IMG/VR virus record: IMGVR_UViG_3300028883_000070
Coordinates: 1-45,943 of that record
Reading direction: 5' to 3' (one strand)
Source of the DNA: a virus
Length of the DNA stretch: 45,943 nt
Part shown: in pieces, positions 1 through 45,943 of the stretch
How the letters are laid out: each line of letters opens with the position of its first letter
How positions within the stretch are numbered: position 1 is the stretch's first letter
Program-made: the position numbers and the translations under genes
The notes under the pieces: generated by a model
Told to the model about the DNA's origin: nothing
Database searches by the model: none
What the model saw: only the letters and a program-made list of their open reading frames with translations

Positions 1-146
1 TGGATGGCCGAGCATGTGATGGCGATCGAACCAGACAAGGACGCGGTTGATTTTGCGATGGCCGCTTTTCCTCATCCTAATATCTCATGGGTTGAAGCGA
101 GTATTTTGGATGAGCCGAACACGATAGATTATTTTGGTGTCGTTAC
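1..146. repeat. Terminal direct repeat (left copy)
   Basis: Bases 1-146 are repeated at 45798-45943. The only difference is position 127 (G here, T at 45924). The gene running off the right end continues in frame here, so this is most simply an assembly overlap of a circular or circularly permuted genome of about 45,797 bp. A true 146-bp terminal redundancy is possible but would have to fall inside a gene. Confidence 0.9.
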
Positions 147-426
147 CCTTGTCGAAGTTTTGGAACACATCAAAGATTGGGAATTGGCGTTACGCAACAT
201 ACACGCCTGTTTGGTGGATGATGGTTTCCTGATTATGACCGCACGCAACGCCAATGCAGATCTGCGGCGCAACCAGTTACACGAAAGAGAGTGGACGGCA
301 AAAGAACTGGTTGAAAATCTGGAAAAGTATTTTGCGCGTGTGGAGTTGTATGATCACACGCTTACCGTTAAATTGCCGATAACTACAACGCAGACCCCGC
401 TTATCGCCGTTGCCTACAAGGAGTGA
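1..426 (+). CDS. Class I SAM-dependent methyltransferase, C-terminal part (gene crosses the map ends)
   Basis: This is the last 141 residues of a 189-residue protein that begins at 45654 and crosses the contig junction in frame. The missing N-terminal part carries the SAM-binding glycine motif (EVGFGSG). Here follow an acidic motif II (AIEPD), a motif IV-like stretch, and VEVLEHIKDW, typical of small-molecule or glycan methyltransferases of the UbiE/COQ5-like fold. It lacks NPPY or PCQ signatures, so DNA is an unlikely substrate. It follows a glycosyltransferase-like gene and precedes connector genes, which hints at modification of a virion or surface glycan. The fold is clear; the substrate is unknown. 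Confidence 0.85.
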   Translation, partial: WMAEHVMAIEPDKDAVDFAMAAFPHPNISWVEASILDEPNTIDYFGVVTLVEVLEHIKDWELALRNIHACLVDDGFLIMTARNANADLRRNQLHEREWTAKELVENLEKYFARVELYDHTLTVKLPITTTQTPLIAVAYKE

Positions 427-429
427 CGC

Positions 430-759
430 ATGGGCAAAAAAAAGTTTGAAGTGATGAAGCGTTCTGAGTTTGCCGCCAAAGAGGTTGAAGGTTTTGACCT
501 GGGCAGTGGACGCAAGCGCGTATTCAATAAGATGAGCGGCGTTATGTATCTGAGCGATCCCGGAGAGGCGCAGCACATCAAGGACAAGTACGGGCGGGAC
601 GGTACGGGCGATGTGCTTGTATCCGAGATCCCGGATTGGGATTCGCCTAGCAAGGCTGCAGACCAGGAAGGTGTGAAGCCTATTCACCGCAATTTCTTTG
701 TAGTCCCTGAATTGCCGTGGAAAAAGAAAGAGGCTGAAAATGACCCTGACGCTGAGTGA
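430..759 (+). CDS. Hypothetical virion-operon protein
   Basis: 109 residues, charged, no family recognised. It starts four bases after the methyltransferase stop, and its last 20 bases overlap the next gene. The N-terminus is lysine-rich and the middle contains a YGRDGTGDV stretch. No membrane segment or signal is visible. Its position between capsid-side genes and the connector suggests a small head or head-completion protein, by context only. Confidence 0.65.
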   Translation: MGKKKFEVMKRSEFAAKEVEGFDLGSGRKRVFNKMSGVMYLSDPGEAQHIKDKYGRDGTGDVLVSEIPDWDSPSKAADQEGVKPIHRNFFVVPELPWKKKEAENDPDAE

Positions 760-1588
760 TGTTTTACAGGCTGTATATTTCGAGTTGGGGCAGTTGAACC
801 ATGCCAAAGCTACCGGGGGCAGCACGTCCACGGTCGTGGTTGGTTCACTGGCTGGCGAGGGCAGTAATGACGATTGGAAGAACTGTGCTTTATTTGTGGT
901 ACGTGATGCGGGAGGGGCTTCAGCGGCACCTGAAGGCGAGTTTTCCAACGTTTCGAGCTACACCGATGGTACAGGTACATTCAACCTGGAAGATACGCTT
1001 ACCGCTGCTGTGGCCAGCGGGGATAGTGTCGCGTATTCTACTCCGCGGTATTCACTGCAACAGTCCATCGCTGCGATCAATCATGCCCTGACGAATTTTG
1101 GGGATATGATACTGATCGATCAAAGCACCCTGCAAATTGTTGAGGAGCAGACCGAATACGATTGCCCTGTGGCGTGGAAGTTTTCTGGTCCACCGATGCG
1201 CATTGATATTGAGAGCGACCCCAACGATGCAAATGACCAGAAGTGGATCGAGATCAAGGATTGGGAATACGAACCGGCCACCGTTTCAACTGCGGGGAAG
1301 ATCATCTTTGCCCGCCAATATGATGCGGATAATTATTGCCGCGTGTGGTACAAAGGGCCTCATCCTGTGGTCAGCGATTATGATGATGTGATCCATGAGC
1401 ATATTCACCCGGACGTTATCAAGTGGGCTTCGGTCGTGGAGTTGCTCAAATGGATGAATGAACGCACCCAGGGCGAGGAACGGGGGATCGTGCAGAACTT
1501 GAACGATTCCCGCGCTGAGTTTGAGAACGCTTTGCGCCGCCATCCCCTGCCAAACACAGGCCGGCGCGGAAAGTTGTTTATTTGGTAA
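740..1588 (+). CDS. Putative head-tail connector / neck protein
   Basis: 282 residues. The start overlaps the previous gene by 20 bases in another frame, as expected for translational coupling. The N-terminal helix (LSDVLQAVYFELGQL) and mixed beta-rich middle resemble adaptor-type proteins encoded between capsid and tail genes in short-tailed phages. The C-terminus is helical and basic (residues about 225-282). I recognise no catalytic motif. The function is inferred from position after capsid genes and before the long tail protein, so the specific role is uncertain. Confidence 0.55.
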   Translation: MTLTLSDVLQAVYFELGQLNHAKATGGSTSTVVVGSLAGEGSNDDWKNCALFVVRDAGGASAAPEGEFSNVSSYTDGTGTFNLEDTLTAAVASGDSVAYSTPRYSLQQSIAAINHALTNFGDMILIDQSTLQIVEEQTEYDCPVAWKFSGPPMRIDIESDPNDANDQKWIEIKDWEYEPATVSTAGKIIFARQYDADNYCRVWYKGPHPVVSDYDDVIHEHIHPDVIKWASVVELLKWMNERTQGEERGIVQNLNDSRAEFENALRRHPLPNTGRRGKLFIW

Positions 1589-1600
1589 AGGTGGTACACC

Positions 1601-4171
1601 ATGCCTTCAGATCCACAAACAGGACACGGGTTGAAGAATCCTACCCACGATTTCGCTTTATCGGATGGGCGGGTATCTTACGGTTTCAAATTCAAGGACG
1701 GTGTTCCTGAACGCAGTCTAACAGATATGGGGCAGACCCCTTCTACCCTGAAACTTTCAGGGGGCGGGGGTAAGTATGGTGATTGGGATCCTTCCATGTC
1801 GCATATTGAGCAGCGTTCATGGATCGGCGGGCGCGGGGGCGAGGACTTCTCCGATGATCCCACCCGTTTCTTTGATAGCCGCATGGCCTGGACGCTTACC
1901 GAATCGTGGCTTTATCCTGCCCCGAAGTGGAAATTTGCACGCGGATTGGTGGATGATATTTGCGAAATGCCTGGCGATATTAGTTGGGTTGGTTTGTTTG
2001 GAAGCGATCAATATACATCGGTTTCCTTTTCGTTTTCTTCTGAAACAGACGTTGACAGGGCTTATCTGTGGATCAGACGTGTCGGAAAGCCCGGCACGTT
2101 GACCGTTGCCCTGTACAGCGATTCGGGAGGTGATCCAGATTCCTCTATTGCCAGCACGACCGTTACCACGGATACGATAACAGACGTGGTATCTGAGTTG
2201 CACGGCTTTGTTTTTGGGACACAGACCTGCGCAGCAAGCACGACCTATCATATCGTGGTCAGCGCGGCCGCCACAGATTCGGGGATCAACCATTGGGAGA
2301 TCGCCACAGATTCGGACGGCGCGGGCAGTAAATCTTCTACGGACGGCAGTTCATGGAGCGCGGCCGCCTACACTTTCTATCACCGGGTAATGGAATTGGG
2401 TGTTCAGCGAAAGTTTCACCCCTTCTTCATGTATGGTCAGTGGTATGTTGTGGACGAACGCGATGATCAGACGGCTTCCAAGATCTACATGAACGGCTGG
2501 CGCGGTAAGGCTACCAGCGCAACGTCAACGGTGATAACAAATACAAATGCTTCAATGACGGTTGATAGGTTGATCGGTGCTACTGTGAAGATCATTAGCG
2601 GAACAGGCAAGGGGCAGAGCCGGCCTATCACAGACAATGATGCGACCACGATCACCGTTTCCCCTGCTTTTGACAAAACCCCGGACAACACCAGCGTATA
2701 TGTTGTGTTGGGTTCTCCGTGGTGGTTTGAGCTTGATACCACGGGGATAACCGGTGTGGTAACAAGCGTTTGTGTGTATGACGACATCGCTATATTTGCA
2801 CAGGGTACGAGTATCAATATGCGTAAGATGCGCTTCAATGATGGGGCCAGCCCGCCGGCGCATGAGTACGGGGATGATGGCACCAACAAGGCCGACATCA
2901 TTTATACCTTTTATGATAGCGGCGTGAAGATCTACAAAGTGAATAATACGACTGTCAAAGAAGATTCTGCAGCCGGAACCGCGTGGGGAACAAACCTTAC
3001 TTTCAGCGGCACGGAAACAGCCATAGGGGATAGTACGTATGTGGTCAATGCCTTGTCAGACTATGACGAAGTGTTGTGGGCAATGAAAGAAGATTCGGTT
3101 TGGCGCAAAACTTCTGATGGTTGGCTGAAGTTGAATGTCGGATTGGAAGCCTTGCCAAGTTCTAATAATGGCCTAGCAGTGGCGGCGCAGAATATGTATT
3201 TCTTCTTCTCCTGGGCGTTGTCTGTTGAGCGTTTATACGGCGGCGCGACATCGAACAGCGGTACGCTGGATGATGTTGGACCGTGGAAAGGTTCTGGCAT
3301 GCCTGAAGGTCGGCGCGGCGTGGTAAGTGCGCTGCTGCCTATCATCGGGTGGTTGTTCGGATCCATTGATGCAGGTAGAAACAGTACCAGTTCTGTGCTG
3401 ATTTACAACGGCAAGGGGTGGCATGAGGTATTCAGGGCGTGGGAGGCCGGCCGCAGGATCCGAAGTTTGTTTTGGGCACCTGTGCCAGAATCGCAGCCCT
3501 TCTTGTGGATAAGCTGTGGAGAAGATCTTGTTTACCAGCGATACCCCAATGATTCCCTGAACCTTTTGCAAGACTCAGATATAGAATTTCAACATGAAGC
3601 AGTTGTGGTTTCCTCAATGGTTGACATGGGCGCGGCGCGTATTCCCAAGTTCTTCAAAGAATTGACGCTGCAGACGAACAATCAATCCAATGAGATCGAA
3701 GTGCAGCTTGATTATCAGGTGGATGCGGAGATCGGAACGTCCACCTGGAACAGCGTGGGCGAGTTCTTGACCAGCCCTGAAGATACGTTGTCTATCCGGC
3801 AGGGGAACAAGCGGCGCGTGGTAACGCGCATGCGCATGCGCACAGACGATGCCGATAAACCGCCGAAGATCCGGGCGACCGTGCTGGAAGGGTATGCGCG
3901 GACACCTGAAAAGAGACAATGGAACATGGTGGTAAATGCTTCATCGTATGGCGTGAACAAGCGCGGCGGGCAGGAACCGAAGCCGGGCGAGGTTTACCGA
4001 TGGCTTTTGAAGAAACTGCGCCAAGCCGATGGATTGAAACTGACCAGCGGCGTGGAAGAAATGGACGAAATGGACGTGGTGATCGATAACGTTGTGCCGG
4101 TCCGCCGTACAATAGATTGGATCACCGGGAATTGGTCAGGATATATTCAATTGACCGTGAGAGAGGCTTGA
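1601..4171 (+). CDS. Large tail structural protein (nozzle/hub candidate)
   Basis: 856 residues, beta-rich with many Ser/Thr/Gly, no signal peptide. Residues about 140-235 look like a jelly-roll carbohydrate-binding-type domain (YLWIRRVGKPGTLTVALYSD and SSIASTTVTTD). Residues about 300-365 repeat short beta motifs with TVTVSPAF-like strands. The rest could form a propeller-like array. In a phage without tape measure, a long protein between connector and fibre genes is most likely the tail nozzle or hub. The start ATG at 1601 follows an AAAGGTGG ribosome binding site. The structural assignment is inference. Confidence 0.6.
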   Translation: MPSDPQTGHGLKNPTHDFALSDGRVSYGFKFKDGVPERSLTDMGQTPSTLKLSGGGGKYGDWDPSMSHIEQRSWIGGRGGEDFSDDPTRFFDSRMAWTLTESWLYPAPKWKFARGLVDDICEMPGDISWVGLFGSDQYTSVSFSFSSETDVDRAYLWIRRVGKPGTLTVALYSDSGGDPDSSIASTTVTTDTITDVVSELHGFVFGTQTCAASTTYHIVVSAAATDSGINHWEIATDSDGAGSKSSTDGSSWSAAAYTFYHRVMELGVQRKFHPFFMYGQWYVVDERDDQTASKIYMNGWRGKATSATSTVITNTNASMTVDRLIGATVKIISGTGKGQSRPITDNDATTITVSPAFDKTPDNTSVYVVLGSPWWFELDTTGITGVVTSVCVYDDIAIFAQGTSINMRKMRFNDGASPPAHEYGDDGTNKADIIYTFYDSGVKIYKVNNTTVKEDSAAGTAWGTNLTFSGTETAIGDSTYVVNALSDYDEVLWAMKEDSVWRKTSDGWLKLNVGLEALPSSNNGLAVAAQNMYFFFSWALSVERLYGGATSNSGTLDDVGPWKGSGMPEGRRGVVSALLPIIGWLFGSIDAGRNSTSSVLIYNGKGWHEVFRAWEAGRRIRSLFWAPVPESQPFLWISCGEDLVYQRYPNDSLNLLQDSDIEFQHEAVVVSSMVDMGAARIPKFFKELTLQTNNQSNEIEVQLDYQVDAEIGTSTWNSVGEFLTSPEDTLSIRQGNKRRVVTRMRMRTDDADKPPKIRATVLEGYARTPEKRQWNMVVNASSYGVNKRGGQEPKPGEVYRWLLKKLRQADGLKLTSGVEEMDEMDVVIDNVVPVRRTIDWITGNWSGYIQLTVREA

Positions 4172-4172
4172 T

Positions 4173-4502
4173 ATGGCGCGTACTATTGAAGTATGGGTAG
4201 ACGAAAAAGAAGTTGACATGGTGGAAGGTGAAACCATTACTTACGCTGTGGAGTTCAAGGGCGCGGTTTCGGTGAGTAGTCCCGGCGCGACCGTGTACCG
4301 TAGCGGTACAGATGTTACCAGTACCGTGATGCCGTCCGGTTCACATACCGCAAGTGCGAACGTGGTTACACTGAAGCCTCTTACGGCCCAGGCAGGGGAC
4401 GGCGGACAAGAATACGTTGTCGCTGTAAGCGCAACAGTGGACGGCAACAGCGAGATCCGCAAGTTCCAGGTGAATGTGCATAAGGCAAGCAAAGCCTTAT
4501 GA
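4173..4502 (+). CDS. Small Ig-like/beta-sandwich tail protein
   Basis: 109 residues, starting one base after the preceding stop and overlapping the next gene by ATGA. It is almost entirely alternating beta strands (VEGETITYAVEFKGAVSVSS, then VTLKPLTAQAGDGG). The pattern resembles the N-terminal domain of baseplate or fibre-attachment proteins with an immunoglobulin-like fold. No catalytic residues are evident. The context is a tail or fibre operon, and the role is probably structural. Confidence 0.6.
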   Translation: MARTIEVWVDEKEVDMVEGETITYAVEFKGAVSVSSPGATVYRSGTDVTSTVMPSGSHTASANVVTLKPLTAQAGDGGQEYVVAVSATVDGNSEIRKFQVNVHKASKAL

Positions 4503-4963
4503 GCAAGAAAAAGAAGCCTCTGCATTACAAGATCCCGGAGCCAAAGACCCCGCCGTTTTCTGGCAAGACCAATCGTCCGCAGAGGCAAAAGACAAACGAG
4601 AACTTGACCGGCTTTGTGGACGGACAAAAAGCAAGTGACATCGAAGAACGTTTTGCGAGATCTTTGGCAAAGAACAGGCGTGTAGATAGTTTTGTTTTTC
4701 AGCCTTCTTACATCGCAGGGCGCAACATGCCCGGCGAGATCAGATTAGACTTTATGGTTTATTCGGGCATGGTGATGTTCCCGATCCAGGTAGACGGTGC
4801 TTTCGCACACAAGACCATAGCGCAGAAGTCGGAGGATGCGAACAAGGATGCTATCTTGAATGACCATTTGCGGGGCAGCGGAGCAATGCCGGTGGAAAGA
4901 GTTGACGGCACGCTGCTTGAAACGCAGGACGATTCGGACCGTTGGGTATTTGGGAAGTGGTGA
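4499..4963 (+). CDS. PD-(D/E)XK-type nuclease-like protein in tail operon
   Basis: 154 residues with a basic, proline-rich N-terminus (residues 1-40). The core resembles Vsr/DUF559-type nucleases: E50 in an early helix, D84 in RLDFMVYSG, then Q97-V-D99-G with H104, followed by a helix with DANKDAILNDHL. In the usual family the third motif reads E-x-D-G or E-x-K; here the first acid is Gln, which some active members tolerate but which may mean loss of activity. It overlaps its upstream neighbour by ATGA and sits among tail genes, an unusual place for such a nuclease. Confidence 0.55.
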   Translation: MSKKKKPLHYKIPEPKTPPFSGKTNRPQRQKTNENLTGFVDGQKASDIEERFARSLAKNRRVDSFVFQPSYIAGRNMPGEIRLDFMVYSGMVMFPIQVDGAFAHKTIAQKSEDANKDAILNDHLRGSGAMPVERVDGTLLETQDDSDRWVFGKW

Positions 4964-4966
4964 GAA

Positions 4967-5566
4967 ATGTTAAGAAAACTAGAAGTAAAAGGACTGCTGC
5001 AACATACTGTGATTCACCCGCCGGTTGACCAGGCGTATGTGTTGCGTAACAAATTGCGCCCTGGGTTCTGGTCCGGGTGGTTGAAGGTTTGGTTATCCCG
5101 CACCGTGGCGCGAATAACCAAACTGCCTGTGTGTTGGGGGCAGCTTCAGGCACGTGTTTTGCGTGATGGCCAGTGGATAGAATTGGGCGTGTTGTCTTAC
5201 CGTGTTATTACCGATGCCGGTTTGGAATTTCTAACCGATGCGCTGCAGAGTGGCGCGGAAGATTTTACGACATTCAATTGGCACGCTTGCGGGACCGATA
5301 ACACAGCGGAAGCGGCCGGCGATACGGCGTTGGGATCCGAGACAGTTACCCCGGTGCGGAGAGAGGGTACGAAAAGCCAGCCCACTTCTACATCGATCGA
5401 CTTCACGGCAACGCAAACTTTTGTTGGTCCTGTGGCAGTTGTGGAACACGGGTTGTTTTCAGCCAGTACCAGCGGAACACTGTGGGATCGCTCAGTATTT
5501 GCTACAATAAACGTAGATAACCCGGATGCTATTCAATGGGTGTACACGTTGACTTTATCAAGTTGA
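4967..5566 (+). CDS. Phage tail/fibre-associated protein (common siphovirus-podovirus family)
   Basis: 199 residues. The C-terminal half (residues 85-199) shows the pattern I know from a widespread phage structural family: TDAGLEFLTDAL, a WHACGTDNTAEAAGDTAL segment, VEHGLFSAST, GTLWDRSVFATI, and a final strand YTLTL. This family is usually found in tail or baseplate regions. The N-terminal half is basic and variable. It starts three bases after the nuclease-like gene and is part of the same operon. The molecular role is unknown. Confidence 0.65.
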   Translation: MLRKLEVKGLLQHTVIHPPVDQAYVLRNKLRPGFWSGWLKVWLSRTVARITKLPVCWGQLQARVLRDGQWIELGVLSYRVITDAGLEFLTDALQSGAEDFTTFNWHACGTDNTAEAAGDTALGSETVTPVRREGTKSQPTSTSIDFTATQTFVGPVAVVEHGLFSASTSGTLWDRSVFATINVDNPDAIQWVYTLTLSS

Positions 5567-5570
5567 GGTT

Positions 5571-5813
5571 ATGATGTTCGGACAATATCGATGGGGCGAA
5601 ACCAAATGGGGGGGCGCGGCGGGGCGGTTTTACTGGTTGAAAGAGTTGGCCGGCACGCTGAACCTTGCGCGTGAATTTGCCGGCGGATTGGCAGTAAAGC
5701 TAATGGCAAGCCCCAGGCGTTTTGTTTTTAGCGCAGGAGAGAAAATAACAACGCTGATTGCTCCGGCACGTGATTTCTTATTCAATACGAAGGTGAGGGC
5801 AGAGGATGAGTGA
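5571..5813 (+). CDS. Small hypothetical tail-operon protein
   Basis: 80 residues, Trp/Gly/Arg-rich at the N-terminus (FGQYRWGETKWGG), with a positively charged hydrophobic middle. The last eight bases overlap the next gene (GATGAGTGAG), so translation is probably coupled. No family recognised. The start could be either of two adjacent ATG codons. Confidence 0.55.
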   Translation: MMFGQYRWGETKWGGAAGRFYWLKELAGTLNLAREFAGGLAVKLMASPRRFVFSAGEKITTLIAPARDFLFNTKVRAEDE

Positions 5814-6795
5814 GCCAACAACCGCCAATTTTCCTAGCAGTATCGCTAATGATACTAGCCTGTTAGGTGATCCCACCAGTTTACAACAGTTTACTTTGGA
5901 TGGGCTGCACAACGATTCAATAACCACGATCACGACCACAGGGGCGATCGCTGGTATGAACTCGCCTGGTTATATTCTTATCGAAGATGAGTTGATCCAC
6001 TTCACGGGAATATCAGGCGCAGACTTCACCGGATGCACCAGAGGCGCGGACGGAACGAGCGCGGCCAGCCATGCGGACGCGACCAGTATCTATCACACCA
6101 TTGCGGCGAATTACTGGAAACAGTTGAAAAAAGAGTTGATCGCTGCACAAACCACACTGTTTGGGATGATCACGGATGGTTGGATTGATGCAAACGAAAC
6201 ATGGACGTATGCCAGCGCGACAACCTTTACCGTGTCTGGTGACGTGACTGACAAATACCCTGTTGGAACGCGCCTGAAATACACACAGACTACGGTAAAG
6301 TATGCGACTGTGGTATCACGCGTTTATAGTTCACCCAATACCACGATCACGGTCGCGGAAAACGATGATTACACAATTGCTAACGCGGCGATAACAAGCC
6401 CGTATTATTCATATCTGGTCAAGCCGGCAGGATATCCGGAGTGGTTTAGTTATACGCCTACCTATACAGGCTTTTCGGCAGATCCCGGGATAAATTCTAA
6501 ATACCAAATTGTAGGAACAACCGTAAATGTGCTTGAAAATCAAATCTCATCGGGCACCTCAAATTCTGTTCTTTTCAAAATAACTTTACCTGTACAGGCA
6601 AAGAATGTAACCAATCTGTATTGGGGCGGTACGTGTTTTTACGCTAAAGACAACAGCGTCACACTAACAGGGGCTAGTAAATGGCAGATAGTCCCGGGGG
6701 GTACTACCGTTGATTTATATAGCGATATGGCCGGCGCAGCATGGACGGCGGCTAACGATAAACGCGCGCGGATAATGTATTCTTACCAGATATAA
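5806..6795 (+). CDS. Putative tail fibre / receptor-binding protein
   Basis: 329 residues. The N-terminal 100 residues contain LIEDELIHFTGISGADFTGCTRG, a motif pattern common at the base of phage fibres and neck-appendage proteins. The middle (about 120-205) is a Thr-rich beta region. The C-terminal 120 residues (from YPEWFSYTPTYTG) resemble fibre-tip domains that vary between relatives. There is no signal peptide. It lies at the end of the tail cluster directly before the lytic enzymes, the usual place for host-recognition proteins. Confidence 0.65.
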   Translation: MSEPTTANFPSSIANDTSLLGDPTSLQQFTLDGLHNDSITTITTTGAIAGMNSPGYILIEDELIHFTGISGADFTGCTRGADGTSAASHADATSIYHTIAANYWKQLKKELIAAQTTLFGMITDGWIDANETWTYASATTFTVSGDVTDKYPVGTRLKYTQTTVKYATVVSRVYSSPNTTITVAENDDYTIANAAITSPYYSYLVKPAGYPEWFSYTPTYTGFSADPGINSKYQIVGTTVNVLENQISSGTSNSVLFKITLPVQAKNVTNLYWGGTCFYAKDNSVTLTGASKWQIVPGGTTVDLYSDMAGAAWTAANDKRARIMYSYQI

Positions 6796-6799
6796 GGCG

Positions 6800-6814
6800 T
6801 GGTCATGTTGACCA
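6800..6814 (+). other. Short perfect hairpin between fibre and lysis genes
   Basis: TGGTCA and TGACCA are separated by three bases, just after the fibre stop codon and before the GAAAGGA ribosome binding site of the next gene. There is no T-run, so it is probably not a terminator. It could be an RNA processing or stabilising hairpin. Confidence 0.4.
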
Positions 6815-6835
6815 TACCTTGAAAGGATAAAGAAA

Positions 6836-7828
6836 ATGTCAGTAGCACCAGAAGGCGCAGTAAAACTATTGCGAGCTTATTCGGACGACAAATCCACAAA
6901 AGAGCAGTTCCCGGATGCCTGGTTGCAGAGATCGGGCATTGGCGGCCTGGTTATCCGTTTGGGTTCCGGCCGGCAGATCCACGGCAGCGGGGATCTCGGA
7001 CATATCCGACCAGGAGATTATAACGACCACAGCGCAAAAGCGCACATGGCACAGGCCAAACGATTGGGCATGTTCGCTATCCTGGAATTTGAACTGCACC
7101 TGGGAGGGGATGATCACTTCGCTGGTGATGATTACATGACGGAAGATAATCAATTTGTGCCGTTCAAGCACCAGCTTTCCAGCGCGGTTCCGGGGCAGGA
7201 TTACCACGCTTTTTGGTTGACGCTGGTTGACCACGGCAACACCGGTGGGAATGTGGCACAGAAACTATCCCACTTCCTGCGTATGCTGGATGATTGGATG
7301 ATCGAGTACGGCACCGGCGTGCCGGTGTACCTGCGCTTGCATGAAGAACTGTGGAGCAGGGGCAGCGGTGAGGTTGCCAGTATCATTGTAAGTCGGTACG
7401 ATACCCCCATGCCTTACGCCTTGCAGGATCATACCCGCAGCTTTGGCGGGGTGGATTGGGATAACCCGCCTGAACCGTTCGAGGCGGCAGTGTATGAACC
7501 AGGGCCAGCGCAGCACAAATGGAATCATCTTTGCGCCTGGCGGTACGGGCGTACCGCTTACGCAGATATGAACATGGAATGGTTCGTTCTGTGGGGCAAC
7601 ATGGCACGCGCAATTCATTTTTTGGGCAAGCCTGTGAACTACGGTGAGGAACCTGGCGGCGGCACGAATGAACCCCCAGGGGGAGGGGGTGGAACGAATG
7701 AACCCCCCACAGGTGGGGGTACGACCTACGATTTTACTGGTTTGATCAACGCGATCAATGCCAACACGGAAGAAAACAGGCAAATGCGCCTGTTCCTCAT
7801 GGACCTATTCAACAGGGGGCAGGAATGA
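6836..7828 (+). CDS. GH25-like (divergent) endolysin-family protein with Gly/Pro linker
   Basis: 330 residues. The order of elements parallels glycoside hydrolase family 25: GGLVIRLGSG strand, AKRLGMFAILEFEL strand, GQDYHAFWLTL helix, and a terminal WRYGRTAYADMNMEW close to the family's QWR.DLN ending. The strand that should carry the catalytic Asp-x-Glu reads VYLRLHEELW, so the Asp is missing and activity is doubtful. After residue 270 come two GGTNEPP repeats in a glycine-proline linker, then an amphipathic helix of about 30 residues. It overlaps the true GH25 gene by ATGA. It may be a virion-bound or wall-binding paralogue. Confidence 0.55.
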   Translation: MSVAPEGAVKLLRAYSDDKSTKEQFPDAWLQRSGIGGLVIRLGSGRQIHGSGDLGHIRPGDYNDHSAKAHMAQAKRLGMFAILEFELHLGGDDHFAGDDYMTEDNQFVPFKHQLSSAVPGQDYHAFWLTLVDHGNTGGNVAQKLSHFLRMLDDWMIEYGTGVPVYLRLHEELWSRGSGEVASIIVSRYDTPMPYALQDHTRSFGGVDWDNPPEPFEAAVYEPGPAQHKWNHLCAWRYGRTAYADMNMEWFVLWGNMARAIHFLGKPVNYGEEPGGGTNEPPGGGGGTNEPPTGGGTTYDFTGLINAINANTEENRQMRLFLMDLFNRGQE

Positions 7829-8814
7829 ACATTAGTCCGTGGGTGAACACCTGGAACAAGATCCAATATGGTTGGGATCTGCGCGAGATAGGGAATACCC
7901 TTATCCTGGTGCTTGATCTAAATCATTGGCTGGTGAACAAGGAAACAAAGAAATTCGATGAAGTGCTGTTCGCTGAGAAGGTCGAAGAAATGGGGGTTAA
8001 GGCGATCATCTTCAAGGTTTCGGATGCGAACCGCGATACCGGCTATCAGTTCATTGATTGGACTGCAGATAAGTGGTATAAGCTCACGCGCAAGTTGGGG
8101 ATCATCGCCGGCGGCTACCACTGGCTGCAGTGTTCGGTCGATCCCAAAACCGCATGGAATTTCTATAAGTCATGGATGGATGATCACCCGTGCGAACTAC
8201 CCTTTATCCTGGACTTTGAAGAAACACAGATGCCTAGCGCGACCGATATTATCTGGCGGGCGCGGGAATGGTTTGGCCATGCGAACGCAGCACGTGACGA
8301 CCAGGCCATTTGCTACACCGGGTTAGGGTATATTGATACGGTGCGCGGGAAGTTGGGACAGCAGGGCAAGAGTTCAGCGCAGATCAAGGATCTGTTATTG
8401 CCTTTCGCACAACAACCGCTTTGGTTGGCTTTGTATTCAAGATACTGGCCTGACCTGTTCGTGCGCAAGTACATGAAATACCGCATTATTGACGGCCAGG
8501 AGCTATGGCCGTGGACCAATGATCAAATGATCGGTTGGCAGTATACAGGTAAGGCCGACTTCCCTTATTGGGCAGACGGTGATAACCTGAACGCCCAGGC
8601 GTGGGGTTTTGATAGCAAGGGATTGGACATCAATTATTTTCAATCCGATTGGCTGACCCCCTACCTGCAAGATGAACCGCAAATACCGCCGGAAACTCCG
8701 CAGCCGGCAGATCCAAAACTTGTCGATGCTTTGAACGGATGGGAACAAGAACTTAACGGTATCACCGCACAGATGCGGGCCTTCCGGGAATCGGCGGAAA
8801 GGGGGGGAACATGA
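7825..8814 (+). CDS. GH25 muramidase endolysin
   Basis: 329 residues. Family 25 lysozymes cleave the N-acetylmuramic acid to N-acetylglucosamine bond of peptidoglycan. Visible hallmarks are the first-strand Asp31 (LVLDLNHW), the strand IIFKVSDANRD, GGYHWLQ near residues 97-102, and the catalytic pair Asp130-Phe-Glu132 (FILDFEET). WQYTG and a DLN-like ending (LDINYF) follow. Residues 275-329 form a proline-rich linker plus a helix. It is encoded between its degenerate relative and the XhlA/holin pair with ATGA overlaps on both sides, a standard lysis cassette. No signal peptide, so release needs a holin. Confidence 0.88.
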   Translation: MNISPWVNTWNKIQYGWDLREIGNTLILVLDLNHWLVNKETKKFDEVLFAEKVEEMGVKAIIFKVSDANRDTGYQFIDWTADKWYKLTRKLGIIAGGYHWLQCSVDPKTAWNFYKSWMDDHPCELPFILDFEETQMPSATDIIWRAREWFGHANAARDDQAICYTGLGYIDTVRGKLGQQGKSSAQIKDLLLPFAQQPLWLALYSRYWPDLFVRKYMKYRIIDGQELWPWTNDQMIGWQYTGKADFPYWADGDNLNAQAWGFDSKGLDINYFQSDWLTPYLQDEPQIPPETPQPADPKLVDALNGWEQELNGITAQMRAFRESAERGGT

Positions 8815-9200
8815 TAGAAGTAACAAATACACAGATATACGCCGAGTTAAAAGACTTTCGGAAAGAAACCATACAGTTTCAGGAAGAAACGAATAAGCGG
8901 TTTGCCAAAGATGATGTGTTCCACGCAAAGATGCAGATGCGCATGGAAACTGTTGAGGACATAGCAGAATGTAACAAGAAAGAGATAACCGGAAACGGTG
9001 ATGTTGGCATAAAAGAAATGCTGCGTCAGATCTTGGCATGGATGAAAGCCAAAGATGAGGCAGAACAAGAGAAGAAAAAAGACGTGAAATGGTTTCTCGA
9101 AACCTTTGTCAAGCCGGCCGTCATACCGCTGATCACGTCCGGCGGTGTTGGTGCGGCTTTGTTTGCCGCGTTTCGTGCGTATGTACAAAGTTTACCGTAA
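8811..9200 (+). CDS. XhlA-like lysis accessory protein
   Basis: 129 residues. The N-terminal 60 residues are a charged coiled-coil. The C-terminal portion has KWFLETFVKPAVIPLITSGG followed by a Gly/Ala-rich hydrophobic segment that could span the membrane once. This coiled-coil-plus-C-terminal-TM design matches XhlA/hemolysin-type proteins that act with holins. It overlaps the GH25 gene by four bases and is followed 19 bases later by the holin-like gene. Confidence 0.65.
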   Translation: MIEVTNTQIYAELKDFRKETIQFQEETNKRFAKDDVFHAKMQMRMETVEDIAECNKKEITGNGDVGIKEMLRQILAWMKAKDEAEQEKKKDVKWFLETFVKPAVIPLITSGGVGAALFAAFRAYVQSLP

Positions 9201-9219
9201 CAAAAAAGGAAGGTGAATT

Positions 9220-9630
9220 GTGTTTGAAGTAAGAGAGTTTGGATCCGTTATGGTCCTGTTGGGCGTGTCGTTCGTGATGTCCTGGCTTATCGAAACATTG
9301 ACCGAAGCCATTTTGGGCAATTGGGCCGATTATGTTGTGGAACGTGTTGAGTGGATCGATGAAGAAATGAAGGTGAGGTTGCTTCAGCTTGTGCCCCTGG
9401 CATTGGGTGTATATTCTGTGGGCTTCCTGTATCAGTTCGACTTCATTTCCTGGTTGTCCGTGACGTTATCGGCTACCGCTGAAACGTTCAAGATCTCCGC
9501 GCCGGTAGTGATTGCAGTCACACCTTACGGACGAATCGTGTCCGGCCTGGCTGTGGGGCAGGGTTCACACTACATGCACGAATTGATTGGGAAGTTCCTG
9601 AAGAAACCGGATGACTTGCTGCGTCCGTAA
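9220..9630 (+). CDS. Holin-like membrane protein
   Basis: 136 residues, with GTG as start codon preceded by AAAAAAGGAAGG. Hydrophobic segments lie at about 8-30, 52-74 and 86-112, giving two or three membrane spans. The C-terminal motif VGQGSHYMHELIGKF resembles the conserved RGSNxxHDLI ending of a common phage holin-like membrane family. It is the last gene of the lysis cassette and is followed by a perfect 12-bp hairpin. A holin role is inferred from topology and position. Confidence 0.7.
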   Translation: MFEVREFGSVMVLLGVSFVMSWLIETLTEAILGNWADYVVERVEWIDEEMKVRLLQLVPLALGVYSVGFLYQFDFISWLSVTLSATAETFKISAPVVIAVTPYGRIVSGLAVGQGSHYMHELIGKFLKKPDDLLRP

Positions 9631-9657
9631 TTATCGGGAAAATCAAATAGATAAAGG

Positions 9658-9685
9658 AATTAGCGGGCATTACTGCCCGCTAATT
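9658..9685 (+). terminator. Terminator-like hairpin after lysis cassette
   Basis: AATTAGCGGGCA pairs perfectly with TGCCCGCTAATT around a TTAC loop (12-bp stem). The A/T-rich base of the stem is flanked by only a short T-run, so it may work as an A/U-flanked intrinsic terminator or as an RNA processing site. It closes the late operon. Confidence 0.65.
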
Positions 9686-9699
9686 TGCATGGGGATAAC

Positions 9700-10533
9700 A
9701 TGAAGAAAAACATAGTTCTTGCCTGTGTAGGAGATACGCACGTGGGAGGTACTACCGCGCTGTGTCATAGGGGACTGCAGTTAGATGATGGCGGCACATA
9801 TAGTCTGTCAGATCTGCAGGTTCATTTGCTTTGGGCATGGGAAGATTTCTGGAACAACCAGGTTTTTCCGCTGCTAAACCGCAGAACAGAATTATATATC
9901 CTGTTCATGGCGGATTCGGTGGACGGCGATCATCACGGCACCAGCCAATTGATAACGAAAAACATTTACACGCAAACGCAGATCATAGCGAATTTATTGG
10001 AAGAACCGGCGAAGCGTGCCACAGGAATGATATTTTTGCGGGGCACACCTGCGCACGTGGGCGGGGTGGCTGAAGCCGATGAGCAGTTAGCAGCCAATTT
10101 CGATAACACGATCCCCGATGAACATTCTTATTCTTGGTGGCATTTTATCGGGGAGTTCAACGGCGTGAAGTTCGATGCCGCGCACACCACGAACAGCGGG
10201 GGCAAGATCGAGCGCAACAGGTACGCGGCGGCCCTGCGATTGGCGTATGACACAGCCGCGCAGCATATCAAGCGGGGGGAAAGACCCCCTGACTATGTGG
10301 TACGCGGGCACATTCACAGGTTCATGGACAGCGGCAGGAATTACGATACCAGGGCGGTGACGTGCCCCTGTTTTCAGTATTCTACTGCCTATGGGCGGAT
10401 CCGCTATGTGGGGAACGAGGTGGATATAGGCGGATTGGTGTTTCAGATCAGCGCAGATGGACAAGATCACGGTTTTCAGGAATTTATCTACAAGCCTAAA
10501 CGAAAGCAGGTGTGGAAAAATGCCAGAGATTGA
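9700..10533 (+). CDS. Calcineurin-like metallophosphoesterase
   Basis: 277 residues from the ATG at 9700, chosen over an upstream in-frame TTG that lies in the hairpin. Metal-binding motifs are in the canonical order: GDTHVGG (residues 11-17), DSVDGDHHG, RGTPAHVGG in the place of GNHD, AHTT, and GHIHRF near the end. These coordinate two metal ions in phosphodiesterases or phosphatases acting on nucleotides or DNA. It follows the late terminator and overlaps the next gene by 14 bases. Phage homologues are common; the substrate is unknown. Confidence 0.85.
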   Translation: MKKNIVLACVGDTHVGGTTALCHRGLQLDDGGTYSLSDLQVHLLWAWEDFWNNQVFPLLNRRTELYILFMADSVDGDHHGTSQLITKNIYTQTQIIANLLEEPAKRATGMIFLRGTPAHVGGVAEADEQLAANFDNTIPDEHSYSWWHFIGEFNGVKFDAAHTTNSGGKIERNRYAAALRLAYDTAAQHIKRGERPPDYVVRGHIHRFMDSGRNYDTRAVTCPCFQYSTAYGRIRYVGNEVDIGGLVFQISADGQDHGFQEFIYKPKRKQVWKNARD

Positions 10534-10786
10534 AGATCCGAATTTCAGTGAGAGCGAAAAGGATAAGGCGTTAGCGGATATACACGCGGCGCATTATGTC
10601 AGGCCGTATGATCCAAAAAGGGACATCACGAAAGAAGAACTTGCGAAGGCGTTGGGATTCAAGACTTCCCGCAGCGTCCCGGATTGGGTGAGAAGGAATC
10701 CGGGTATTGTCGAGGCGCATGAGGTCCACTTCCCTAGCGGGTGCAAGGGCAAGGTATACCGAATGGTAAACAGAAACAAAGAATAG
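10520..10786 (+). CDS. Small protein with helix-turn-helix-like segment
   Basis: 88 residues from ATG 10520, overlapping the phosphoesterase gene. The segment ITKEELAKALGFKTSRSVPDW could form a winged or helix-turn-helix unit, followed by a short beta region (EVHFPSGCKGKVYRMV). It might be a DNA-binding regulator. It lies directly upstream of the palindrome-rich control region, which supports that idea weakly. Confidence 0.5.
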   Translation: MPEIEDPNFSESEKDKALADIHAAHYVRPYDPKRDITKEELAKALGFKTSRSVPDWVRRNPGIVEAHEVHFPSGCKGKVYRMVNRNKE

Positions 10787-10791
10787 GTGTT

Positions 10792-10816
10792 AACTATTCG
10801 GAATTTCCGAATAGTT
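10792..10816. promoter_or_regulatory. Inverted repeat, terminator or operator
   Basis: AACTATTCGG and CCGAATAGTT flank AATTT, and the sequence after it is T-rich (GTTATTTCTATTTG), so it can act as a terminator for the preceding genes. A second copy with the same design (AACTATCCGG, five bases, CCGGACAGTT) lies at 10889-10913 with one mismatch. The pair may be operators for the same protein. Confidence 0.6.
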
Positions 10817-10862
10817 GTTATTTCTATTTGTTCAGGATAGTATACACATTTTGTCTATTATT

Positions 10863-10887
10863 AGTTGTACGACCTGGGTGTACAACT
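10863..10887. promoter_or_regulatory. GTAC-centred inverted repeat
   Basis: AGTTGTAC and GTACAACT are perfect arms around nine bases, inside the 305-base gene-free stretch 10787-11091. This stretch separates the late region from the early promoter. It resembles an operator for a dimeric regulator. Confidence 0.45.
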
Positions 10888-10888
10888 G

Positions 10889-10913
10889 AACTATCCGGGA
10901 ATACCGGACAGTT
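10889..10913. promoter_or_regulatory. Second AACTAT-type inverted repeat
   Basis: AACTATCCGG and CCGGACAGTT surround GAATA, with one A/C mismatch in the arms. Arm length and spacer equal those of the repeat at 10792-10816, and seven of the ten arm positions are pairwise conserved or compensated. It is not followed by a T-run, so here an operator is likelier than a terminator. Confidence 0.45.
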
Positions 10914-10917
10914 GCCA

Positions 10918-10975
10918 GTGTTTTTTGTACGGCGATAATACCCCGTGCAAGGTATTTACTATGTACAAAAAACAC
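10918..10975. promoter_or_regulatory. Nested palindrome (58 bp)
   Basis: The outer arms GTGTTTTTTGTAC (10918-10930) and GTACAAAAAACAC (10963-10975) are perfect 13-mers. Inside them, AATACC (10937-10942) and GGTATT (10951-10956) form a second palindrome around CCGTGCAA. As DNA it could be a multi-site operator; as RNA, a long hairpin. It ends 28 bases before the -35 box of the early promoter. Confidence 0.55.
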
Positions 10976-11003
10976 TAATTTGCGTTACATGACAAATTGG
11001 GTA

Positions 11004-11031
11004 TTGACTTTTGTTCCAAAATCCTTATACT
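11004..11031 (+). promoter_or_regulatory. Sigma70-type promoter for early operon
   Basis: TTGACT, 16 bases, then TATACT. The expected start is near 11038, giving a leader of about 55 bases before the ribosome binding site of the gene at 11092. It is one of the best promoter matches in the window and sits directly after the palindrome cluster. Confidence 0.75.
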
Positions 11032-11091
11032 AAAAGATACGAGTGTACGGAAAAGGTCCTTACACATAACAATTACACAAGGAGTTTTTAT

Positions 11092-11403
11092 ATGTCACAA
11101 AAAATTGCATTGGCCGAAGCGTTGTTGCGCCGCAAGGAATTGCAGAACAAGGTCGCCTCCGTTCGGCAGATCGACCAGGCTGTGTTCTATGAACATCGCG
11201 TCAAGCGCGTCCGCGTGGATGAGGGCATTGATGAGGTCGTGGCCGACATTCCGAAGTTGACTGCTTCTCAGGTCACACAGGAACTTGACTTTCATTCCCG
11301 CCAATTGCGCATGATCGATGCTGCAATTCAACGGGCGAATTGGGAAACCCAAGTTGAAATCCCCGATTCGGTGATGGCTGATTATAAGCCTCCCAAAGAA
11401 TAG
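11092..11403 (+). CDS. DIP1984-family (septicolysin-like) protein
   Basis: 103 residues from ATG 11092 with ACAAGGAG upstream. The opening IALAEALLRRKELQNKV and the closing helix RQLRMIDAAIQRANW match the DIP1984 family of small, mostly helical proteins. Its members occur in phages and Gram-positive genomes and were once annotated as septicolysin. The function is not established. It is the first gene after the strong promoter, and its stop codon lies five bases before the closing stem of the structured RNA, so the two are probably co-transcribed. Confidence 0.7.
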   Translation: MSQKIALAEALLRRKELQNKVASVRQIDQAVFYEHRVKRVRVDEGIDEVVADIPKLTASQVTQELDFHSRQLRMIDAAIQRANWETQVEIPDSVMADYKPPKE

Positions 11404-11408
11404 CCCCA

Positions 11409-11731
11409 ATTCGGCGGGCTGTAGGTGACAAAGAGGGCGTTGGATCGAAGGCCTGGCAGATGCCTGGAATCTAAGAGTAAACGTTTGCTCGTTGCCAACC
11501 CTGATCCTGGATTGGATCGCATGATTTCGCATATAGAGCGAGGGCAGCAGTCTCATAAACTGCATGGGTGCCGACCCGTTGATAATACGGAAGTAACTCC
11601 GATTGCCCTAATTAATAACGGTCAAAGATCCGATTTCCCGATTATTCCGAATGAGAGAACATCCAAAGTCCGAATAAGAGAAGCCCGAATGACCAGATCC
11701 GAGACTCTTTGTTACCCACAGCCCGCCGAAT
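11409..11731 (+). ncRNA. Large structured RNA (323 nt) closed by a 27-position stem
   Basis: The 5' segment 11409-11435 pairs with 11705-11731: 25 Watson-Crick pairs, one G-U and one A-C mismatch. Further in, GGATC (11442-11446) pairs with GATCC (11696-11700) and GGTCA (11620-11624) with TGACC (11690-11694). A cloverleaf-like domain lies at 11541-11609: AGGGCA pairs with TGCCCT around three hairpins, the first being a perfect 5-bp stem with a CTCATAA loop. GAGTAA/TTGCTC (11475-11490) forms another hairpin. No convincing protein is encoded here. It matches no RNA class I can name; orientation is assumed from neighbouring genes. Confidence 0.75.
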
Positions 11732-11759
11732 ATTCTTCTTACAGGAAAGGAAAAGGTTT

Positions 11760-11924
11760 ATGCCAAAAGATGAAAATGGGCAGCAAGAGCAGGACCCGCG
11801 CAATGAAACAACGGTTGCGCGGTATGACGATGAGGGCAATTATGCCCTGTATGTCAATGGTTTCAGGGTGGGGGAACCTGGAAGCAAAGAGGAAAAACAG
11901 GAGGAGGAAAAGAAATACAAATGA
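11760..11924 (+). CDS. Small acidic hypothetical protein
   Basis: 54 residues from ATG 11760, preceded by AGGAAAGGAAAAGG. Highly charged, with Gln/Glu-rich ends and a short YDDEGNYALYVNGF beta-hairpin-like centre. It overlaps the next gene by ATGA. No family recognised. Confidence 0.6.
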   Translation: MPKDENGQQEQDPRNETTVARYDDEGNYALYVNGFRVGEPGSKEEKQEEEKKYK

Positions 11925-12157
11925 GTATAGTTATTCATGGTTGCTGTAAAGATTGCAAGTGGTACGATTCAGCAACAGAACGAACAGATGCCTTGTGCAA
12001 CAAAGCTAATGATTATTCGGAGAGGAATTACGGCGACAAGAAATTACCCGATATAAACAGCGATCAGTTTGGCGCGGTGGATGCCGAACATTATTTTGCT
12101 GCTGTAGTGGTAGGCGGTAATTTTGGTTGTATCCATTTTGAGGGAAGGTGTGAATGA
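11921..12157 (+). CDS. Small cysteine-rich protein
   Basis: 78 residues, with ATGA overlaps at both ends. Cysteines at positions 8, 9, 12, 26, 70 and 77 (CCKDCKWY at the start, FGCIHFEGRC at the end) suggest metal binding, probably one zinc site. This pattern is common among small early phage proteins. Function unknown. Confidence 0.65.
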   Translation: MSIVIHGCCKDCKWYDSATERTDALCNKANDYSERNYGDKKLPDINSDQFGAVDAEHYFAAVVVGGNFGCIHFEGRCE

Positions 12158-12360
12158 GTAATGCACGCAAGAAACGCAAATTGATGGCCGTCTGCAAGCG
12201 GTTGGGCAAGCCTTATACCCCTATTCGCAAGTGGGGGTTGAAGCGTGTTTCGCTGCTTGATCAGATGGCGCATTTTATTTCCCAAAAGGTCAAGCCGGTC
12301 AAAGATCCATTGATGCGCGGCCGCTCCGGGAAACGTTGGCAGAACGAATACAACAAGTGA
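12154..12360 (+). CDS. Small basic hypothetical protein
   Basis: 68 residues, strongly basic (NARKKRKLMAVCKRLGK near the start, GRSGKRWQ near the end), so nucleic-acid contact is plausible. It overlaps the upstream stop by ATGA and ends three bases before the next gene. No family recognised. Confidence 0.6.
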   Translation: MSNARKKRKLMAVCKRLGKPYTPIRKWGLKRVSLLDQMAHFISQKVKPVKDPLMRGRSGKRWQNEYNK

Positions 12361-12363
12361 GGA

Positions 12364-12840
12364 ATGATGGACCAGACAGAAAAGCGAGAATTGACAGTTG
12401 ACGAATTGGTGCATGCGCTGGCGGAAACGCGCAGACTGCACCAGGAAATACAGGACAAGGCACAGGCGATCATTGAATCCTCCGGTCTGCAGAAGGTGCA
12501 GGAGGAAGCCGGCCGCGCCTGGGACATGATGAAAGAGATCGAACAGGAATTGAAAGAAAAGGCAATTGCCCGGTTCGAGCAAGCAGGGGACGGCAACAAG
12601 AAGATCCACCCCGCAGTATCGATCATCGTGCAAAAGAAATTCGTGCAAAAACAGGGTATCAATACCCGTGAGGCTGACGAGTGGGTAATGCAGAATTTGC
12701 CCTGGGCGCGGGTGATCGATTGGAAATCCGTGGACAAATACGCAAAGAGCGTATACGGCACGCCGGCAGCGGTCCCGTTCTATGAGAAAAGAGAAGTTTT
12801 GGGAACGCGGATCCAAAGAGATCTGAGCGAATATGAATGA
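12364..12840 (+). CDS. Helical early protein with conserved C-terminal phage domain
   Basis: 158 residues. Residues 10-80 are a charged coiled-coil helix, and residues 90-158 form a compact domain (HPAVSIIVQKKFV, then ADEWVMQNLP, then IDWKSVDKYA, ending QRDLSEY). I have seen this combination in phage replication or recombination clusters next to single-strand binding or nuclease genes, but I cannot name a function. The last eight bases overlap the next gene. Confidence 0.6.
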   Translation: MMDQTEKRELTVDELVHALAETRRLHQEIQDKAQAIIESSGLQKVQEEAGRAWDMMKEIEQELKEKAIARFEQAGDGNKKIHPAVSIIVQKKFVQKQGINTREADEWVMQNLPWARVIDWKSVDKYAKSVYGTPAAVPFYEKREVLGTRIQRDLSEYE

Positions 12841-13138
12841 TCGCGTAGAAGAACGGATGCCCCCGGAGGATGCGCAAGGGTTTGTAGACCGATACCGCTG
12901 CGCTACCTGTTGGGGACATTTAATTGTCCGCCATGCAGAAGAAGGGCGGGAAGTGATCGTAAGCTGCGCAAAGCCTGAAGATGAGTGTTCAGCGACCGGG
13001 TTTGTGACTGCGAATTATGTTGAGTTTGCGCGTTCTGATAACAGGGCGGACGCGGCGGAAGCCAAGAGACTGCTTGCGGACGCATTTGGTATCAAGCGCA
13101 AGAACAACGCTGATATATTAGATGATTTTGGAATTTGA
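12833..13138 (+). CDS. Zinc-ribbon-like small protein
   Basis: 101 residues. CATCW near position 23-27 and the later Cys pair (VSCAKPEDEC, about 45-54) could hold a zinc ion. The rest is charged and helical. It overlaps the upstream gene by eight bases and is followed by an AAAAGGAG ribosome binding site for the Gp3-like gene. Function unknown. Confidence 0.6.
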   Translation: MNDRVEERMPPEDAQGFVDRYRCATCWGHLIVRHAEEGREVIVSCAKPEDECSATGFVTANYVEFARSDNRADAAEAKRLLADAFGIKRKNNADILDDFGI

Positions 13139-13153
13139 AAAGGAGAACAAATA

Positions 13154-14317
13154 ATGCCAATTAAAGGATTGATCGAACGTGCTTTACCGTTCCCGAAGAT
13201 CGGGGACATTCGCAAGGGTGAGAAGCGCAAGAATAGTAAGGGTGTTGAGTATCCTGTGGACCTGGATTATTTCAAGGTCACATTTGGGGCAGCCTATGAG
13301 GTTCAGGCAAAGAAATTCCTGGATGCCTACGGCGAGAAACCAGACAAGATCAATATCCTGCTTGCCAATAACAACATTGACCGGGTTTGGGATTACTGGC
13401 TGGAAGCCTACACCGCCAGCCGTCTGATCGCAAAATCTGACGGCGAGTTTATGAATTATTGGGTCCATTGGAAAACCGGAGAAGTGATCGCCAAAGCCGG
13501 GGACAACATGAAGTGCCCTGAAGATCTCGTAGTAGGCAAGGACAAAAACGGCAATCCGATCAAGATGAAGTATACCGGCCGGCTGAATGTGGTCATTCCA
13601 GAACTGAAGTATTTTGGTTTTCTCACCCTGCATACCACGTCCATTATTGACGTGAAAGCCATTACCGCACAGCTTTACGGCGTGGAAGAAATGGCGATCA
13701 AGTTGGGCGTTGAATTGGGGCGGATACCCTTGACCATGTTGCGGGCAAAGCAATCGGTATCGGTGCCGAAGGGCGATAGCAAGACCGAGCGCATGCGCGT
13801 TGACAAGTGGATGGTACAGATCGCTCCCCAGGCAGAATGGGCAGAAAAGGCCATTGGTGCCCTGCGTGATTCGGCTTTTCAGCTGATGCAGCCTGAAGAA
13901 ACCCTTGCATTGGGCAGCGGAGAGGCGGCCATGCTGGAAGAAAGCACGGACGCGCCGGATGCCTACGATGATGCGATTGACGCGGACTTTGTGCCGAATG
14001 AACCGCCAGGCTATGAAGATGATTTTCCCAAACCTGATTTCATCCCGGACGGAAAACAACCTGGTTTACTGCCAGCCGTGGAGAAATCACAAAAGCCAAA
14101 AGGATTGATGGCTTTGGATATGGCCAAGACCGCCAAAGGCAGCAAGGGCGATGTGTATTGGGAAACACCCACGGAAGAACTGCGCGGAAAGTTGATCGGG
14201 ATCACGCGGCTGCTTGCAAAGGACGATCTGAACGACAAGCAGCGTGAAGATGCGATGTTCAAGAAGGGTGCTATTGAGGCTATCATTTGGCACCGCGAGA
14301 ATGAGCAGGAGGAATAG
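13154..14317 (+). CDS. Gp3-like (recombination directionality factor family) protein
   Basis: 387 residues. The opening IKGLIERALPFPKIGDIRKG, then KGVEYPVDLDYFKV and a YGEKPDKINILL segment match the Gp3-like family named after the excision factor of the phiC31/phiBT1 serine-integrase phages. Residues about 100-190 form the conserved core; 245-320 are acidic and Pro-rich; the tail is helical. Many lytic phages carry this family without an integrase, and none is visible here. A role in replication, for example single-strand DNA handling, is more likely than excision. It is the largest gene of the early operon. Confidence 0.7.
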   Translation: MPIKGLIERALPFPKIGDIRKGEKRKNSKGVEYPVDLDYFKVTFGAAYEVQAKKFLDAYGEKPDKINILLANNNIDRVWDYWLEAYTASRLIAKSDGEFMNYWVHWKTGEVIAKAGDNMKCPEDLVVGKDKNGNPIKMKYTGRLNVVIPELKYFGFLTLHTTSIIDVKAITAQLYGVEEMAIKLGVELGRIPLTMLRAKQSVSVPKGDSKTERMRVDKWMVQIAPQAEWAEKAIGALRDSAFQLMQPEETLALGSGEAAMLEESTDAPDAYDDAIDADFVPNEPPGYEDDFPKPDFIPDGKQPGLLPAVEKSQKPKGLMALDMAKTAKGSKGDVYWETPTEELRGKLIGITRLLAKDDLNDKQREDAMFKKGAIEAIIWHRENEQEE

Positions 14318-14321
14318 GATC

Positions 14322-14717
14322 ATGCCTCAACATAGAGTTGGTATATCAAAATATTCTTTAGCGGTTGCGCGGTCTATGGCCGAGGAGCTTGACAAAGAAG
14401 TAATGGCCGCGTTTACTGCGCGTTGTTTTGTTGCCCCGCCTAACGCCATGCGGTTATTGCCAAAGATCGAGAAGGTGATCTACTGCCCGCCGGCAACGGT
14501 GGTGCTGTGGGCTGACAAGACAAAAACAGTGGTCAAGGTCCACAATGAACCGTTTGACAAGGAAAAGGGTCTTGCTATGGCTATTATGCGCAAGCTGTTC
14601 GGGCGCATGGGAACCGAGAAGATCATCAAGAACGCGCAGGAAGTTGATATGCATAAACTGGTTGCGGAAGATTCGACTGAGAAGCCCCAGGACGAGCAGA
14701 AAAACGAAAAGCCATAG
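14322..14717 (+). CDS. Conserved small phage protein
   Basis: 131 residues from ATG 14322, preceded by CAGGAGGAATAGG. The block IEKVIYCPPATVVLWADKTK followed by FDKEKGLAMAIMRKLFG is a widespread signature in phage early regions, where the protein has no assigned function. The C-terminus is acidic and Gln-rich. A 9-bp terminator hairpin follows 35 bases after its stop. Confidence 0.65.
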   Translation: MPQHRVGISKYSLAVARSMAEELDKEVMAAFTARCFVAPPNAMRLLPKIEKVIYCPPATVVLWADKTKTVVKVHNEPFDKEKGLAMAIMRKLFGRMGTEKIIKNAQEVDMHKLVAEDSTEKPQDEQKNEKP

Positions 14718-14752
14718 CGGAACACGTAACAGGGCGCAAAAACGAAATTTAG

Positions 14753-14776
14753 GCGGGTAGCGTCACAGCTACCCGC
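14753..14776 (+). terminator. Intrinsic terminator
   Basis: GCGGGTAGC and GCTACCCGC pair around GTCACA and are followed by AGTTTTG. The stem is GC-rich and perfect. It may end the 11.1-14.7 kb transcript, or attenuate it, because the next gene starts only 20 bases later. Confidence 0.7.
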
Positions 14777-14795
14777 AGTTTTGAAAGGGTTTTAC

Positions 14796-15008
14796 ATGCC
14801 AATGTTCAAAGATCCACAGGTGATCATCGAGGGCGCGTTCAAACCAGTGTCCTCTTTGGGCAAGCTGAAGAATATCGCCGGCGAGGATAATATTAAAATT
14901 CTATCGTTCGGAAAATACGTATGCCCGGAGGATGCTGAGGTATTTATCTTTGTCAACGGCGGCGGGACGCATTTTATCTATGCCAAACCCCATGAACCAA
15001 CAGCCTGA
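14796..15008 (+). CDS. Small hypothetical protein
   Basis: 70 residues from ATG 14796, with GAAAGGG eight bases upstream. Beta-rich, with FVNGGGTHFIYAK near the end. No family recognised. It overlaps the next gene. Confidence 0.55.
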   Translation: MPMFKDPQVIIEGAFKPVSSLGKLKNIAGEDNIKILSFGKYVCPEDAEVFIFVNGGGTHFIYAKPHEPTA

Positions 15009-15231
15009 GATCCAAACAGGTCCAGCGCATACCCTGGTTGCCGCCGTGATAAAGCGTGCGATCCTGGATGCGTGCGGGGAATTTGAAACCGCTGCGGTAG
15101 CACGGGAAGGTGAATCCCTGCGCCTGGATGCGAACCACTGGCTTAGATGTGCCGAAGCCGCCGATTGGATGCACGGGTTAGGACTGAAACGGGAAGATGT
15201 GCTGCTTTACGTATTGGGACATAGCGAGTAA
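14992..15231 (+). CDS. Small helical hypothetical protein
   Basis: 79 residues if the ATG at 14992 is used; an in-frame ATG at 14980 is an alternative and neither has a clear ribosome binding site, so coupling to the upstream gene is likely. The body is helical with two Trp residues (NHWLRCAEAADWMHGLG). Function unknown. Confidence 0.5.
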   Translation: MNQQPEIQTGPAHTLVAAVIKRAILDACGEFETAAVAREGESLRLDANHWLRCAEAADWMHGLGLKREDVLLYVLGHSE

Positions 15232-15233
15232 AA

Positions 15234-15249
15234 TGTGTTATATAACACA
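15234..15249. promoter_or_regulatory. Perfect 16-bp palindrome
   Basis: TGTGTTATATAACACA lies between a stop codon and the AAAAGGAG ribosome binding site of the small membrane gene at 15268. It could be an operator. A partial match (GTGTTATAA) occurs in the divergent control region near 20715. Confidence 0.45.
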
Positions 15250-15267
15250 GAAAAGGAGTTACACAAC

Positions 15268-15366
15268 ATGGAGTTTTTGATCACGTACTGGTTCTTTTGG
15301 GCGGGGGCGGTGTTCGCTTATACCGTCTGGACGTTATTTTTTGATTCACGGGAGAGGAAACAGTGA
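15268..15366 (+). CDS. Small single-pass membrane protein
   Basis: 32 residues. After three residues comes a hydrophobic span rich in Trp, Phe and Ala (ITYWFFWAGAVFAYTVWTLFF), then a charged tail (DSRERKQ). AAAAGGAG lies ten bases upstream of ATG. Its stop overlaps the GTG start of the next gene. Function unknown; such peptides can be lysis or superinfection-exclusion proteins. Confidence 0.6.
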   Translation: MEFLITYWFFWAGAVFAYTVWTLFFDSRERKQ

Positions 15367-15833
15367 AAATGTTTTTTGGTGATAAACACAGAGAAGATAC
15401 CTGCGCCTGGTTCGGTCCTACCGCAGAACACACAGCGGAGAACTCGGATATAAAGCGCATTGCCCAGGGCTGGCAGGTGCATAAGCGCGTTTCAAAGATG
15501 TACTTTCAATACCGGGAATATCGAAAACCGGTCAACCTGTTCATACACCTGCGCTTGTGGCTGGTCAGTGTTCTGGATCCGTTCAAGGAAAAGAAAGAAC
15601 ATGAAAATGATTTCATCGTGGAATGTGCGCGAATGATGGCACGCAACGGCAACTCGCCGGCCGACATTGAGGACGCTTTACGCCGTATGCTTGACGACAA
15701 GGGCGCGGAAGGGATCGAGGGCCACAACCCAGGCGATGAAGTGGTGCTGTGGGGTGACGTGCAATCGAACACCTTTTGGATCGATGCCGAAGATCTATAC
15801 AAGACAAGGGGGCGCGGTGGAAAACTCAACTAA
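15363..15833 (+). CDS. Hypothetical early protein
   Basis: 156 residues, GTG start preceded by GAGAGGAAACA. The N-terminal part is aromatic and basic (VSKMYFQYREYRKPVN), the middle is helical (HENDFIVECARMMARNG), and the end contains DEVVLWGDVQSNTFWI. No family recognised. It overlaps the next gene by 17 bases. Confidence 0.6.
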   Translation: MKMFFGDKHREDTCAWFGPTAEHTAENSDIKRIAQGWQVHKRVSKMYFQYREYRKPVNLFIHLRLWLVSVLDPFKEKKEHENDFIVECARMMARNGNSPADIEDALRRMLDDKGAEGIEGHNPGDEVVLWGDVQSNTFWIDAEDLYKTRGRGGKLN

Positions 15834-16443
15834 AGAACGACCAATTCTTTTCAACACCGAAATGGTACGCGCCATTCTGGAAGGGCGCAAGACGCAGACC
15901 AGAAGGGTGATAAAAGATGCCCAATGCGAACAGTACACAAAATGGACATACAAACCAGAGGTGGCAGAAAACGCAAGCGATGAACATGTGTGGTTGTTTT
16001 CTGATGATACAGAGCAATTCGGTTGGTTTGATCGTTGTCCCTACGGCAAGCCTGGTGATCTGCTGTGGGTGCGGGAGACGTGTTCAATATCTTATACCAA
16101 AGACGCGGTTATGTATTTTGATCATGGGGGCAAATTATCCCCCGATGCGCCTGAAGGGAGCGAATCATGGGCGCGGGAGTGGAAAACCTGCCCGTCTATT
16201 CACATGCCGAAGTGGGCTGCCCGGATATGGCTGCGCGTCAAAGATGTGCGCGTGGAACGGGTGCAGGATATTAGCATGTCTGACGCTGTATCAGAGGGTG
16301 TTCCAACTTTGAAGGGGTGTCCTGAGCCGCGAATATCATTCATGGACTTGTGGAATGACATTAACGCCAAACGCGGCTACGGATGGGAAGTCAACCCCTG
16401 GGTGTGGGTGGTTGAGTTCGAGAGGGTAGAACGTGCCGGATAA
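15817..16443 (+). CDS. ASCH-domain-like phage protein
   Basis: 208 residues from GTG 15817, with AAGGGGG upstream. Motifs in order: ILFNTEMVRAILEGRKTQTR at the start, CPYGKPGDLLWVRET, WKTCPSIHMPKWAARI, VRVERVQDISMSDAVSEGV, and INAKRGYGWEVNPWVWVVEF at the end. This is a very common phage and prophage family with an ASCH-like (PUA-related) fold, expected to bind RNA or modified nucleotides. It is sometimes labelled morphogenetic protein without strong basis. It overlaps both neighbours. Confidence 0.75.
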   Translation: MENSTKERPILFNTEMVRAILEGRKTQTRRVIKDAQCEQYTKWTYKPEVAENASDEHVWLFSDDTEQFGWFDRCPYGKPGDLLWVRETCSISYTKDAVMYFDHGGKLSPDAPEGSESWAREWKTCPSIHMPKWAARIWLRVKDVRVERVQDISMSDAVSEGVPTLKGCPEPRISFMDLWNDINAKRGYGWEVNPWVWVVEFERVERAG

Positions 16444-17008
16444 GATCCCCCCGCTGCCCGATGAGGTGATCGAAGAAGTCAGGCAGCTATCTGATTCTGC
16501 AGATACTTTCCAATGGCGCATAGGTGACATTCTGTGCGATGTTTGGGATGAGGTCGGCCGGGAGTATACGATCATCCTGGATTCAGAACGCCGCGCCCAT
16601 GCCTATATCATCGGTCAGGTGGCCAACCGCGCCGGCATAGCAAAGTCCACCCTGCGGGACCGTGAGAACATGAGCAAGTTTTTTCCGAAACCGGTACGCA
16701 AGGAATTGGAACCGCTCACCTACCACCAGGCGCGTGCGCTGAAGTCGGCCGGCGATCAATGGCAAGAGTATAAAAAATGGGTGTTCGATTTTGCGGATCA
16801 GGAGGGTTATTTCCCATCTGTTGAGGCTATCCGGGATAAAATCAAAGCTGCCGGCGCAGATCTCCCGTTGTGGCAAAAGAGGATGAATCAGATCATCCCC
16901 TTACTGGTTAAGGTCAGTCTTGACCCGGAGGCCCCCACAGCTTTAACTAAGGACGCAGCCGAGTTTCTCATGTTGCTTGAACTTAAACACAACCAGGCCG
17001 GCAAATAA
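16433..17008 (+). CDS. Helix-turn-helix protein, ParB/regulator-like
   Basis: 191 residues, GTG start with GAGAGGG upstream. The segment VANRAGIAKSTLRDRENMSKFF, then LTYHQARALKSAGD, looks like a helix-turn-helix of the kind found in ParB-like and phage replication-control proteins. The C-terminal third is helical. The stop codon lies within the terminator hairpin that separates this operon from the convergent minus-strand genes. DNA binding is likely; the target is unknown. Confidence 0.6.
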   Translation: MPDKIPPLPDEVIEEVRQLSDSADTFQWRIGDILCDVWDEVGREYTIILDSERRAHAYIIGQVANRAGIAKSTLRDRENMSKFFPKPVRKELEPLTYHQARALKSAGDQWQEYKKWVFDFADQEGYFPSVEAIRDKIKAAGADLPLWQKRMNQIIPLLVKVSLDPEAPTALTKDAAEFLMLLELKHNQAGK

Positions 17009-17017
17009 CCGGCCTGG
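16993..17017. terminator. Bidirectional intrinsic terminator
   Basis: CCAGGCCGG and CCGGCCTGG pair around CAAATAA, followed by CTTTTGG on the plus strand. It lies between the last plus-strand early gene and the last minus-strand gene (17037), so it can stop transcription from both sides. Confidence 0.8.
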
Positions 17018-17036
17018 CTTTTGGTTTGTGGGGGTG

Positions 17037-17459
17037 TTATCTCCCTTTGATTTCCCGAAAACTCACATCGATCTTGTACAAACACGCGGCCAGAAGGCTT
17101 TTAAATTGCTCATCGTCCGCCAGGTCATGCAGGATAAACCAATTTCCTTCCAATATGCCGTCAACGTGCTGCCCGTTGTATTTAACTACGGTGAACAGGT
17201 GGAAAAACACGCCGTTGTCATTGGTGAGCTGCTCAACGTTGATCTTGTGATAATCGTTTGGCAGCGTGATCACGCATTTTGTGGGGGCGGTCTGCGTGAT
17301 AGTGGGCAGGATAAATTTATCCTCAAAATCATCCTCTATCCCGATGCCGGCACGGTCCAGGAGGTTGCGGATCTCGCCGCCGTAGGTCAAGGGCTGTTTC
17401 CCTTGCCGGTCCCCGTGTTTTTCTCTCTCCTGTTCTACCAGGTCATAAATTGTGATCAT
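17037..17459 (-). CDS. Hypothetical protein, minus-strand operon
   Basis: 140 residues. AAAAGGAG lies upstream of the ATG on the minus strand. The N-terminal 30 residues are helical and charged (IYDLVEQEREKHGDRQ); the centre is beta-rich (FILPTITQTAPTKCVITLP). No family recognised. It overlaps the upstream ribbon-helix-helix-like gene by four bases and is the promoter-distal gene of the 17.0-18.5 kb operon. Confidence 0.65.
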   Translation of the reverse strand: MITIYDLVEQEREKHGDRQGKQPLTYGGEIRNLLDRAGIGIEDDFEDKFILPTITQTAPTKCVITLPNDYHKINVEQLTNDNGVFFHLFTVVKYNGQHVDGILEGNWFILHDLADDEQFKSLLAACLYKIDVSFREIKGR

Positions 17460-17638
17460 TTCAAACGCTCCTTTTCTATAGCCTCATCGATGAGGTCTTT
17501 AATAAATTGGCTTTGGTTCGGCTGCGCTTGCAGGTATGCTTTTTGATACGGGTGGACCCGCAGCGCGATCAAAACCTGTTTTTTAGTTTCCACCTGTTCT
17601 TTTTTGGGTGGGTGTTTCCAGCGGTAGGGTAATGGCAT
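17456..17638 (-). CDS. Ribbon-helix-helix-like small protein
   Basis: 60 residues from the ATG at 17638, which follows an AAAAGGAG site; a longer reading to 17752 has no such site. The strand KKQVLIALRVHPYQKAYL and helix QSQFIKDLIDEAIEKE fit a ribbon-helix-helix DNA-binding fold, typical of small repressors. It could regulate this operon. Fold assignment is by pattern only. Confidence 0.6.
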   Translation of the reverse strand: MPLPYRWKHPPKKEQVETKKQVLIALRVHPYQKAYLQAQPNQSQFIKDLIDEAIEKERLK

Positions 17639-17640
17639 TT

Positions 17641-17835
17641 TTAACTCCTTTTGTAATTGTCTATTGTGGCTATCAGCCAGCTTGTTTGTGCCTGGTTGAT
17701 CTTTGCGCTCCATGCCAGGCCATGCACAAAGCCGGTCCAGTACGTGCGCCATGAATCAAGTTTATCATCTGCTTTTTGTCCCAGGTCAAGCAGTATACGC
17801 CGTTCAAGTCTGTTGGTGTCAATTGGTTCTGGCAT
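17641..17835 (-). CDS. Small hypothetical protein
   Basis: 64 residues, helical, with AAAGGCGG upstream of ATG. Aromatic-rich centre (SWRTYWTGFVHGLAWSAK). It ends two bases before the next gene on the minus strand. No family recognised. Confidence 0.6.
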   Translation of the reverse strand: MPEPIDTNRLERRILLDLGQKADDKLDSWRTYWTGFVHGLAWSAKINQAQTSWLIATIDNYKRS

Positions 17836-17846
17836 GGTATCCGCCT

Positions 17847-18428
17847 TTAATATTCGCTAGGTAACAAAATGGTCCAGTATCGCCCATCATAAGAGGCGTA
17901 CAGCTTGATACAGGCTGGAAAATCGGTAAAGGGGATTTCCTGAACTGCCAGCGGTTCATCCCCGGCCCCCGTGCATTTAATAAAGGCTGTTTGATCCCGG
18001 TTTACGGTCAATTCCCAAACCTGAAAAACCTCATCCCGGACGGCCTTTTTTTGCATGTATGAGGCGATCAGATCCATAAGCCAAAAGGCCCCGTATTTCT
18101 CCGCAACGTGCAAGGCCCCATCAGTTAACACCCAATTTCCGAAAAGCATTGACCAGCGGTGAAATTTGGTGGTCCCGGTAAACTGGTGAATGTCCGGCAA
18201 CTCGCCGGCGATCGGCCCCGTGCGCTGCGCCTGATCCCACCCCTCAAACCATGCCTTAATCAATACCTGCATTTCATGCTCCGGGCGTGCGTCCCCGATC
18301 TTCAAAAGCCGCTTGTCAAGCCTGGGTGATCTTGGCCACTCATACCCGTAGGCCGTTTCCCCTAAGTCGTGGGCTGTTTCTCTCAGTGTGTCTAATACCT
18401 GGGCTGGTGTTTTTGTTTGCGTGTTCAT
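17847..18428 (-). CDS. DUF6876-like protein
   Basis: 193 residues. The block HQFTGTTKFHRW, then VLTDGALHVAEKYGAFWLMDLIASY, VWELTVNRDQTAFI and QEIPFTDFPA matches the DUF6876 pattern, a family found next to mobile-element and plasmid genes with unknown function. The N-terminus MNTQTKTPA and the leader resemble those of the ArdC-like gene upstream. It is the first gene after a minus-strand promoter. Confidence 0.7.
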   Translation of the reverse strand: MNTQTKTPAQVLDTLRETAHDLGETAYGYEWPRSPRLDKRLLKIGDARPEHEMQVLIKAWFEGWDQAQRTGPIAGELPDIHQFTGTTKFHRWSMLFGNWVLTDGALHVAEKYGAFWLMDLIASYMQKKAVRDEVFQVWELTVNRDQTAFIKCTGAGDEPLAVQEIPFTDFPACIKLYASYDGRYWTILLPSEY

Positions 18429-18493
18429 TTCCTTTTTTCCTTTTCTGGTTCGGTCTGTGTCCCTTGCGGGTTTGTGTTGTGTAACAAGTTTAC

Positions 18494-18523
18494 AATATCT
18501 GAAATCCCGTTTTCAAGTGTCAA
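18494..18523 (-). promoter_or_regulatory. Minus-strand sigma70-type promoter
   Basis: Read on the minus strand: TTGACA (18523-18518), 18 bases, then GATATT (18499-18494). It lies 66 bases upstream of the DUF6876-like gene and would drive the operon 18428-17037. Confidence 0.55.
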
Positions 18524-18551
18524 ATGTCATGTTCCGGGGGTGACATTCGGC

Positions 18552-19115
18552 TTAATACTGCGTGCCAAGTAAATTGTGCCACCGGTCCGCTTTAATTAAG
18601 TCTGAATCTGCGTCCCCTATCAGTTTAATTATGCTGGTCCCGTTCTCGATCTGCAGCACGGCCGCGTCATTGTCGCGGGTGAATTGCCAGACGATCCCTG
18701 TACAATGGCGTAAACTAATCATCCCGGCGCACGTGTCTGTTATCTGTTTGATCTTGACAAGCGGCACCGCTATAGGTTCCAGCGTCCCGGCGCACGTGCA
18801 AAGCTCCATTGATTTTAATTCATACAATCCGCCCCGTTTATGCGGCCGGCGTAAAATAACGGCGTGCCCCACTGGTTTTAATACCGGCCGGCGTGCTGCC
18901 CGTTTCACCGTGACACCTGGTAAAAATCCGCTGATCCACAACGGCCCGGCCTGGTCAAGCATGAATCCCCGTGCGTTTAACTTCCCCTTTTCAGCATATA
19001 GAACAACATGGTCAATTAATTCAGGCTGCCAGCCTTTTAACCCGCTTTTGATCCCCTTGCGCTGCTTATACAATGCGCTGATACCGCGCTTTAACTGGTC
19101 CCGTGCTATTAACAT
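18552..19115 (-). CDS. Hypothetical protein, minus strand
   Basis: 187 residues from the ATG at 19115, preceded by AAAAGGG; the open frame extends further upstream through a hairpin but without a start signal. N-terminal helix (LIARDQLKRGISALYKQRK), then beta-rich with a CTCAG motif and several isolated Cys. No family recognised. It lies downstream of the ArdC-like gene in the same direction. Confidence 0.6.
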   Translation of the reverse strand: MLIARDQLKRGISALYKQRKGIKSGLKGWQPELIDHVVLYAEKGKLNARGFMLDQAGPLWISGFLPGVTVKRAARRPVLKPVGHAVILRRPHKRGGLYELKSMELCTCAGTLEPIAVPLVKIKQITDTCAGMISLRHCTGIVWQFTRDNDAAVLQIENGTSIIKLIGDADSDLIKADRWHNLLGTQY

Positions 19116-19139
19116 AATCTTACCCTTTTCTGATATGGT

Positions 19140-19163
19140 CCCGGCCAGGTTTCCCCGGCCGGG
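19140..19163 (-). other. GC-rich hairpin in leader
   Basis: CCCGGCC and GGCCGGG pair around ten bases between the ArdC-like stop and the start at 19115. On the plus strand TTTAA follows; on the minus strand there is no T-run. It may be a weak terminator or an RNA-stability hairpin. Confidence 0.4.
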
Positions 19164-19185
19164 TTTAATGGTCCGTTCTGTGAGC

Positions 19186-20496
19186 TTATTCGATCTCACC
19201 CGTGATACATTCAACGGCCTTATATGCCTGGTTCGCTGCTTTGATAATCAACCCGCGGTCATCATTCAAGGCTTTAAGCCAGCTGTCAATATAGGCGGCG
19301 GTCCGTTCAACTTCCCGCTTTCCCTCAAACCCTACCATATTCAGCAGCATAGCTGAACCCAACTCCGCGGTTAACTCTTCCCTTGCGTATCCAGGCGATC
19401 CAACCCCGTGATTTTCTGGATACTCACGATCAAGCCGCTTTTTATGTCCCGTGCTATGCGTCAATTCGTGGAATAGTGTCCCGAAATAACCCGCGTCCGT
19501 TTTGAATTGATCCATTTCCGGCATGTGTACGCTATCCGTTGACGGCCGGTAAAACGCCCGGTCTTGTTTATAATGCCTGATCTTTGGGGGGGCTTGCATT
19601 TTAGCTACAACGGCCCCGGCCGCGTCCGTTGCGCTTGCGTCCGTGGTTTTGATCTTGCTTTCAATCATTGGGGGGATCTCAATCCCGTCCGCTTGCTCCA
19701 AATTAAACACCGTGTAGTAACGCATAAGGGGAATGTTGACTTCCAGCGTTTCCCCTTTGTCATTCACCGCGCCGCTTTTATCCTTAACCCGTACGATATT
19801 AAAATAAGTGATCTGCGTCCCGTGTTCGCCTTTGCGCACGTGCCCACCCTTGTTCTTGATCTGCTTAAACGTTGCCCAATAGGGACATTCAAAACCTTTT
19901 TGTGTCGCATCCCACTGCAGCAGCCATTGATTAAACCCGCGGTAAGGCTTTTTACTGGCAAGATTCCTGTGAAAGCCGGGACCGTTCCAGGGACGATCCC
20001 AGGGCACCGTGCCCGATTCCAGCGCGTCAATAACCTGCTGTGTGACAATTTCAACGACCCGTTTTTTACTCTTTTTTGTTTTGGTTCCTGTGTTGGTACT
20101 CATTTCCTTTTCCTTTTCTGGTTTGGTTTGTGCCTGGTCCTGGTTCAGTTGATCCCGGCCGGCCTGATCCTGATCCTGTTTAATCTGCTTTTCCCGCGTG
20201 CGCATATCTGGCAGCCATGAATAAAACTCATATACCATTTTAGGGACCTCATTCATTATTCCATTGTCCCGGCAAAGATAAAAGTGATCCTTTGGCTGTT
20301 TGAGCTTTTTATATTCCAGGTTCACTTTCTTTTTAGCGTATATTTGTACGCTATGGTGCCGGCTGGTAAAGGTGCCTGTGTCAACCATTTTGCGAATAGT
20401 TGACAATTCGCGGCCGAAATAGCAAGGCTCATTTAAAATCTTATTAAGCCGTGCCTGGTTCATTACTTCAGTTCTGGTCCTGGTTTGGGTATTCAT
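19186..20496 (-). CDS. ArdC-like antirestriction protein with extra N-terminal domain (possible two-start gene)
   Basis: 436 residues. From residue 132 on, it is ArdC-like: an N-terminal single-strand DNA-binding-type domain (IVTQQVIDALESGTVPWDRP, YRGFNQWLL, YWATFKQ, GEHGTQITYF), then a zinc-metallopeptidase-like domain with HELTHSTGH (343-351) and a downstream Glu in AREELTAELG. ArdC proteins protect incoming DNA from restriction. Residues 1-131 are an unrelated, unrecognised domain. Residue 132 is Met with its own AAAAGGAAAAGG site (start at 20103) and a leader like those of neighbouring genes. A 305-residue ArdC alone may therefore also be made. Confidence 0.8.
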   Translation of the reverse strand: MNTQTRTRTEVMNQARLNKILNEPCYFGRELSTIRKMVDTGTFTSRHHSVQIYAKKKVNLEYKKLKQPKDHFYLCRDNGIMNEVPKMVYEFYSWLPDMRTREKQIKQDQDQAGRDQLNQDQAQTKPEKEKEMSTNTGTKTKKSKKRVVEIVTQQVIDALESGTVPWDRPWNGPGFHRNLASKKPYRGFNQWLLQWDATQKGFECPYWATFKQIKNKGGHVRKGEHGTQITYFNIVRVKDKSGAVNDKGETLEVNIPLMRYYTVFNLEQADGIEIPPMIESKIKTTDASATDAAGAVVAKMQAPPKIRHYKQDRAFYRPSTDSVHMPEMDQFKTDAGYFGTLFHELTHSTGHKKRLDREYPENHGVGSPGYAREELTAELGSAMLLNMVGFEGKREVERTAAYIDSWLKALNDDRGLIIKAANQAYKAVECITGEIE

Positions 20497-20530
20497 TTCC
20501 TTTTCTCCTTTTCTGTTAGTTGATCCTGGT

Positions 20531-20677
20531 TTATTGAATTATTCCAGGTAATACGCTGTTCACTTGCGCTATAGCTGCAGCCACGGCCGGTTCAATAGTA
20601 ATATAGGCCAGGTATAACAGGACCGCAACGCCGATCAAACATACAACTGAGGCTAAAAACTTGATTAATGCTTTCAT
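20531..20677 (-). CDS. Small membrane protein
   Basis: 48 residues from the ATG at 20677, preceded by AAAAGGATC. One long hydrophobic span (FLASVVCLIGVAVLLYLAY) after a KALIK start; the end is also mildly hydrophobic. It is the first gene of the minus-strand block. Function unknown; the topology suits a membrane-exclusion or holin-like peptide. Confidence 0.6.
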   Translation of the reverse strand: MKALIKFLASVVCLIGVAVLLYLAYITIEPAVAAAIAQVNSVLPGIIQ

Positions 20678-20725
20678 TTTATTGATCCTTTTCTGTGTAG
20701 GTTGTTTGCGTAACGTGTTATAAAT

Positions 20726-20754
20726 AGAATAACGATATGTAGGTATAATTACAA
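20726..20754 (-). promoter_or_regulatory. Minus-strand promoter in divergent region
   Basis: On the minus strand TTGTAA, 17 bases, TATTCT. It would drive the membrane peptide and ArdC-like genes. The plus strand carries a TATAAT at 20744-20749 with a poor -35, a possible overlapping divergent promoter for the gene at 20816. Confidence 0.5.
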
Positions 20755-20764
20755 GATGATGTTT

Positions 20765-20783
20765 GTCATATCTTTTATATGAC
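20765..20783. promoter_or_regulatory. Inverted repeat, probable operator
   Basis: GTCATAT and ATATGAC are perfect 7-bp arms around CTTTT. It lies between the divergent start regions of the minus-strand block and the plus-strand gene at 20816, well placed to control both. Confidence 0.5.
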
Positions 20784-20815
20784 ATTCTTCCTTTTCAGCC
20801 TGTGGAGCTTATAAG

Positions 20816-21430
20816 ATGATTCAATATGATGAAACAAAAACATACACGCCCGGCACCATAGTTCTATATAAGGGACAACAACACAAAGTGTGTAAGAATC
20901 AATCATTATACAATTTAGAGAAGAAAAGAATCACTGCTACAAAACAAACAACGACAAAATTTACACCCGAAACCAGACACGCGATAACGGCGGCACGCCG
21001 TGAAGCCGCCCAGGCGGCAGCTCAGGCCGGCTTGTCGCGCATGGCGCGACCAGGCACGGCCGATCCTATCATGGGCGCATGGTCCGACATTATAGAATCG
21101 CAAGCACGCCTGGCAATAAACACGCAACGCGGGCGATCCAGTACGATCGCTGCTCAATTTGTAGGGAAAGCAGCGGGATTTTTCGATATAAATAATGAAC
21201 AAAACCCGCAAATTGTACAGAATCAGGCCATAATAATGAGCGATCAGCTTGCACAGGCAATACTAACGCGCGTTAGTGACCAGTTTCAAGCTGTTGATAA
21301 CAGCAGTTATCAACAACAAGAGGATCAATATCCCGGTACTATACTGGATGGTATAGCCACAGACGCAGACACAGGCAGCCAGGGTATAGGGGCAGGGGCG
21401 GCAGGGGCAGGGGAGCAGGGGCAGGAGTGA
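20816..21430 (+). CDS. Hypothetical protein with Ala/Gln-rich tail
   Basis: 204 residues. N-terminal YTPGTIVLYKGQQHKV looks like a small beta (SH3-like) unit; residues 55-125 are helical and basic with ARREAAQAAAQAGLSRMARPG and RSSTIAAQFVGKAAGF; the C-terminus is Gln/Gly-rich. A distant relation to small terminase or DNA-packaging proteins is conceivable, but I cannot support it by motif. Its last codons are made of G-tracts that could form a quadruplex. Confidence 0.55.
   Translation: MIQYDETKTYTPGTIVLYKGQQHKVCKNQSLYNLEKKRITATKQTTTKFTPETRHAITAARREAAQAAAQAGLSRMARPGTADPIMGAWSDIIESQARLAINTQRGRSSTIAAQFVGKAAGFFDINNEQNPQIVQNQAIIMSDQLAQAILTRVSDQFQAVDNSSYQQQEDQYPGTILDGIATDADTGSQGIGAGAAGAGEQGQE
21389..21421 (+). 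other. G-quadruplex-forming tract
   Basis: Five runs of four G within 33 bases (21389, 21395, 21404, 21410, 21418), separated by two to five bases. The tract is at the 3' end of the preceding gene, on the coding strand, so both DNA and mRNA could form a quadruplex. Confidence 0.7.
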
Positions 21431-21556
21431 GCGCAGGGAGGTAGGTGGGGGCTGGTTGGTGATGGGTGTCTCGTGGTGGATCGGTAGTACCTCCCGCGCA
21501 AAAAACATAGGGTTTTGAAACCCGCCAGAAGCAAAAGGAAAGGCAGGGAAGGAAGA

Positions 21557-22144
21557 ATGAGAAACAAAGATTCGGTGTGGAAAACATTGGGGGCGAGTTC
21601 GCATACAGAAGAAGAAAGAGAAAAGGACGATTATTATGCTACAGAGCCGGGGGCGATAGATGTATTGTTGGGTGTTGAGGGGTTTGAGGGGGTGATATGG
21701 GAGCCGGCGTGTGGAGAGGGGCATTTATCAAAAAGGTTGTTGGAATTGGGGCATGAGGTAATAAGCACGGATTTAGTTGATCGTGGGTATGGGGTAGGTG
21801 GGGTAGATTTCTTGATGCAAATGGAAATGCGGGGAAGGAACATTATTACAAATCCGCCGTACAAGTATGCACAGGGGTTTGCAGAAAGGGGAATGGTTTT
21901 ATTGCCTGGGGGTGGGAAAATGGCGTTGTTTCTTAAGTTGCAATTCCTGGAAGGGAAAAGAAGGAAAGGAATGTTTTTACGTATGCCGCCGAAGGTGTTG
22001 TATGTAAGTAGTAGCAGGTTGTTGTGTGCTAAGAGGGGAAATTTCCAAAAGATGCGTGACGGGGGCGGATCTGCGGTAGCGTATGGGTGGTATGTATGGG
22101 AAAAGGGTTGGTGTGGGGATACGGTGATAAAGTGGGTGAATTGA
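21557..22144 (+). CDS. DNA N6-adenine methyltransferase
   Basis: 195 residues from ATG 21557, with GGGAAGGAAGA upstream. SAM-binding motif WEPACGEGHLSK (residues 48-59) and catalytic NPPY (99-102) identify an amino-methyltransferase acting on adenine in DNA. It is short and has no obvious target-recognition domain, like many phage enzymes. YYATEP near residue 26 is typical of this phage group. Codon use is unusual: almost all glycines are GGG or GGA and the coding strand is very G-rich, unlike the morphogenesis genes. Likely role: protecting phage DNA. Confidence 0.85.
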   Translation: MRNKDSVWKTLGASSHTEEEREKDDYYATEPGAIDVLLGVEGFEGVIWEPACGEGHLSKRLLELGHEVISTDLVDRGYGVGGVDFLMQMEMRGRNIITNPPYKYAQGFAERGMVLLPGGGKMALFLKLQFLEGKRRKGMFLRMPPKVLYVSSSRLLCAKRGNFQKMRDGGGSAVAYGWYVWEKGWCGDTVIKWVN

Positions 22145-22158
22145 GAAAGGACTAAAGA

Positions 22159-22653
22159 ATGAAAAGGTACACAAAGTTTCTATGGAGTTTACTAAGGCAT
22201 AAGTGGTTTGTTTTGTTGGGGTGCAAAAAGATGAAAGTGCCGTTTTACCTATGGATATGGCATGACATATCGAAATTCAATATGATAGAGTTTATTCCTT
22301 ATGCGAGGCAGTTCAGGAACAGGGATGGAAGCAAGAGGAATGTAAGGAATAAAGACGGCAGTTATGATCCTGCAGAACAGGCGGTAGAGTTCAGGAGAGC
22401 GTGGCTGCACCACCAGAGGAACAAACATCATTGGCAAGCGTGGTGCGTGATAGGGGATGGTGGAAAATTAGATGCGCTTCCGATGCCTGAGAAATATGTA
22501 CGTGAAATGATAGCGGATTGGATAGGGGCGGGGATGGCATACAACAACAGGAGTGATCCGCGTCCGTGGTGGGAGGGGAACAAGGGGAAGATGGTTTTGC
22601 ACAAGGAGACGTTGGATATGGTGGAGGGGTTATTGAAAGAGGTTGAGTGGTGA
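22159..22653 (+). CDS. DUF5662 family protein
   Basis: 164 residues. The order of motifs fits DUF5662: WIWHDISKFNMIEFIPYARQF, then FRRAWLHHQRNKHHWQAW, then MPEKYVREMIADWIGAGMA. The conserved His/Asp/Glu residues suggest a metal-binding helical fold, possibly HD-like catalysis; the activity is not established. It overlaps the next gene by seven bases. Like its neighbours it has a G-rich coding strand. Confidence 0.75.
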   Translation: MKRYTKFLWSLLRHKWFVLLGCKKMKVPFYLWIWHDISKFNMIEFIPYARQFRNRDGSKRNVRNKDGSYDPAEQAVEFRRAWLHHQRNKHHWQAWCVIGDGGKLDALPMPEKYVREMIADWIGAGMAYNNRSDPRPWWEGNKGKMVLHKETLDMVEGLLKEVEW

Positions 22654-22862
22654 AAAAGAAAAGGCGTACACGATGCCTGTACAGGAAGATGGTAGGGCGG
22701 GTAGAGGTATCTGTTTGGTACGATGCTGAGAATGTAGATCTATTGGGTTTGTACTGGAATCGGGCAAAAAGGGATGAGCAAGAGAGGGCGTGGGGGTACC
22801 GGTGGGTAGTGGGGGTGCAGGTATGGAGGTGGGAGGTTGAAGTGATGAAAATTGGGTCTTGA
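22647..22862 (+). CDS. Small basic/aromatic protein
   Basis: 71 residues from GTG 22647 (a second GTG follows at once). Rich in Arg, Trp and Val; the second half is WGYRWVVGVQVWRWEV. No family recognised. GAAAGAGG upstream lies inside the DUF5662 gene, so the two are coupled. Confidence 0.5.
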   Translation: MVKKKRRTRCLYRKMVGRVEVSVWYDAENVDLLGLYWNRAKRDEQERAWGYRWVVGVQVWRWEVEVMKIGS

Positions 22863-22911
22863 AAAAGGGTGTGAAAAGATGTAGTATATAGAGACAGGAA
22901 AGGAAGGTGGA

Positions 22912-23670
22912 ATGAAAGTTATCAGTTTAGGATGGGGGGTACAGTCTTTCACACTGGCGGCGATGGTTGCGTTAGGAGAGCTAGAGCCGGTTGATTATGC
23001 GATACACGCAGACACAACGCATGAGAGTGTCTTAACCTATGCGTTTGCAGAGAAGTGGACGCCGTGGATGGAAGAGCGGGGGGTGAAGGTTGTAACGGTG
23101 CGAGTTGAAAGCGCAGATTTTCACAAGCAAGAAAAGTTAAAAGGATTGGGAACGCCGCCTTTGTTTACTAAAACTGACGATGAAAACGGGATGCTGAATA
23201 GATCATGCACACAACGGTGGAAAATTGCCCCAATGCGCAAGTGGTTGCAATCTAATAGGGGTGGTGAACAAGTAGAGCAGTGGATGGGTATTAGTTTGGA
23301 TGAGTTTCAGCGAATGAAACCATCCAACGTCAAATACATCAAGCACCGTTGGCCGCTGATTGAAAAGCGCATGAGCCGCCACGATTGCAAGGTATGGCTG
23401 GATAAACACAATATCGAGATCCCGCCGCGATCATCGTGTGTGTTTTGTCCGTTCCACAGCCGCAAGGAATGGCGCAACGTCAAGCAAATACCGCAGGATT
23501 GGAAGAAAGCGGTAGAGGTTGACGAGCAGATCAGGAAAGCGCGGCCGCCTTATGACTTGTATGTGTGCAATCAGCGTAAGCCGTTGCCAGAGTGCGACTT
23601 TGACAGCCCGCAGGATAAGGGGCAGCTTGAATTGTGGAACGAGGAATGTTCAGGGTATTGTGGGTTATAG
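22912..23670 (+). CDS. PAPS-reductase / DndC-like N-type ATP pyrophosphatase family protein
   Basis: 252 residues. The opening VISLGWGVQSF is a variant of the SGGKDS-type pyrophosphatase loop; HADTTHES, then CTQRWKIAPM and WMGISLDEFQR follow in the family order. C99, C159, C176 and C179 (the last two in CVFCPF) could bind an iron-sulfur cluster as in DndC-type enzymes. Phage relatives are called PAPS sulfotransferase or reductase. Sulfur or other modification of nucleic acids is possible. No other dnd genes are visible, so it does not form a complete phosphorothioation system. Confidence 0.75.
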   Translation: MKVISLGWGVQSFTLAAMVALGELEPVDYAIHADTTHESVLTYAFAEKWTPWMEERGVKVVTVRVESADFHKQEKLKGLGTPPLFTKTDDENGMLNRSCTQRWKIAPMRKWLQSNRGGEQVEQWMGISLDEFQRMKPSNVKYIKHRWPLIEKRMSRHDCKVWLDKHNIEIPPRSSCVFCPFHSRKEWRNVKQIPQDWKKAVEVDEQIRKARPPYDLYVCNQRKPLPECDFDSPQDKGQLELWNEECSGYCGL

Positions 23671-23686
23671 AAAGGAAAGGTGAGCG

Positions 23687-23800
23687 ATGAAGTGGTGGCA
23701 GGTGCAGCATAGAACGGGTGTGCCGGTGTGGATCCCGGTGGGGAAGCGTGATGGTTGTTTTGTACGGGTGCTGAAGTGGCTGCTCCCGTGGCTGAGGTGA
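23687..23800 (+). CDS. Small hypothetical peptide
   Basis: 37 residues, Trp-rich and basic (MKWWQVQ at the start, LKWLLPWLR at the end), with GGAAAGGTG upstream. It fits between two genes without large overlap. It could be an amphipathic membrane-active peptide; function unknown. Confidence 0.45.
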   Translation: MKWWQVQHRTGVPVWIPVGKRDGCFVRVLKWLLPWLR

Positions 23801-23812
23801 AGGGAGTTTGGA

Positions 23813-24241
23813 ATGAGTGAAGAATTGAAAGCGTGTCCGTTTTGTGGAAAGCAACCAGACATTTTTGTTATTGAGGAAGTTGAGTTTCATACGCGGTGGG
23901 GTGTTGAATGTCAAAACTGCGGCGCGACAATTCAAGATGATTTTGATGAGTCCGACCTTGAAAAAGCCTGGAACACCCGCCCGATTGAGGATGCCCTCCG
24001 CGCCCGCATCGCAGAGCTGGAGGCGGCTCAGGAGTGGGTGAGTAGAGAAGGCGTCTTTCTCGATGAAAATTTGATGATCGACTACGCCACACTTCAAAGC
24101 TCAGTGTCGCTGGCAATTGACATTTACGAAAACCATAAAAAACACTTCAATGGCAGGGAGAAAGTAAATAACGCGGAAATTTTGAATAAGATGCTGAAAG
24201 TGTTGCGAAGTGCGCGCTTGAAATCACAGGAGCTTCAATGA
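23813..24241 (+). CDS. Lar-like restriction alleviation zinc-ribbon protein
   Basis: 142 residues. The first 60 residues match Lar-type zinc ribbons: LKACPFCGKQPD, then ECQNCGATIQD, and EKAWNTRP. Four cysteines in two CxxC pairs bind zinc. The C-terminal two thirds are helical, with a coiled-coil-like start. Lar of prophage Rac modulates type I restriction; phage relatives are often named so by homology only. It overlaps the next gene by ATGA. Confidence 0.7.
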   Translation: MSEELKACPFCGKQPDIFVIEEVEFHTRWGVECQNCGATIQDDFDESDLEKAWNTRPIEDALRARIAELEAAQEWVSREGVFLDENLMIDYATLQSSVSLAIDIYENHKKHFNGREKVNNAEILNKMLKVLRSARLKSQELQ

Positions 24242-24573
24242 ACATAATAAACGGCGGAAACGCAGAATATCACGGCCCGTTCAGCGGGGAATATTATGTT
24301 GCAACAGTCGATGGATATAAAGTTCCATTTGTGGAGCTTAGAAAAGTTGACGAGAACAACTGGGACTTATTGCTTGATGGCCGATTCTCGGTTCAAGCAA
24401 GCGGAGACGAAATTCAGAGGTGGTTATGGATTGTTGCCAACGCTATGGCGATTAGCGCGGGTTACTCTTGTTTTGGTGAAAACTCTAAAAAATTAAACCC
24501 ATACAAACGCAAGATTATCAGTTTGTCGCAAGATGACTTTGAGTGGGCGCAGACACACGAGGCCACCGAATGA
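24238..24573 (+). CDS. Hypothetical protein
   Basis: 111 residues, mixed alpha/beta (FSGEYYVATVDGYKVPFVEL, then WLWIVANAMAISAGYSCFG). The central helix is hydrophobic but not clearly membrane-spanning. No family recognised. ATGA overlaps at both ends. Confidence 0.6.
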   Translation: MNIINGGNAEYHGPFSGEYYVATVDGYKVPFVELRKVDENNWDLLLDGRFSVQASGDEIQRWLWIVANAMAISAGYSCFGENSKKLNPYKRKIISLSQDDFEWAQTHEATE

Positions 24574-24674
24574 CCCCCCGCACCCTATCCCCCAAAGCCG
24601 CCAAAGCGTGGGGCGTTCTGTACCGCTCAGGCAACCCATCCCGCCAGCACCGGAGGCCGCATGAACTGGGCTGA
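24570..24674 (+). CDS. Very small basic peptide
   Basis: 34 residues, Pro/Arg-rich, starting within the ATGA overlap of the preceding stop and ending inside the next small gene. No ribosome binding site of its own; translation would depend on coupling. It may not be expressed as a product. Confidence 0.3.
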   Translation: MTPRTLSPKAAKAWGVLYRSGNPSRQHRRPHELG

Positions 24675-24747
24675 ATTGGTATGGATGCTGGTGGGATTGG
24701 TGGTGGGGGCGTTGATCGGGTGCTGGTGGTGCAGGGACGTGGAGTGA
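24661..24747 (+). CDS. Small single-pass membrane peptide
   Basis: 28 residues with one hydrophobic span (VWMLVGLVVGALIGCWW) and a charged end (CRDVE). A GGAGG site lies seven bases upstream of the ATG. Function unknown. Confidence 0.5.
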   Translation: MNWAELVWMLVGLVVGALIGCWWCRDVE

Positions 24748-24780
24748 ATACTATACGCATAGGCGGAAAGGACAAGAATA

Positions 24781-24984
24781 ATGCCTACTGAAAGTGAACG
24801 AATAGCGGAGTTGAGGGAGTTGGAAGAAGCTCAGGCAGAGAACGCCAGACTGCGGGATGAGCTAAAGAAAGCTAATGTCGTGTTGGAAATGGCAAAGGCT
24901 GTTTTTATTGGCATGACGCACACGCATGAAGAGATTGACGAATGTTATCGCGACCTAGCAGGGGAGGAAGGAGGAAAAGAATAA
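24781..24984 (+). CDS. Small coiled-coil protein
   Basis: 67 residues; residues 1-42 are a charged heptad-like helix (ELEEAQAENARLRDELKKAN), followed by FIGMTHTHEEIDECY. GGAAAGG upstream. Its stop overlaps the ATG of the next gene (TAATG). Function unknown. Confidence 0.55.
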   Translation: MPTESERIAELRELEEAQAENARLRDELKKANVVLEMAKAVFIGMTHTHEEIDECYRDLAGEEGGKE

Positions 24985-25181
24985 TGCCTACGAGAGTAAC
25001 GATATTACATGAGTATGATCAAGCGGCCAGGGAAGCCGGCAGGACTGAACACACCACAGAAAGGATCGTGCCCGGCGATCGGAACACGGCTGGCGATCAA
25101 GTCAGCGCAAGTTTGCGTATTCAAAATCAATCGAACCAACATCATACCCAAACCGTGATCAAAACAGAAGAAATAAAATAG
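24984..25181 (+). CDS. Small hydrophilic hypothetical protein
   Basis: 65 residues from ATG 24984 with GGAGGAAAAG upstream. Rich in Gln, Thr, Arg and His, with no hydrophobic core in its second half, so it may be partly disordered. No family recognised. Confidence 0.5.
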   Translation: MPTRVTILHEYDQAAREAGRTEHTTERIVPGDRNTAGDQVSASLRIQNQSNQHHTQTVIKTEEIK

Positions 25182-25191
25182 CTTATTTGTT

Positions 25192-25197
25192 ATAATC
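25192..25197 (+). promoter_or_regulatory. Possible -10 element
   Basis: TTGTTATAAT contains a perfect TATAAT, but no good -35 lies 16-18 bases upstream. It is 43 bases before the gene at 25235 and could be a weak or activator-dependent promoter. Confidence 0.35.
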
Positions 25198-25234
25198 TAA
25201 GCAGTGATATTCTTTTAGTTAAAGGAGTTTTGAT

Positions 25235-25495
25235 ATGGCAGCAATAGGACATATAACCGTGGCGAGTGCCGGTACGCCGGTGCAGGGACCAGACGTTTCA
25301 AACGAAGATGGTTTTTTGTTACGCATGTACACCACAGGAGAAACAGGCTGGTTCTTCCCCTGGGGCGAAACTGCTGCAGATGATGGCGCGATAGTAGATA
25401 CGGCCGGTTGGTCATATACCGCAATAACCAACCTTGCCGATCTCGGCTTTGATGCAGAAACCAACGGTGACGAAATCGCTTATGTAAAGGCGTAG
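25235..25495 (+). CDS. Small beta-rich protein
   Basis: 86 residues after AAAGGAG. Beta-rich with small residues (HITVASAGTPVQGPD, then TTGETGWFFPWGET). It resembles decoration or minor virion proteins in composition, but the context is accessory and no family was recognised. Confidence 0.55.
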   Translation: MAAIGHITVASAGTPVQGPDVSNEDGFLLRMYTTGETGWFFPWGETAADDGAIVDTAGWSYTAITNLADLGFDAETNGDEIAYVKA

Positions 25496-25516
25496 CGATG
25501 AGCTGAAAGAGGCCGA

Positions 25517-25669
25517 ATGAACCGCGCTCCTGGCATGGATATGCTCGGCCTGATGACGGCGGGGGATCTTGTCGAGAAAGCGCCGAATTACGCTGTGCAG
25601 ATCGGGGCTGATGGCGCGGAGTATATCGCGGTGATCGCGTGGGTTAGATGGGGCGATGTGATGAGGTGA
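25517..25669 (+). CDS. Small hypothetical protein
   Basis: 50 residues from ATG 25517 with AAAGAGG upstream. Helical start (MDMLGLMTAGDLVEK), then a short hydrophobic stretch (EYIAVIAWVRWG). It ends four bases before the carbohydrate-binding-like gene. Function unknown. Confidence 0.45.
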   Translation: MNRAPGMDMLGLMTAGDLVEKAPNYAVQIGADGAEYIAVIAWVRWGDVMR

Positions 25670-25673
25670 GGGA

Positions 25674-26189
25674 ATGAAATTAGCTATAAAGCAGATGTTG
25701 ATGGGGGTCGGGCTGCATTTCGGAGATGAAATTATCGAGAATGGAGGCTTTGAAACCGCTGGCGCTGGAGGGGCTGATGCATTCGCCAATTGGGTCGAGT
25801 TTCTTGGAGATGGAGCGATTGCTAGAACCACGACTGCTGGCGAGTTTTACGCTGGCGTGGCTGCTGCAAAACTAACGGCGGGAGCAACAGCGAATACCCA
25901 GTTGTATGAAAGCAGAACAGTCGTTCCTGGACAGAAATATCGGTACGCATTTTATACGCGAGGTGATGGGACTTACGCTGGAAGGTACGCTATCTACGAT
26001 AACACAAACAGCGCGTATGTCATAAACATTACCGCAACAGGAATTATTGGAACATCGTATCAAAGGAAATTCGTTGACTTCACAGCACCGGCGGGATGCA
26101 TTGCTGTTTTGTGTTCTGTGCGCCCACCCGCAACCAATACCGGAATTGCTTACTTTGACAATGTGTCATTGAGGGCAGTAAACCCTTAG
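25674..26189 (+). CDS. Carbohydrate-binding-module-like protein
   Basis: 171 residues. From residue 20, IIENGGFETAG...FANWVEF is the typical opening of CBM4/9-type galactose-binding-like jelly rolls; AKLTAGATANTQLYESRTVV and a closing YFDNVSLRA fit the same fold. There is no signal peptide. It may be a virion decoration or host-glycan-binding protein encoded away from the main tail cluster. Ligand unknown. Confidence 0.65.
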   Translation: MKLAIKQMLMGVGLHFGDEIIENGGFETAGAGGADAFANWVEFLGDGAIARTTTAGEFYAGVAAAKLTAGATANTQLYESRTVVPGQKYRYAFYTRGDGTYAGRYAIYDNTNSAYVINITATGIIGTSYQRKFVDFTAPAGCIAVLCSVRPPATNTGIAYFDNVSLRAVNP

Positions 26190-26277
26190 GCGCTGGCGGA
26201 GCTTACGTCTCATCATATCAAGAAAGCTACTAAATGACGTTGGATAAATTTTCGCAGTAAGAAAGGAAAAGGTAAAA

Positions 26278-26817
26278 ATGAAAAGGTACGTTGTTTCTGT
26301 TTGTCTGTTGGTTGCTGCGCTTGTATGCGTGGTGGCGTTGGCGTTGGTCCCGGATCAGGCTCCTGTCCATGCCGCGCCTATTGTGGAACCTGCCCCTCCG
26401 AAGGAACCAGGTTTCAAAGGATTCACAACCCATGTGCAATACCCTGCAAGCCTGGATGAGTTGTACGCTTTGGTGGAAGATAAAGCGCACGGGTGGACAT
26501 TCACTGACCGCGGATCCGTGCCGGTGCCCTTCTTCGGCTGGCAGCAAGTCAAGTTGATCCAGCGGTTATCCATTGACGACCAGAACACCAGCCAATTGAT
26601 CATCGCCGCCGAAGATCTTTCCAGTGTTGTCTCCGTGGGTGGGATCGACTTCCCTTCTTCCGGTACGCTGCAGATGGGTGAAGATGAATTGTTCGCATTG
26701 GTTTTCCGTCACGGTCTTTCGGGAAATATCCTGGTTTGCGGGATCAATGGCTATCCCGTATTGTATGGCGATGGGGTACAAGAATTGTTCAACGAGATCG
26801 CAACTTTCGTAAAATAA
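26278..26817 (+). CDS. Secreted or membrane-anchored protein
   Basis: 179 residues. The first 32 residues form a signal peptide or anchor: basic MKRY, a long hydrophobic stretch ending ALVPDQAPVHA. A proline-rich linker follows, then a soluble alpha/beta domain (LDELYALVEDKAHGWTF, MGEDELFALVFRHG). No Cys lipobox. It may sit on the outside of the host membrane, where superinfection-exclusion or lysis functions act. No family recognised. Confidence 0.6.
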   Translation: MKRYVVSVCLLVAALVCVVALALVPDQAPVHAAPIVEPAPPKEPGFKGFTTHVQYPASLDELYALVEDKAHGWTFTDRGSVPVPFFGWQQVKLIQRLSIDDQNTSQLIIAAEDLSSVVSVGGIDFPSSGTLQMGEDELFALVFRHGLSGNILVCGINGYPVLYGDGVQELFNEIATFVK

Positions 26818-26827
26818 AAATTGCCTC

Positions 26828-26856
26828 TTGACTTTTCTTTGTAAAGTCTGTAATAT
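26828..26856 (+). promoter_or_regulatory. Strong sigma70-type promoter
   Basis: TTGACT, 17 bases, TAATAT. Start expected near 26863. It opens a 396-base stretch without recognised genes (26818-27213) that holds one plain hairpin and two pseudoknots before the peptide gene at 27214. Confidence 0.75.
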
Positions 26857-26885
26857 GTAATTACTCTTTTCTCCTCCATGAGAAA

Positions 26886-26915
26886 GCCGGGCGCGTTGTA
26901 GAGAGCGTGCCCGGC
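26886..26915 (+). ncRNA. Leader hairpin
   Basis: GCCGGGCGCG pairs with CGTGCCCGGC (ten pairs, one G-U) around a ten-base loop, about 25 bases after the predicted start of transcription. No T-run follows. It is the first structural element of the leader RNA. Confidence 0.65.
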
Positions 26916-26966
26916 GAGGAGAAGAAACAGGAAAAGGACCAGTATTGAAAATTCGGATCATTTTAT

Positions 26967-27087
26967 GCACCCGCCGGCCGGGTGGTTTACCCGTAGGGTG
27001 CGAACCATAGAAAGGAAAACCCTTCTGTCAGAAATTGGAAATGCAAATTCTAAAGATAAAGGGAAATCCGTGTTTCCACCCGGCCGG
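26967..27087 (+). ncRNA. Pseudoknot RNA element, unit 1
   Basis: GCACCC (26967-26972) pairs with GGGTGC (26996-27001). Between them, after a single G, CCGGCCGGGTGG (26974-26985) pairs perfectly with CCACCCGGCCGG (27076-27087), giving the order A-P-A'-P' of an H-type pseudoknot. Part of P can instead form a local hairpin CGGGT/ACCCG (26979-26993), so the two states compete. A side arm at 27020-27063 (CCCTT/AAGGG, with AGAAATTG/CAAATTCT inside) fills the long loop. Shared with unit 2: TTACCCG followed by a pyrimidine and A. Confidence 0.75.
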
Positions 27088-27095
27088 TTTAGTTG

Positions 27096-27191
27096 AGTGA
27101 CCGCCAGCCGCGGGGCTTACCCGCAAGGTCACTTAGGAGGTATACCCTCTTTGATAATCTTTTGGTGATTATAGATACTCCCCGCGGCTGG
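27096..27191 (+). ncRNA. Pseudoknot RNA element, unit 2
   Basis: AGTGACC (27096-27102) pairs with GGTCACT (27127-27133); after a single G, CCAGCCGCGGGG (27104-27115) pairs perfectly with CCCCGCGGCTGG (27180-27191). The alternative local hairpin GCGGG/CCCGC (27110-27124) is also conserved. The long loop holds an ATAATC/GATTAT hairpin. All stems differ in sequence from unit 1 but keep length, order and the one-base G spacer, which is covariation within one molecule. It ends 22 bases before the peptide start codon. Confidence 0.78.
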
Positions 27192-27213
27192 TTATAGAAA
27201 AGGAGAAAAGGAA

Positions 27214-27309
27214 ATGATATTAGCAAAAGTAGCATTGTATTTGATCGGCGCGGCGATCCTGTTGGCCGCCGGCGGATTCTTTTTTGTATCTGCGATGATG
27301 GAGAAGTAA
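27214..27309 (+). CDS. 31-residue hydrophobic membrane peptide
   Basis: Starts at ATG 27214 after AAAAGGAGAAAAGG. A single hydrophobic span rich in Ala, Leu, Ile and Phe (VALYLIGAAILLAAGGFFF) ends with MMEK. Size, hydrophobicity and the long structured leader recall type I toxins such as TisB, or small phage membrane effectors. No antisense RNA was found, so this is inference. It is followed by a GC-rich hairpin, making a self-contained transcription unit. Confidence 0.65.
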   Translation: MILAKVALYLIGAAILLAAGGFFFVSAMMEK

Positions 27310-27326
27310 CGGTCTTGCAGCATCAA

Positions 27327-27348
27327 GGGCGGGGGTAATGCCCCGCCC
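27327..27348 (+). terminator. GC-rich terminator-like hairpin
   Basis: GGGCGGGG and CCCCGCCC pair around GTAATG, 17 bases after the peptide stop codon. Only a poor T-run (TGTGGTATTG) follows, so termination may be partial. Confidence 0.6.
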
Positions 27349-27377
27349 GCTGTGGTATTGTTAAGAAAAGAGGCGAG

Positions 27378-27575
27378 ATGAGTAAAAAGAATTACCGCTG
27401 TACGTTGTGCAATGGGTTGATGGAGCCAGCTTATTGGCACGGGCACAACCATTACTACTGCAGTTATAGGCGTTGCCCGATGTATAAGGTCAGTATCCCG
27501 GAGCGTGCAGCGAAAGCGATCACTGAGAAGAACGCGGCCGACAATAGGTATTACGGAAGGAACGGGAAAGAATGA
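27378..27575 (+). CDS. Small zinc-finger protein
   Basis: 65 residues. YRCTLCNGLM and HNHYYCSYRRC give two Cys pairs with nearby His, a likely zinc site. The rest is basic and helical. It overlaps the nuclease gene by ATGA. It could bind nucleic acid; function unknown. Confidence 0.6.
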   Translation: MSKKNYRCTLCNGLMEPAYWHGHNHYYCSYRRCPMYKVSIPERAAKAITEKNAADNRYYGRNGKE

Positions 27576-27958
27576 CGGTGTTTCTTGATGAGGATCCCAG
27601 GTTAGATGGTCTTACGCCTGAACAAATTGTGTTCCAGTATATGCAGGAACAGGGCTACCCCTTTGTTCAGCAATACCAGTTTCACGATGGATCTTATCAG
27701 CCAAAGAAACGACAATGGAAGTTTGACTTTGCCGCGCCTGAATGGAAACTAGCTATTGAGATCGAAGGCGCGATATGGGTAAAGGGCCGGCATACCCGCG
27801 GTTCAGGATTTATTCGGGACTGCGTGAAATACAATACAGCCGCATTGATGGGATGGTGCGTTATCCGCATACCAACGGATTGGGTGCGGGATGGAAGCTA
27901 CAAAGACCTGGTTGACCAGGCCGTAGCGGTATACAGGAAAGGAAAAGGTTATGTATAA
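27572..27958 (+). CDS. PD-(D/E)XK endonuclease (phage resolvase-like)
   Basis: 128 residues. The core is KFDFAAPEWKLAIEIEGAIW (D52, E63, E65), then GRHTRGSGFIRDCVKYN and GWCVIRIP. This matches a common phage nuclease family related to Vsr/DUF559 and often annotated as Holliday-junction resolvase or endonuclease. All expected acidic residues and the HTRG motif are present. Likely role: resolving branched DNA in replication, recombination or packaging. It overlaps both neighbours. Confidence 0.8.
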   Translation: MTVFLDEDPRLDGLTPEQIVFQYMQEQGYPFVQQYQFHDGSYQPKKRQWKFDFAAPEWKLAIEIEGAIWVKGRHTRGSGFIRDCVKYNTAALMGWCVIRIPTDWVRDGSYKDLVDQAVAVYRKGKGYV

Positions 27959-28466
27959 GAAACTGTTTCAACAAATTGTTTTAGTGCTGCTTGTACTGAG
28001 CATGAGCGCATGTGCTGCGCAAGATGTGGCGATCGTGATCGCAGACGGTTCGACCATCGGTGCGGGGCAGGTGGCTTATGGTTTGTACCAGGTTTACCAG
28101 GAGGCTTGCGGTACGGCTATTCTGCAAGATCCTTCCGGGACGACCTTCCTGCTGACGTGGGCGCAGGGAAGTGATTATTACTACGCGGTTTATTCGGCAA
28201 TCACTGGCAAGATCGCTGCGTTTTCTGCGTCACCTGAACAATTGAGCAATGTTTATAAAGGTTTCCTGAACGCGGGATATGCGCGGATATTGGCGAATGA
28301 TCCTGCTTTGCCGGCTGCGCTTACCACGCTATTATCGGCCTGGGGAACGGCGGCGAAAGAATTGATCGCTATTGGCATGAACATGCCTGTCAATACGATG
28401 ATCCTGGTCAGTCCGGCTATGCTGCAACCGCCGGCACCGCCTACCGCCGTTGTAATTGATACATGA
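27951..28466 (+). CDS. Putative lipoprotein
   Basis: 171 residues. The N-terminus (KKLFQQIVLVLLVLSMSACA) is a lipoprotein signal with a lipobox LSMSAC around Cys21. The mature part is Ala-rich, mostly helical, ending in a proline-rich tail. It overlaps the nuclease gene by eight bases. Surface lipoproteins in phages can block superinfection or act in lysis. No family recognised. Confidence 0.65.
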   Translation: MYKKLFQQIVLVLLVLSMSACAAQDVAIVIADGSTIGAGQVAYGLYQVYQEACGTAILQDPSGTTFLLTWAQGSDYYYAVYSAITGKIAAFSASPEQLSNVYKGFLNAGYARILANDPALPAALTTLLSAWGTAAKELIAIGMNMPVNTMILVSPAMLQPPAPPTAVVIDT

Positions 28467-28472
28467 GTTGAT

Positions 28473-28500
28473 TGTGATAACAGCCGTTACAGGATATAAT
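28473..28500 (+). promoter_or_regulatory. Promoter overlapping an inverted repeat
   Basis: TTGTGA, 16 bases, TATAAT. The left arm of a 12-bp inverted repeat (CAGCCGTTACAG, 28481-28492) lies in the spacer and the right arm (28514-28525) downstream of the start point, so a dimeric protein could control it. Confidence 0.6.
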
Positions 28501-28525
28501 AAAGTTACCTTTTCTGTAACGGCTG
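28481..28525. promoter_or_regulatory. 12-bp inverted repeat across promoter
   Basis: CAGCCGTTACAG and CTGTAACGGCTG are perfect arms separated by 21 bases that contain the TATAAT box. The right arm shares its last three bases with the following terminator stem, so folding of the two is mutually exclusive in a read-through RNA. Confidence 0.6.
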
Positions 28526-28559
28526 CAGATGTTTTGTTGAGAACACAAAACGTCTGCAG
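28523..28559 (+). terminator. Leader terminator / attenuator
   Basis: CTGCAGATGTTTTGT pairs with ACAAAACGTCTGCAG (15 pairs, one G-U) around TGAGAAC and is followed by TCCCATTTTTA. It lies between the promoter and the gene at 28587, so it should attenuate that gene or terminate transcripts from upstream. Confidence 0.7.
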
Positions 28560-28586
28560 TCCCATTTTTATACGAGGAGGTTTACC

Positions 28587-28814
28587 GTGGAAAGAAAATA
28601 TGTAAGTAATATAAGAGTGTTGTTTGTTCTGCTATTGGTCCTGCTGTGCGTGGCCAAAGCGCAACCGCTGCTTGATCAAGAAGTGGTGTCGGTTGATCCT
28701 ACGCCTGTTACAAGACAGACGATGAGAAGTGTACCCTTGTTCACCCAGGATCAATATGAGTTGTGTATTCGGGAAGGGATCTGCCCGTATGATGTACCGT
28801 TGAACGGAAAGTAA
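28587..28814 (+). CDS. Small exported or membrane-anchored protein
   Basis: 75 residues from GTG 28587, preceded by GAGGAGG. Residues 10-25 are a hydrophobic signal or anchor (VLFVLLLVLLCVAKA) with a possible cleavage after AKA. The mature part has two Cys (ELCIREGICPY) that could form a disulfide. Function unknown; its expression depends on the attenuator-like leader. Confidence 0.6.
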   Translation: MERKYVSNIRVLFVLLLVLLCVAKAQPLLDQEVVSVDPTPVTRQTMRSVPLFTQDQYELCIREGICPYDVPLNGK

Positions 28815-28859
28815 AACAGTGGCCTTTTTATTGTAGTTTCCAACAGAAAAGGGTGAGGC

Positions 28860-29552
28860 ATGGCGTATTATTACATTAAGCTGTACCATGAAATTCTGAA
28901 CGATTACAAAATGTGTACGCTTTCGGATACGCTTTGGCGCAGGGCTGTAGAGTTTTTTCTGCTTGCCGGTGAATACGGACAAAAAGGGATACTGCCCCCA
29001 TTGGATCAGATCTGTTTCGTGCTGCGCCAGGATGAAAAAGCGTTATCCGAACAAATAGATAAACTTATCGCTGTTCGTATTCTTTCCAGAACAGAGCAAG
29101 GAGTGTTGTACGTGACTAATTTCGAGAAAAGACAAGCCAAAGTGTCGGACGCGGAGCGCAAGAGAAGGCAGCGAGAACGTGACAGGAATCAAGCGGAAGG
29201 TGGTCACAAGGCTGTCACAGGTCGTGACGGTGAACGTGACACAGTTAAGTTAAAGTTAAATAAAGATAATAATACAGAGATAGATAGTATTATTGTCCGC
29301 TTGCGTTCTGTTTACGAGCAAAACATTGGGCCTATGGTTCCTATGGTGCTTGAAGAATTGCGCGTCATTGCAAGAACATATCCAGAATCCTGGTTTGAAG
29401 AAGCCGTGAAGATCGCCGTTGAAAAAGAAAGCCGCAATTTGGGATACATCAAAGGGATCCTGAAGAACTGGAAAGCCAACGGCCGCGGGGGGAAGGGTAA
29501 GAAGAAAGAAACCGATTGGGCGGAACAGGCCCGGAAATACGGGACAGAATGA
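28860..29552 (+). CDS. DnaD-like replication initiation protein
   Basis: 230 residues. The N-terminal 95 residues form a winged-helix-like domain (YYYIKLYHEILND, LPPLDQICFVLRQDEKAL, VRILSRTEQGVLYV). A basic linker (AERKRRQRERDRN) leads to a C-terminal DnaD domain with YPESWFEEAVKIAVEK and YIKGILKNW (196-204). DnaD-like proteins help open the origin and load helicase. The linker-coding DNA contains GTGAC repeats followed by an A/T-rich stretch, a likely replication origin. No helicase gene was recognised, so the host's is probably recruited. Confidence 0.8.
   Translation: MAYYYIKLYHEILNDYKMCTLSDTLWRRAVEFFLLAGEYGQKGILPPLDQICFVLRQDEKALSEQIDKLIAVRILSRTEQGVLYVTNFEKRQAKVSDAERKRRQRERDRNQAEGGHKAVTGRDGERDTVKLKLNKDNNTEIDSIIVRLRSVYEQNIGPMVPMVLEELRVIARTYPESWFEEAVKIAVEKESRNLGYIKGILKNWKANGRGGKGKKKETDWAEQARKYGTE
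29179..29273. other. Candidate replication origin (iteron-like repeats plus A/T-rich tract)
   Basis: Five GTGAC/GTCAC motifs occur in 65 bases: 29179, 29204, 29215, 29224 and 29236, in both orientations. Directly after them comes TTAAGTTAAAGTTAAATAAA and further A/T-rich DNA to 29273. Iterons within an initiator gene followed by an unwinding element resemble the lambda O arrangement. Confidence 0.5.
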
Positions 29553-30499
29553 ATTATCTTTCTTTGTTTTCCGGCGCAGGAGGCGGCGACCTTGCCGCAC
29601 AGCATTTTCATAGTTGGCGGTGCCTGGGATATGTGGAGTATGCGGATTACCCGCAGAGAGTGTTGAAAGCGAGGATACAGGATGGACACCTTAACGAAGC
29701 CCCAATTTTCGGCGATATCAGAACATTCATCAGTGAAGGGTACGCCGAGCGATATAGAGGCATGGTTGATGTCATTACCGCAGGCTTCCCCTGCCAGCCG
29801 TTCAGCGTTGCCGGAAAGCAAGCCGCAGTTGACGACCCACGAAACATGTGGCCTGCTACCATCGAGTGTATTCGCACGGTTAGACCCCGATACTGCCTGC
29901 TGGAAAACGTCCCAGGCCTGCTTGCCGCTTCTCATGGATACTTTGGAACGATACTCCGAGAGCTGGCCGAAAGCGGGTATTCTGCACGATGGCGTGTGTT
30001 ATCGGCGGCCGAATTGGGAGCGCCGCATAAACGAGATAGGCTTTGGATTGTGGCCTACTCCGACGGCAAGCGACAACGACAATCGGAGAACAAAACCAAC
30101 GCCAGCAGAGATAGAGGGGCGGCATGGATGGGGATTAATGAGTGCGATAGTGGACGCAAGTTCTTTGAAACCTGTGAAGAAATGGCCGACGCCAACGGTA
30201 GACGATGCGAACAACGTAACACGCCAGAGTGGAGCGTTTCAGAGCTTGACGAGGGCGGTGATGTTTCCAACACCACGGCAGCGGGACTGGAAAGGGCAGA
30301 GCCAGCGCGGGATACATGCGCCGATGGATGCGCTGCCAAATCAGGACAGAGGGGACGGGAAGCCGATTGGTGGTCAGTTGAACCCAACGTGGGTCGAGTG
30401 GCTCATGGGGTGGCCAATCGGGTGGACAGACTTAAAGCCATTGGAAACGGACAGGTTCCGCAAGTGGCAGCGAGAGCATGGGAATTGCTAACAGAGTAA
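29549..30499 (+). CDS. C5-cytosine DNA methyltransferase
   Basis: 316 residues, starting in an ATGA overlap with the DnaD-like gene. Motif I is LFSGAGGGD (residues 6-14), motif IV GFPCQPFS with catalytic Cys82, motif VI ENVPG (119-123), motif VIII HKRDRLW, and motifs IX-X RVDRLKAIGNGQVPQVA near the end. The region between VIII and IX (about 180-275), rich in Arg, Ser and Glu, is the target-recognition part. It probably protects phage DNA. Most of the gene is overlapped in the +1 frame by another long reading frame. Confidence 0.9.
   Translation: MNYLSLFSGAGGGDLAAQHFHSWRCLGYVEYADYPQRVLKARIQDGHLNEAPIFGDIRTFISEGYAERYRGMVDVITAGFPCQPFSVAGKQAAVDDPRNMWPATIECIRTVRPRYCLLENVPGLLAASHGYFGTILRELAESGYSARWRVLSAAELGAPHKRDRLWIVAYSDGKRQRQSENKTNASRDRGAAWMGINECDSGRKFFETCEEMADANGRRCEQRNTPEWSVSELDEGGDVSNTTAAGLERAEPARDTCADGCAAKSGQRGREADWWSVEPNVGRVAHGVANRVDRLKAIGNGQVPQVAARAWELLTE
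29682..30491 (+). CDS. Overlapping +1-frame protein inside the cytosine methyltransferase gene
   Basis: 269 residues, entirely inside the methyltransferase gene. The ATG has GAGGATA seven bases upstream. The product resembles a family often annotated as hypothetical in phages: LMSLPQASPASRSALPESKP, LLPSSVFARLDPDTACWKTS, YSESWPKAG, repeated WPTPT motifs, and NPTWVEWLMGWPIGWTD near the end. These positions code at the same time for methyltransferase motifs IV and IX. Function unknown. I call it from motif recognition and length; proof of translation is missing. Confidence 0.6.
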   Translation: MDTLTKPQFSAISEHSSVKGTPSDIEAWLMSLPQASPASRSALPESKPQLTTHETCGLLPSSVFARLDPDTACWKTSQACLPLLMDTLERYSESWPKAGILHDGVCYRRPNWERRINEIGFGLWPTPTASDNDNRRTKPTPAEIEGRHGWGLMSAIVDASSLKPVKKWPTPTVDDANNVTRQSGAFQSLTRAVMFPTPRQRDWKGQSQRGIHAPMDALPNQDRGDGKPIGGQLNPTWVEWLMGWPIGWTDLKPLETDRFRKWQREHGNC

Positions 30500-30510
30500 A
30501 GGATAGGGTC

Positions 30511-30846
30511 ATGGAAATGCCGGAAATGAGAACCAACCTGGAACAACGTTTCGTGTCGTACCGGGGCAAGGCTTTGAAAAAAGCGGATAAGCACAGTCAG
30601 GAAATGGCGATCTTGTTCAAGTTGTTCATGGGACTTTCGCAGGAAACCCAATTCGAGATCGATGCTGTGGCCAGCCAATTGGACATGGAGCATATTAGGA
30701 ACATGGGGCTTTTGTCCTGTTTTGAGTTGGCGATGAAATTGGCGATGTACGAGGCGGATCCCCACGGGTATACGGCCATGATGCGGAAGATCCAGGCAGT
30801 TGCGGAGAAGCGGGCGGCGGAAGTGGCGAAGGCAGGTGAAGGATGA
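30511..30846 (+). CDS. Hypothetical helical protein
   Basis: 111 residues from ATG 30511, which has AAAGGATAGGG upstream. An in-frame ATG at 30478, inside the methyltransferase gene, would give 122 residues. Fully helical and Met/Ala-rich (LFKLFMGLSQETQFEIDAVA). It overlaps the next gene by ATGA. No family recognised. Confidence 0.55.
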   Translation: MEMPEMRTNLEQRFVSYRGKALKKADKHSQEMAILFKLFMGLSQETQFEIDAVASQLDMEHIRNMGLLSCFELAMKLAMYEADPHGYTAMMRKIQAVAEKRAAEVAKAGEG

Positions 30847-31133
30847 AAAACTGTGCGTGGTGTGGTAATGAGTGGCAGGAGTCTGAGCGTAGGCGCGGCA
30901 CGTGTGCGCATTGTGGCGGAAAAAGGGAAGAACCAAAAGCAACGCTGCAAGATCTGAAGTTTTGTTCTACTCACGCCTTGCCCGATTATGGGAAGTATGT
31001 TACTTCAGGGGTGCGTGGTGGTATTGGTCCCTATCGTCAATATCCAGAAAACCCCATAGCAAAAATAGAAGAATTGCTTATGAACCAATTGATAAACGAA
31101 GAACAAGCGATGCGCATGATACAGGAGTTGTAA
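30843..31133 (+). CDS. Zinc-ribbon small protein
   Basis: 96 residues. CAWCGNEW and CAHCGGKR form two CxxC pairs of a zinc ribbon; the rest is helical, ending NEEQAMRMIQEL. Its last codon and stop lie within the left copy of the 51-bp direct repeat. Function unknown. Confidence 0.6.
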   Translation: MKNCAWCGNEWQESERRRGTCAHCGGKREEPKATLQDLKFCSTHALPDYGKYVTSGVRGGIGPYRQYPENPIAKIEELLMNQLINEEQAMRMIQEL

Positions 31134-31177
31134 AAAACAATTGAAATATTGGTATATTATCGTTATACAAGCCGCCG
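31127..31177 (+). repeat. 51-bp direct repeat, left copy
   Basis: Identical to 31810-31860. It contains the last codon and stop of the upstream gene, a promoter (TTGAAA at 31141, 17 bases, TATACA at 31164), and ends GCCGCCG. The two copies flank the methylase gene. Confidence 0.9.
31141..31169 (+). promoter_or_regulatory. Promoter within the left repeat
   Basis: TTGAAA, 17 bases, TATACA. It would drive the methylase gene at 31214. The right repeat carries the same promoter at 31824-31852. Confidence 0.65.
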
Positions 31178-31193
31178 GCACCGGAGGCGCACG

Positions 31194-31214
31194 ATGAGTG
31201 AAAGGATGGAGTGA
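31194..31214 (+). CDS. Possible six-residue leader peptide
   Basis: ATG at 31194 after CACCGGAGGC encodes MSERME, and its TGA overlaps the methylase ATG (TGATG). It may couple or regulate translation of the methylase. Chance occurrence is possible. Confidence 0.3.
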   Translation: MSERME

Positions 31215-31801
31215 TGAAGGTATTAGTAGCATGTGAGTTTTCTGGAGTTGTTCGGGAAGCGTTCGCGGCGCGAGGGCATGACGCTTTGAGTTGCGACCTG
31301 TTGCCAACAGAGATACCAGGCAATCATTATCAGGGTGATGTGTTTGACCTGATAAATGATCCAGCGTATCAATTCGATTTGATGATAGCGCACCCGCCAT
31401 GTACAAGGCTCTGCAACTCTGGCGTATGTTGGCTTGCAAAAAGAAACTTGTGGGATGAAATGAGAGAAGGAGCAGAGTTTTTCAAAAAGCTGATGGATGC
31501 TGATATTCCAAAGATTGCAGTAGAAAACCCCATACCTCACCATTATGCCGTGGATATTATCGGGAGGAAATACGATCAGATTATACAGCCGTGGCAATTT
31601 GGACACGGAGAAACTAAGGCGACTTGTCTGTGGCTGAAGAACTTACCAAAACTTATTCCGACAAACATTGTAGATGGGCGAGAGCAGCGGCTTCATAGAG
31701 TCCCGCCTGGACCAGACAGATGGAAAATACGCAGCACAACGTATACAGGTATAGCCGAGGCAATGGCTGACCAGTGGGGTGATACATGCCCCGCCTCCTG
31801 A
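31214..31801 (+). CDS. Dcm-like cytosine methyltransferase-family protein (HPPC type)
   Basis: 195 residues from ATG 31214. LVACEFSGVVREAFAARGHD is the SAM-binding start; IAHPPCTRLCNSG occupies the catalytic loop, with HPPC in place of PPCQ; VENPIPHHY resembles ENP motif VI. This is a compact phage family usually called DNA cytosine methyltransferase or DNA methylase. Motifs IX-X are not obvious. Flanking perfect 51-bp repeats mark it as a recently inserted or duplicated cassette. Confidence 0.7.
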   Translation: MKVLVACEFSGVVREAFAARGHDALSCDLLPTEIPGNHYQGDVFDLINDPAYQFDLMIAHPPCTRLCNSGVCWLAKRNLWDEMREGAEFFKKLMDADIPKIAVENPIPHHYAVDIIGRKYDQIIQPWQFGHGETKATCLWLKNLPKLIPTNIVDGREQRLHRVPPGPDRWKIRSTTYTGIAEAMADQWGDTCPAS

Positions 31802-31809
31802 CCCGTGCC

Positions 31810-31860
31810 GTTGTAAAAAACAATTGAAATATTGGTATATTATCGTTATACAAGCCGCCG
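31810..31860 (+). repeat. 51-bp direct repeat, right copy
   Basis: Identical to 31127-31177, including the TTGAAA/TATACA promoter. Its end GCCGCCG is the left arm of a terminator hairpin, so transcripts from this copy would end almost at once. Confidence 0.9.
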
Positions 31861-31874
31861 ACACCCCCGGCGGC
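31854..31874 (+). terminator. Intrinsic terminator
   Basis: GCCGCCG and CGGCGGC pair around ACACCCC and are followed by TTTGTTGTTG. It terminates the methylase transcript. Its left arm belongs to the 51-bp repeat. Confidence 0.75.
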
Positions 31875-31937
31875 TTTGTTGTTGAAATGGTTGGTTTGCG
31901 GTAAACTGGTTATAGAGACGTAGAAAGGGAAAATTGA

Positions 31938-32183
31938 ATGGAAGATCGAAAGAACATCTATGTTTGTGTAATGGTTGACGATAATATACCTGAAAGAAAT
32001 TTCTTTGACGCAAATCATTTCTTTGTAGGGCCTGACGGTTTGGAGATCGGGCATTACCGCAGGAATATGGAATTTCCTGAAGATCATCCTCAGGCGTGGA
32101 AGCATGAGCAAATAGCGCATTTTGAACCAGGCAGTTATCGAGGAGTTTGGTACGTGAAAATGACCGAAGATGAACAAGAATGA
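31938..32183 (+). CDS. Small hypothetical protein before terminase
   Basis: 81 residues after GAAAGGG. Acidic, aromatic-rich (NFFDANHFFVGPDGLEIGHY). It overlaps the terminase start by 14 bases. A small terminase would be expected here, but this sequence has no helix-turn-helix or coiled-coil, so I do not assign that role. Confidence 0.55.
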   Translation: MEDRKNIYVCVMVDDNIPERNFFDANHFFVGPDGLEIGHYRRNMEFPEDHPQAWKHEQIAHFEPGSYRGVWYVKMTEDEQE

Positions 32184-33717
32184 AAACGTAGTTGTTGTAG
32201 ACAAACTAACGCCTGAACAAGAAAAGCTCCTCAACAGCATGGATCGTCAGGCGCAGCTTGCTTCAGTTGCCCGCTATAACGATGGACCCGCGGGGTTTGA
32301 GGCGTTTTTTGAGTTGGTCTTTGGAGAACGATTACTGCCCCATGCCCGCGAGTGGATACAGATGATCTACAAAGCCAAGAAACTGGACAAGGGCACGGTC
32401 ATTCAGGCTTTTCGTGGATCAGCCAAAACCACAACCTTGACGATCGCCTTCACTGCTTTTCGCATTGGGAAGGACCCGTATAAAAGCAATTTGCTTATTC
32501 AGGTCGGTGATGATATTGCCTCCGATAACAGCCAGGCCATTGCCGATATTATTGCTAGTAATCCTAATTGGAAACTGGTGTTTCCCTACATCGTACCGGA
32601 CAAAGAAAAAGGGTGGGGGAAACAGGGGTACGAAGTCAAGCGCGTTGATATTCCCTATGGCCAGTGGCGGCAGGAAAACAGCACGCGCAAGGACCCCAAC
32701 TTATTAGGTGTTGGGTATAAGTCTCACGCTATCATTGGTAAACGTCCTACCGGGCTGCTTATTGTGGACGATATTCACGATGAGATCAATACCAGTTCTG
32801 ACCGGGAACTGATCAAAACCGAGAAGATATTGCAGGGCACTATCTTACCTACCATTACCCCTGATTCGTGGGTGGTGTTCGTGGGAACGCCGTGGTTAGA
32901 GCGGGATTGTCTGCATTTCATGCTCAATACGGGCGAAATGCTGGACGTGAAAACGCCTATCCTGGACGAGAACAAAGAGACTGTTTGGCCTGACCGGTTC
33001 CCACCCGAAGCGATCAAAAAGCTGCAAAACCTTTCCGGTGAGATCGAGTTTGCCAGAATGTACCTGCTTGATCTTGATATGGCGAAGGGCGTTTTCCTCA
33101 AAGGGGAATGGCTGCACAAGTTCCCGCGGGAGGAAATCGGGAGCGATTGGCCGACCATCTTTGGCATAGACTATGCCAGTACAGCCGACCGGCTGAAGGA
33201 CAAGGATCGCGACTATTTTGGTCTGTCTATCTGGAAGCAGAAACCAGGCGGCGGCGCGGTATTGATCGGCGGATACCGCAGACATCTATCCCAGGGGGAA
33301 GCCGAAGAATTTGTAAAAGGACAGGCAGCGATCTATCACCCGCGCCAAATTGGTGTTGAGAGCATTGGCAAGGGTGAGGAGTTTTATCAATTATTGTTGC
33401 GCAACACAACCTTGCCCGTGCGCCCTATTCAGCACGGGAAGAAGGGCAAGGGAGAGCGTTTTGAGAAGCAGATGGCCCCCATGTTTTTCAGCGGCAGGGC
33501 GTGGATCATTGACGTGCCGAACCAGGAGCATGCCAATTTCATTCACCACTTCCGCGAGGAATGGTTATTGTTTCCCCACGGAGAACATGACGACTGCCTG
33601 GATGCAGCGTATATGGGGTTGATCTGTTTGCAAAGCGCGTTGTGGTCTGTGCCGGAAAGAAGCAATGAACTTGCCGTGAAAAAGAGAATGACGGCAAACC
33701 CCTTTGTAGGTCTGTGA
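32170..33717 (+). CDS. terL: Terminase large subunit
   Basis: 515 residues. The ATPase domain has a Walker A variant FRGSAKTTT (81-89), Walker B LLIVDD (196-201) and coupling motif FVGTPW (237-242). The RNase H-like nuclease domain begins with FGIDYAST (Asp333), then DRDYFGLSIW, and ends with HDDCLDAAYMG. This motor packages DNA into the prohead through the portal, which is encoded eight bases downstream. The length is normal for the family. The packaging type (cos, pac or terminal repeats) cannot be told from this alone. Confidence 0.93.
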   Translation: MNKNENVVVVDKLTPEQEKLLNSMDRQAQLASVARYNDGPAGFEAFFELVFGERLLPHAREWIQMIYKAKKLDKGTVIQAFRGSAKTTTLTIAFTAFRIGKDPYKSNLLIQVGDDIASDNSQAIADIIASNPNWKLVFPYIVPDKEKGWGKQGYEVKRVDIPYGQWRQENSTRKDPNLLGVGYKSHAIIGKRPTGLLIVDDIHDEINTSSDRELIKTEKILQGTILPTITPDSWVVFVGTPWLERDCLHFMLNTGEMLDVKTPILDENKETVWPDRFPPEAIKKLQNLSGEIEFARMYLLDLDMAKGVFLKGEWLHKFPREEIGSDWPTIFGIDYASTADRLKDKDRDYFGLSIWKQKPGGGAVLIGGYRRHLSQGEAEEFVKGQAAIYHPRQIGVESIGKGEEFYQLLLRNTTLPVRPIQHGKKGKGERFEKQMAPMFFSGRAWIIDVPNQEHANFIHHFREEWLLFPHGEHDDCLDAAYMGLICLQSALWSVPERSNELAVKKRMTANPFVGL

Positions 33718-33724
33718 GGATACT

Positions 33725-35647
33725 ATGTCAATTTTTAGCAAGAAGGGCAGTGAAACAAATAAAGCAAGCGGGATGGACTTTGACCAGGCCCAACAAGAGG
33801 CGCATGTGCGCATAAGCATGCGCAGACCGGTCAATGCCATGTTTAGCAAGATGGACGACTTTTGGCATAACGAGTGGAATTGGCCGAATCCAACGAAGCC
33901 GGAATGGGTGCATAAAGTCACCAGTTCAGACCCGCACGATGCGTTGAGATCTTCAACGCAGATATTGGGATCCGTTTCTCCGCAAGTGAAGGTTCATCCC
34001 CTTGCCGATGATGAGCAGAGCAAGGAACACACTGACCTTTTGGAGAAGGCTTTGCAGTGGCAGCTAAACAGGCTGCTTGCCAGGAACCGCGGGAACAAGA
34101 CCGAGAACGTGGTGCAAAGCGCGTTGCAGTATGCAATGGTCACGATGCAAACCATATACCTGCCTTACGAGCAAGAGAAATACCGCAAAAGCGGGGATAC
34201 GATGATGCAAAAGCGTATGAAAGCTGCCCAGGCTTACGGCGATTTCGCTTTGATCATGCGCCACCCGGCCGATGTGTTCCCGACCTCATCCGAATTTTTG
34301 CCCGTGGAAGATGTCATTTATCGCCGCGTGTACACAAAGCCGGAGTTCAAAGCTACCTTCCCGCAGTGGAAGAAATGGGAAGGTTCTATTGATCTTGATG
34401 AGCAATCCGAAGGGTTTATCATCGTGTTCGAGAAGATGAACTTTGAAGGTCAGTTGCTTTGGGCGCAGAATATCCCCACGCTTGACAACCTGGATGATGT
34501 ATACAGCGGAACCAAGATCATTGACCGCAAGCATGGTATTGATTTCTTACCCTGGATCGTGCGCAGCACAGGGGCCGAGTTTTATTCGGACCCGGATAAG
34601 CAATTGAAACCCCTGCTTTATCCGGTTTACAAGACCGGGCATTGGGATATTCAAAACGTGGTGTTGTCGCTGCTTGAATCAGAAGTGATCAGTTATGCCG
34701 CTTCTCCGCGTGGTGTGGTCAAGTCTTACAATCCGTGGGATATACAGGTTGACTACGGGGATCCTGGGCGGCTTATCCGCTTATCACCGGAAGATGAATA
34801 CCAGCAGATCATGCCCCCAGGTATTGACAAGGGGTTGGGGGATGCGCTGGACATTCTCAATTCGATGATCGGTAAAGAGACAGTATCAAGGATGATCCAA
34901 AACCCCGAAATGAAAGCCGATGTGCCGTTCTCAGCCATGAACCTGATCTTCCAGTTGGGCGCGAACACGTTAGAACCTTTCAAGAAATTGTCTGAGATCG
35001 CTTTGGCTGATGTGTGCCGGCAGATGTTGAAATGGGTACACCAGGACGGCCGGCCGCTGGTATCGTGGTCGCCCAAGAAGGGCGAGGAAGGCATGCAGAT
35101 CAAGATCGACCCCAAAGATTACGATGAGGATGAGATCTTTATCACCGTGAAACTGACTGCAGACGTGCCGACTGATAAGGTGGCGAAAGTCAATGCCGCC
35201 GTGATGATGAATAAGCAATTGAAATACCCCGCAGCCAGGGCGATGGAAGAAGTTGGCGTGCAGGACCCGCAGCAAGCGATAAAGGAATGGGAGGAGGATC
35301 AGCGCAGGGAGGCCGCTTTGCAGTTGCAGATCGAAAAAGACCGCATGCAGATGGAACAAATGATGCAAATGCAAATGCAAAAAACGGCGGCTATGGCGCA
35401 GCAAGTGGAGCAGATGAAAATGCAGAACATGCAGCGCAACGCCAATCCTTATCAACAGCCTATTCCTGGTGGTCAGCAGCCAATGGATATGAGCGGGGGC
35501 GCGGTTGGTCCGCCAATGCTTGATCAAATGTCAGGGCAGGGTTTTGATACCGCGATGGGCGGGCAACCAGGTATTCAGGGCGCACCGGGCGCGACCAGAG
35601 AGGCCATTACTGGCCAAACGCGGGCGGGCGGCGAGATAGCGATGTGA
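33725..35647 (+). CDS. Portal protein
   Basis: 640 residues. N-terminal helical and DNA-facing region, middle wing with MRHPADVFPTSSEFLPVEDVIY and IIDRKHGIDFLPWI, and a long helix region (DALDILNSMIGKETVSRM). The last 140 residues are Gln/Met-rich coiled-coil (MQMEQMMQMQMQK) and a Gly/Gln-rich flexible tail. Position directly after terminase, size and layout fit a portal of a short-tailed phage. It forms the dodecameric DNA gate. Confidence 0.8.
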   Translation: MSIFSKKGSETNKASGMDFDQAQQEAHVRISMRRPVNAMFSKMDDFWHNEWNWPNPTKPEWVHKVTSSDPHDALRSSTQILGSVSPQVKVHPLADDEQSKEHTDLLEKALQWQLNRLLARNRGNKTENVVQSALQYAMVTMQTIYLPYEQEKYRKSGDTMMQKRMKAAQAYGDFALIMRHPADVFPTSSEFLPVEDVIYRRVYTKPEFKATFPQWKKWEGSIDLDEQSEGFIIVFEKMNFEGQLLWAQNIPTLDNLDDVYSGTKIIDRKHGIDFLPWIVRSTGAEFYSDPDKQLKPLLYPVYKTGHWDIQNVVLSLLESEVISYAASPRGVVKSYNPWDIQVDYGDPGRLIRLSPEDEYQQIMPPGIDKGLGDALDILNSMIGKETVSRMIQNPEMKADVPFSAMNLIFQLGANTLEPFKKLSEIALADVCRQMLKWVHQDGRPLVSWSPKKGEEGMQIKIDPKDYDEDEIFITVKLTADVPTDKVAKVNAAVMMNKQLKYPAARAMEEVGVQDPQQAIKEWEEDQRREAALQLQIEKDRMQMEQMMQMQMQKTAAMAQQVEQMKMQNMQRNANPYQQPIPGGQQPMDMSGGAVGPPMLDQMSGQGFDTAMGGQPGIQGAPGATREAITGQTRAGGEIAM

Positions 35648-35655
35648 GGTGAGAT

Positions 35656-36792
35656 ATGCCAGGCGCAACAGTAGAAAGAGGAGATTCGTATTTTAGTCTT
35701 GCCGAGAGGATTTACGGCGATCAGCGCATGGCCGTAGAACTGATGAAGGCCAACGGTGGAAAAGCACTTCATCCCGGCATGACGATCGGTACCGTTGCCC
35801 CGCAGAGCGACCCTGTGATCAGTGAAGGGGATTGGGGTACGATGCAGTCAATGGCCGATGATGGTGGCGGGGGCGGCGCGGGAGAAGAAGAAGATCGCTC
35901 CCCCGGTGGTCCTGGTTTGGCCGCGCTGCGCCGTGCTGAAGATGAGATCAGGCGCAAGAGCGACCCATTTGGAGGCGGCGGCACACACGACCCCTACAAC
36001 CCGTTCGGCGGGTATACCTACGGCGGTGATCAATCCACAGAACGGGATTACACCCCCTTGCGTGCGCAAGGACCTGGGTATGTATACAGTTATGGGGGCG
36101 CGTTTGACACGGGCGGCGGGGGCAGTGATGGATACGGTATGTCGGGCGCGGAGCGTTCCTACGCAACGCGGTACGGGATCACCCCCGCGGTACAGATGAA
36201 CTCAGGGCAGCGAGGCAGTTCGTTTGCCGCAGGAGAACAGGGATCTTACGCACCTACGCAGGATTATGTAATGCGGGCTTCTGCAGTAAATGCGTCCGGG
36301 CAATCTCTTGTTTCGGCTACACCTGGTTATGATACAGCGCGTACCAACACAGGTTTGACGCTGGCGCAGTTGGAAAAGCAGAAAAAAAAGCAAAGCCTTG
36401 TCGCACAACAGCAGCAACAGCGATGGGATATGCAGGATAAATACATGCGTAATGCCCGCCGTTTCCTGGATTCGCTGGCCACAATGGATATATCCCAAAT
36501 GCCGGTCACGATCGATATGATGACTGCCAATTTTGCGGGTTTTTCAGTGGGGCAGTTGCTTGAAATGGGATACGAACAAGTTGAAATCAACAGCAAAGGG
36601 CAGATCATTTATCGTTTGAAAGTCCCGATCACTCCCCCCGGCACTACCCCGCCTACTACATCTTCCGCCGGTGGTGGAAAACCGCGCCGTTATTACAGCA
36701 GCGGGGGCGGTGGGGGCGGTGGGTATTCTCGCACCGGACGTTCAAGCATTTCAGCGATCTCTAACGGCTTGATCAATTGGAGGATTGGATAA
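35656..36792 (+). CDS. LysM-like virion protein with Gly-rich regions
   Basis: 378 residues. Residues 4-47 look like a LysM-type domain (VERGDSYFSLAERIYGDQR, then NGGKALHPGMTI). Low-complexity Gly/Ser/Tyr-rich stretches follow (65-180), then a coiled-coil (LAQLEKQKKKQSLVAQQQQQ), a compact domain (about 275-320) and another Gly-rich tail. LysM-like domains in virions often hold assembly proteins together rather than bind the cell wall. It lies between portal and the giant protein. Structural role inferred. Confidence 0.6.
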   Translation: MPGATVERGDSYFSLAERIYGDQRMAVELMKANGGKALHPGMTIGTVAPQSDPVISEGDWGTMQSMADDGGGGGAGEEEDRSPGGPGLAALRRAEDEIRRKSDPFGGGGTHDPYNPFGGYTYGGDQSTERDYTPLRAQGPGYVYSYGGAFDTGGGGSDGYGMSGAERSYATRYGITPAVQMNSGQRGSSFAAGEQGSYAPTQDYVMRASAVNASGQSLVSATPGYDTARTNTGLTLAQLEKQKKKQSLVAQQQQQRWDMQDKYMRNARRFLDSLATMDISQMPVTIDMMTANFAGFSVGQLLEMGYEQVEINSKGQIIYRLKVPITPPGTTPPTTSSAGGGKPRRYYSSGGGGGGGYSRTGRSSISAISNGLINWRIG

Positions 36793-36796
36793 TCTT

Positions 36797-39700
36797 ATGA
36801 CCACCTTCAAAGAAGGGAAAACACCTGATGCTGGTCAATGGATGGTTCAACGGCACCAGGAAGCAGTAGAAAACAACGTGCCCATGATCTACGCTATGGA
36901 AGGCGAAGATATGGTCACGAACGCATGGGAGAAGAACGCAGTTCCTACCCGTGAAGATCTTGCGGCAACGCCTGTGGGTTTGGGCGATTGGGATTACCGC
37001 AACCTTGACGGTATGGGGCCAAAGGGCGAGGATCTCCCGGATGGCGCGGCCGGCTGGCTGCCTGATGGGACCGTGGATTGGGGCGGCACGGTTGGCGGGT
37101 GGCTGCGTGGTGCCTATCACCGGATCACCAAACCGATAACGAATGAGGATTATAGCTCCCCTTCTTTTTTGACCAAGCAAGCTGCAGAGAGAATCGCAGA
37201 GAACGACCCGGAAGCCTTGAAAAAAATGGGGGCTTCTGAAGAAGGGAAGAAACCCGGAATAGGTGTGATGGCAAGTCGTACCGTGCAAGAGGGTGTAAAA
37301 GGCGCGTTGGAGTTGCTCAATAAACCTGCAGAGGCAGCGGAACAGGCATACGGTGGGGCGGCGTTGGCTGGCGAGGCTATGGGGGGGCTGGCCGGCGATA
37401 TGGAATCCATAGCGGAATCGGATATGGGGGAAGGCTATAAGCGCACGTTTGGGGCTGCTGAAGAACAACCGGAATGGGTGGACCAACTGCAGTCGGCACT
37501 TGCCATATTGAACCCGATCACGGTGGTAGCCAATTGGGGCAATATTGCCAAGAAGCGGATCACCGGGGAACTGAGCGAAGAAGAATTTACGCGCATTGGT
37601 GCCGAGAATTATATGGCTGCAAAGATGGCCTACACCGCGGCCGCCGATGAATTGGTAAAAGATGAGTTTATCCGCCGCGCATACGCAGGGGAAGATCCCC
37701 GCTTGCTGGCGTTGGAACTGCAAAACCCGTGGGCTGAACTGGTGGGGCAGCTTGTCATAGACCCGCTGAACGCCCTTGACTTGGTGGGTGCCGGGGCGAT
37801 AGCAACCACGCGCTTGCAGAAAACAGAGAAGATCTTTGGCACGTCCGAGAATGTTGCGAAGGTTATTGGCGGAATGGATGATATTGATAATATCTCCGAT
37901 GCAATGCGGGCGCAGGGGATCGCAGACCTGCTTGATGCTGCAATGACAGACGCGAGGAAGGTTGTTGAAAAGACAGATAAGATGTCGCACAATGCCGGCC
38001 TGTTCTCTTTGACCGCGACCGGCAAACGGGCAGTGGTGCAGGAACGGGGTGGATTGTTACTGCAGACCGTTATCAACCATGCCGATAATCCCGATCATGC
38101 TTTGGACGTGGTTGATGGACTTATCAAGATCGTTTCTTCGGATGCTGACGAAGCCGCCGTGGGGCTTTCTATTCTGGCCGACAACCGCGATGCAAAGATC
38201 CTGCTTTCCAATGCGGGGTATGAGTTGGGGCACGTGCTGCGCAACGGTCTTACCGATGCTGACGGCGCGGTGAACGCAGGAAAGTTCATAGATAAATTGC
38301 AAGCGGCCCAGGATGGCGGGATAGAAGCCATGCTGAAACTTGTCAATGACACGACCGGCAAGGTGGTGGATGATATGTTTCCCACTGTGGCCGAACGTGT
38401 TGACGCGATCACAGATGCTAAGAACGCGATGGAGTTGGGGGAAGAATTGAACCCGGCGCAGTTGAAGGCGTTGGATGATAGCGTAGGTCCTATCCTGCGT
38501 GGTGCGGACAAGTGGGCGCGGGGGATCCCTGGTGAGAGCTTCAAAGCCTTGAATAAGTTTTTTGCGTCCGTGTATATGGGTATGTCTCCTGGGTACGCTT
38601 TCCGCAACTTTCTGAACAACACCTTACAGGTATTTGTTGATAGTGGTGTGAAAGCAGGAGCGGAGGCCGTTATCGCCGGTGCTGAGAACGTGGCAACACG
38701 GGTAAGGCTTGCCGATGGTTCGTTTGTGGGCAAGAAGAAGGATGATGTTGTAAAACTTTTGGGCGGTATTGTAGCCCCAGGCATGGAACGCAGTCTTACC
38801 ATGTCGAAAGGCGCGACCCCTTCCGGCCTGTTAGATAAAAAGGTGTTCACGTTTGCTTCTGACCTGGCAGACGATTTTGAGAAATCGGCCGGCACCGTGA
38901 TCTTTTCCAATGCTGTTCAAGACGCAATGGGAAAGATGCTGCAGGAAGGGCGGGCATTACCGAAACTGGATGATCTTGTAGGCGCGGGCATGTCAAGGGA
39001 CGCAGCCGATACCCTTATTGACCTGGTAAAAGCCAGTAAAGGCGATGTTGACACAGGCATAAAACTGTTCCGGGATGCCCAGGCTGCGGGGGCGATCAGT
39101 ATCTTTGATACCGCCGCGTGGATAGATAACACCGATGCTAATTTTTTGCAGCGTTTGGGGATGCTGGACGATGTGACGCAGAACATGCGTACACTGGAAA
39201 CCACGAAGGACCGCTTGCAATACCTGGACGGTCTACAAAAAGATCTTTTTGATTATTTGGGTAAGGCTAACAACGAATCTACTATTTTGAGCCGTGAGAT
39301 CGCTGATAAATTGTTTGGCGAGGAAATGGCAGCGCGGATAGAAAAAGGATTGCGCCGCGGAGAAATAGACAAGGCTGATCAGTCCTTGCGTTCTGCAAGG
39401 GTGTTGTTATTCCAGAGAACAAATGATGAGTATGGAGATTTCCTTGAAGTCCTGAAACGTTCGGTCGGGCGCATTGATGAACGGGCAGCCGGGGCTATTT
39501 CCGATGATGTCCGGCCGTTGAGAGAAGTCCTTTCTTCAGCGTTCGGCAAGGCAACAGATCTTCGGGAAAAGACTTTGCGGGCAGTCAATACGCTGGATGA
39601 TATGCGCAGCCCTGACGGGCAGTCGCTTTCCCGTATTTGGCGTACTTTCTTTGACGAGCCGATGCCGGCCGATATTACAAAAAAGACCCTGCGAAAGAAA

Positions 39701-42325
39701 CTTTGGGATTCTTATTTTCCGGGCACGAATGACTTTTACCGGGAAGGGCGCGAGGCTTTTGCGGAAGGCGTAGAAGCACTTTATGGAAAATATCAAGGTG
39801 CGCTGCCTCCTGGTTATGATACACAATATTTGGATAAGGCGTTAGAAAAGGCGCGTCAATCCAATATACTGGCAAGTCAATTTGACGGCGCGGTGTTTGT
39901 TGACGATATTGCGCGGAGCTTCAGCGATGGATCGAAGGCGAACTTTGATTCCGTTGTTGAGTTGGGACGGCGGTACGGGATCACCACGGCTTCAGACAAA
40001 GGCGTGCCTACGAAACGTTTGTTGAACAGTATTAACAAATATCTACCGGAAGGTGTGGATAAATTTGACGACCTGACGGACGTTCCCTTTGAAGTGGCAC
40101 AGGATGCCTTGAAGAAATGGGGCGATGAAAAAGGCGTTACCGGCGTAAGCCTGGAAGATCTCGCGGACCTTGTTGGTGTAACACCGGACGCACCACGCGA
40201 AACCGGCGCGGCAAAACTGCAATTCCCGTGGGATGATAACCTCCCGCCATCTATGCCCAGGGTGTTGAACGAGCAGCGCGAGGGCATTGGGCGTATGTTT
40301 GACCGCTTGCGCCAACAGGTGCAGGACGGCGCGACCGCGACCAGGAACATTGCGATCAATCCCGAAGTGGACGCGCTTCTGGACGCATGGGCAGACACAG
40401 CCAAAGCCAACGTTTCACAGGCGCGGTTATATTCTGCGAACGTTGCGACACAGGCGCGTGACTTTGCCCTGCATGACTACCGGATGAAACGCGGGGCGGA
40501 TCTTGCTTTGTCTTACGTCTACCCCTATAACTTCTGGTATTCCCGCACCTATAAGAACTGGATGGGCCGGCTTGCCATGCAGCCCGGCGTAGTAGCTGGC
40601 TATTCAAAGTACCGCAGTTTCATGGAAAAGATACATGCGGGGATGCCTGATTGGTGGAAGTATCAGATCAATTCAAATGAGTTGTTGGGTTTGAACAGTG
40701 AGAACCCGCTTTACTTCAACCTGGAAGCGACATTGAACCCGCTGAATGGTCTTACCGGTGTTGACTTCAACGACCCGCAAAAGCGTGTCAACTGGTGGAC
40801 CGCCAGCCTGGACAGCCTGAATAAGTTTGGTCCTTCTACGCATACCCTATATAACTATATGGCGGCTATCGCCCTGTATGCGCAGGGGCAGGAAGATGCA
40901 GCGGCGCGGTGGGGCGGACGCTTGATCCCGCAGACTGCTACCGTGAAATCTGTTTCCGCATTGTTGGGATTGAGTGACAAGGGCGGGTGGGAGACAGATC
41001 CGGCCGTTCACTTCTTTGCCGGCGGAACAGACCCTAACGAGAGGCGGCGCGTTGGCCGTGCTTTGATGTCGCTGGAAGGCAAGTATTCAATGGCGCAGAT
41101 CCTTGATGCTGCAGAACGGCAAAAGGGTGAGATATGGGACGAGGCGAGGCAGGTTGCTACCACAGAGCGGGCGTGGGGGCAAATATCTTCCTTCTTCCTG
41201 GGTGTGGGTTTCAAGGCGCGTTCGGTCAATGACATGAAGATAGATCAGTTCTATGACGAATACTTTACCCTGTTCAATATGAAATCCAACCTGTCCCCGG
41301 ATGAGTTCAGCCAATCCATGAACCAGTTGAAGAATAAATACCCCTTTATGGATGCGGTGTTGATCTCCCGCAAGGGCGGTATTGAGCGCGATACGGCGTA
41401 TGCCTATTCTGTTATCGGCCGGATCCCCCCCGGACAATCGGATGATATTTCGGAATTGGTAGGTATTGACCCGCGTTTGCTGAATGAGTTTTACGACAAC
41501 AAGGGTGATTTCTCCAATTGGCCGGAGCAGGACTACGAGCGGTTCATAGCCGGTATCGTGGACATCGCCAGTATTCTGGACATTCCAGACACGGCCACAA
41601 AGGACGCATGGAACAGCGCACGCGATGCTTACAAGGATATGAAAAAGCAAGCCGAGCGTGCGTTTGGCAGCGATATTCACGATCTGACCGAGCAGTATTA
41701 CGGCATAGACGCAAACGAGCGTGATGCTTTCCTGGAACAAAACCCGCAGGTTGAAGAATACCTGGATTGGAAAAGCGGGTATGTGGTGCAGAACCAGACC
41801 CTTGCCCCGTACTATGGGGGCATTGAAGGGATCAGTCGGTATCTGCGCGGTACGATGTATGACACGGTTGAAAAAGAAACCGGCATGAGCATGAATCAGA
41901 TCTTTGAGGTCAAGAACGAATACGATCGTTTGAAGAAAGCAGGAGGAAGTCATAAGAAATATTTGAAAGAACACCCTGAATTGAAGGTCTATTGGGAAGC
42001 CTGGGAGAAGTATGGAGCGATGATCGACCAGCACACCATAGACATGGCAACTAAATTGCCAGATATTGCGCCGGCGGCTGTGCGCGAGGATGCACCGATG
42101 GAATCTATCGGACAGCAGGACCTTATGCAAGGTATGCAACAGACCAAGCCTATGATCGAATGGCAGTATATTGAAGGTGCGCTGCCGGAAGATATTATTC
42201 GTTCGCTTGTGGACGGCACCGGCTTTGAGAGTTCGCAGCAGATGTTATTTGAAATGTACGCGGACTTCTTTGATATGACCCCCGAAGAATTGATGGATCT
42301 CATTGATACTTCGATGCCCAGGTAA
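36797..42325 (+). CDS. Giant virion protein (internal/ejection protein candidate)
   Basis: 1,842 residues from ATG 36797 (GGAGGA 12 bases upstream; an in-frame TTG at 36785 is an alternative). Mostly helical. Residues about 590-625 read SVYMGMSPGYAFRNFLNNTL and residues about 1235-1270 YVYPYNFWYSRTYKNWMG, both seen in large polyvalent or internal virion proteins of podovirus-like phages. No RNA-polymerase T/DxxGR motif, protease or lysozyme motif was found. With no tape measure in the genome, it probably sits in the capsid and is ejected with DNA. Confidence 0.65.
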   Translation: MTTFKEGKTPDAGQWMVQRHQEAVENNVPMIYAMEGEDMVTNAWEKNAVPTREDLAATPVGLGDWDYRNLDGMGPKGEDLPDGAAGWLPDGTVDWGGTVGGWLRGAYHRITKPITNEDYSSPSFLTKQAAERIAENDPEALKKMGASEEGKKPGIGVMASRTVQEGVKGALELLNKPAEAAEQAYGGAALAGEAMGGLAGDMESIAESDMGEGYKRTFGAAEEQPEWVDQLQSALAILNPITVVANWGNIAKKRITGELSEEEFTRIGAENYMAAKMAYTAAADELVKDEFIRRAYAGEDPRLLALELQNPWAELVGQLVIDPLNALDLVGAGAIATTRLQKTEKIFGTSENVAKVIGGMDDIDNISDAMRAQGIADLLDAAMTDARKVVEKTDKMSHNAGLFSLTATGKRAVVQERGGLLLQTVINHADNPDHALDVVDGLIKIVSSDADEAAVGLSILADNRDAKILLSNAGYELGHVLRNGLTDADGAVNAGKFIDKLQAAQDGGIEAMLKLVNDTTGKVVDDMFPTVAERVDAITDAKNAMELGEELNPAQLKALDDSVGPILRGADKWARGIPGESFKALNKFFASVYMGMSPGYAFRNFLNNTLQVFVDSGVKAGAEAVIAGAENVATRVRLADGSFVGKKKDDVVKLLGGIVAPGMERSLTMSKGATPSGLLDKKVFTFASDLADDFEKSAGTVIFSNAVQDAMGKMLQEGRALPKLDDLVGAGMSRDAADTLIDLVKASKGDVDTGIKLFRDAQAAGAISIFDTAAWIDNTDANFLQRLGMLDDVTQNMRTLETTKDRLQYLDGLQKDLFDYLGKANNESTILSREIADKLFGEEMAARIEKGLRRGEIDKADQSLRSARVLLFQRTNDEYGDFLEVLKRSVGRIDERAAGAISDDVRPLREVLSSAFGKATDLREKTLRAVNTLDDMRSPDGQSLSRIWRTFFDEPMPADITKKTLRKKLWDSYFPGTNDFYREGREAFAEGVEALYGKYQGALPPGYDTQYLDKALEKARQSNILASQFDGAVFVDDIARSFSDGSKANFDSVVELGRRYGITTASDKGVPTKRLLNSINKYLPEGVDKFDDLTDVPFEVAQDALKKWGDEKGVTGVSLEDLADLVGVTPDAPRETGAAKLQFPWDDNLPPSMPRVLNEQREGIGRMFDRLRQQVQDGATATRNIAINPEVDALLDAWADTAKANVSQARLYSANVATQARDFALHDYRMKRGADLALSYVYPYNFWYSRTYKNWMGRLAMQPGVVAGYSKYRSFMEKIHAGMPDWWKYQINSNELLGLNSENPLYFNLEATLNPLNGLTGVDFNDPQKRVNWWTASLDSLNKFGPSTHTLYNYMAAIALYAQGQEDAAARWGGRLIPQTATVKSVSALLGLSDKGGWETDPAVHFFAGGTDPNERRRVGRALMSLEGKYSMAQILDAAERQKGEIWDEARQVATTERAWGQISSFFLGVGFKARSVNDMKIDQFYDEYFTLFNMKSNLSPDEFSQSMNQLKNKYPFMDAVLISRKGGIERDTAYAYSVIGRIPPGQSDDISELVGIDPRLLNEFYDNKGDFSNWPEQDYERFIAGIVDIASILDIPDTATKDAWNSARDAYKDMKKQAERAFGSDIHDLTEQYYGIDANERDAFLEQNPQVEEYLDWKSGYVVQNQTLAPYYGGIEGISRYLRGTMYDTVEKETGMSMNQIFEVKNEYDRLKKAGGSHKKYLKEHPELKVYWEAWEKYGAMIDQHTIDMATKLPDIAPAAVREDAPMESIGQQDLMQGMQQTKPMIEWQYIEGALPEDIIRSLVDGTGFESSQQMLFEMYADFFDMTPEELMDLIDTSMPR

Positions 42326-42335
42326 CACGGGTTAC

Positions 42336-42364
42336 TTGCGGAAATACTATAATTAACTTACTAT
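42336..42364 (+). promoter_or_regulatory. Possible promoter for scaffold and capsid genes
   Basis: TTGCGG, 17 bases, TACTAT. An additional TATAAT lies at 42348-42353 without a fitting -35. A separate promoter would allow high capsid expression. Confidence 0.4.
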
Positions 42365-42383
42365 ATATACAGGAGTGTATAAC

Positions 42384-43112
42384 ATGACTATCGAGAACCA
42401 GGCGGACCCCGGCAAGAGCGGTGGGGAGAATCAGAATCAGCCTAATTCTGACGCTTCAAACAGCAACAGCGCGGCAAGTTCATCTGCAACCGGATTTGAT
42501 TTCGGTGCCTTGAAGAATGATCCAGAGTTTGTTCAATTCTTAGATGAGCGTTTGCAGTCAGTGAAAGATCGAAGGATTGGCAAAATTCAAAATCAAGTCA
42601 AGGATAATCAAGATCAGATCGCTGAAATTGCGAAAAGTTACCAATCATATATTGATGCTGGTAAGTCTCCTGACGAAGCATTGCGGGAAATGCGAATTGA
42701 CCAAATGCTTGCAGCAGGCAAACCAGAACCTACGCAAGTTCAGAATCAGAATCCAGGCGGGGCAGGCACCCCAGGCTTGAATTTTGCGGACGTTCAGCGG
42801 AGCATGCTTGCTGTGGCGGGTATTGATGAGAACGACCAGGGCGTGATTTCTTTTATGTCTGGTGATCAGTTTTCTGGCACCGAACAGGAGAAGGTGAACA
42901 AGCTGGCAAAGTTCATTCAATCCCGCAATCAACCTTCCGGGGAAGGTGTGAACTTCCAGCCGAGCGGATCCCGCGGCGGCGGACAGACCAGCACCGATGA
43001 GGACAAACTTTCTGCTAAGATCCAGGCTTTGATGACAGAACCAACAAAGAACTATACCGAGATCCAGAAGTTGACCGCAGAACTGCAAAGCCTTTCCCAA
43101 AAGGATAAGTAA
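42384..43112 (+). CDS. Capsid scaffolding protein
   Basis: 242 residues from ATG 42384, with AGGAG upstream. Low-complexity Asn/Ser/Gln-rich N-terminus (residues 1-38), then FGALKNDPEFVQFLDERL and a coiled-coil (DRRIGKIQNQVKDNQDQIAE), ending in a helix (NYTEIQKLTAELQSLSQKDK). Acidic helical proteins with a helical C-terminus, directly before the major capsid gene, are typical scaffolds. Confidence 0.75.
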   Translation: MTIENQADPGKSGGENQNQPNSDASNSNSAASSSATGFDFGALKNDPEFVQFLDERLQSVKDRRIGKIQNQVKDNQDQIAEIAKSYQSYIDAGKSPDEALREMRIDQMLAAGKPEPTQVQNQNPGGAGTPGLNFADVQRSMLAVAGIDENDQGVISFMSGDQFSGTEQEKVNKLAKFIQSRNQPSGEGVNFQPSGSRGGGQTSTDEDKLSAKIQALMTEPTKNYTEIQKLTAELQSLSQKDK

Positions 43113-43129
43113 TCTTTGGAGAGGATGCC

Positions 43130-44329
43130 ATGACAATTGGCCAAACCACCACCTACTCGAATAGTATTCGCACGCAGTATCTTGCGAAATACATCGAAGG
43201 TGCAATGATGCGGCGTGTCTATGACCAACTCGCTTCCCCTGTTGGAAAGAACATGAGCGAATTGGAAAAAGGCAGCTCCGTGCAAGTGAACTTTTTGAGT
43301 GACCTTGCCCCCGCTACCTCCGCAATTTCACAGGTGACAGACGTTACCCCTGTGACCATGCGTGACGCGACCGCCTCCGTCACCCCTACCAGCCGTGCCA
43401 ACGCGATCCAGGACAGTGAACTTCTGTTGATCCAAGCCTATACCGATTATGTTGCAAAGCGGTATCAGCGCATTGGTGATAACATGATGGAATCTGTTGA
43501 CCTGCTCGCCCAGGCCGCTGCCCTGAAGGGTGGCAATGTATATCGTTATGCAGCCCGTGCGTCTTTGGACGCTGGTACTGCAAACCATCGTATGAGTGAA
43601 ACTGTCGTCAATATGGCGCAGTCCATTCTACTCAATTCCAAGTGCCCCGCTTACATGACCAAAGTTGGTGGACGGTGGGTGTTTATCGCTCACCCTGACG
43701 CTGTGTACGATCTGCGTCAAAGTGCCAACATTCTGGCTGTGGGCCAGTATCAGCAAGCCGAAATGATCTTGCGCGGCGAGATCGGAGAGTTCCTTGATTT
43801 CAAGATCGTCTCCACGCCGTTCGCTAAGGTGTTCGGTGGCGCAGGTTTAGACAACGGCACAGCCGTTGCCACTACACTTTCTTCCGCCGCCAATGCCCTG
43901 GCAAAGCAGATCGTGGTAGCTTCTGCCTCAAACATCACAGTTGGTCGTTATCTGACCATCGGCACCGAGGAAACAGGTTCAACCCACTACGAAACCAATG
44001 AGCGCGTGCGCGTTTCCGATGAGTATTCCAGCGGTACGACCGTTGATATTATCGGTGAAGGCGCAAACGGTGGTCTGCGTTTCGATCACGCTTCTGGCGT
44101 GGCCGTGCGCAACGCTGACAGCGTATACCCCGTTGTATTCGGTGGCCCTTCCAGCCTTGCCAAAGTCTACGCTACTGAAGTAGGCGAATTTGGTCAGGTG
44201 GTCGGCCCCCGCCGCGAAGGTATGGTTGACCAGTGGGCGACACTGGGTTGGAAGTTCTACGGTGGATACGGCCGCCTTGCAGAAGGCTGGCTGGTACGCG
44301 CCGAAGTTTCGTCCAGCTTAGACGCATAA
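43130..44329 (+). CDS. Major capsid protein, N4-gp56 family
   Basis: 399 residues. The pattern IRTQYLAKYIEGAMMRRVYDQL at the start, TPTSRANAIQDSELLLIQAYTDYV, MESVDLLAQAAALKGGN, GRWVFIAHPDAVYDLRQS and GEIGEFLDFKIVSTPFAKVF fits the N4-gp56-like HK97-fold capsid family. The family occurs in many podoviruses and siphoviruses. A longer insertion at about 245-320 (ITVGRYLTIGTEETG) may be a surface domain. GGAGAGGATG precedes the start. Confidence 0.85.
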   Translation: MTIGQTTTYSNSIRTQYLAKYIEGAMMRRVYDQLASPVGKNMSELEKGSSVQVNFLSDLAPATSAISQVTDVTPVTMRDATASVTPTSRANAIQDSELLLIQAYTDYVAKRYQRIGDNMMESVDLLAQAAALKGGNVYRYAARASLDAGTANHRMSETVVNMAQSILLNSKCPAYMTKVGGRWVFIAHPDAVYDLRQSANILAVGQYQQAEMILRGEIGEFLDFKIVSTPFAKVFGGAGLDNGTAVATTLSSAANALAKQIVVASASNITVGRYLTIGTEETGSTHYETNERVRVSDEYSSGTTVDIIGEGANGGLRFDHASGVAVRNADSVYPVVFGGPSSLAKVYATEVGEFGQVVGPRREGMVDQWATLGWKFYGGYGRLAEGWLVRAEVSSSLDA

Positions 44330-44341
44330 GGAGAGGATGCT

Positions 44342-44677
44342 ATGACCGCAGGTACAGATGCTTTCAAGGGTCTTGCACTTCCCGTAAACGGCGAAGCGAC
44401 CATGACGCAGCAAACTGCTGCAACCGACATTTTGACCATTATCGGGGCTTCCGGGCAAACCGGGGACTACCTGAATCTGGTGGATTCGTCCGGTAATGAG
44501 GATTTCTCGTTCCAGGCTAACGCCATTCTGAAGATGGGCAACGTCACCGCCAAACCCGCATCGGGTGCGCTCGGTGGCATGTTCATGCACCGCACCGGTA
44601 CATCGTACCGTTTGGGCCTGTTTGTGACCGGCTCAACTGCCAAGTACGCGAAGTTCAGTCTGACAATCGGCGGATAA
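44342..44677 (+). CDS. Head decoration / fibre-like protein
   Basis: 111 residues, entirely beta-rich, with TDILTIIGASGQTGDYLNLV and FMHRTGTSYRLGLFVTG. Small proteins of this kind directly after the major capsid gene usually decorate the capsid. The start ATG follows GGAGAGGATG, almost the same leader as that of the capsid gene. No named family. Confidence 0.6.
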   Translation: MTAGTDAFKGLALPVNGEATMTQQTAATDILTIIGASGQTGDYLNLVDSSGNEDFSFQANAILKMGNVTAKPASGALGGMFMHRTGTSYRLGLFVTGSTAKYAKFSLTIGG

Positions 44678-44683
44678 TCCAGC

Positions 44684-45664
44684 GTGAAAGTTTACGTTGG
44701 GGCCGTTGGTGGCCAGATGCAATATATGGAGGGCGTATTGTCATTGCAGAAGATGGCAATGCGCCCTCTTGATTATGTTTCCTACCTGTACAATACCAGC
44801 GGGGCGTTAGCGCGGGGAGAACATGCCGTGAATTTTATCAACGGCGATTATGATGCTATTCTGCAGATAGATCTTGACATGGACCATCCCCCGAATCTGC
44901 TTGAACAACTGCGCACATCGATGGAAGAAAACGATCTTGATATGGTTACAGCGCATTACTTCCGCAGACAGATACCCCCGTACAGTGTGTGTTCGTTACC
45001 TTCTGCAGACGGTGAGTGGCCCTATCCGCCATTGTGGGACGTGCCGGATAAGGGAGTTATTGAGTTAGCTAATACCGGGATGGGCTGTGTCTTGATCAAG
45101 CGCGAGGTGGTCCAGGCTGTATGGGACACCCTGCCAAAAGGCGACAATCCATTCTACCCGCGTGCGATGCCGGAGAAGTCAGGGGATCATCGGCGTTGGG
45201 GATCTGATTTTGCATTTTTTACAATGGCGCGTGATTTAGGGTATCGGCTTTGGCTTGATGCCAGCGTGGAATCAAAACACGGTGCTGTTGTTTGGATAGA
45301 TAAGGCGTTATATAATAGATATAAGGACACAACCGCGGCGATGCAGGAACAGTTCGCAGCGGAATTATTTGAACTCAGGAGAGGTAAGAACAGTATGGAA
45401 AAAGCAGCGTTTGAAGCACGAAAGACGAACCTTGAAAACCAGCGCAACAAACAACAGGCGTTGGTCAACAAGCGCAAAATGACGGTTGAAATGGCAAAGG
45501 CACAACTTGAAAAGGATCTGTTGGCCCTGCACGCCATCGAAAGCAGGTTGGAAGAAGTCACGTTCCTGGCGGATTATGACCAGGACCCCGGCAAGTATGA
45601 TGCCCAGGTGGAAGAAAGCGAGATCGTGGACGTGGAAGCGAAAGAGGTTAGCAATGGCGAATGA
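44684..45664 (+). CDS. GT-A glycosyltransferase-like protein with C-terminal coiled-coil
   Basis: 326 residues from GTG 44684. Residues 1-215 resemble a GT-A fold: VYVGAVGGQM strand, DAILQIDLDMDHPP with a DxD-type metal site (DLDMD, about residue 64), VTAHYFRRQ, TGMGCVLIKREVV, and GSDFAFFTMARDLGYRLWLD followed by KHG. Residues 220-310 are an uninterrupted charged coiled-coil, which is unusual for this enzyme family. It sits between decoration protein and methyltransferase. It may glycosylate capsid or host surface; the acceptor is unknown. Confidence 0.7.
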   Translation: MKVYVGAVGGQMQYMEGVLSLQKMAMRPLDYVSYLYNTSGALARGEHAVNFINGDYDAILQIDLDMDHPPNLLEQLRTSMEENDLDMVTAHYFRRQIPPYSVCSLPSADGEWPYPPLWDVPDKGVIELANTGMGCVLIKREVVQAVWDTLPKGDNPFYPRAMPEKSGDHRRWGSDFAFFTMARDLGYRLWLDASVESKHGAVVWIDKALYNRYKDTTAAMQEQFAAELFELRRGKNSMEKAAFEARKTNLENQRNKQQALVNKRKMTVEMAKAQLEKDLLALHAIESRLEEVTFLADYDQDPGKYDAQVEESEIVDVEAKEVSNGE

Positions 45665-45943
45665 TGTGTTATGGCGCAGACTGCGTTACTTTCTTTCTCC
45701 GCAGCTTGACCTTTACCAGCGTATGCGTACATGGGTAGTTGACCGGAAAGTGTTAGAAGTCGGCTTCGGCTCCGGTGTCGGCGCGGTTCAATTGGGTTGG
45801 ATGGCCGAGCATGTGATGGCGATCGAACCAGACAAGGACGCGGTTGATTTTGCGATGGCCGCTTTTCCTCATCCTAATATCTCATGGGTTGAAGCGAGTA
45901 TTTTGGATGAGCCGAACACGATATATTATTTTGGTGTCGTTAC
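45654..45943 (+). CDS. Class I SAM-dependent methyltransferase, N-terminal part (continues at position 1)
   Basis: The start ATG overlaps the glycosyltransferase stop by 11 bases. Residues 1-48 before the terminal repeat include LSPQLDLYQRMRTWV and the SAM motif VLEVGFGSGVGAVQLG. The frame then continues in the terminal repeat and, on the circular map, to position 426, giving 189 residues. In the copy here one base differs (45924), changing an Asp codon (GAT) to a Tyr codon (TAT). Confidence 0.85.
   Translation, partial: MANDVLWRRLRYFLSPQLDLYQRMRTWVVDRKVLEVGFGSGVGAVQLGWMAEHVMAIEPDKDAVDFAMAAFPHPNISWVEASILDEPNTIYYFGVV
45798..45943. repeat. Terminal direct repeat (right copy)
   Basis: Identical to 1-146 except for T at 45924 in place of G at 127. 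It supports a circular map. The mismatch may be a polymorphism or an error near the contig end. Confidence 0.9.

Follow-up and report, generated by a model that had tools for sequence, protein, structure and literature searches.

A phage-borne RNA family beside DUF6847 genes, with a covarying pseudoknot, self-complementary hairpin loops and an optional tRNA-like module

What is encoded by the 323 nt at positions 11409-11731 of virus record IMGVR_UViG_3300028883_000070, and does this region act as an RNA? The window, meaning the whole 45,943-base record analysed here, encodes a terminase gene and has a capsid-like match that falls slightly below the cut-off. A sequence-only reading of this DNA had proposed an unannotated structured RNA closed by a near-perfect 27-position stem. 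The stem (P1) is exactly as it described, with 25 Watson-Crick pairs, one G-U pair and one A-C mismatch, its two strands being separated by 269 bases (self-match of the window, E 7.8e-6). Rfam gives no family for the window, so the region is indeed unannotated. The comparison with shuffled controls that had been suggested as a check came out in favour of a structure, with a fold of -122.7 kcal/mol against a mean of -87.1 (sd 5) for 100 dinucleotide shuffles (z -7.1), none of which folded equally well. However, the reverse complement is equally stable (-125.3 kcal/mol), and much of the folding energy comes from the long P1 stem. Folding energy alone therefore cannot fix the strand of the RNA, and the case rests on comparison with relatives rather than on energy. 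Open reading frames cross the region on both strands. A protein-coding explanation was set aside and the region is likely non-coding, because conservation is seen in RNA helices and tRNA insertions; the conservation of the crossing frames themselves was not part of the evidence. Beyond what that reading had noticed, the locus has a DUF6847 neighbour gene, a self-complementary loop and a 7.7-nt beat, and its relatives carry tRNA modules. The features of the locus are collected in Table 1.

Table 1. Features of the RNA and of the adjoining gene, in order along the window
Feature	Position	Strand	Basis or remark
Terminator-like site, further upstream of the DUF6847 gene than the promoter-like site	10791-10817		Consensus scan
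Promoter-like site TTGACT-16-TATACT, before the DUF6847 gene	11004-11031	+	Consensus scan; not evidence of function
DUF6847 (PF20935) gene, 103 aa, neighbour and presumed partner of the RNA	11092-11403	+	Pfam, E 3.4e-7, 30.7 bits
Long closing stem P1, 5' strand	11409-11435	+	Sequence; swap test in relatives
P2, 5' strand, beyond an internal loop, partner 11696-11702	11440-11446	+	Computed pairing
H-type pseudoknot; S1 11449-11452 x 11462-11465, S2 11458-11461 x 11469-11472	11449-11472	+	S2 covariation in relatives
Palindromic hairpin, 6 bp and 4-nt loop ACGT, candidate self-kissing (dimerisation) element	11475-11490	+	Loop complementarity across relatives
Variable domain, limits approximate; no tRNA here	11496-11591	+	tRNA or permuted tRNA in 47/70 loci
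Anticodon-arm-like hairpin GCAGT-CTCATAA-ACTGC in the variable domain	11547-11563	+	Hairpin scan
3' domain, no consensus pairing, GA-containing motif at a spacing of ~7.7 nt	11592-11696	+	HMM built without the window, E 3.7e-16
P2, 3' strand	11696-11702	+	Computed pairing
P1, 3' strand of the closing stem	11705-11731	+	Sequence

The RNA lies directly behind a gene whose product passes the Pfam gathering cut-off for DUF6847 (30.7 vs 27 bits). A consensus scan of the window found four promoter-like and two terminator-like sites, against 1.6 and 1.1 in shuffles. Searches with DUF6847 proteins yielded one, then ten and then 88 viral loci, 80 of which were kept. In addition, 13 Vibrio phage records were matched, and the two that were examined are both Zobellviridae. 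The Vibrio phages PS32B.1 and 1.264.O each have the gene as well as the RNA. The locus set comprised 86 entries, with two contigs duplicated (L008 = L042 and L014 = L091), and 70 non-redundant loci under a 12-mer rule. The RNA was counted as present when its 5' or 3' domain was matched at E < 1e-3 by sequence-only HMMs seeded from the same loci. It lies no more than 900 nt downstream of the DUF6847 stop codon in 82 of the 86 entries (3' domain in 78, 5' domain in 57) and in 66 of the 70 non-redundant loci. The distance from the stop codon to the end of the 3' domain in relatives has a median of 320 nt and a range of 243-945 nt. L087 and L088 carry the 3' domain immediately upstream of the DUF6847 gene, L023 has both RNA domains further downstream of the gene, and L054 gives a marginal match. 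When loci were held out, a 3' HMM recovered 44 of 52 non-redundant loci, including the window.

Because the loci were gathered through DUF6847, this forward association is partly by design, and only the contigs found by RNA patterns alone test the link from the RNA side. The 5' domain pattern led to 11 viral contigs and the 3' domain pattern to four, and DUF6847 is encoded in all 15 of them (11 without near-duplicates). Thirteen of these contigs belonged to the protein-search list, and the presence of DUF6847 in L116 and L113 was read separately. Eleven of the 15 stem from one pattern of one sequence type; since the 5' domain pattern favours that type, the reverse test is strong but not universal. 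By sequence comparison, the RNA and DUF6847 occur together in every locus examined, whether the search began with the protein or with the RNA, bar the one marginal case. The three matches of an earlier RNA pattern (L016-L018) were rejected, as by eye they lack the architecture of the RNA.

The search for relatives elsewhere gave only negative results. A peptide-pattern scan of one cellular genome per species (84,980) returned 118 stretches, none of them related, and one exact RNA pattern had no matches in cellular genomes. A search of plasmids with the L070 protein likewise found nothing, and the DUF6847 Pfam family was absent from all 14 control genomes. Against phage records, blastn returned only six chance pieces of 23-37 nt (E 1-4) with the window RNA and none with the L070 RNA. 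Inside the RNA of 32 relative entries (30 contigs), Rfam recognised only tRNA. One locus, L022, reached 15.6 bits for the Y RNA-like YrlA model, below the gathering score of 69 bits. No description of the RNA family was found in the literature, which was covered for open-licence papers only, and a description elsewhere is possible. Within that coverage, the RNA family is rated as categorically new, though GOLLD shares two broad traits with it.

The conservation of P1 was examined by exchanging partners among 44 RNAs in which both ends were anchored by sequence; the window was included, with its 5' end placed by hand. The flanks of each RNA pair with one another at a mean of -31.9 kcal/mol, compared with -15.9 kcal/mol for swapped partners. 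The RNA's own partner was top-ranked in 29 of the 44 and among the top three in 36, leaving eight outside the top three. With longer flanks, the values were -37.7 (own) and -21.8 kcal/mol (swapped), and only 13 of the 44 fell below the first percentile of swaps. Loss of the long stem in relatives would have refuted the original proposal, and the stem has instead been kept. A role of P1 as a terminator was considered and rejected, as TTTT within 60 nt occurs in 30 of 60 cases against 32% of shuffled ones, which is too weak a signal.

Covariation was assessed in the 5' domain. Its alignment holds 47 of the 70 sequences, picked by sequence HMM (E < 1e-3) with pairing disregarded, and the window, whose 5' domain is divergent (E 3.4), lies outside it. 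Alignment A4 was made without L043, and A5 additionally without L019, L020, L036 and L041. When the pseudoknot stem is counted together with the hairpin and the loop palindrome, 90.8% of cells are paired, against 52.6% in shuffles, and none of 500 shuffles scored as high. Cells changed on both sides number 225, compared with 78 when shuffled, and the covariation score is 0.909 against 0.214. Shifting the partner by one to three columns abolishes the signal. One of the five measures, a count of the pairs in which a double change occurs at all (13 vs 11.5), was reached by 37 of 500 shuffles, and kinship among the sequences may inflate the remaining four. The variants of S1 also change in step (AGGC/GCCT, AGGT/ACCT, AGGG/CCCT and AAGC/GCTT); these serve as illustration only, because the S1 parser selected for pairing. 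Comparison of relatives shows the RNA to be conserved through compensatory change, and with it the pseudoknot, the palindromic hairpin and the closing stem; the term 'structured RNA' is borne out by helices that covary in an alignment from which the window is absent. A second pseudoknot before the 3' domain was detected in 16 of 48 anchored loci and, by the same scan, is absent in the window; it is not claimed.

The 4-nt loop of the 16-nt hairpin is strictly self-complementary in 39 of the 47 sequences (GGCC in 14, GCGC in 8, CCGG in 6, GTAC in 4, TGCA in 3, TCGA in 2, and GATC and ACGT in one each) and not strictly so in the other eight. Complementarity at the loop pairs 59-62 and 60-61 amounts to 96.8%, across several types of pair; columns 60 and 61, adjacent bases that cannot pair with each other in a single hairpin, are complementary in 45 of 47, G-U included, while the pair types change. 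These two pairs cannot both form within one 4-nt loop, which points to pairing between two copies. The loop pattern thus implies a putative self-kissing element that would join RNA copies, for which there are no oligomer data. Four loop bases are few for a kissing complex, a difficulty that would be lifted by opening of the closing pair or by formation of an extended duplex.

The 3' domain is of a different kind. With the window left out, its HMM located the domain in the whole window at the position given in Table 1, whereas the best shuffled match reached only E 1.1. RNAalifold found no consensus pairs in an alignment of 43 sequences; these are the 45 references, which exclude weak and very long 3' domains, less L059 and L064, which were removed for long inserts. 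Autocorrelation peaks at 8, 15, 23, 30, 38 and 46 nt, and the spectrum peaks at 7.7 nt with a power of 2.79, compared with a maximum of 0.97 among 100 shuffles. In 51 control stretches taken further downstream the beat is absent (power 0.70 at 7.6 nt). The motif underlying the beat contains GA (CCGANT or nnGAAC) and occupies eleven positions in 41 phased sequences. The 3' domain of the window on its own peaks at 7.9 nt, a height reached by none of 500 shuffles; at exactly 7.6 nt, however, the power is no more than 1.51, and the alignment shows an insert roughly one beat long relative to most relatives. A long insert between beats is present in L048, L057, L064, L074, L086, L090 and L097 and appears by eye hairpin-like in several of them.

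TRAP and other ring proteins bind single-stranded RNA that bears repeats at a spacing of about 5 nt. The 3' domain resembles such RNAs in its short, evenly spaced motif, repeated as eleven GA-containing beats on an unpaired strand. It differs in its spacing, and neither the identity of a protein nor a ring has been shown. The strand is read as being held by a repeating protein, which is an inference made without protein-binding data.

Between these two conserved domains lies a variable domain, which in many relatives holds a tRNA. Among the 70 loci, 34 contain a tRNA in normal order (called by ARAGORN or by arm motifs), 13 a permuted tRNA and four a T arm only; 16, including the window, have no recognisable tRNA, so that the tRNA module is optional. 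L023, L087 and L088 were not assessed for tRNA. ARAGORN alone calls a tRNA in 25 of the 70, and Rfam tRNA matches back many of the calls among the 32 entries scanned. The variable domains of L061, L079, L083 and L089 exceed 180 nt, and L061, L079 and L089 have two T arms, as if two tRNA-like domains, at least one of them permuted, stood in tandem.

The permuted layout opens with the T arm and the 3' acceptor strand; after a linker of 0-26 nt come the 5' acceptor strand and then the D arm. With arms chosen regardless of pairing, the acceptor strands pair at 6.0 of 7 positions on average, against 3.3 when swapped between loci (a best-pairing choice gave 6.3). All seven positions pair in 7 of 13 loci but in only 1 of 156 swaps, and for the anticodon stem, taken at canonical offsets, pairing is complete in 7 of 13 loci and in 7 of 156 swaps. 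L061 and L079 contain several tRNA-like pieces and pair fully only under the best-pairing choice of arms. The arrangement is thus clear in about half of the 13 by a strict test and is likely in more. The anticodon stem of the permuted members forms the joint to the RNA body. In L029, L071 and L077, the acceptor stem appears by eye to be capped by GAGA or GAAA, which would leave no end to charge and argues against charging.

In permuted two-piece tmRNA, the tRNA part joins a pseudoknot-bearing body through its anticodon stem and the acceptor ends are permuted. The permuted members share this layout, in that a tRNA with a permuted acceptor end is joined to a pseudoknotted body through the anticodon stem. 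Unlike in tmRNA, the acceptor is capped in some members, and no tmRNA was found by ARAGORN (window and 12 relatives) or by Rfam (window and 32 entries). Permuted tRNA genes of algae and archaea also have the 3' half before the 5' half, with a linker joining the acceptor ends, according to the available part of the source (PMC3978253). The modules described here differ from those genes in lying within a larger phage RNA, the body of which replaces the anticodon loop.

No function follows from comparing the predicted structure of the DUF6847 protein. The model, which has modest confidence (pLDDT 68), consists of a helix, a beta hairpin and a second helix, and Foldseek returned nothing for it at E 0.001 or better. 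Its weak matches include 3kdq from C. diphtheriae (TM 0.59, E 0.31) and prefoldin subunits. 3kdq is also a solved relative (hmmsearch E 0.0012); cellular DUF6847 proteins thus exist but are more distant. The PHROGs match of the protein is merely a weak 'tail fiber'.

What, then, might the RNA do? We consider it probable, with considerable room for doubt, that this is a new phage non-coding RNA family that acts as an RNA-protein particle together with the adjacent DUF6847 protein, although binding of the RNA by DUF6847 is inferred from linkage only, without expression, oligomer or protein-binding data. The best reading is that of a dimeric or oligomeric particle displaying a tRNA-like module, its role in infection being inferred. 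Two or more RNA copies would join through their self-complementary hairpin loops, and the unpaired 3' strand would form a belt to which a repeating protein binds, DUF6847 being the simplest candidate. The module, whether tRNA-like or anticodon-arm-like, would be displayed as a shape, with no use as a translation adaptor, and may dock the particle to a host partner that binds tRNA, such as the ribosome, a tRNA enzyme or a defence that attacks tRNA. In the window member, the scaffold is retained and the module reduced to an anticodon-arm-like hairpin. The risk of inference rises from the loop-kissing homo-oligomer, through DUF6847 on the belt, to the tRNA fold as a docking or decoy shape. The most specific form of this reading is put forward only tentatively: an eleven-beat belt wraps a DUF6847 oligomer, two such units self-kiss, and arms shaped like tRNAs or anticodon arms, including circularly permuted tRNAs with sealed acceptor ends, capture or mislead a host machine that binds tRNA.

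A narrower role, which we regard as unlikely but not negligible, is that of a decoy for anticodon nucleases. The module would bait tRNA-cutting enzymes of host defences or toxins, the scaffold and the protein would stabilise it, and the diversity of tRNA identities would reflect an arms race. Consistent with a decoy, anticodon-arm-like hairpins are present in 34 of 67 assessed variable domains, that of the window included, against 6.5% of shuffles, and hairpin loops ending in UAA are present in 46 of 67, against 14.7%. Furthermore, 16 of the 24 readable ARAGORN anticodons end in U36, possibly a bias to A-starting codons, and the U36 class of tRNAs carries t6A37. However, the UAA-ending loops are less special than they appear, as other endings are raised too (AAT in 38, TTA in 32, ATT in 29, GAA in 28 and AAA in 25), while CAA (14), TAG (10), TCA (9) and ACA (7) are nearer the shuffle level. 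The share of U36 could have been inherited, there being no background set, and no defence target is known. The permuted members, moreover, lose the anticodon loop, though some have a separate hairpin.

A particle built with DUF6847 must also be weighed against one made of RNA alone. The sequence-only reading had likened this RNA to GOLLD and ROOL in complexity while seeing no match in size or sequence; the likeness proves apt in style, and the absence of a match is upheld by the length of 323 nt and by Rfam, whose GOLLD and ROOL models found nothing in the window, in the 32 relative entries (30 contigs) or, at a permissive threshold, in L022. GOLLD is the closest precedent by analogy, yet no detectable relative. 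In the part of the source that was available, GOLLD has a variable linker that sometimes holds tRNAs, its half-shells meet via self-interacting kissing loops, and it is reported to bind ribosomes in pull-downs (PMC12286853). The present RNA is likewise phage-borne, holds tRNAs in the variable region of relatives though not of the window, and has loops that covariation across the 47 sequences shows to be self-complementary, from which self-kissing is inferred; the kissing loops of GOLLD belong to a closed 14-mer cage. It could be a cage of RNA alone, as in GOLLD or ROOL, DUF6847 merely being carried along on the same transcript, and the two traits in common with GOLLD speak for this. We nevertheless consider it improbable. 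The RNA is less than half the size of GOLLD, which is often over 800 nt. The constant DUF6847 neighbour, retained in all the contigs found through RNA patterns and still adjacent in L087 and L088, the unpaired 7.7-nt belt, which suggests a protein, and the permuted tRNAs set it apart.

ROOL is described in the same partly available source as a phage-borne, pseudoknotted homo-oligomer with kissing loops, exemplified by a 659-nt RNA; tRNA islands lie nearby, and no inside tRNA or protein partner is mentioned in that part of the text (PMC12286853). The present RNA is also phage-borne and pseudoknotted, but it is about half as long as that example, has no Rfam match, and has the DUF6847 neighbour and, in relatives, inside tRNAs.

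A type III-like toxin-antitoxin system, with DUF6847 as the toxin and the RNA as the antitoxin, would account for a two-gene unit of a protein and a pseudoknotted RNA. The label 'septicolysin', carried by cellular relatives of the family in annotations, also counts in its favour. This explanation is very improbable: neither Pfam nor PHROGs assigns the DUF6847 protein to a nuclease family, the RNA is a single large particle RNA rather than a tandem of small pseudoknots, and the protein gene precedes the RNA, with few exceptions among the loci. Finally, a dead or mobile element, either a remnant of a self-splicing intron or a functionless tRNA landing site, would explain why tRNAs of many identities occur at one place, but this already disfavoured reading is scarcely credible given the strong covariation, the fixed beat and the lack of any match to the Rfam group I and II intron models in the window, the 32 relative entries and, at a permissive threshold, L022.

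The RNA-protein particle with DUF6847 remains the preferred reading. The family joins the few elaborate phage RNAs whose function is unknown, and it comes with a neighbour protein that is constant. That tRNA modules and self-kissing loops go together both here and in GOLLD, between which no kinship is detectable, suggests that the two share a task. Such a task could be tested here in a smaller system with a protein handle, and the RNA family occurs in cultured Vibrio phages. Embedded permuted tRNAs with capped acceptor stems suggest that the tRNA fold may serve purely as a shape, and from the 7.7-nt beat a protein contact that repeats along the strand is to be expected.

Several other features were seen in these sequences. 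On the minus strand of the window, positions 19186-20496 encode ArdC N-terminal and zincin-like metallopeptidase domains, a gene of the anti-restriction type. A Gp3-like protein resembling recombination directionality factors (PF18897, E 1.5e-25) is encoded on the plus strand at 13154-14317. The L026 locus contains an int-alpA RNA (RF02996) at 4386-4452, outside the RNA described here. In the window, 19 bases at 27932-27950 are identical to those at about 11740-11758, directly after the RNA, where the ribosome-binding region of the next small gene is likely to lie.

Follow-up and report, generated by a model that had tools for sequence, protein, structure and literature searches.

A tandem duplicate of an interleaved RNA structure in the probable leader of a phage transcription unit

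The window analysed here, a 45.9-kb virus record with tailed-phage genes, carries two adjacent copies of an RNA structure composed of two interleaved helices. They lie in the ~400 non-coding bases that separate a gene at 26278-26817 from a 31-codon open reading frame (ORF) starting at 27214. Judging from the changes between the copies, the duplicated structure is real and very probably selected; it appears to belong to the leader of a transcription unit of the phage and could be assigned to none of the known RNA classes. We consider it a duplicated module of the 5' leader, most likely acting in cis on expression of the unit, and give this reading a probability of about 40%; among the options for control in cis, translation is the most specific one. 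Genes of the window include those for a terminase (32170-33717), a capsid-like protein (43130-44329), a DnaD-like loader (28860-29552) and a DNA methyltransferase (29516-30499). The phage hosting the paired units is rare and unclassified.

Both units follow one design on the plus strand, namely A, P, Y-TTACCCG-YA(A), A', arm, P'. In unit 1, the 5' strand of helix A (26966-26972) pairs with its 3' strand (26996-27002) as U·G plus GCACCC/GGGTGC, that is, through six Watson-Crick pairs and a U·G according to the pairing script, and the strands of helix P (26973-26985 and 27076-27088) pair as G·U plus CCGGCCGGGTGG/CCACCCGGCCGG. The corresponding strands of unit 2 are located at 27096-27102 and 27127-27133 for A (AGTGACC/GGTCACT), and at 27103-27115 and 27180-27192 for P (G·U plus CCAGCCGCGGGG/CCCCGCGGCTGG). 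A is 7 bp long in each unit and P 13 bp, the latter made of 12 Watson-Crick pairs and a G·U kept in both copies, with zero linker between A and P. The sequence-only reading had given 6-7 bp for A and 12 bp plus G-U for P, which amounts to the same once the closing U·G and G·U are counted. The loop between P and A' has 10-11 nt and reads T-TTACCCG-TA in unit 1 (26986-26995) and C-TTACCCG-CAA in unit 2 (27116-27126). The arm (loop 3) measures 73 nt in unit 1 (27003-27075), where a small hairpin stands right behind A', and 46 nt in unit 2 (27134-27179), where two small hairpins are predicted; the whole units are 122 and 97 nt long. Direct reading of the plus strand and script pairing found both units where that reading had placed them, and bore out its count of eight bases between them.

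By sequence likeness the two units are paralogous copies: their 29-nt cores are 79% identical, and their arms keep a weak likeness (p about 0.04). Between these two copies within one genome, 7 of the 20 homologous pairs differ, four in A and three in P, and each of the seven is compensated on both sides, with no one-sided change and no broken pair. The internal covariation proposed earlier for both helices was thus upheld, and since the paired bases changed in step, selection has very likely maintained the fold. Sliding the partner strand by one to three bases lowers P pairing from 100% to 27-60%; a two-row shuffle test restricted to P is of low power, with 64 out of 500 shuffles matching the real pairing. 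The interleaved arrangement as a whole, with the descriptor set to at least 11 exact pairs in P and at least six in A, came up once among 300 strands shuffled under a dinucleotide model. The window has it twice, at a distance of 130 nt and with TTACCCG in the loop both times. Both strands of another 1.56 Mb of fetched DNA yielded three instances, all of them single and none containing TTACCC. Because even a single such arrangement is rare among shuffles, chance does not account for two neighbouring copies that share the TTACCCG loop. The word TTACCCG by itself shows no enrichment in the window (6 occurrences, 4.7 expected), the nested-fold z-scores of the units themselves are unremarkable, and, by eye, the differences between the copies have no synonymous bias that would point to a leader peptide coded through the units.

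A chance or DNA-level repeat (origin, recombination site or operator) without RNA function seems to us extremely improbable. Other strong inverted repeats do exist in the window (10780-11010 and 28481-28525), but the interleaved order, the compensated pairs, the retained G·U pairs and the shuffle results speak against such a repeat; moreover, an inverted repeat that is interleaved, not nested, suits an RNA role better than a DNA-binding site. As for the other structured stretches, 10780-11010 is poor in ORFs, contains three strong inverted repeats, including AGTGTTTTTTGTAC and GTACAAAAAACACT separated by a 32-nt spacer, and gives, on either strand, the lowest fold z-scores in the window; it resembles an element that works at the DNA level, for instance an operator, an origin or an attachment region. 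The stretch 28472-28600 comprises a promoter, TTGTGA-17-TATAAT, whose -10 region is covered by a 12-bp inverted repeat (CAGCCGTTACAG/CTGTAACGGCTG); a long hairpin leader then precedes a 75-codon ORF at 28587.

The sequence-only reading had described the units as H-type pseudoknots. The shared design and the compensated helices of that description stand; as to A and P forming simultaneously, the covariation backs each helix singly and does not imply their joint formation. Because P, at 13 bp, is longer than one helical turn, P' must thread the loop of A, or else A must open. An A-P rod with the 10-11 nt strand running along P would be geometrically possible. In both units P would compete with a hairpin h, in which TTACCCG can pair with the 5' strand of P, over the 3' half of that strand: 26979-26983/26989-26993 (CGGGT/ACCCG) in unit 1 and 27110-27114/27120-27124 (GCGGG/CCCGC) in unit 2. 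The nested A+h fold is predicted at -18.4 kcal/mol for unit 1 and -18.7 kcal/mol for unit 2, leaving GCCRGCC open on the 5' side, and P alone at -30.2 kcal/mol in each; in the complete units the P fold is predicted to be favoured over the A fold by 10-11 kcal/mol. The copies resemble each other most in the open GCCRGCC and in the displaced CCCG, which would suit a toehold-and-displacement order during transcription.

The conservation of the loop also bears on a tandem riboswitch-like or protein-binding aptamer, in which TTACCCG in loop 2 would be recognised and two copies would steepen the response. Tandem aptamers are known, and a nearly identical loop amid covarying helices is the usual pattern of a binding site; however, the same conservation can also be explained by pairing with the GGG of P, homologues were found in our searches neither beside metabolic genes nor elsewhere, and an Rfam match is absent. 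We therefore hold an aptamer to be distinctly unlikely.

On the plus strand the units are part of an ordered series: a promoter-like site and a 5' stem come first, next the two units with eight bases between them, and then AGGAGAAAAGGAAATG, a strong ribosome-binding site (RBS) and the start codon. The sigma-70-like promoter (TTGACT-17-TAATAT, 26828-26856) is intergenic, behind the 26278-26817 gene, and its 9/12 matches are ordinary, about three such sites per 2.5 kb being expected by chance. The 5' stem, TTTTCTCCTC/GAGGAGAAGA (26867-26925, -37.8 kcal/mol), surrounds a 12-bp GC hairpin (26886-26897/26904-26915), and the 140-nt segment 26811-26950, which includes this hairpin, is among those with the lowest nested-fold scores (z = -3.1). 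A rigid leader that shields the transcript from a 5'-to-3' exonuclease or an endonuclease, with the duplicate adding protection, would be served by this stem and by two stable units in tandem at the 5' end, and would require no ligand. Yet a plain hairpin would suffice for such a stability element, and neither the conservation of TTACCCG in the loop nor helix A would be explained; we judge it rather unlikely.

Unit 2 ends ~10 nt before the strong RBS AGGAGAAAAG (27201-27210) of the 31-codon ORF, MILAKVALYLIGAAILLAAGGFFFVSAMMEK (27214-27309). The encoded peptide has one membrane span by hydropathy (19-residue mean up to 2.31) and zero matches in Pfam, PHROG or NCBIfam. A candidate anti-Shine-Dalgarno (anti-SD) sequence, CTTTTCTCCT, is located at 26866-26875; it is complementary to the RBS without mismatch over 10 nt, a length of SD complement that shuffled leaders reach in 0.25-0.4% of cases. 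The same CTTTTCTCCT begins the local 5' stem and takes part in it. For three transcript ends, the local-stem state and the state with anti-SD paired to SD differ by no more than about 3 kcal/mol; since this gap is inside model error, the leader is predicted to be bistable. Words of 22 nt near-identical to the RBS region occur at 20493-20514 and 18425-18446 on the minus strand. The RBS of an ArdC-type antirestriction protein (ArdcN plus a zincin-like domain; 19186-20496, minus strand) and the RBS of the 31-codon ORF are nearly identical.

Behind the ORF stands a GC-rich hairpin, GGGCGGGG-GTAATG-CCCCGCCC (27327-27348), with no U run directly behind it. Within it, GGGTAA (27331-27338) is complementary to the loop TTACCC (27117-27123), with a probability by chance roughly estimated at ~10%. 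This stable hairpin, together with a leader that is long for a 31-codon gene, could fit a trans-acting phage RNA, a decoy or sponge, for which the small ORF would be incidental or a second product. Such a role appears very unlikely, in view of the strong RBS and good membrane span of the ORF. Mimicry of rRNA (the 530-loop), tempting by eye, was rejected, the comparisons with E. coli 16S and 23S rRNA and two other bacterial 16S loci falling within shuffle range. The loop complement CGGGTAA, for its part, is present only twice on the coding strand of the window, both times inside genes and not at gene starts.

The reading that we prefer, a leader module acting in cis, may be pictured as follows, with start site, folding order, coexistence of A and P, effect on translation and any ligand or protein being points that we infer. 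The transcription unit would start near 26863 and continue into the gene of the membrane peptide (27214) and those downstream. During transcription, A and the TTACCCG hairpin h would fold first in each unit and leave a single-stranded landing site of ~7 nt (GCCRGCC); P', once made, would pair there and displace h, so that P is closed and TTACCCG freed. The 122 and 97 nt would thereby become two compact rods, bringing the 5'-end CTTTTCTCCT close to the RBS AGGAGAAAAG and shortening the distance from anti-SD to SD. Translation of the membrane peptide would then switch between an open state, with the local 5' stem formed, and a shut state, with the anti-SD paired to the SD. In its complete form, which would make the units a new class of tandem leader RNA in phages, with each copy a strand-displacement device that passes from the nested A+h to a 20-bp A-P pseudoknot rod exposing TTACCCG and gates the peptide and downstream genes, the scenario is tentative, a possibility that we would not favour over its negation.

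Several observations support action of the leader in cis: the promoter-like site, 5' stem, two units and strong RBS in order on one strand; the 7/20 compensated pairs, none broken, and the rarity of the arrangement; the exact 10-nt complement of anti-SD and SD and the near-equal energies of the leader states; and energies that between units are nearly equal for A+h and equal for P, with the P fold winning in complete units. Against it stand the ordinary promoter match and the fact that neither unit overlaps the SD, unlike in most translational riboswitches. In addition, P at a modelled -30 kcal/mol is too stable for reversibility at equilibrium, anti-SD complements come cheaply in purine-rich RBS contexts, and our searches found no homologue with leader and gene conserved together.

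Relatives were sought by pattern scans of 2.9 million viral contigs (IMG/VR) and 84,980 GTDB representative genomes, using the core common to both units, the loop plus the start of A', and the unit-1- and unit-2-type loops. No sequence with both helices was present among the matches listed in the IMG/VR scans (DNA patterns and proteins) or in the scan of the 84,980 genomes, bearing in mind that exact patterns with 14-18 fixed bases miss families whose P and A vary freely, so that absence is not proved. Each of the matches listed was examined for A and P; apart from one lead, they were chance-like and often coding. A search for relatives via terminase and endonuclease produced a single close one, L008 (terminase 72% identical), in which the units were not found, and blastn against 50,697 phage records returned only words of about 30-40 nt. 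The Rfam and two-unit covariance-model searches that the sequence-only reading had suggested returned no Rfam family and scored only the window; applied to 301 genomes of one phylum, the covariance model, a two-sequence model of unvalidated sensitivity, came back empty. Further homologues with compensatory changes, on which that reading had made its case depend, were not found within the sensitivity of these searches, and the covariation is therefore limited to two paralogous copies in one genome.

The lead consists of eight related GC-rich contigs with an intergenic CACC-AGCC-GGGGGAGGG-TTACCCGCAA-GGTG-CCCTCCCCC, formally of the same interleaved order and with the same loop. We did not accept it as homologous: its A has 4 bp, there is no covariation, and the likeness is partly imposed by the pattern. 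The two-unit model gives it about 15 bits (E about 0.3-0.5), and an Rfam match is absent in the five contigs scanned. These viral contigs (L018, L020, L028, L042, L056, L073, L101 and L142) share a strongly conserved intergenic hairpin, GGGGGAGGG-TTACCCGCAAGGTG-CCCTCCCCC, and a second long hairpin ahead of the next gene.

If the units form as drawn, they represent a type of structured RNA that Rfam does not contain: the pseudoknot helix is unusually long at 13 bp, the seven-base loop is fixed, and the duplication provides an internal control. Leader RNAs of this kind in phages have revealed new control of polymerase, ribosomes and RNA decay. The weight of the finding is limited to one genome and a structure without assigned function; the two natural compensated variants lend themselves to simple mutate-and-restore tests.

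The sequence-only reading could match the units to no known class, and indeed no Rfam 15 family scores above its curated threshold anywhere in the window; for 26820-27380 the best hit is at chance level (E 0.72 to DUF3800-XI) and lies outside the units. Among known structures, the order P1-P2-(P3)-P1'-P4-P2' of HDV-like (delta, theta) ribozymes can be mapped onto A-P-(h)-A'-arm-P', and the 7-bp first helix is shared. In HDV-like ribozymes, a G is normal at the cleavage site. An assignment to this class is not supported, the base at the would-be cleavage site being U (26966) or A (27096). Nor is there a separate P3: 10-11 nt are left beside the full P, and h needs the 3' half of P open. The catalytic C of these ribozymes is the first position of J4/2 (PMC10879173); the bases before P' are GTGTTT in unit 1 and GATACT in unit 2, with no shared C, although the J4/2 boundary cannot be fixed here. 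Type III antitoxins (ToxI) likewise are tandem pseudoknot repeats upstream of a gene. They were rejected, as the window has two diverged copies (122 and 97 nt, core 79% identical) in place of near-identical short repeats, and the next ORF encodes a 31-aa membrane peptide, not a ToxN-type nuclease.

The put RNAs of phage HK022 suppress termination by binding the zinc-binding domain of RNA polymerase. By analogy, the nascent units might bind host RNA polymerase and let it pass terminators of the operon, in keeping with their position behind a promoter-like site in a unit with replication-type genes (the DnaD-like loader, 28860). As here, putL and putR are leader RNAs behind early phage promoters, with two related copies per phage, and need no phage protein (PMC9378689). 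They differ in being about 70 nt long, not in tandem but single per promoter, and made of two stem-loops and a short triplex with no pseudoknot reported, an architecture that the units do not match when compared with the published description (PMC9378689). Furthermore, given that the post-ORF hairpin has no U run, there is no clear terminator to bypass, and we regard processive antitermination as unlikely.

Type I toxin mRNAs such as tisB and zorO have structured leaders, 5' anti-SD pairing and a hydrophobic peptide of about 30 residues. The phage leader resembles them in its length and structure, in the SD complementary to its 5' end and in the small hydrophobic peptide of 31 aa. Unlike in these systems, an antisense RNA gene is not recognised (the one promoter-like site on the minus strand, 27031-27004, is weak and no more than chance), the gene is seemingly in an operon, and the peptide lacks a family match. 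Finally, preQ1-I, SAM-II and related H-type pseudoknot riboswitches likewise consist of two interleaved helices and are situated in a 5' leader, close to an RBS. Compared with preQ1-I and SAM-II, the phage units are distinguished by a 13-bp P, a zero-length loop 1, a loop 2 of 10-11 nt and an SD situated outside the pseudoknot.

Follow-up and report, generated by a model that had tools for sequence, protein, structure and literature searches.

The closest described systems to the locus presented here are the two-subunit methyltransferases M.EcoHK31I, with the specificity YGGCCR, and M.AquI, with the specificity CYCGRG. Lee, Kam and Shaw are said to have found in 1995 that M.EcoHK31I needs both of its proteins in vitro and that its alpha gene contains the beta gene, read in another frame. 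The beta polypeptide of M.EcoHK31I, at ~176 amino acids, is shorter than the one described below. As is generally known for C5 methyltransferases, the recognition region and motif IX stand between motifs VIII and X (PMC3404938). In M.EcoHK31I the larger polypeptide carries motifs I-VIII and X, with the recognition domain predicted in this large subunit, and the smaller one carries motif IX; M.AquI is split between motifs VIII and IX, its small subunit carrying part of the recognition region and motif IX (PMC3404938). Judging from its sequence, the phage locus very probably encodes a two-subunit C5 methyltransferase of the M.EcoHK31I kind (alpha with motifs I-VIII and X, beta with motif IX), the beta gene being nested in the alpha gene.

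The locus lies in a virus record of 45943 bases (the window, meaning the whole stretch of DNA that was analysed), from a tailed phage that has genes for terminase and a major head protein. The initial annotation had reported an 810-base same-strand overlap in the +1 frame of a methyltransferase gene, and this overlap is confirmed: the nested ORF runs from ATG to TAA through 269 stop-free codons (Table 1). The alpha start is most likely the ATG at 29549, which overlaps the stop of an upstream DnaD-like gene, rather than a TTG at 29516. Elsewhere in the window are a second methyltransferase-like gene close downstream of the nested pair (31211-31801, + strand; phrog_757 'DNA methyltransferase', E 4e-64), a gene for a phosphoadenosine phosphosulfate reductase-like protein (22912-23670, + strand; phrog_424), and a gene for an ArdC-like anti-restriction protein with ArdcN and zincin-like metallopeptidase domains (19186-20496, - strand), which is consistent with host restriction pressure.

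Table 1. Positions in the window of the two overlapping genes and their main features.
Feature	Position	Strand	Basis
Alpha subunit: C5 cytosine DNA methyltransferase, 316 aa, motifs I-VIII and X	29549..30499	+	PF00145, phrog_363, AlphaFold model, VIA-align
Beta subunit: +1-frame protein, 269 aa, putative target-recognition region and motif IX	29682..30491	+	phrog_1008; frame conserved in >200 loci
Alpha motif IV GFPCQPFS, catalytic Cys within	29783..29806	+	sequence; PC invariant in 120 homologues
Alpha motif VIII KRDRLWIV, where the conserved catalytic half ends	30029..30052	+	sequence, homologue alignment
Alpha residues 171-273: unconserved, predicted disordered; coding signal is that of the beta frame (WPTPT repeats)	30059..30367	+	36 disjoint pairs; low pLDDT
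Beta candidate motif IX, LNPTWVEWLMGWPIGWTD	30378..30431	+	>95% conserved at most positions; stands ahead of motif X in L173 (fused) and split homologues
Alpha WWSVEPNVGRVAHGVANRVDRLKAIGNGQVP, segment up to and through the motif X core; bases common with beta motif IX	30371..30460	+	both frames constrained

Alpha is the catalytic half of a C5 methyltransferase without the small domain. It matches PF00145 over residues 1-183 (Pfam search, E 6e-38) and phrog_363 (PHROG profile search, E 3e-70) and has the catalytic-domain motifs I, IV (PC), VI (ENV) and VIII of PF00145, but the small domain with recognition region and motif IX, found in C5 methyltransferases in the same chain, is missing. Similarity to M.HhaI and M.HaeIII stops at residue ~172; across 120 homologues alpha is conserved at residues 1-170 and 275-315 (WW..EP.vGRVadGvA.RvDRlkAiGNGQVP), and no conserved position was found among them in residues 171-273. 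The AlphaFold model is confident at 1-172 and in a C-terminal helix (301-316) in the motif X region, with ~180-298 predicted disordered at low pLDDT, and the VIA-align match of alpha to M.HhaI extends from residue 12 to 320 yet comprises only 181 of 327 residues (Z 22.7, rmsd 2.1), consistent with a large domain lacking the small one. The view of the initial annotation that the methyltransferase has all Dcm motifs was thus wrong, and its statement that the last +1-frame motif is coded by the same bases as methyltransferase motif IX has to be turned round: alpha has no motif IX, and the +1 motif is itself the candidate for it. Since the methyltransferase frame lacks both motif IX and a folded recognition domain, beta is in all likelihood the half that this enzyme lacks and not a second, unrelated protein.

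The openness of the +1 frame was assessed by holding the alpha protein fixed, permuting its codons and counting +1 stops. For the window gene alone this predicts 4.4 stops in the part of the +1 frame that encodes beta, which has none (P(0) = 0.0017). Antisense ORFs of 150-400 aa are frequent in the window, which makes ORF length alone weak evidence, and it was dropped; we consider the comparative evidence, not the single-gene P, to be decisive for beta as a real gene. In the 153 nested relatives the +1 frame holds 20 stops where 610 are expected from the alpha codons, and the +2 frame of the same genes, taken as a control, holds 1962 against 1736 expected. Over alpha residues 73-220, 120 dereplicated genes have no +1 stop at all (about 318 expected). 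The loci found with beta comprise 153 nested, 16 split with the same +1 relation and 1 fused, and in 175 of 180 such loci beta is read in the +1 frame relative to an alpha ORF. A second sample was collected with alpha residues 1-170 only, since a search based on beta is biased, and a beta match was present in the +1 frame in 80 of its 80 loci. The +1 frame is open and conserved in more than 200 loci, among which some metagenomic ones may hold indels from assembly, and several records from different searches overlap in content. On this comparison beta is a genuine, conserved gene, and the same two-frame arrangement seems to occur in hundreds of related viruses and prophages.

Both frames are conserved and under selection. 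This was assessed in 36 disjoint pairs of relatives, ignoring multiple-hit and codon-usage refinements, and the contrasts between regions of the same genes are large. Residues 1-97 of alpha behave as an ordinary single gene, with the third codon position changing at three times the rate of the first, an alpha dNN/dSN of ~0.12 and a beta dNN/dNS of ~0.62. In alpha 171-273 the pattern is inverted: the ratio of third- to first-position differences in alpha falls to 0.71 (95% interval 0.59-0.84), the fastest base being the first of the alpha codon and so the third of the beta codon, and alpha is nearly neutral (dNN/dSN 0.79) with beta under purifying selection (dNN/dNS 0.42). Both frames are constrained in alpha 274-305 (alpha dNN/dSN 0.21, beta dNN/dNS 0.14). 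The +1 BLOSUM score at alpha 281-290 was 6.02 against a null of 0.42 from codon permutation, a null that does not model relatedness and was exceeded in all regions, by the +2 control too; for this reason only the excess of +1 over +2 is informative, and the disjoint-pair test is preferred. The initial annotation had mentioned +1-frame partners in other phages and proposed a conserved dual-coding pair, to be checked by codon-level selection in homologues and abandoned if the +1 frame proved stop-ridden or neutral. Such partners are seen in many phages, the +1 frame is neither, and the depletion of stops together with purifying selection in that frame supports the pair.

How translation of beta begins is less uniform across the family. 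An AGGA is found upstream of ATG 29682, in keeping with the ribosome binding site claimed earlier, but no conserved Shine-Dalgarno site was found at the beta start in the family (11% observed versus 11% expected). Nor was a conserved beta start codon found, an ATG occupying this codon in 31% of homologues. From alpha residue 45 onward the +1 frame already has few stops, which is compatible with ATG 29682 in this phage.

A PHROG profile search with the 269-residue product, a protein search being among the checks suggested at the outset, matched phrog_1008 'DNA methyltransferase' (E 2.8e-30); searches of Pfam and NCBIfam found no match. The WPTPT repeats and the final motif noted before are all in beta (WPTPTASD, WPTPTVDD, FPTPRQRDWKG and LNPTWVEWLMGWPIGWTD). 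Its homologues conserve, in order, G..W..S..YD...SWKT...TWPRWG, the WPTPT repeats and LNPxWVEWLMGWPxGWTdLkPL, with 0 to 5 WPTP-like motifs each. The stretch LNPxWVEWLMGWPxGWT is a candidate motif IX by its position, conservation and resemblance, and its bases fall inside those coding WW..EP..GRV..GVA.RVDRLKAIGNGQVP of alpha. A direct profile match of beta or of the IX-X segment to motif IX in solved methyltransferases or in PF00145 was below significance, and profiles of beta, split beta and IX-X segments gave nothing significant against PDB, Pfam and NCBIfam beyond the alpha part of L173 (see below). The AlphaFold model of beta is poor (pLDDT 62, pTM 0.28) and does not confirm a small-domain fold; four rows from annotated records were left out of the beta fold alignment.

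The position of beta within the enzyme is given by a fused homologue. L173, from an actinomycetal MAG, is one 730-aa ORF that reads alpha 1-170, beta 54-259 and alpha 256-310, with the WPTPT repeats and LNPDWVEWLMGWPVGWT in its beta part and GNGQVP in its C-terminal alpha part. Because this order is alpha 1-170, beta, motif X, beta is the segment between motifs VIII and X. A second full single-frame fusion of alpha and beta was not found in the search for fused homologues. In split homologues alpha ends at ~166-180, just past motif VIII, and the +1 ORF of many runs from the WVEWLMGWP motif into GNGQVP, so that the beta frame passes from IX into X. Wherever the gene is split or fused, IX and X stand in tandem, about 50 residues apart in compact cases. 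The phrog_116 profile covers alpha motifs I-VIII at its positions 208-422 and matches split beta-plus-X proteins at 424-499.

At the DNA level, the dual-coded motif stretch shows up in BLAST as short islands of 80-89% identity, which this phage shares with phages of Acinetobacter, Salmonella and Lacticaseibacillus and with E. coli prophages in an otherwise diverged gene. One prophage gene of the alpha family (L179:1866-2627, E. coli PCP07014) is annotated as a pseudogene with an internal stop, and it overlaps an 86% identical dual-coded motif island. In frame-swapped relatives (L232, L256 and L296, which have the same motif spacing; L320 and L324; L198) a single shift within the recognition region makes motifs IX and X trade ORFs, and in L232, L256 and L296 three frames hold motifs I-VIII, the beta N-terminus with X, and WPTPT with IX, respectively. 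These may be stable lineages or assembly indels.

Under the two-subunit reading, alpha would provide, in frame 0, motifs I-VIII for AdoMet binding and catalysis, followed by a disordered linker and the motif X helix. Beta, in frame +1, would be the DNA-binding small half, made up of the N-terminal element G..W..S..YD...SWKT...TWPRWG, the variable WPTPT recognition region and motif IX. The two would be translated separately and then assemble into the working methyltransferase, beta giving alpha target recognition and motif IX. For a phage equipped with an ArdC-like anti-restriction protein as well, the likely role would be to protect its DNA from host restriction by methylation.

Other explanations can be imagined. 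That the +1 frame is open and conserved merely through conservation of alpha and biased codon usage might be argued from the modest P of the single window gene and from the long spurious ORFs of the window. Such an artefact is hardly credible, since the beta frame is conserved, with its third position the fastest, precisely where alpha is not (171-273), and since the stop count in the nested relatives, the stop-free stretch at alpha 73-220 and the sample gathered with alpha alone all contradict it. If beta is real, it could still be a separate protein with another job, such as regulating or inhibiting host restriction or the methyltransferase, as the lack of a matching Pfam family or solved structure would allow. 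We regard this as very unlikely: beta is exactly what alpha lacks, it stands between VIII and X in L173, and the phrog_116 profile runs on past alpha into proteins of the beta type.

A programmed ribosomal frameshift after motif VIII would dispense with a separate beta by producing a single chain of motifs I-VIII, the recognition region and motif IX, and would agree with the +1 direction being constant across all nested loci and with the near neutrality of the alpha frame past motif VIII. This too seems improbable, because conserved beta residues 54-105, which overlap alpha 98-150, would be lost from the frameshift product, yet are kept behind motif VIII in L173. In addition, motif X is conserved in frame 0 and would be missing from the frameshifted chain unless a second shift occurred, and +1 stops are depleted well upstream, already from alpha 45. 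Two separately translated subunits of one methyltransferase remain the reading that we prefer.

To our knowledge, long same-strand overlaps in which both frames are selected have rarely been documented in prokaryotes. The present overlap has a clear reason, the two frames encoding two parts of one enzyme, and offers a large comparative set across many phyla; since fused and split relatives can serve as outgroups, the origin of the nested gene can be studied directly. Taken together, we see an even chance that these loci belong to a very widespread group of phage and prophage methyltransferases, each a single enzyme encoded by two frames of one piece of DNA, its recognition and catalytic halves dual-coded over ~200 or more codons and motifs IX and X drawn from the same bases, and that the fused, split, nested and frame-swapped relatives form a series showing how a long same-strand overlap comes about. 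Because alpha accepts nearly any sequence in the stretch of the repeats, the beta half may be able to evolve new target specificities there. Since gene callers keep one frame, many clones of phage and prophage 'DNA cytosine methyltransferase' (alpha frame, altered codons) would be inactive, and methylome assignments made from alpha alone would miss the specificity subunit.

The pairs are already present in public records. Both members are called DNA methylase or methyltransferase, with the overlap unexplained, in mycobacteriophages Firecracker (gp6/gp5) and Vanisoa (gp80/gp79), whose +1 pairs overlap only partially, unlike the nested pair of the window, and in Paenibacillus phage Bloom (56/57) and Streptococcus phage P0091 (39/40), whose +1 pairs are nested as in the window. 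PHROGs likewise keeps alpha (phrog_363/phrog_116) and beta (phrog_1008) as separate families, both named 'DNA methyltransferase', the overlap not being noted. In Rhodococcus phage ReT1v-2 (L093) and Streptomyces phage Samy (L090), parts of the pair are annotated 'hypothetical protein' or the beta start is placed downstream of the beta match, since gene callers avoid overlap. A paper on the phage-wide nested pattern was not found in the open-access literature, and one may exist elsewhere.

The likeness of the window pair to M.EcoHK31I is one of motif layout. As in that enzyme, alpha has motifs I-VIII and X and not IX, and, as reported for it, the beta gene lies inside the alpha gene in the other frame; the smaller polypeptide would carry IX, as indicated by the order in fused L173 and in the split homologues, the direct profile match being non-significant. 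Unlike M.EcoHK31I, with recognition predicted in alpha, the signal here is in beta, alpha 171-273 being near neutral and beta under purifying selection. With M.AquI the window pair would share the break between VIII and IX and a small subunit with part of the recognition region and IX, but its motif X lies in alpha, unlike that of M.AquI, which is on beta with IX. The M.AquI layout, with IX and X on beta, is that of the split relatives L005, L006, L097, L153 and L160. By these motif comparisons, the locus very probably encodes a known kind of enzyme, and one that is far more widespread than the few described cases suggest.
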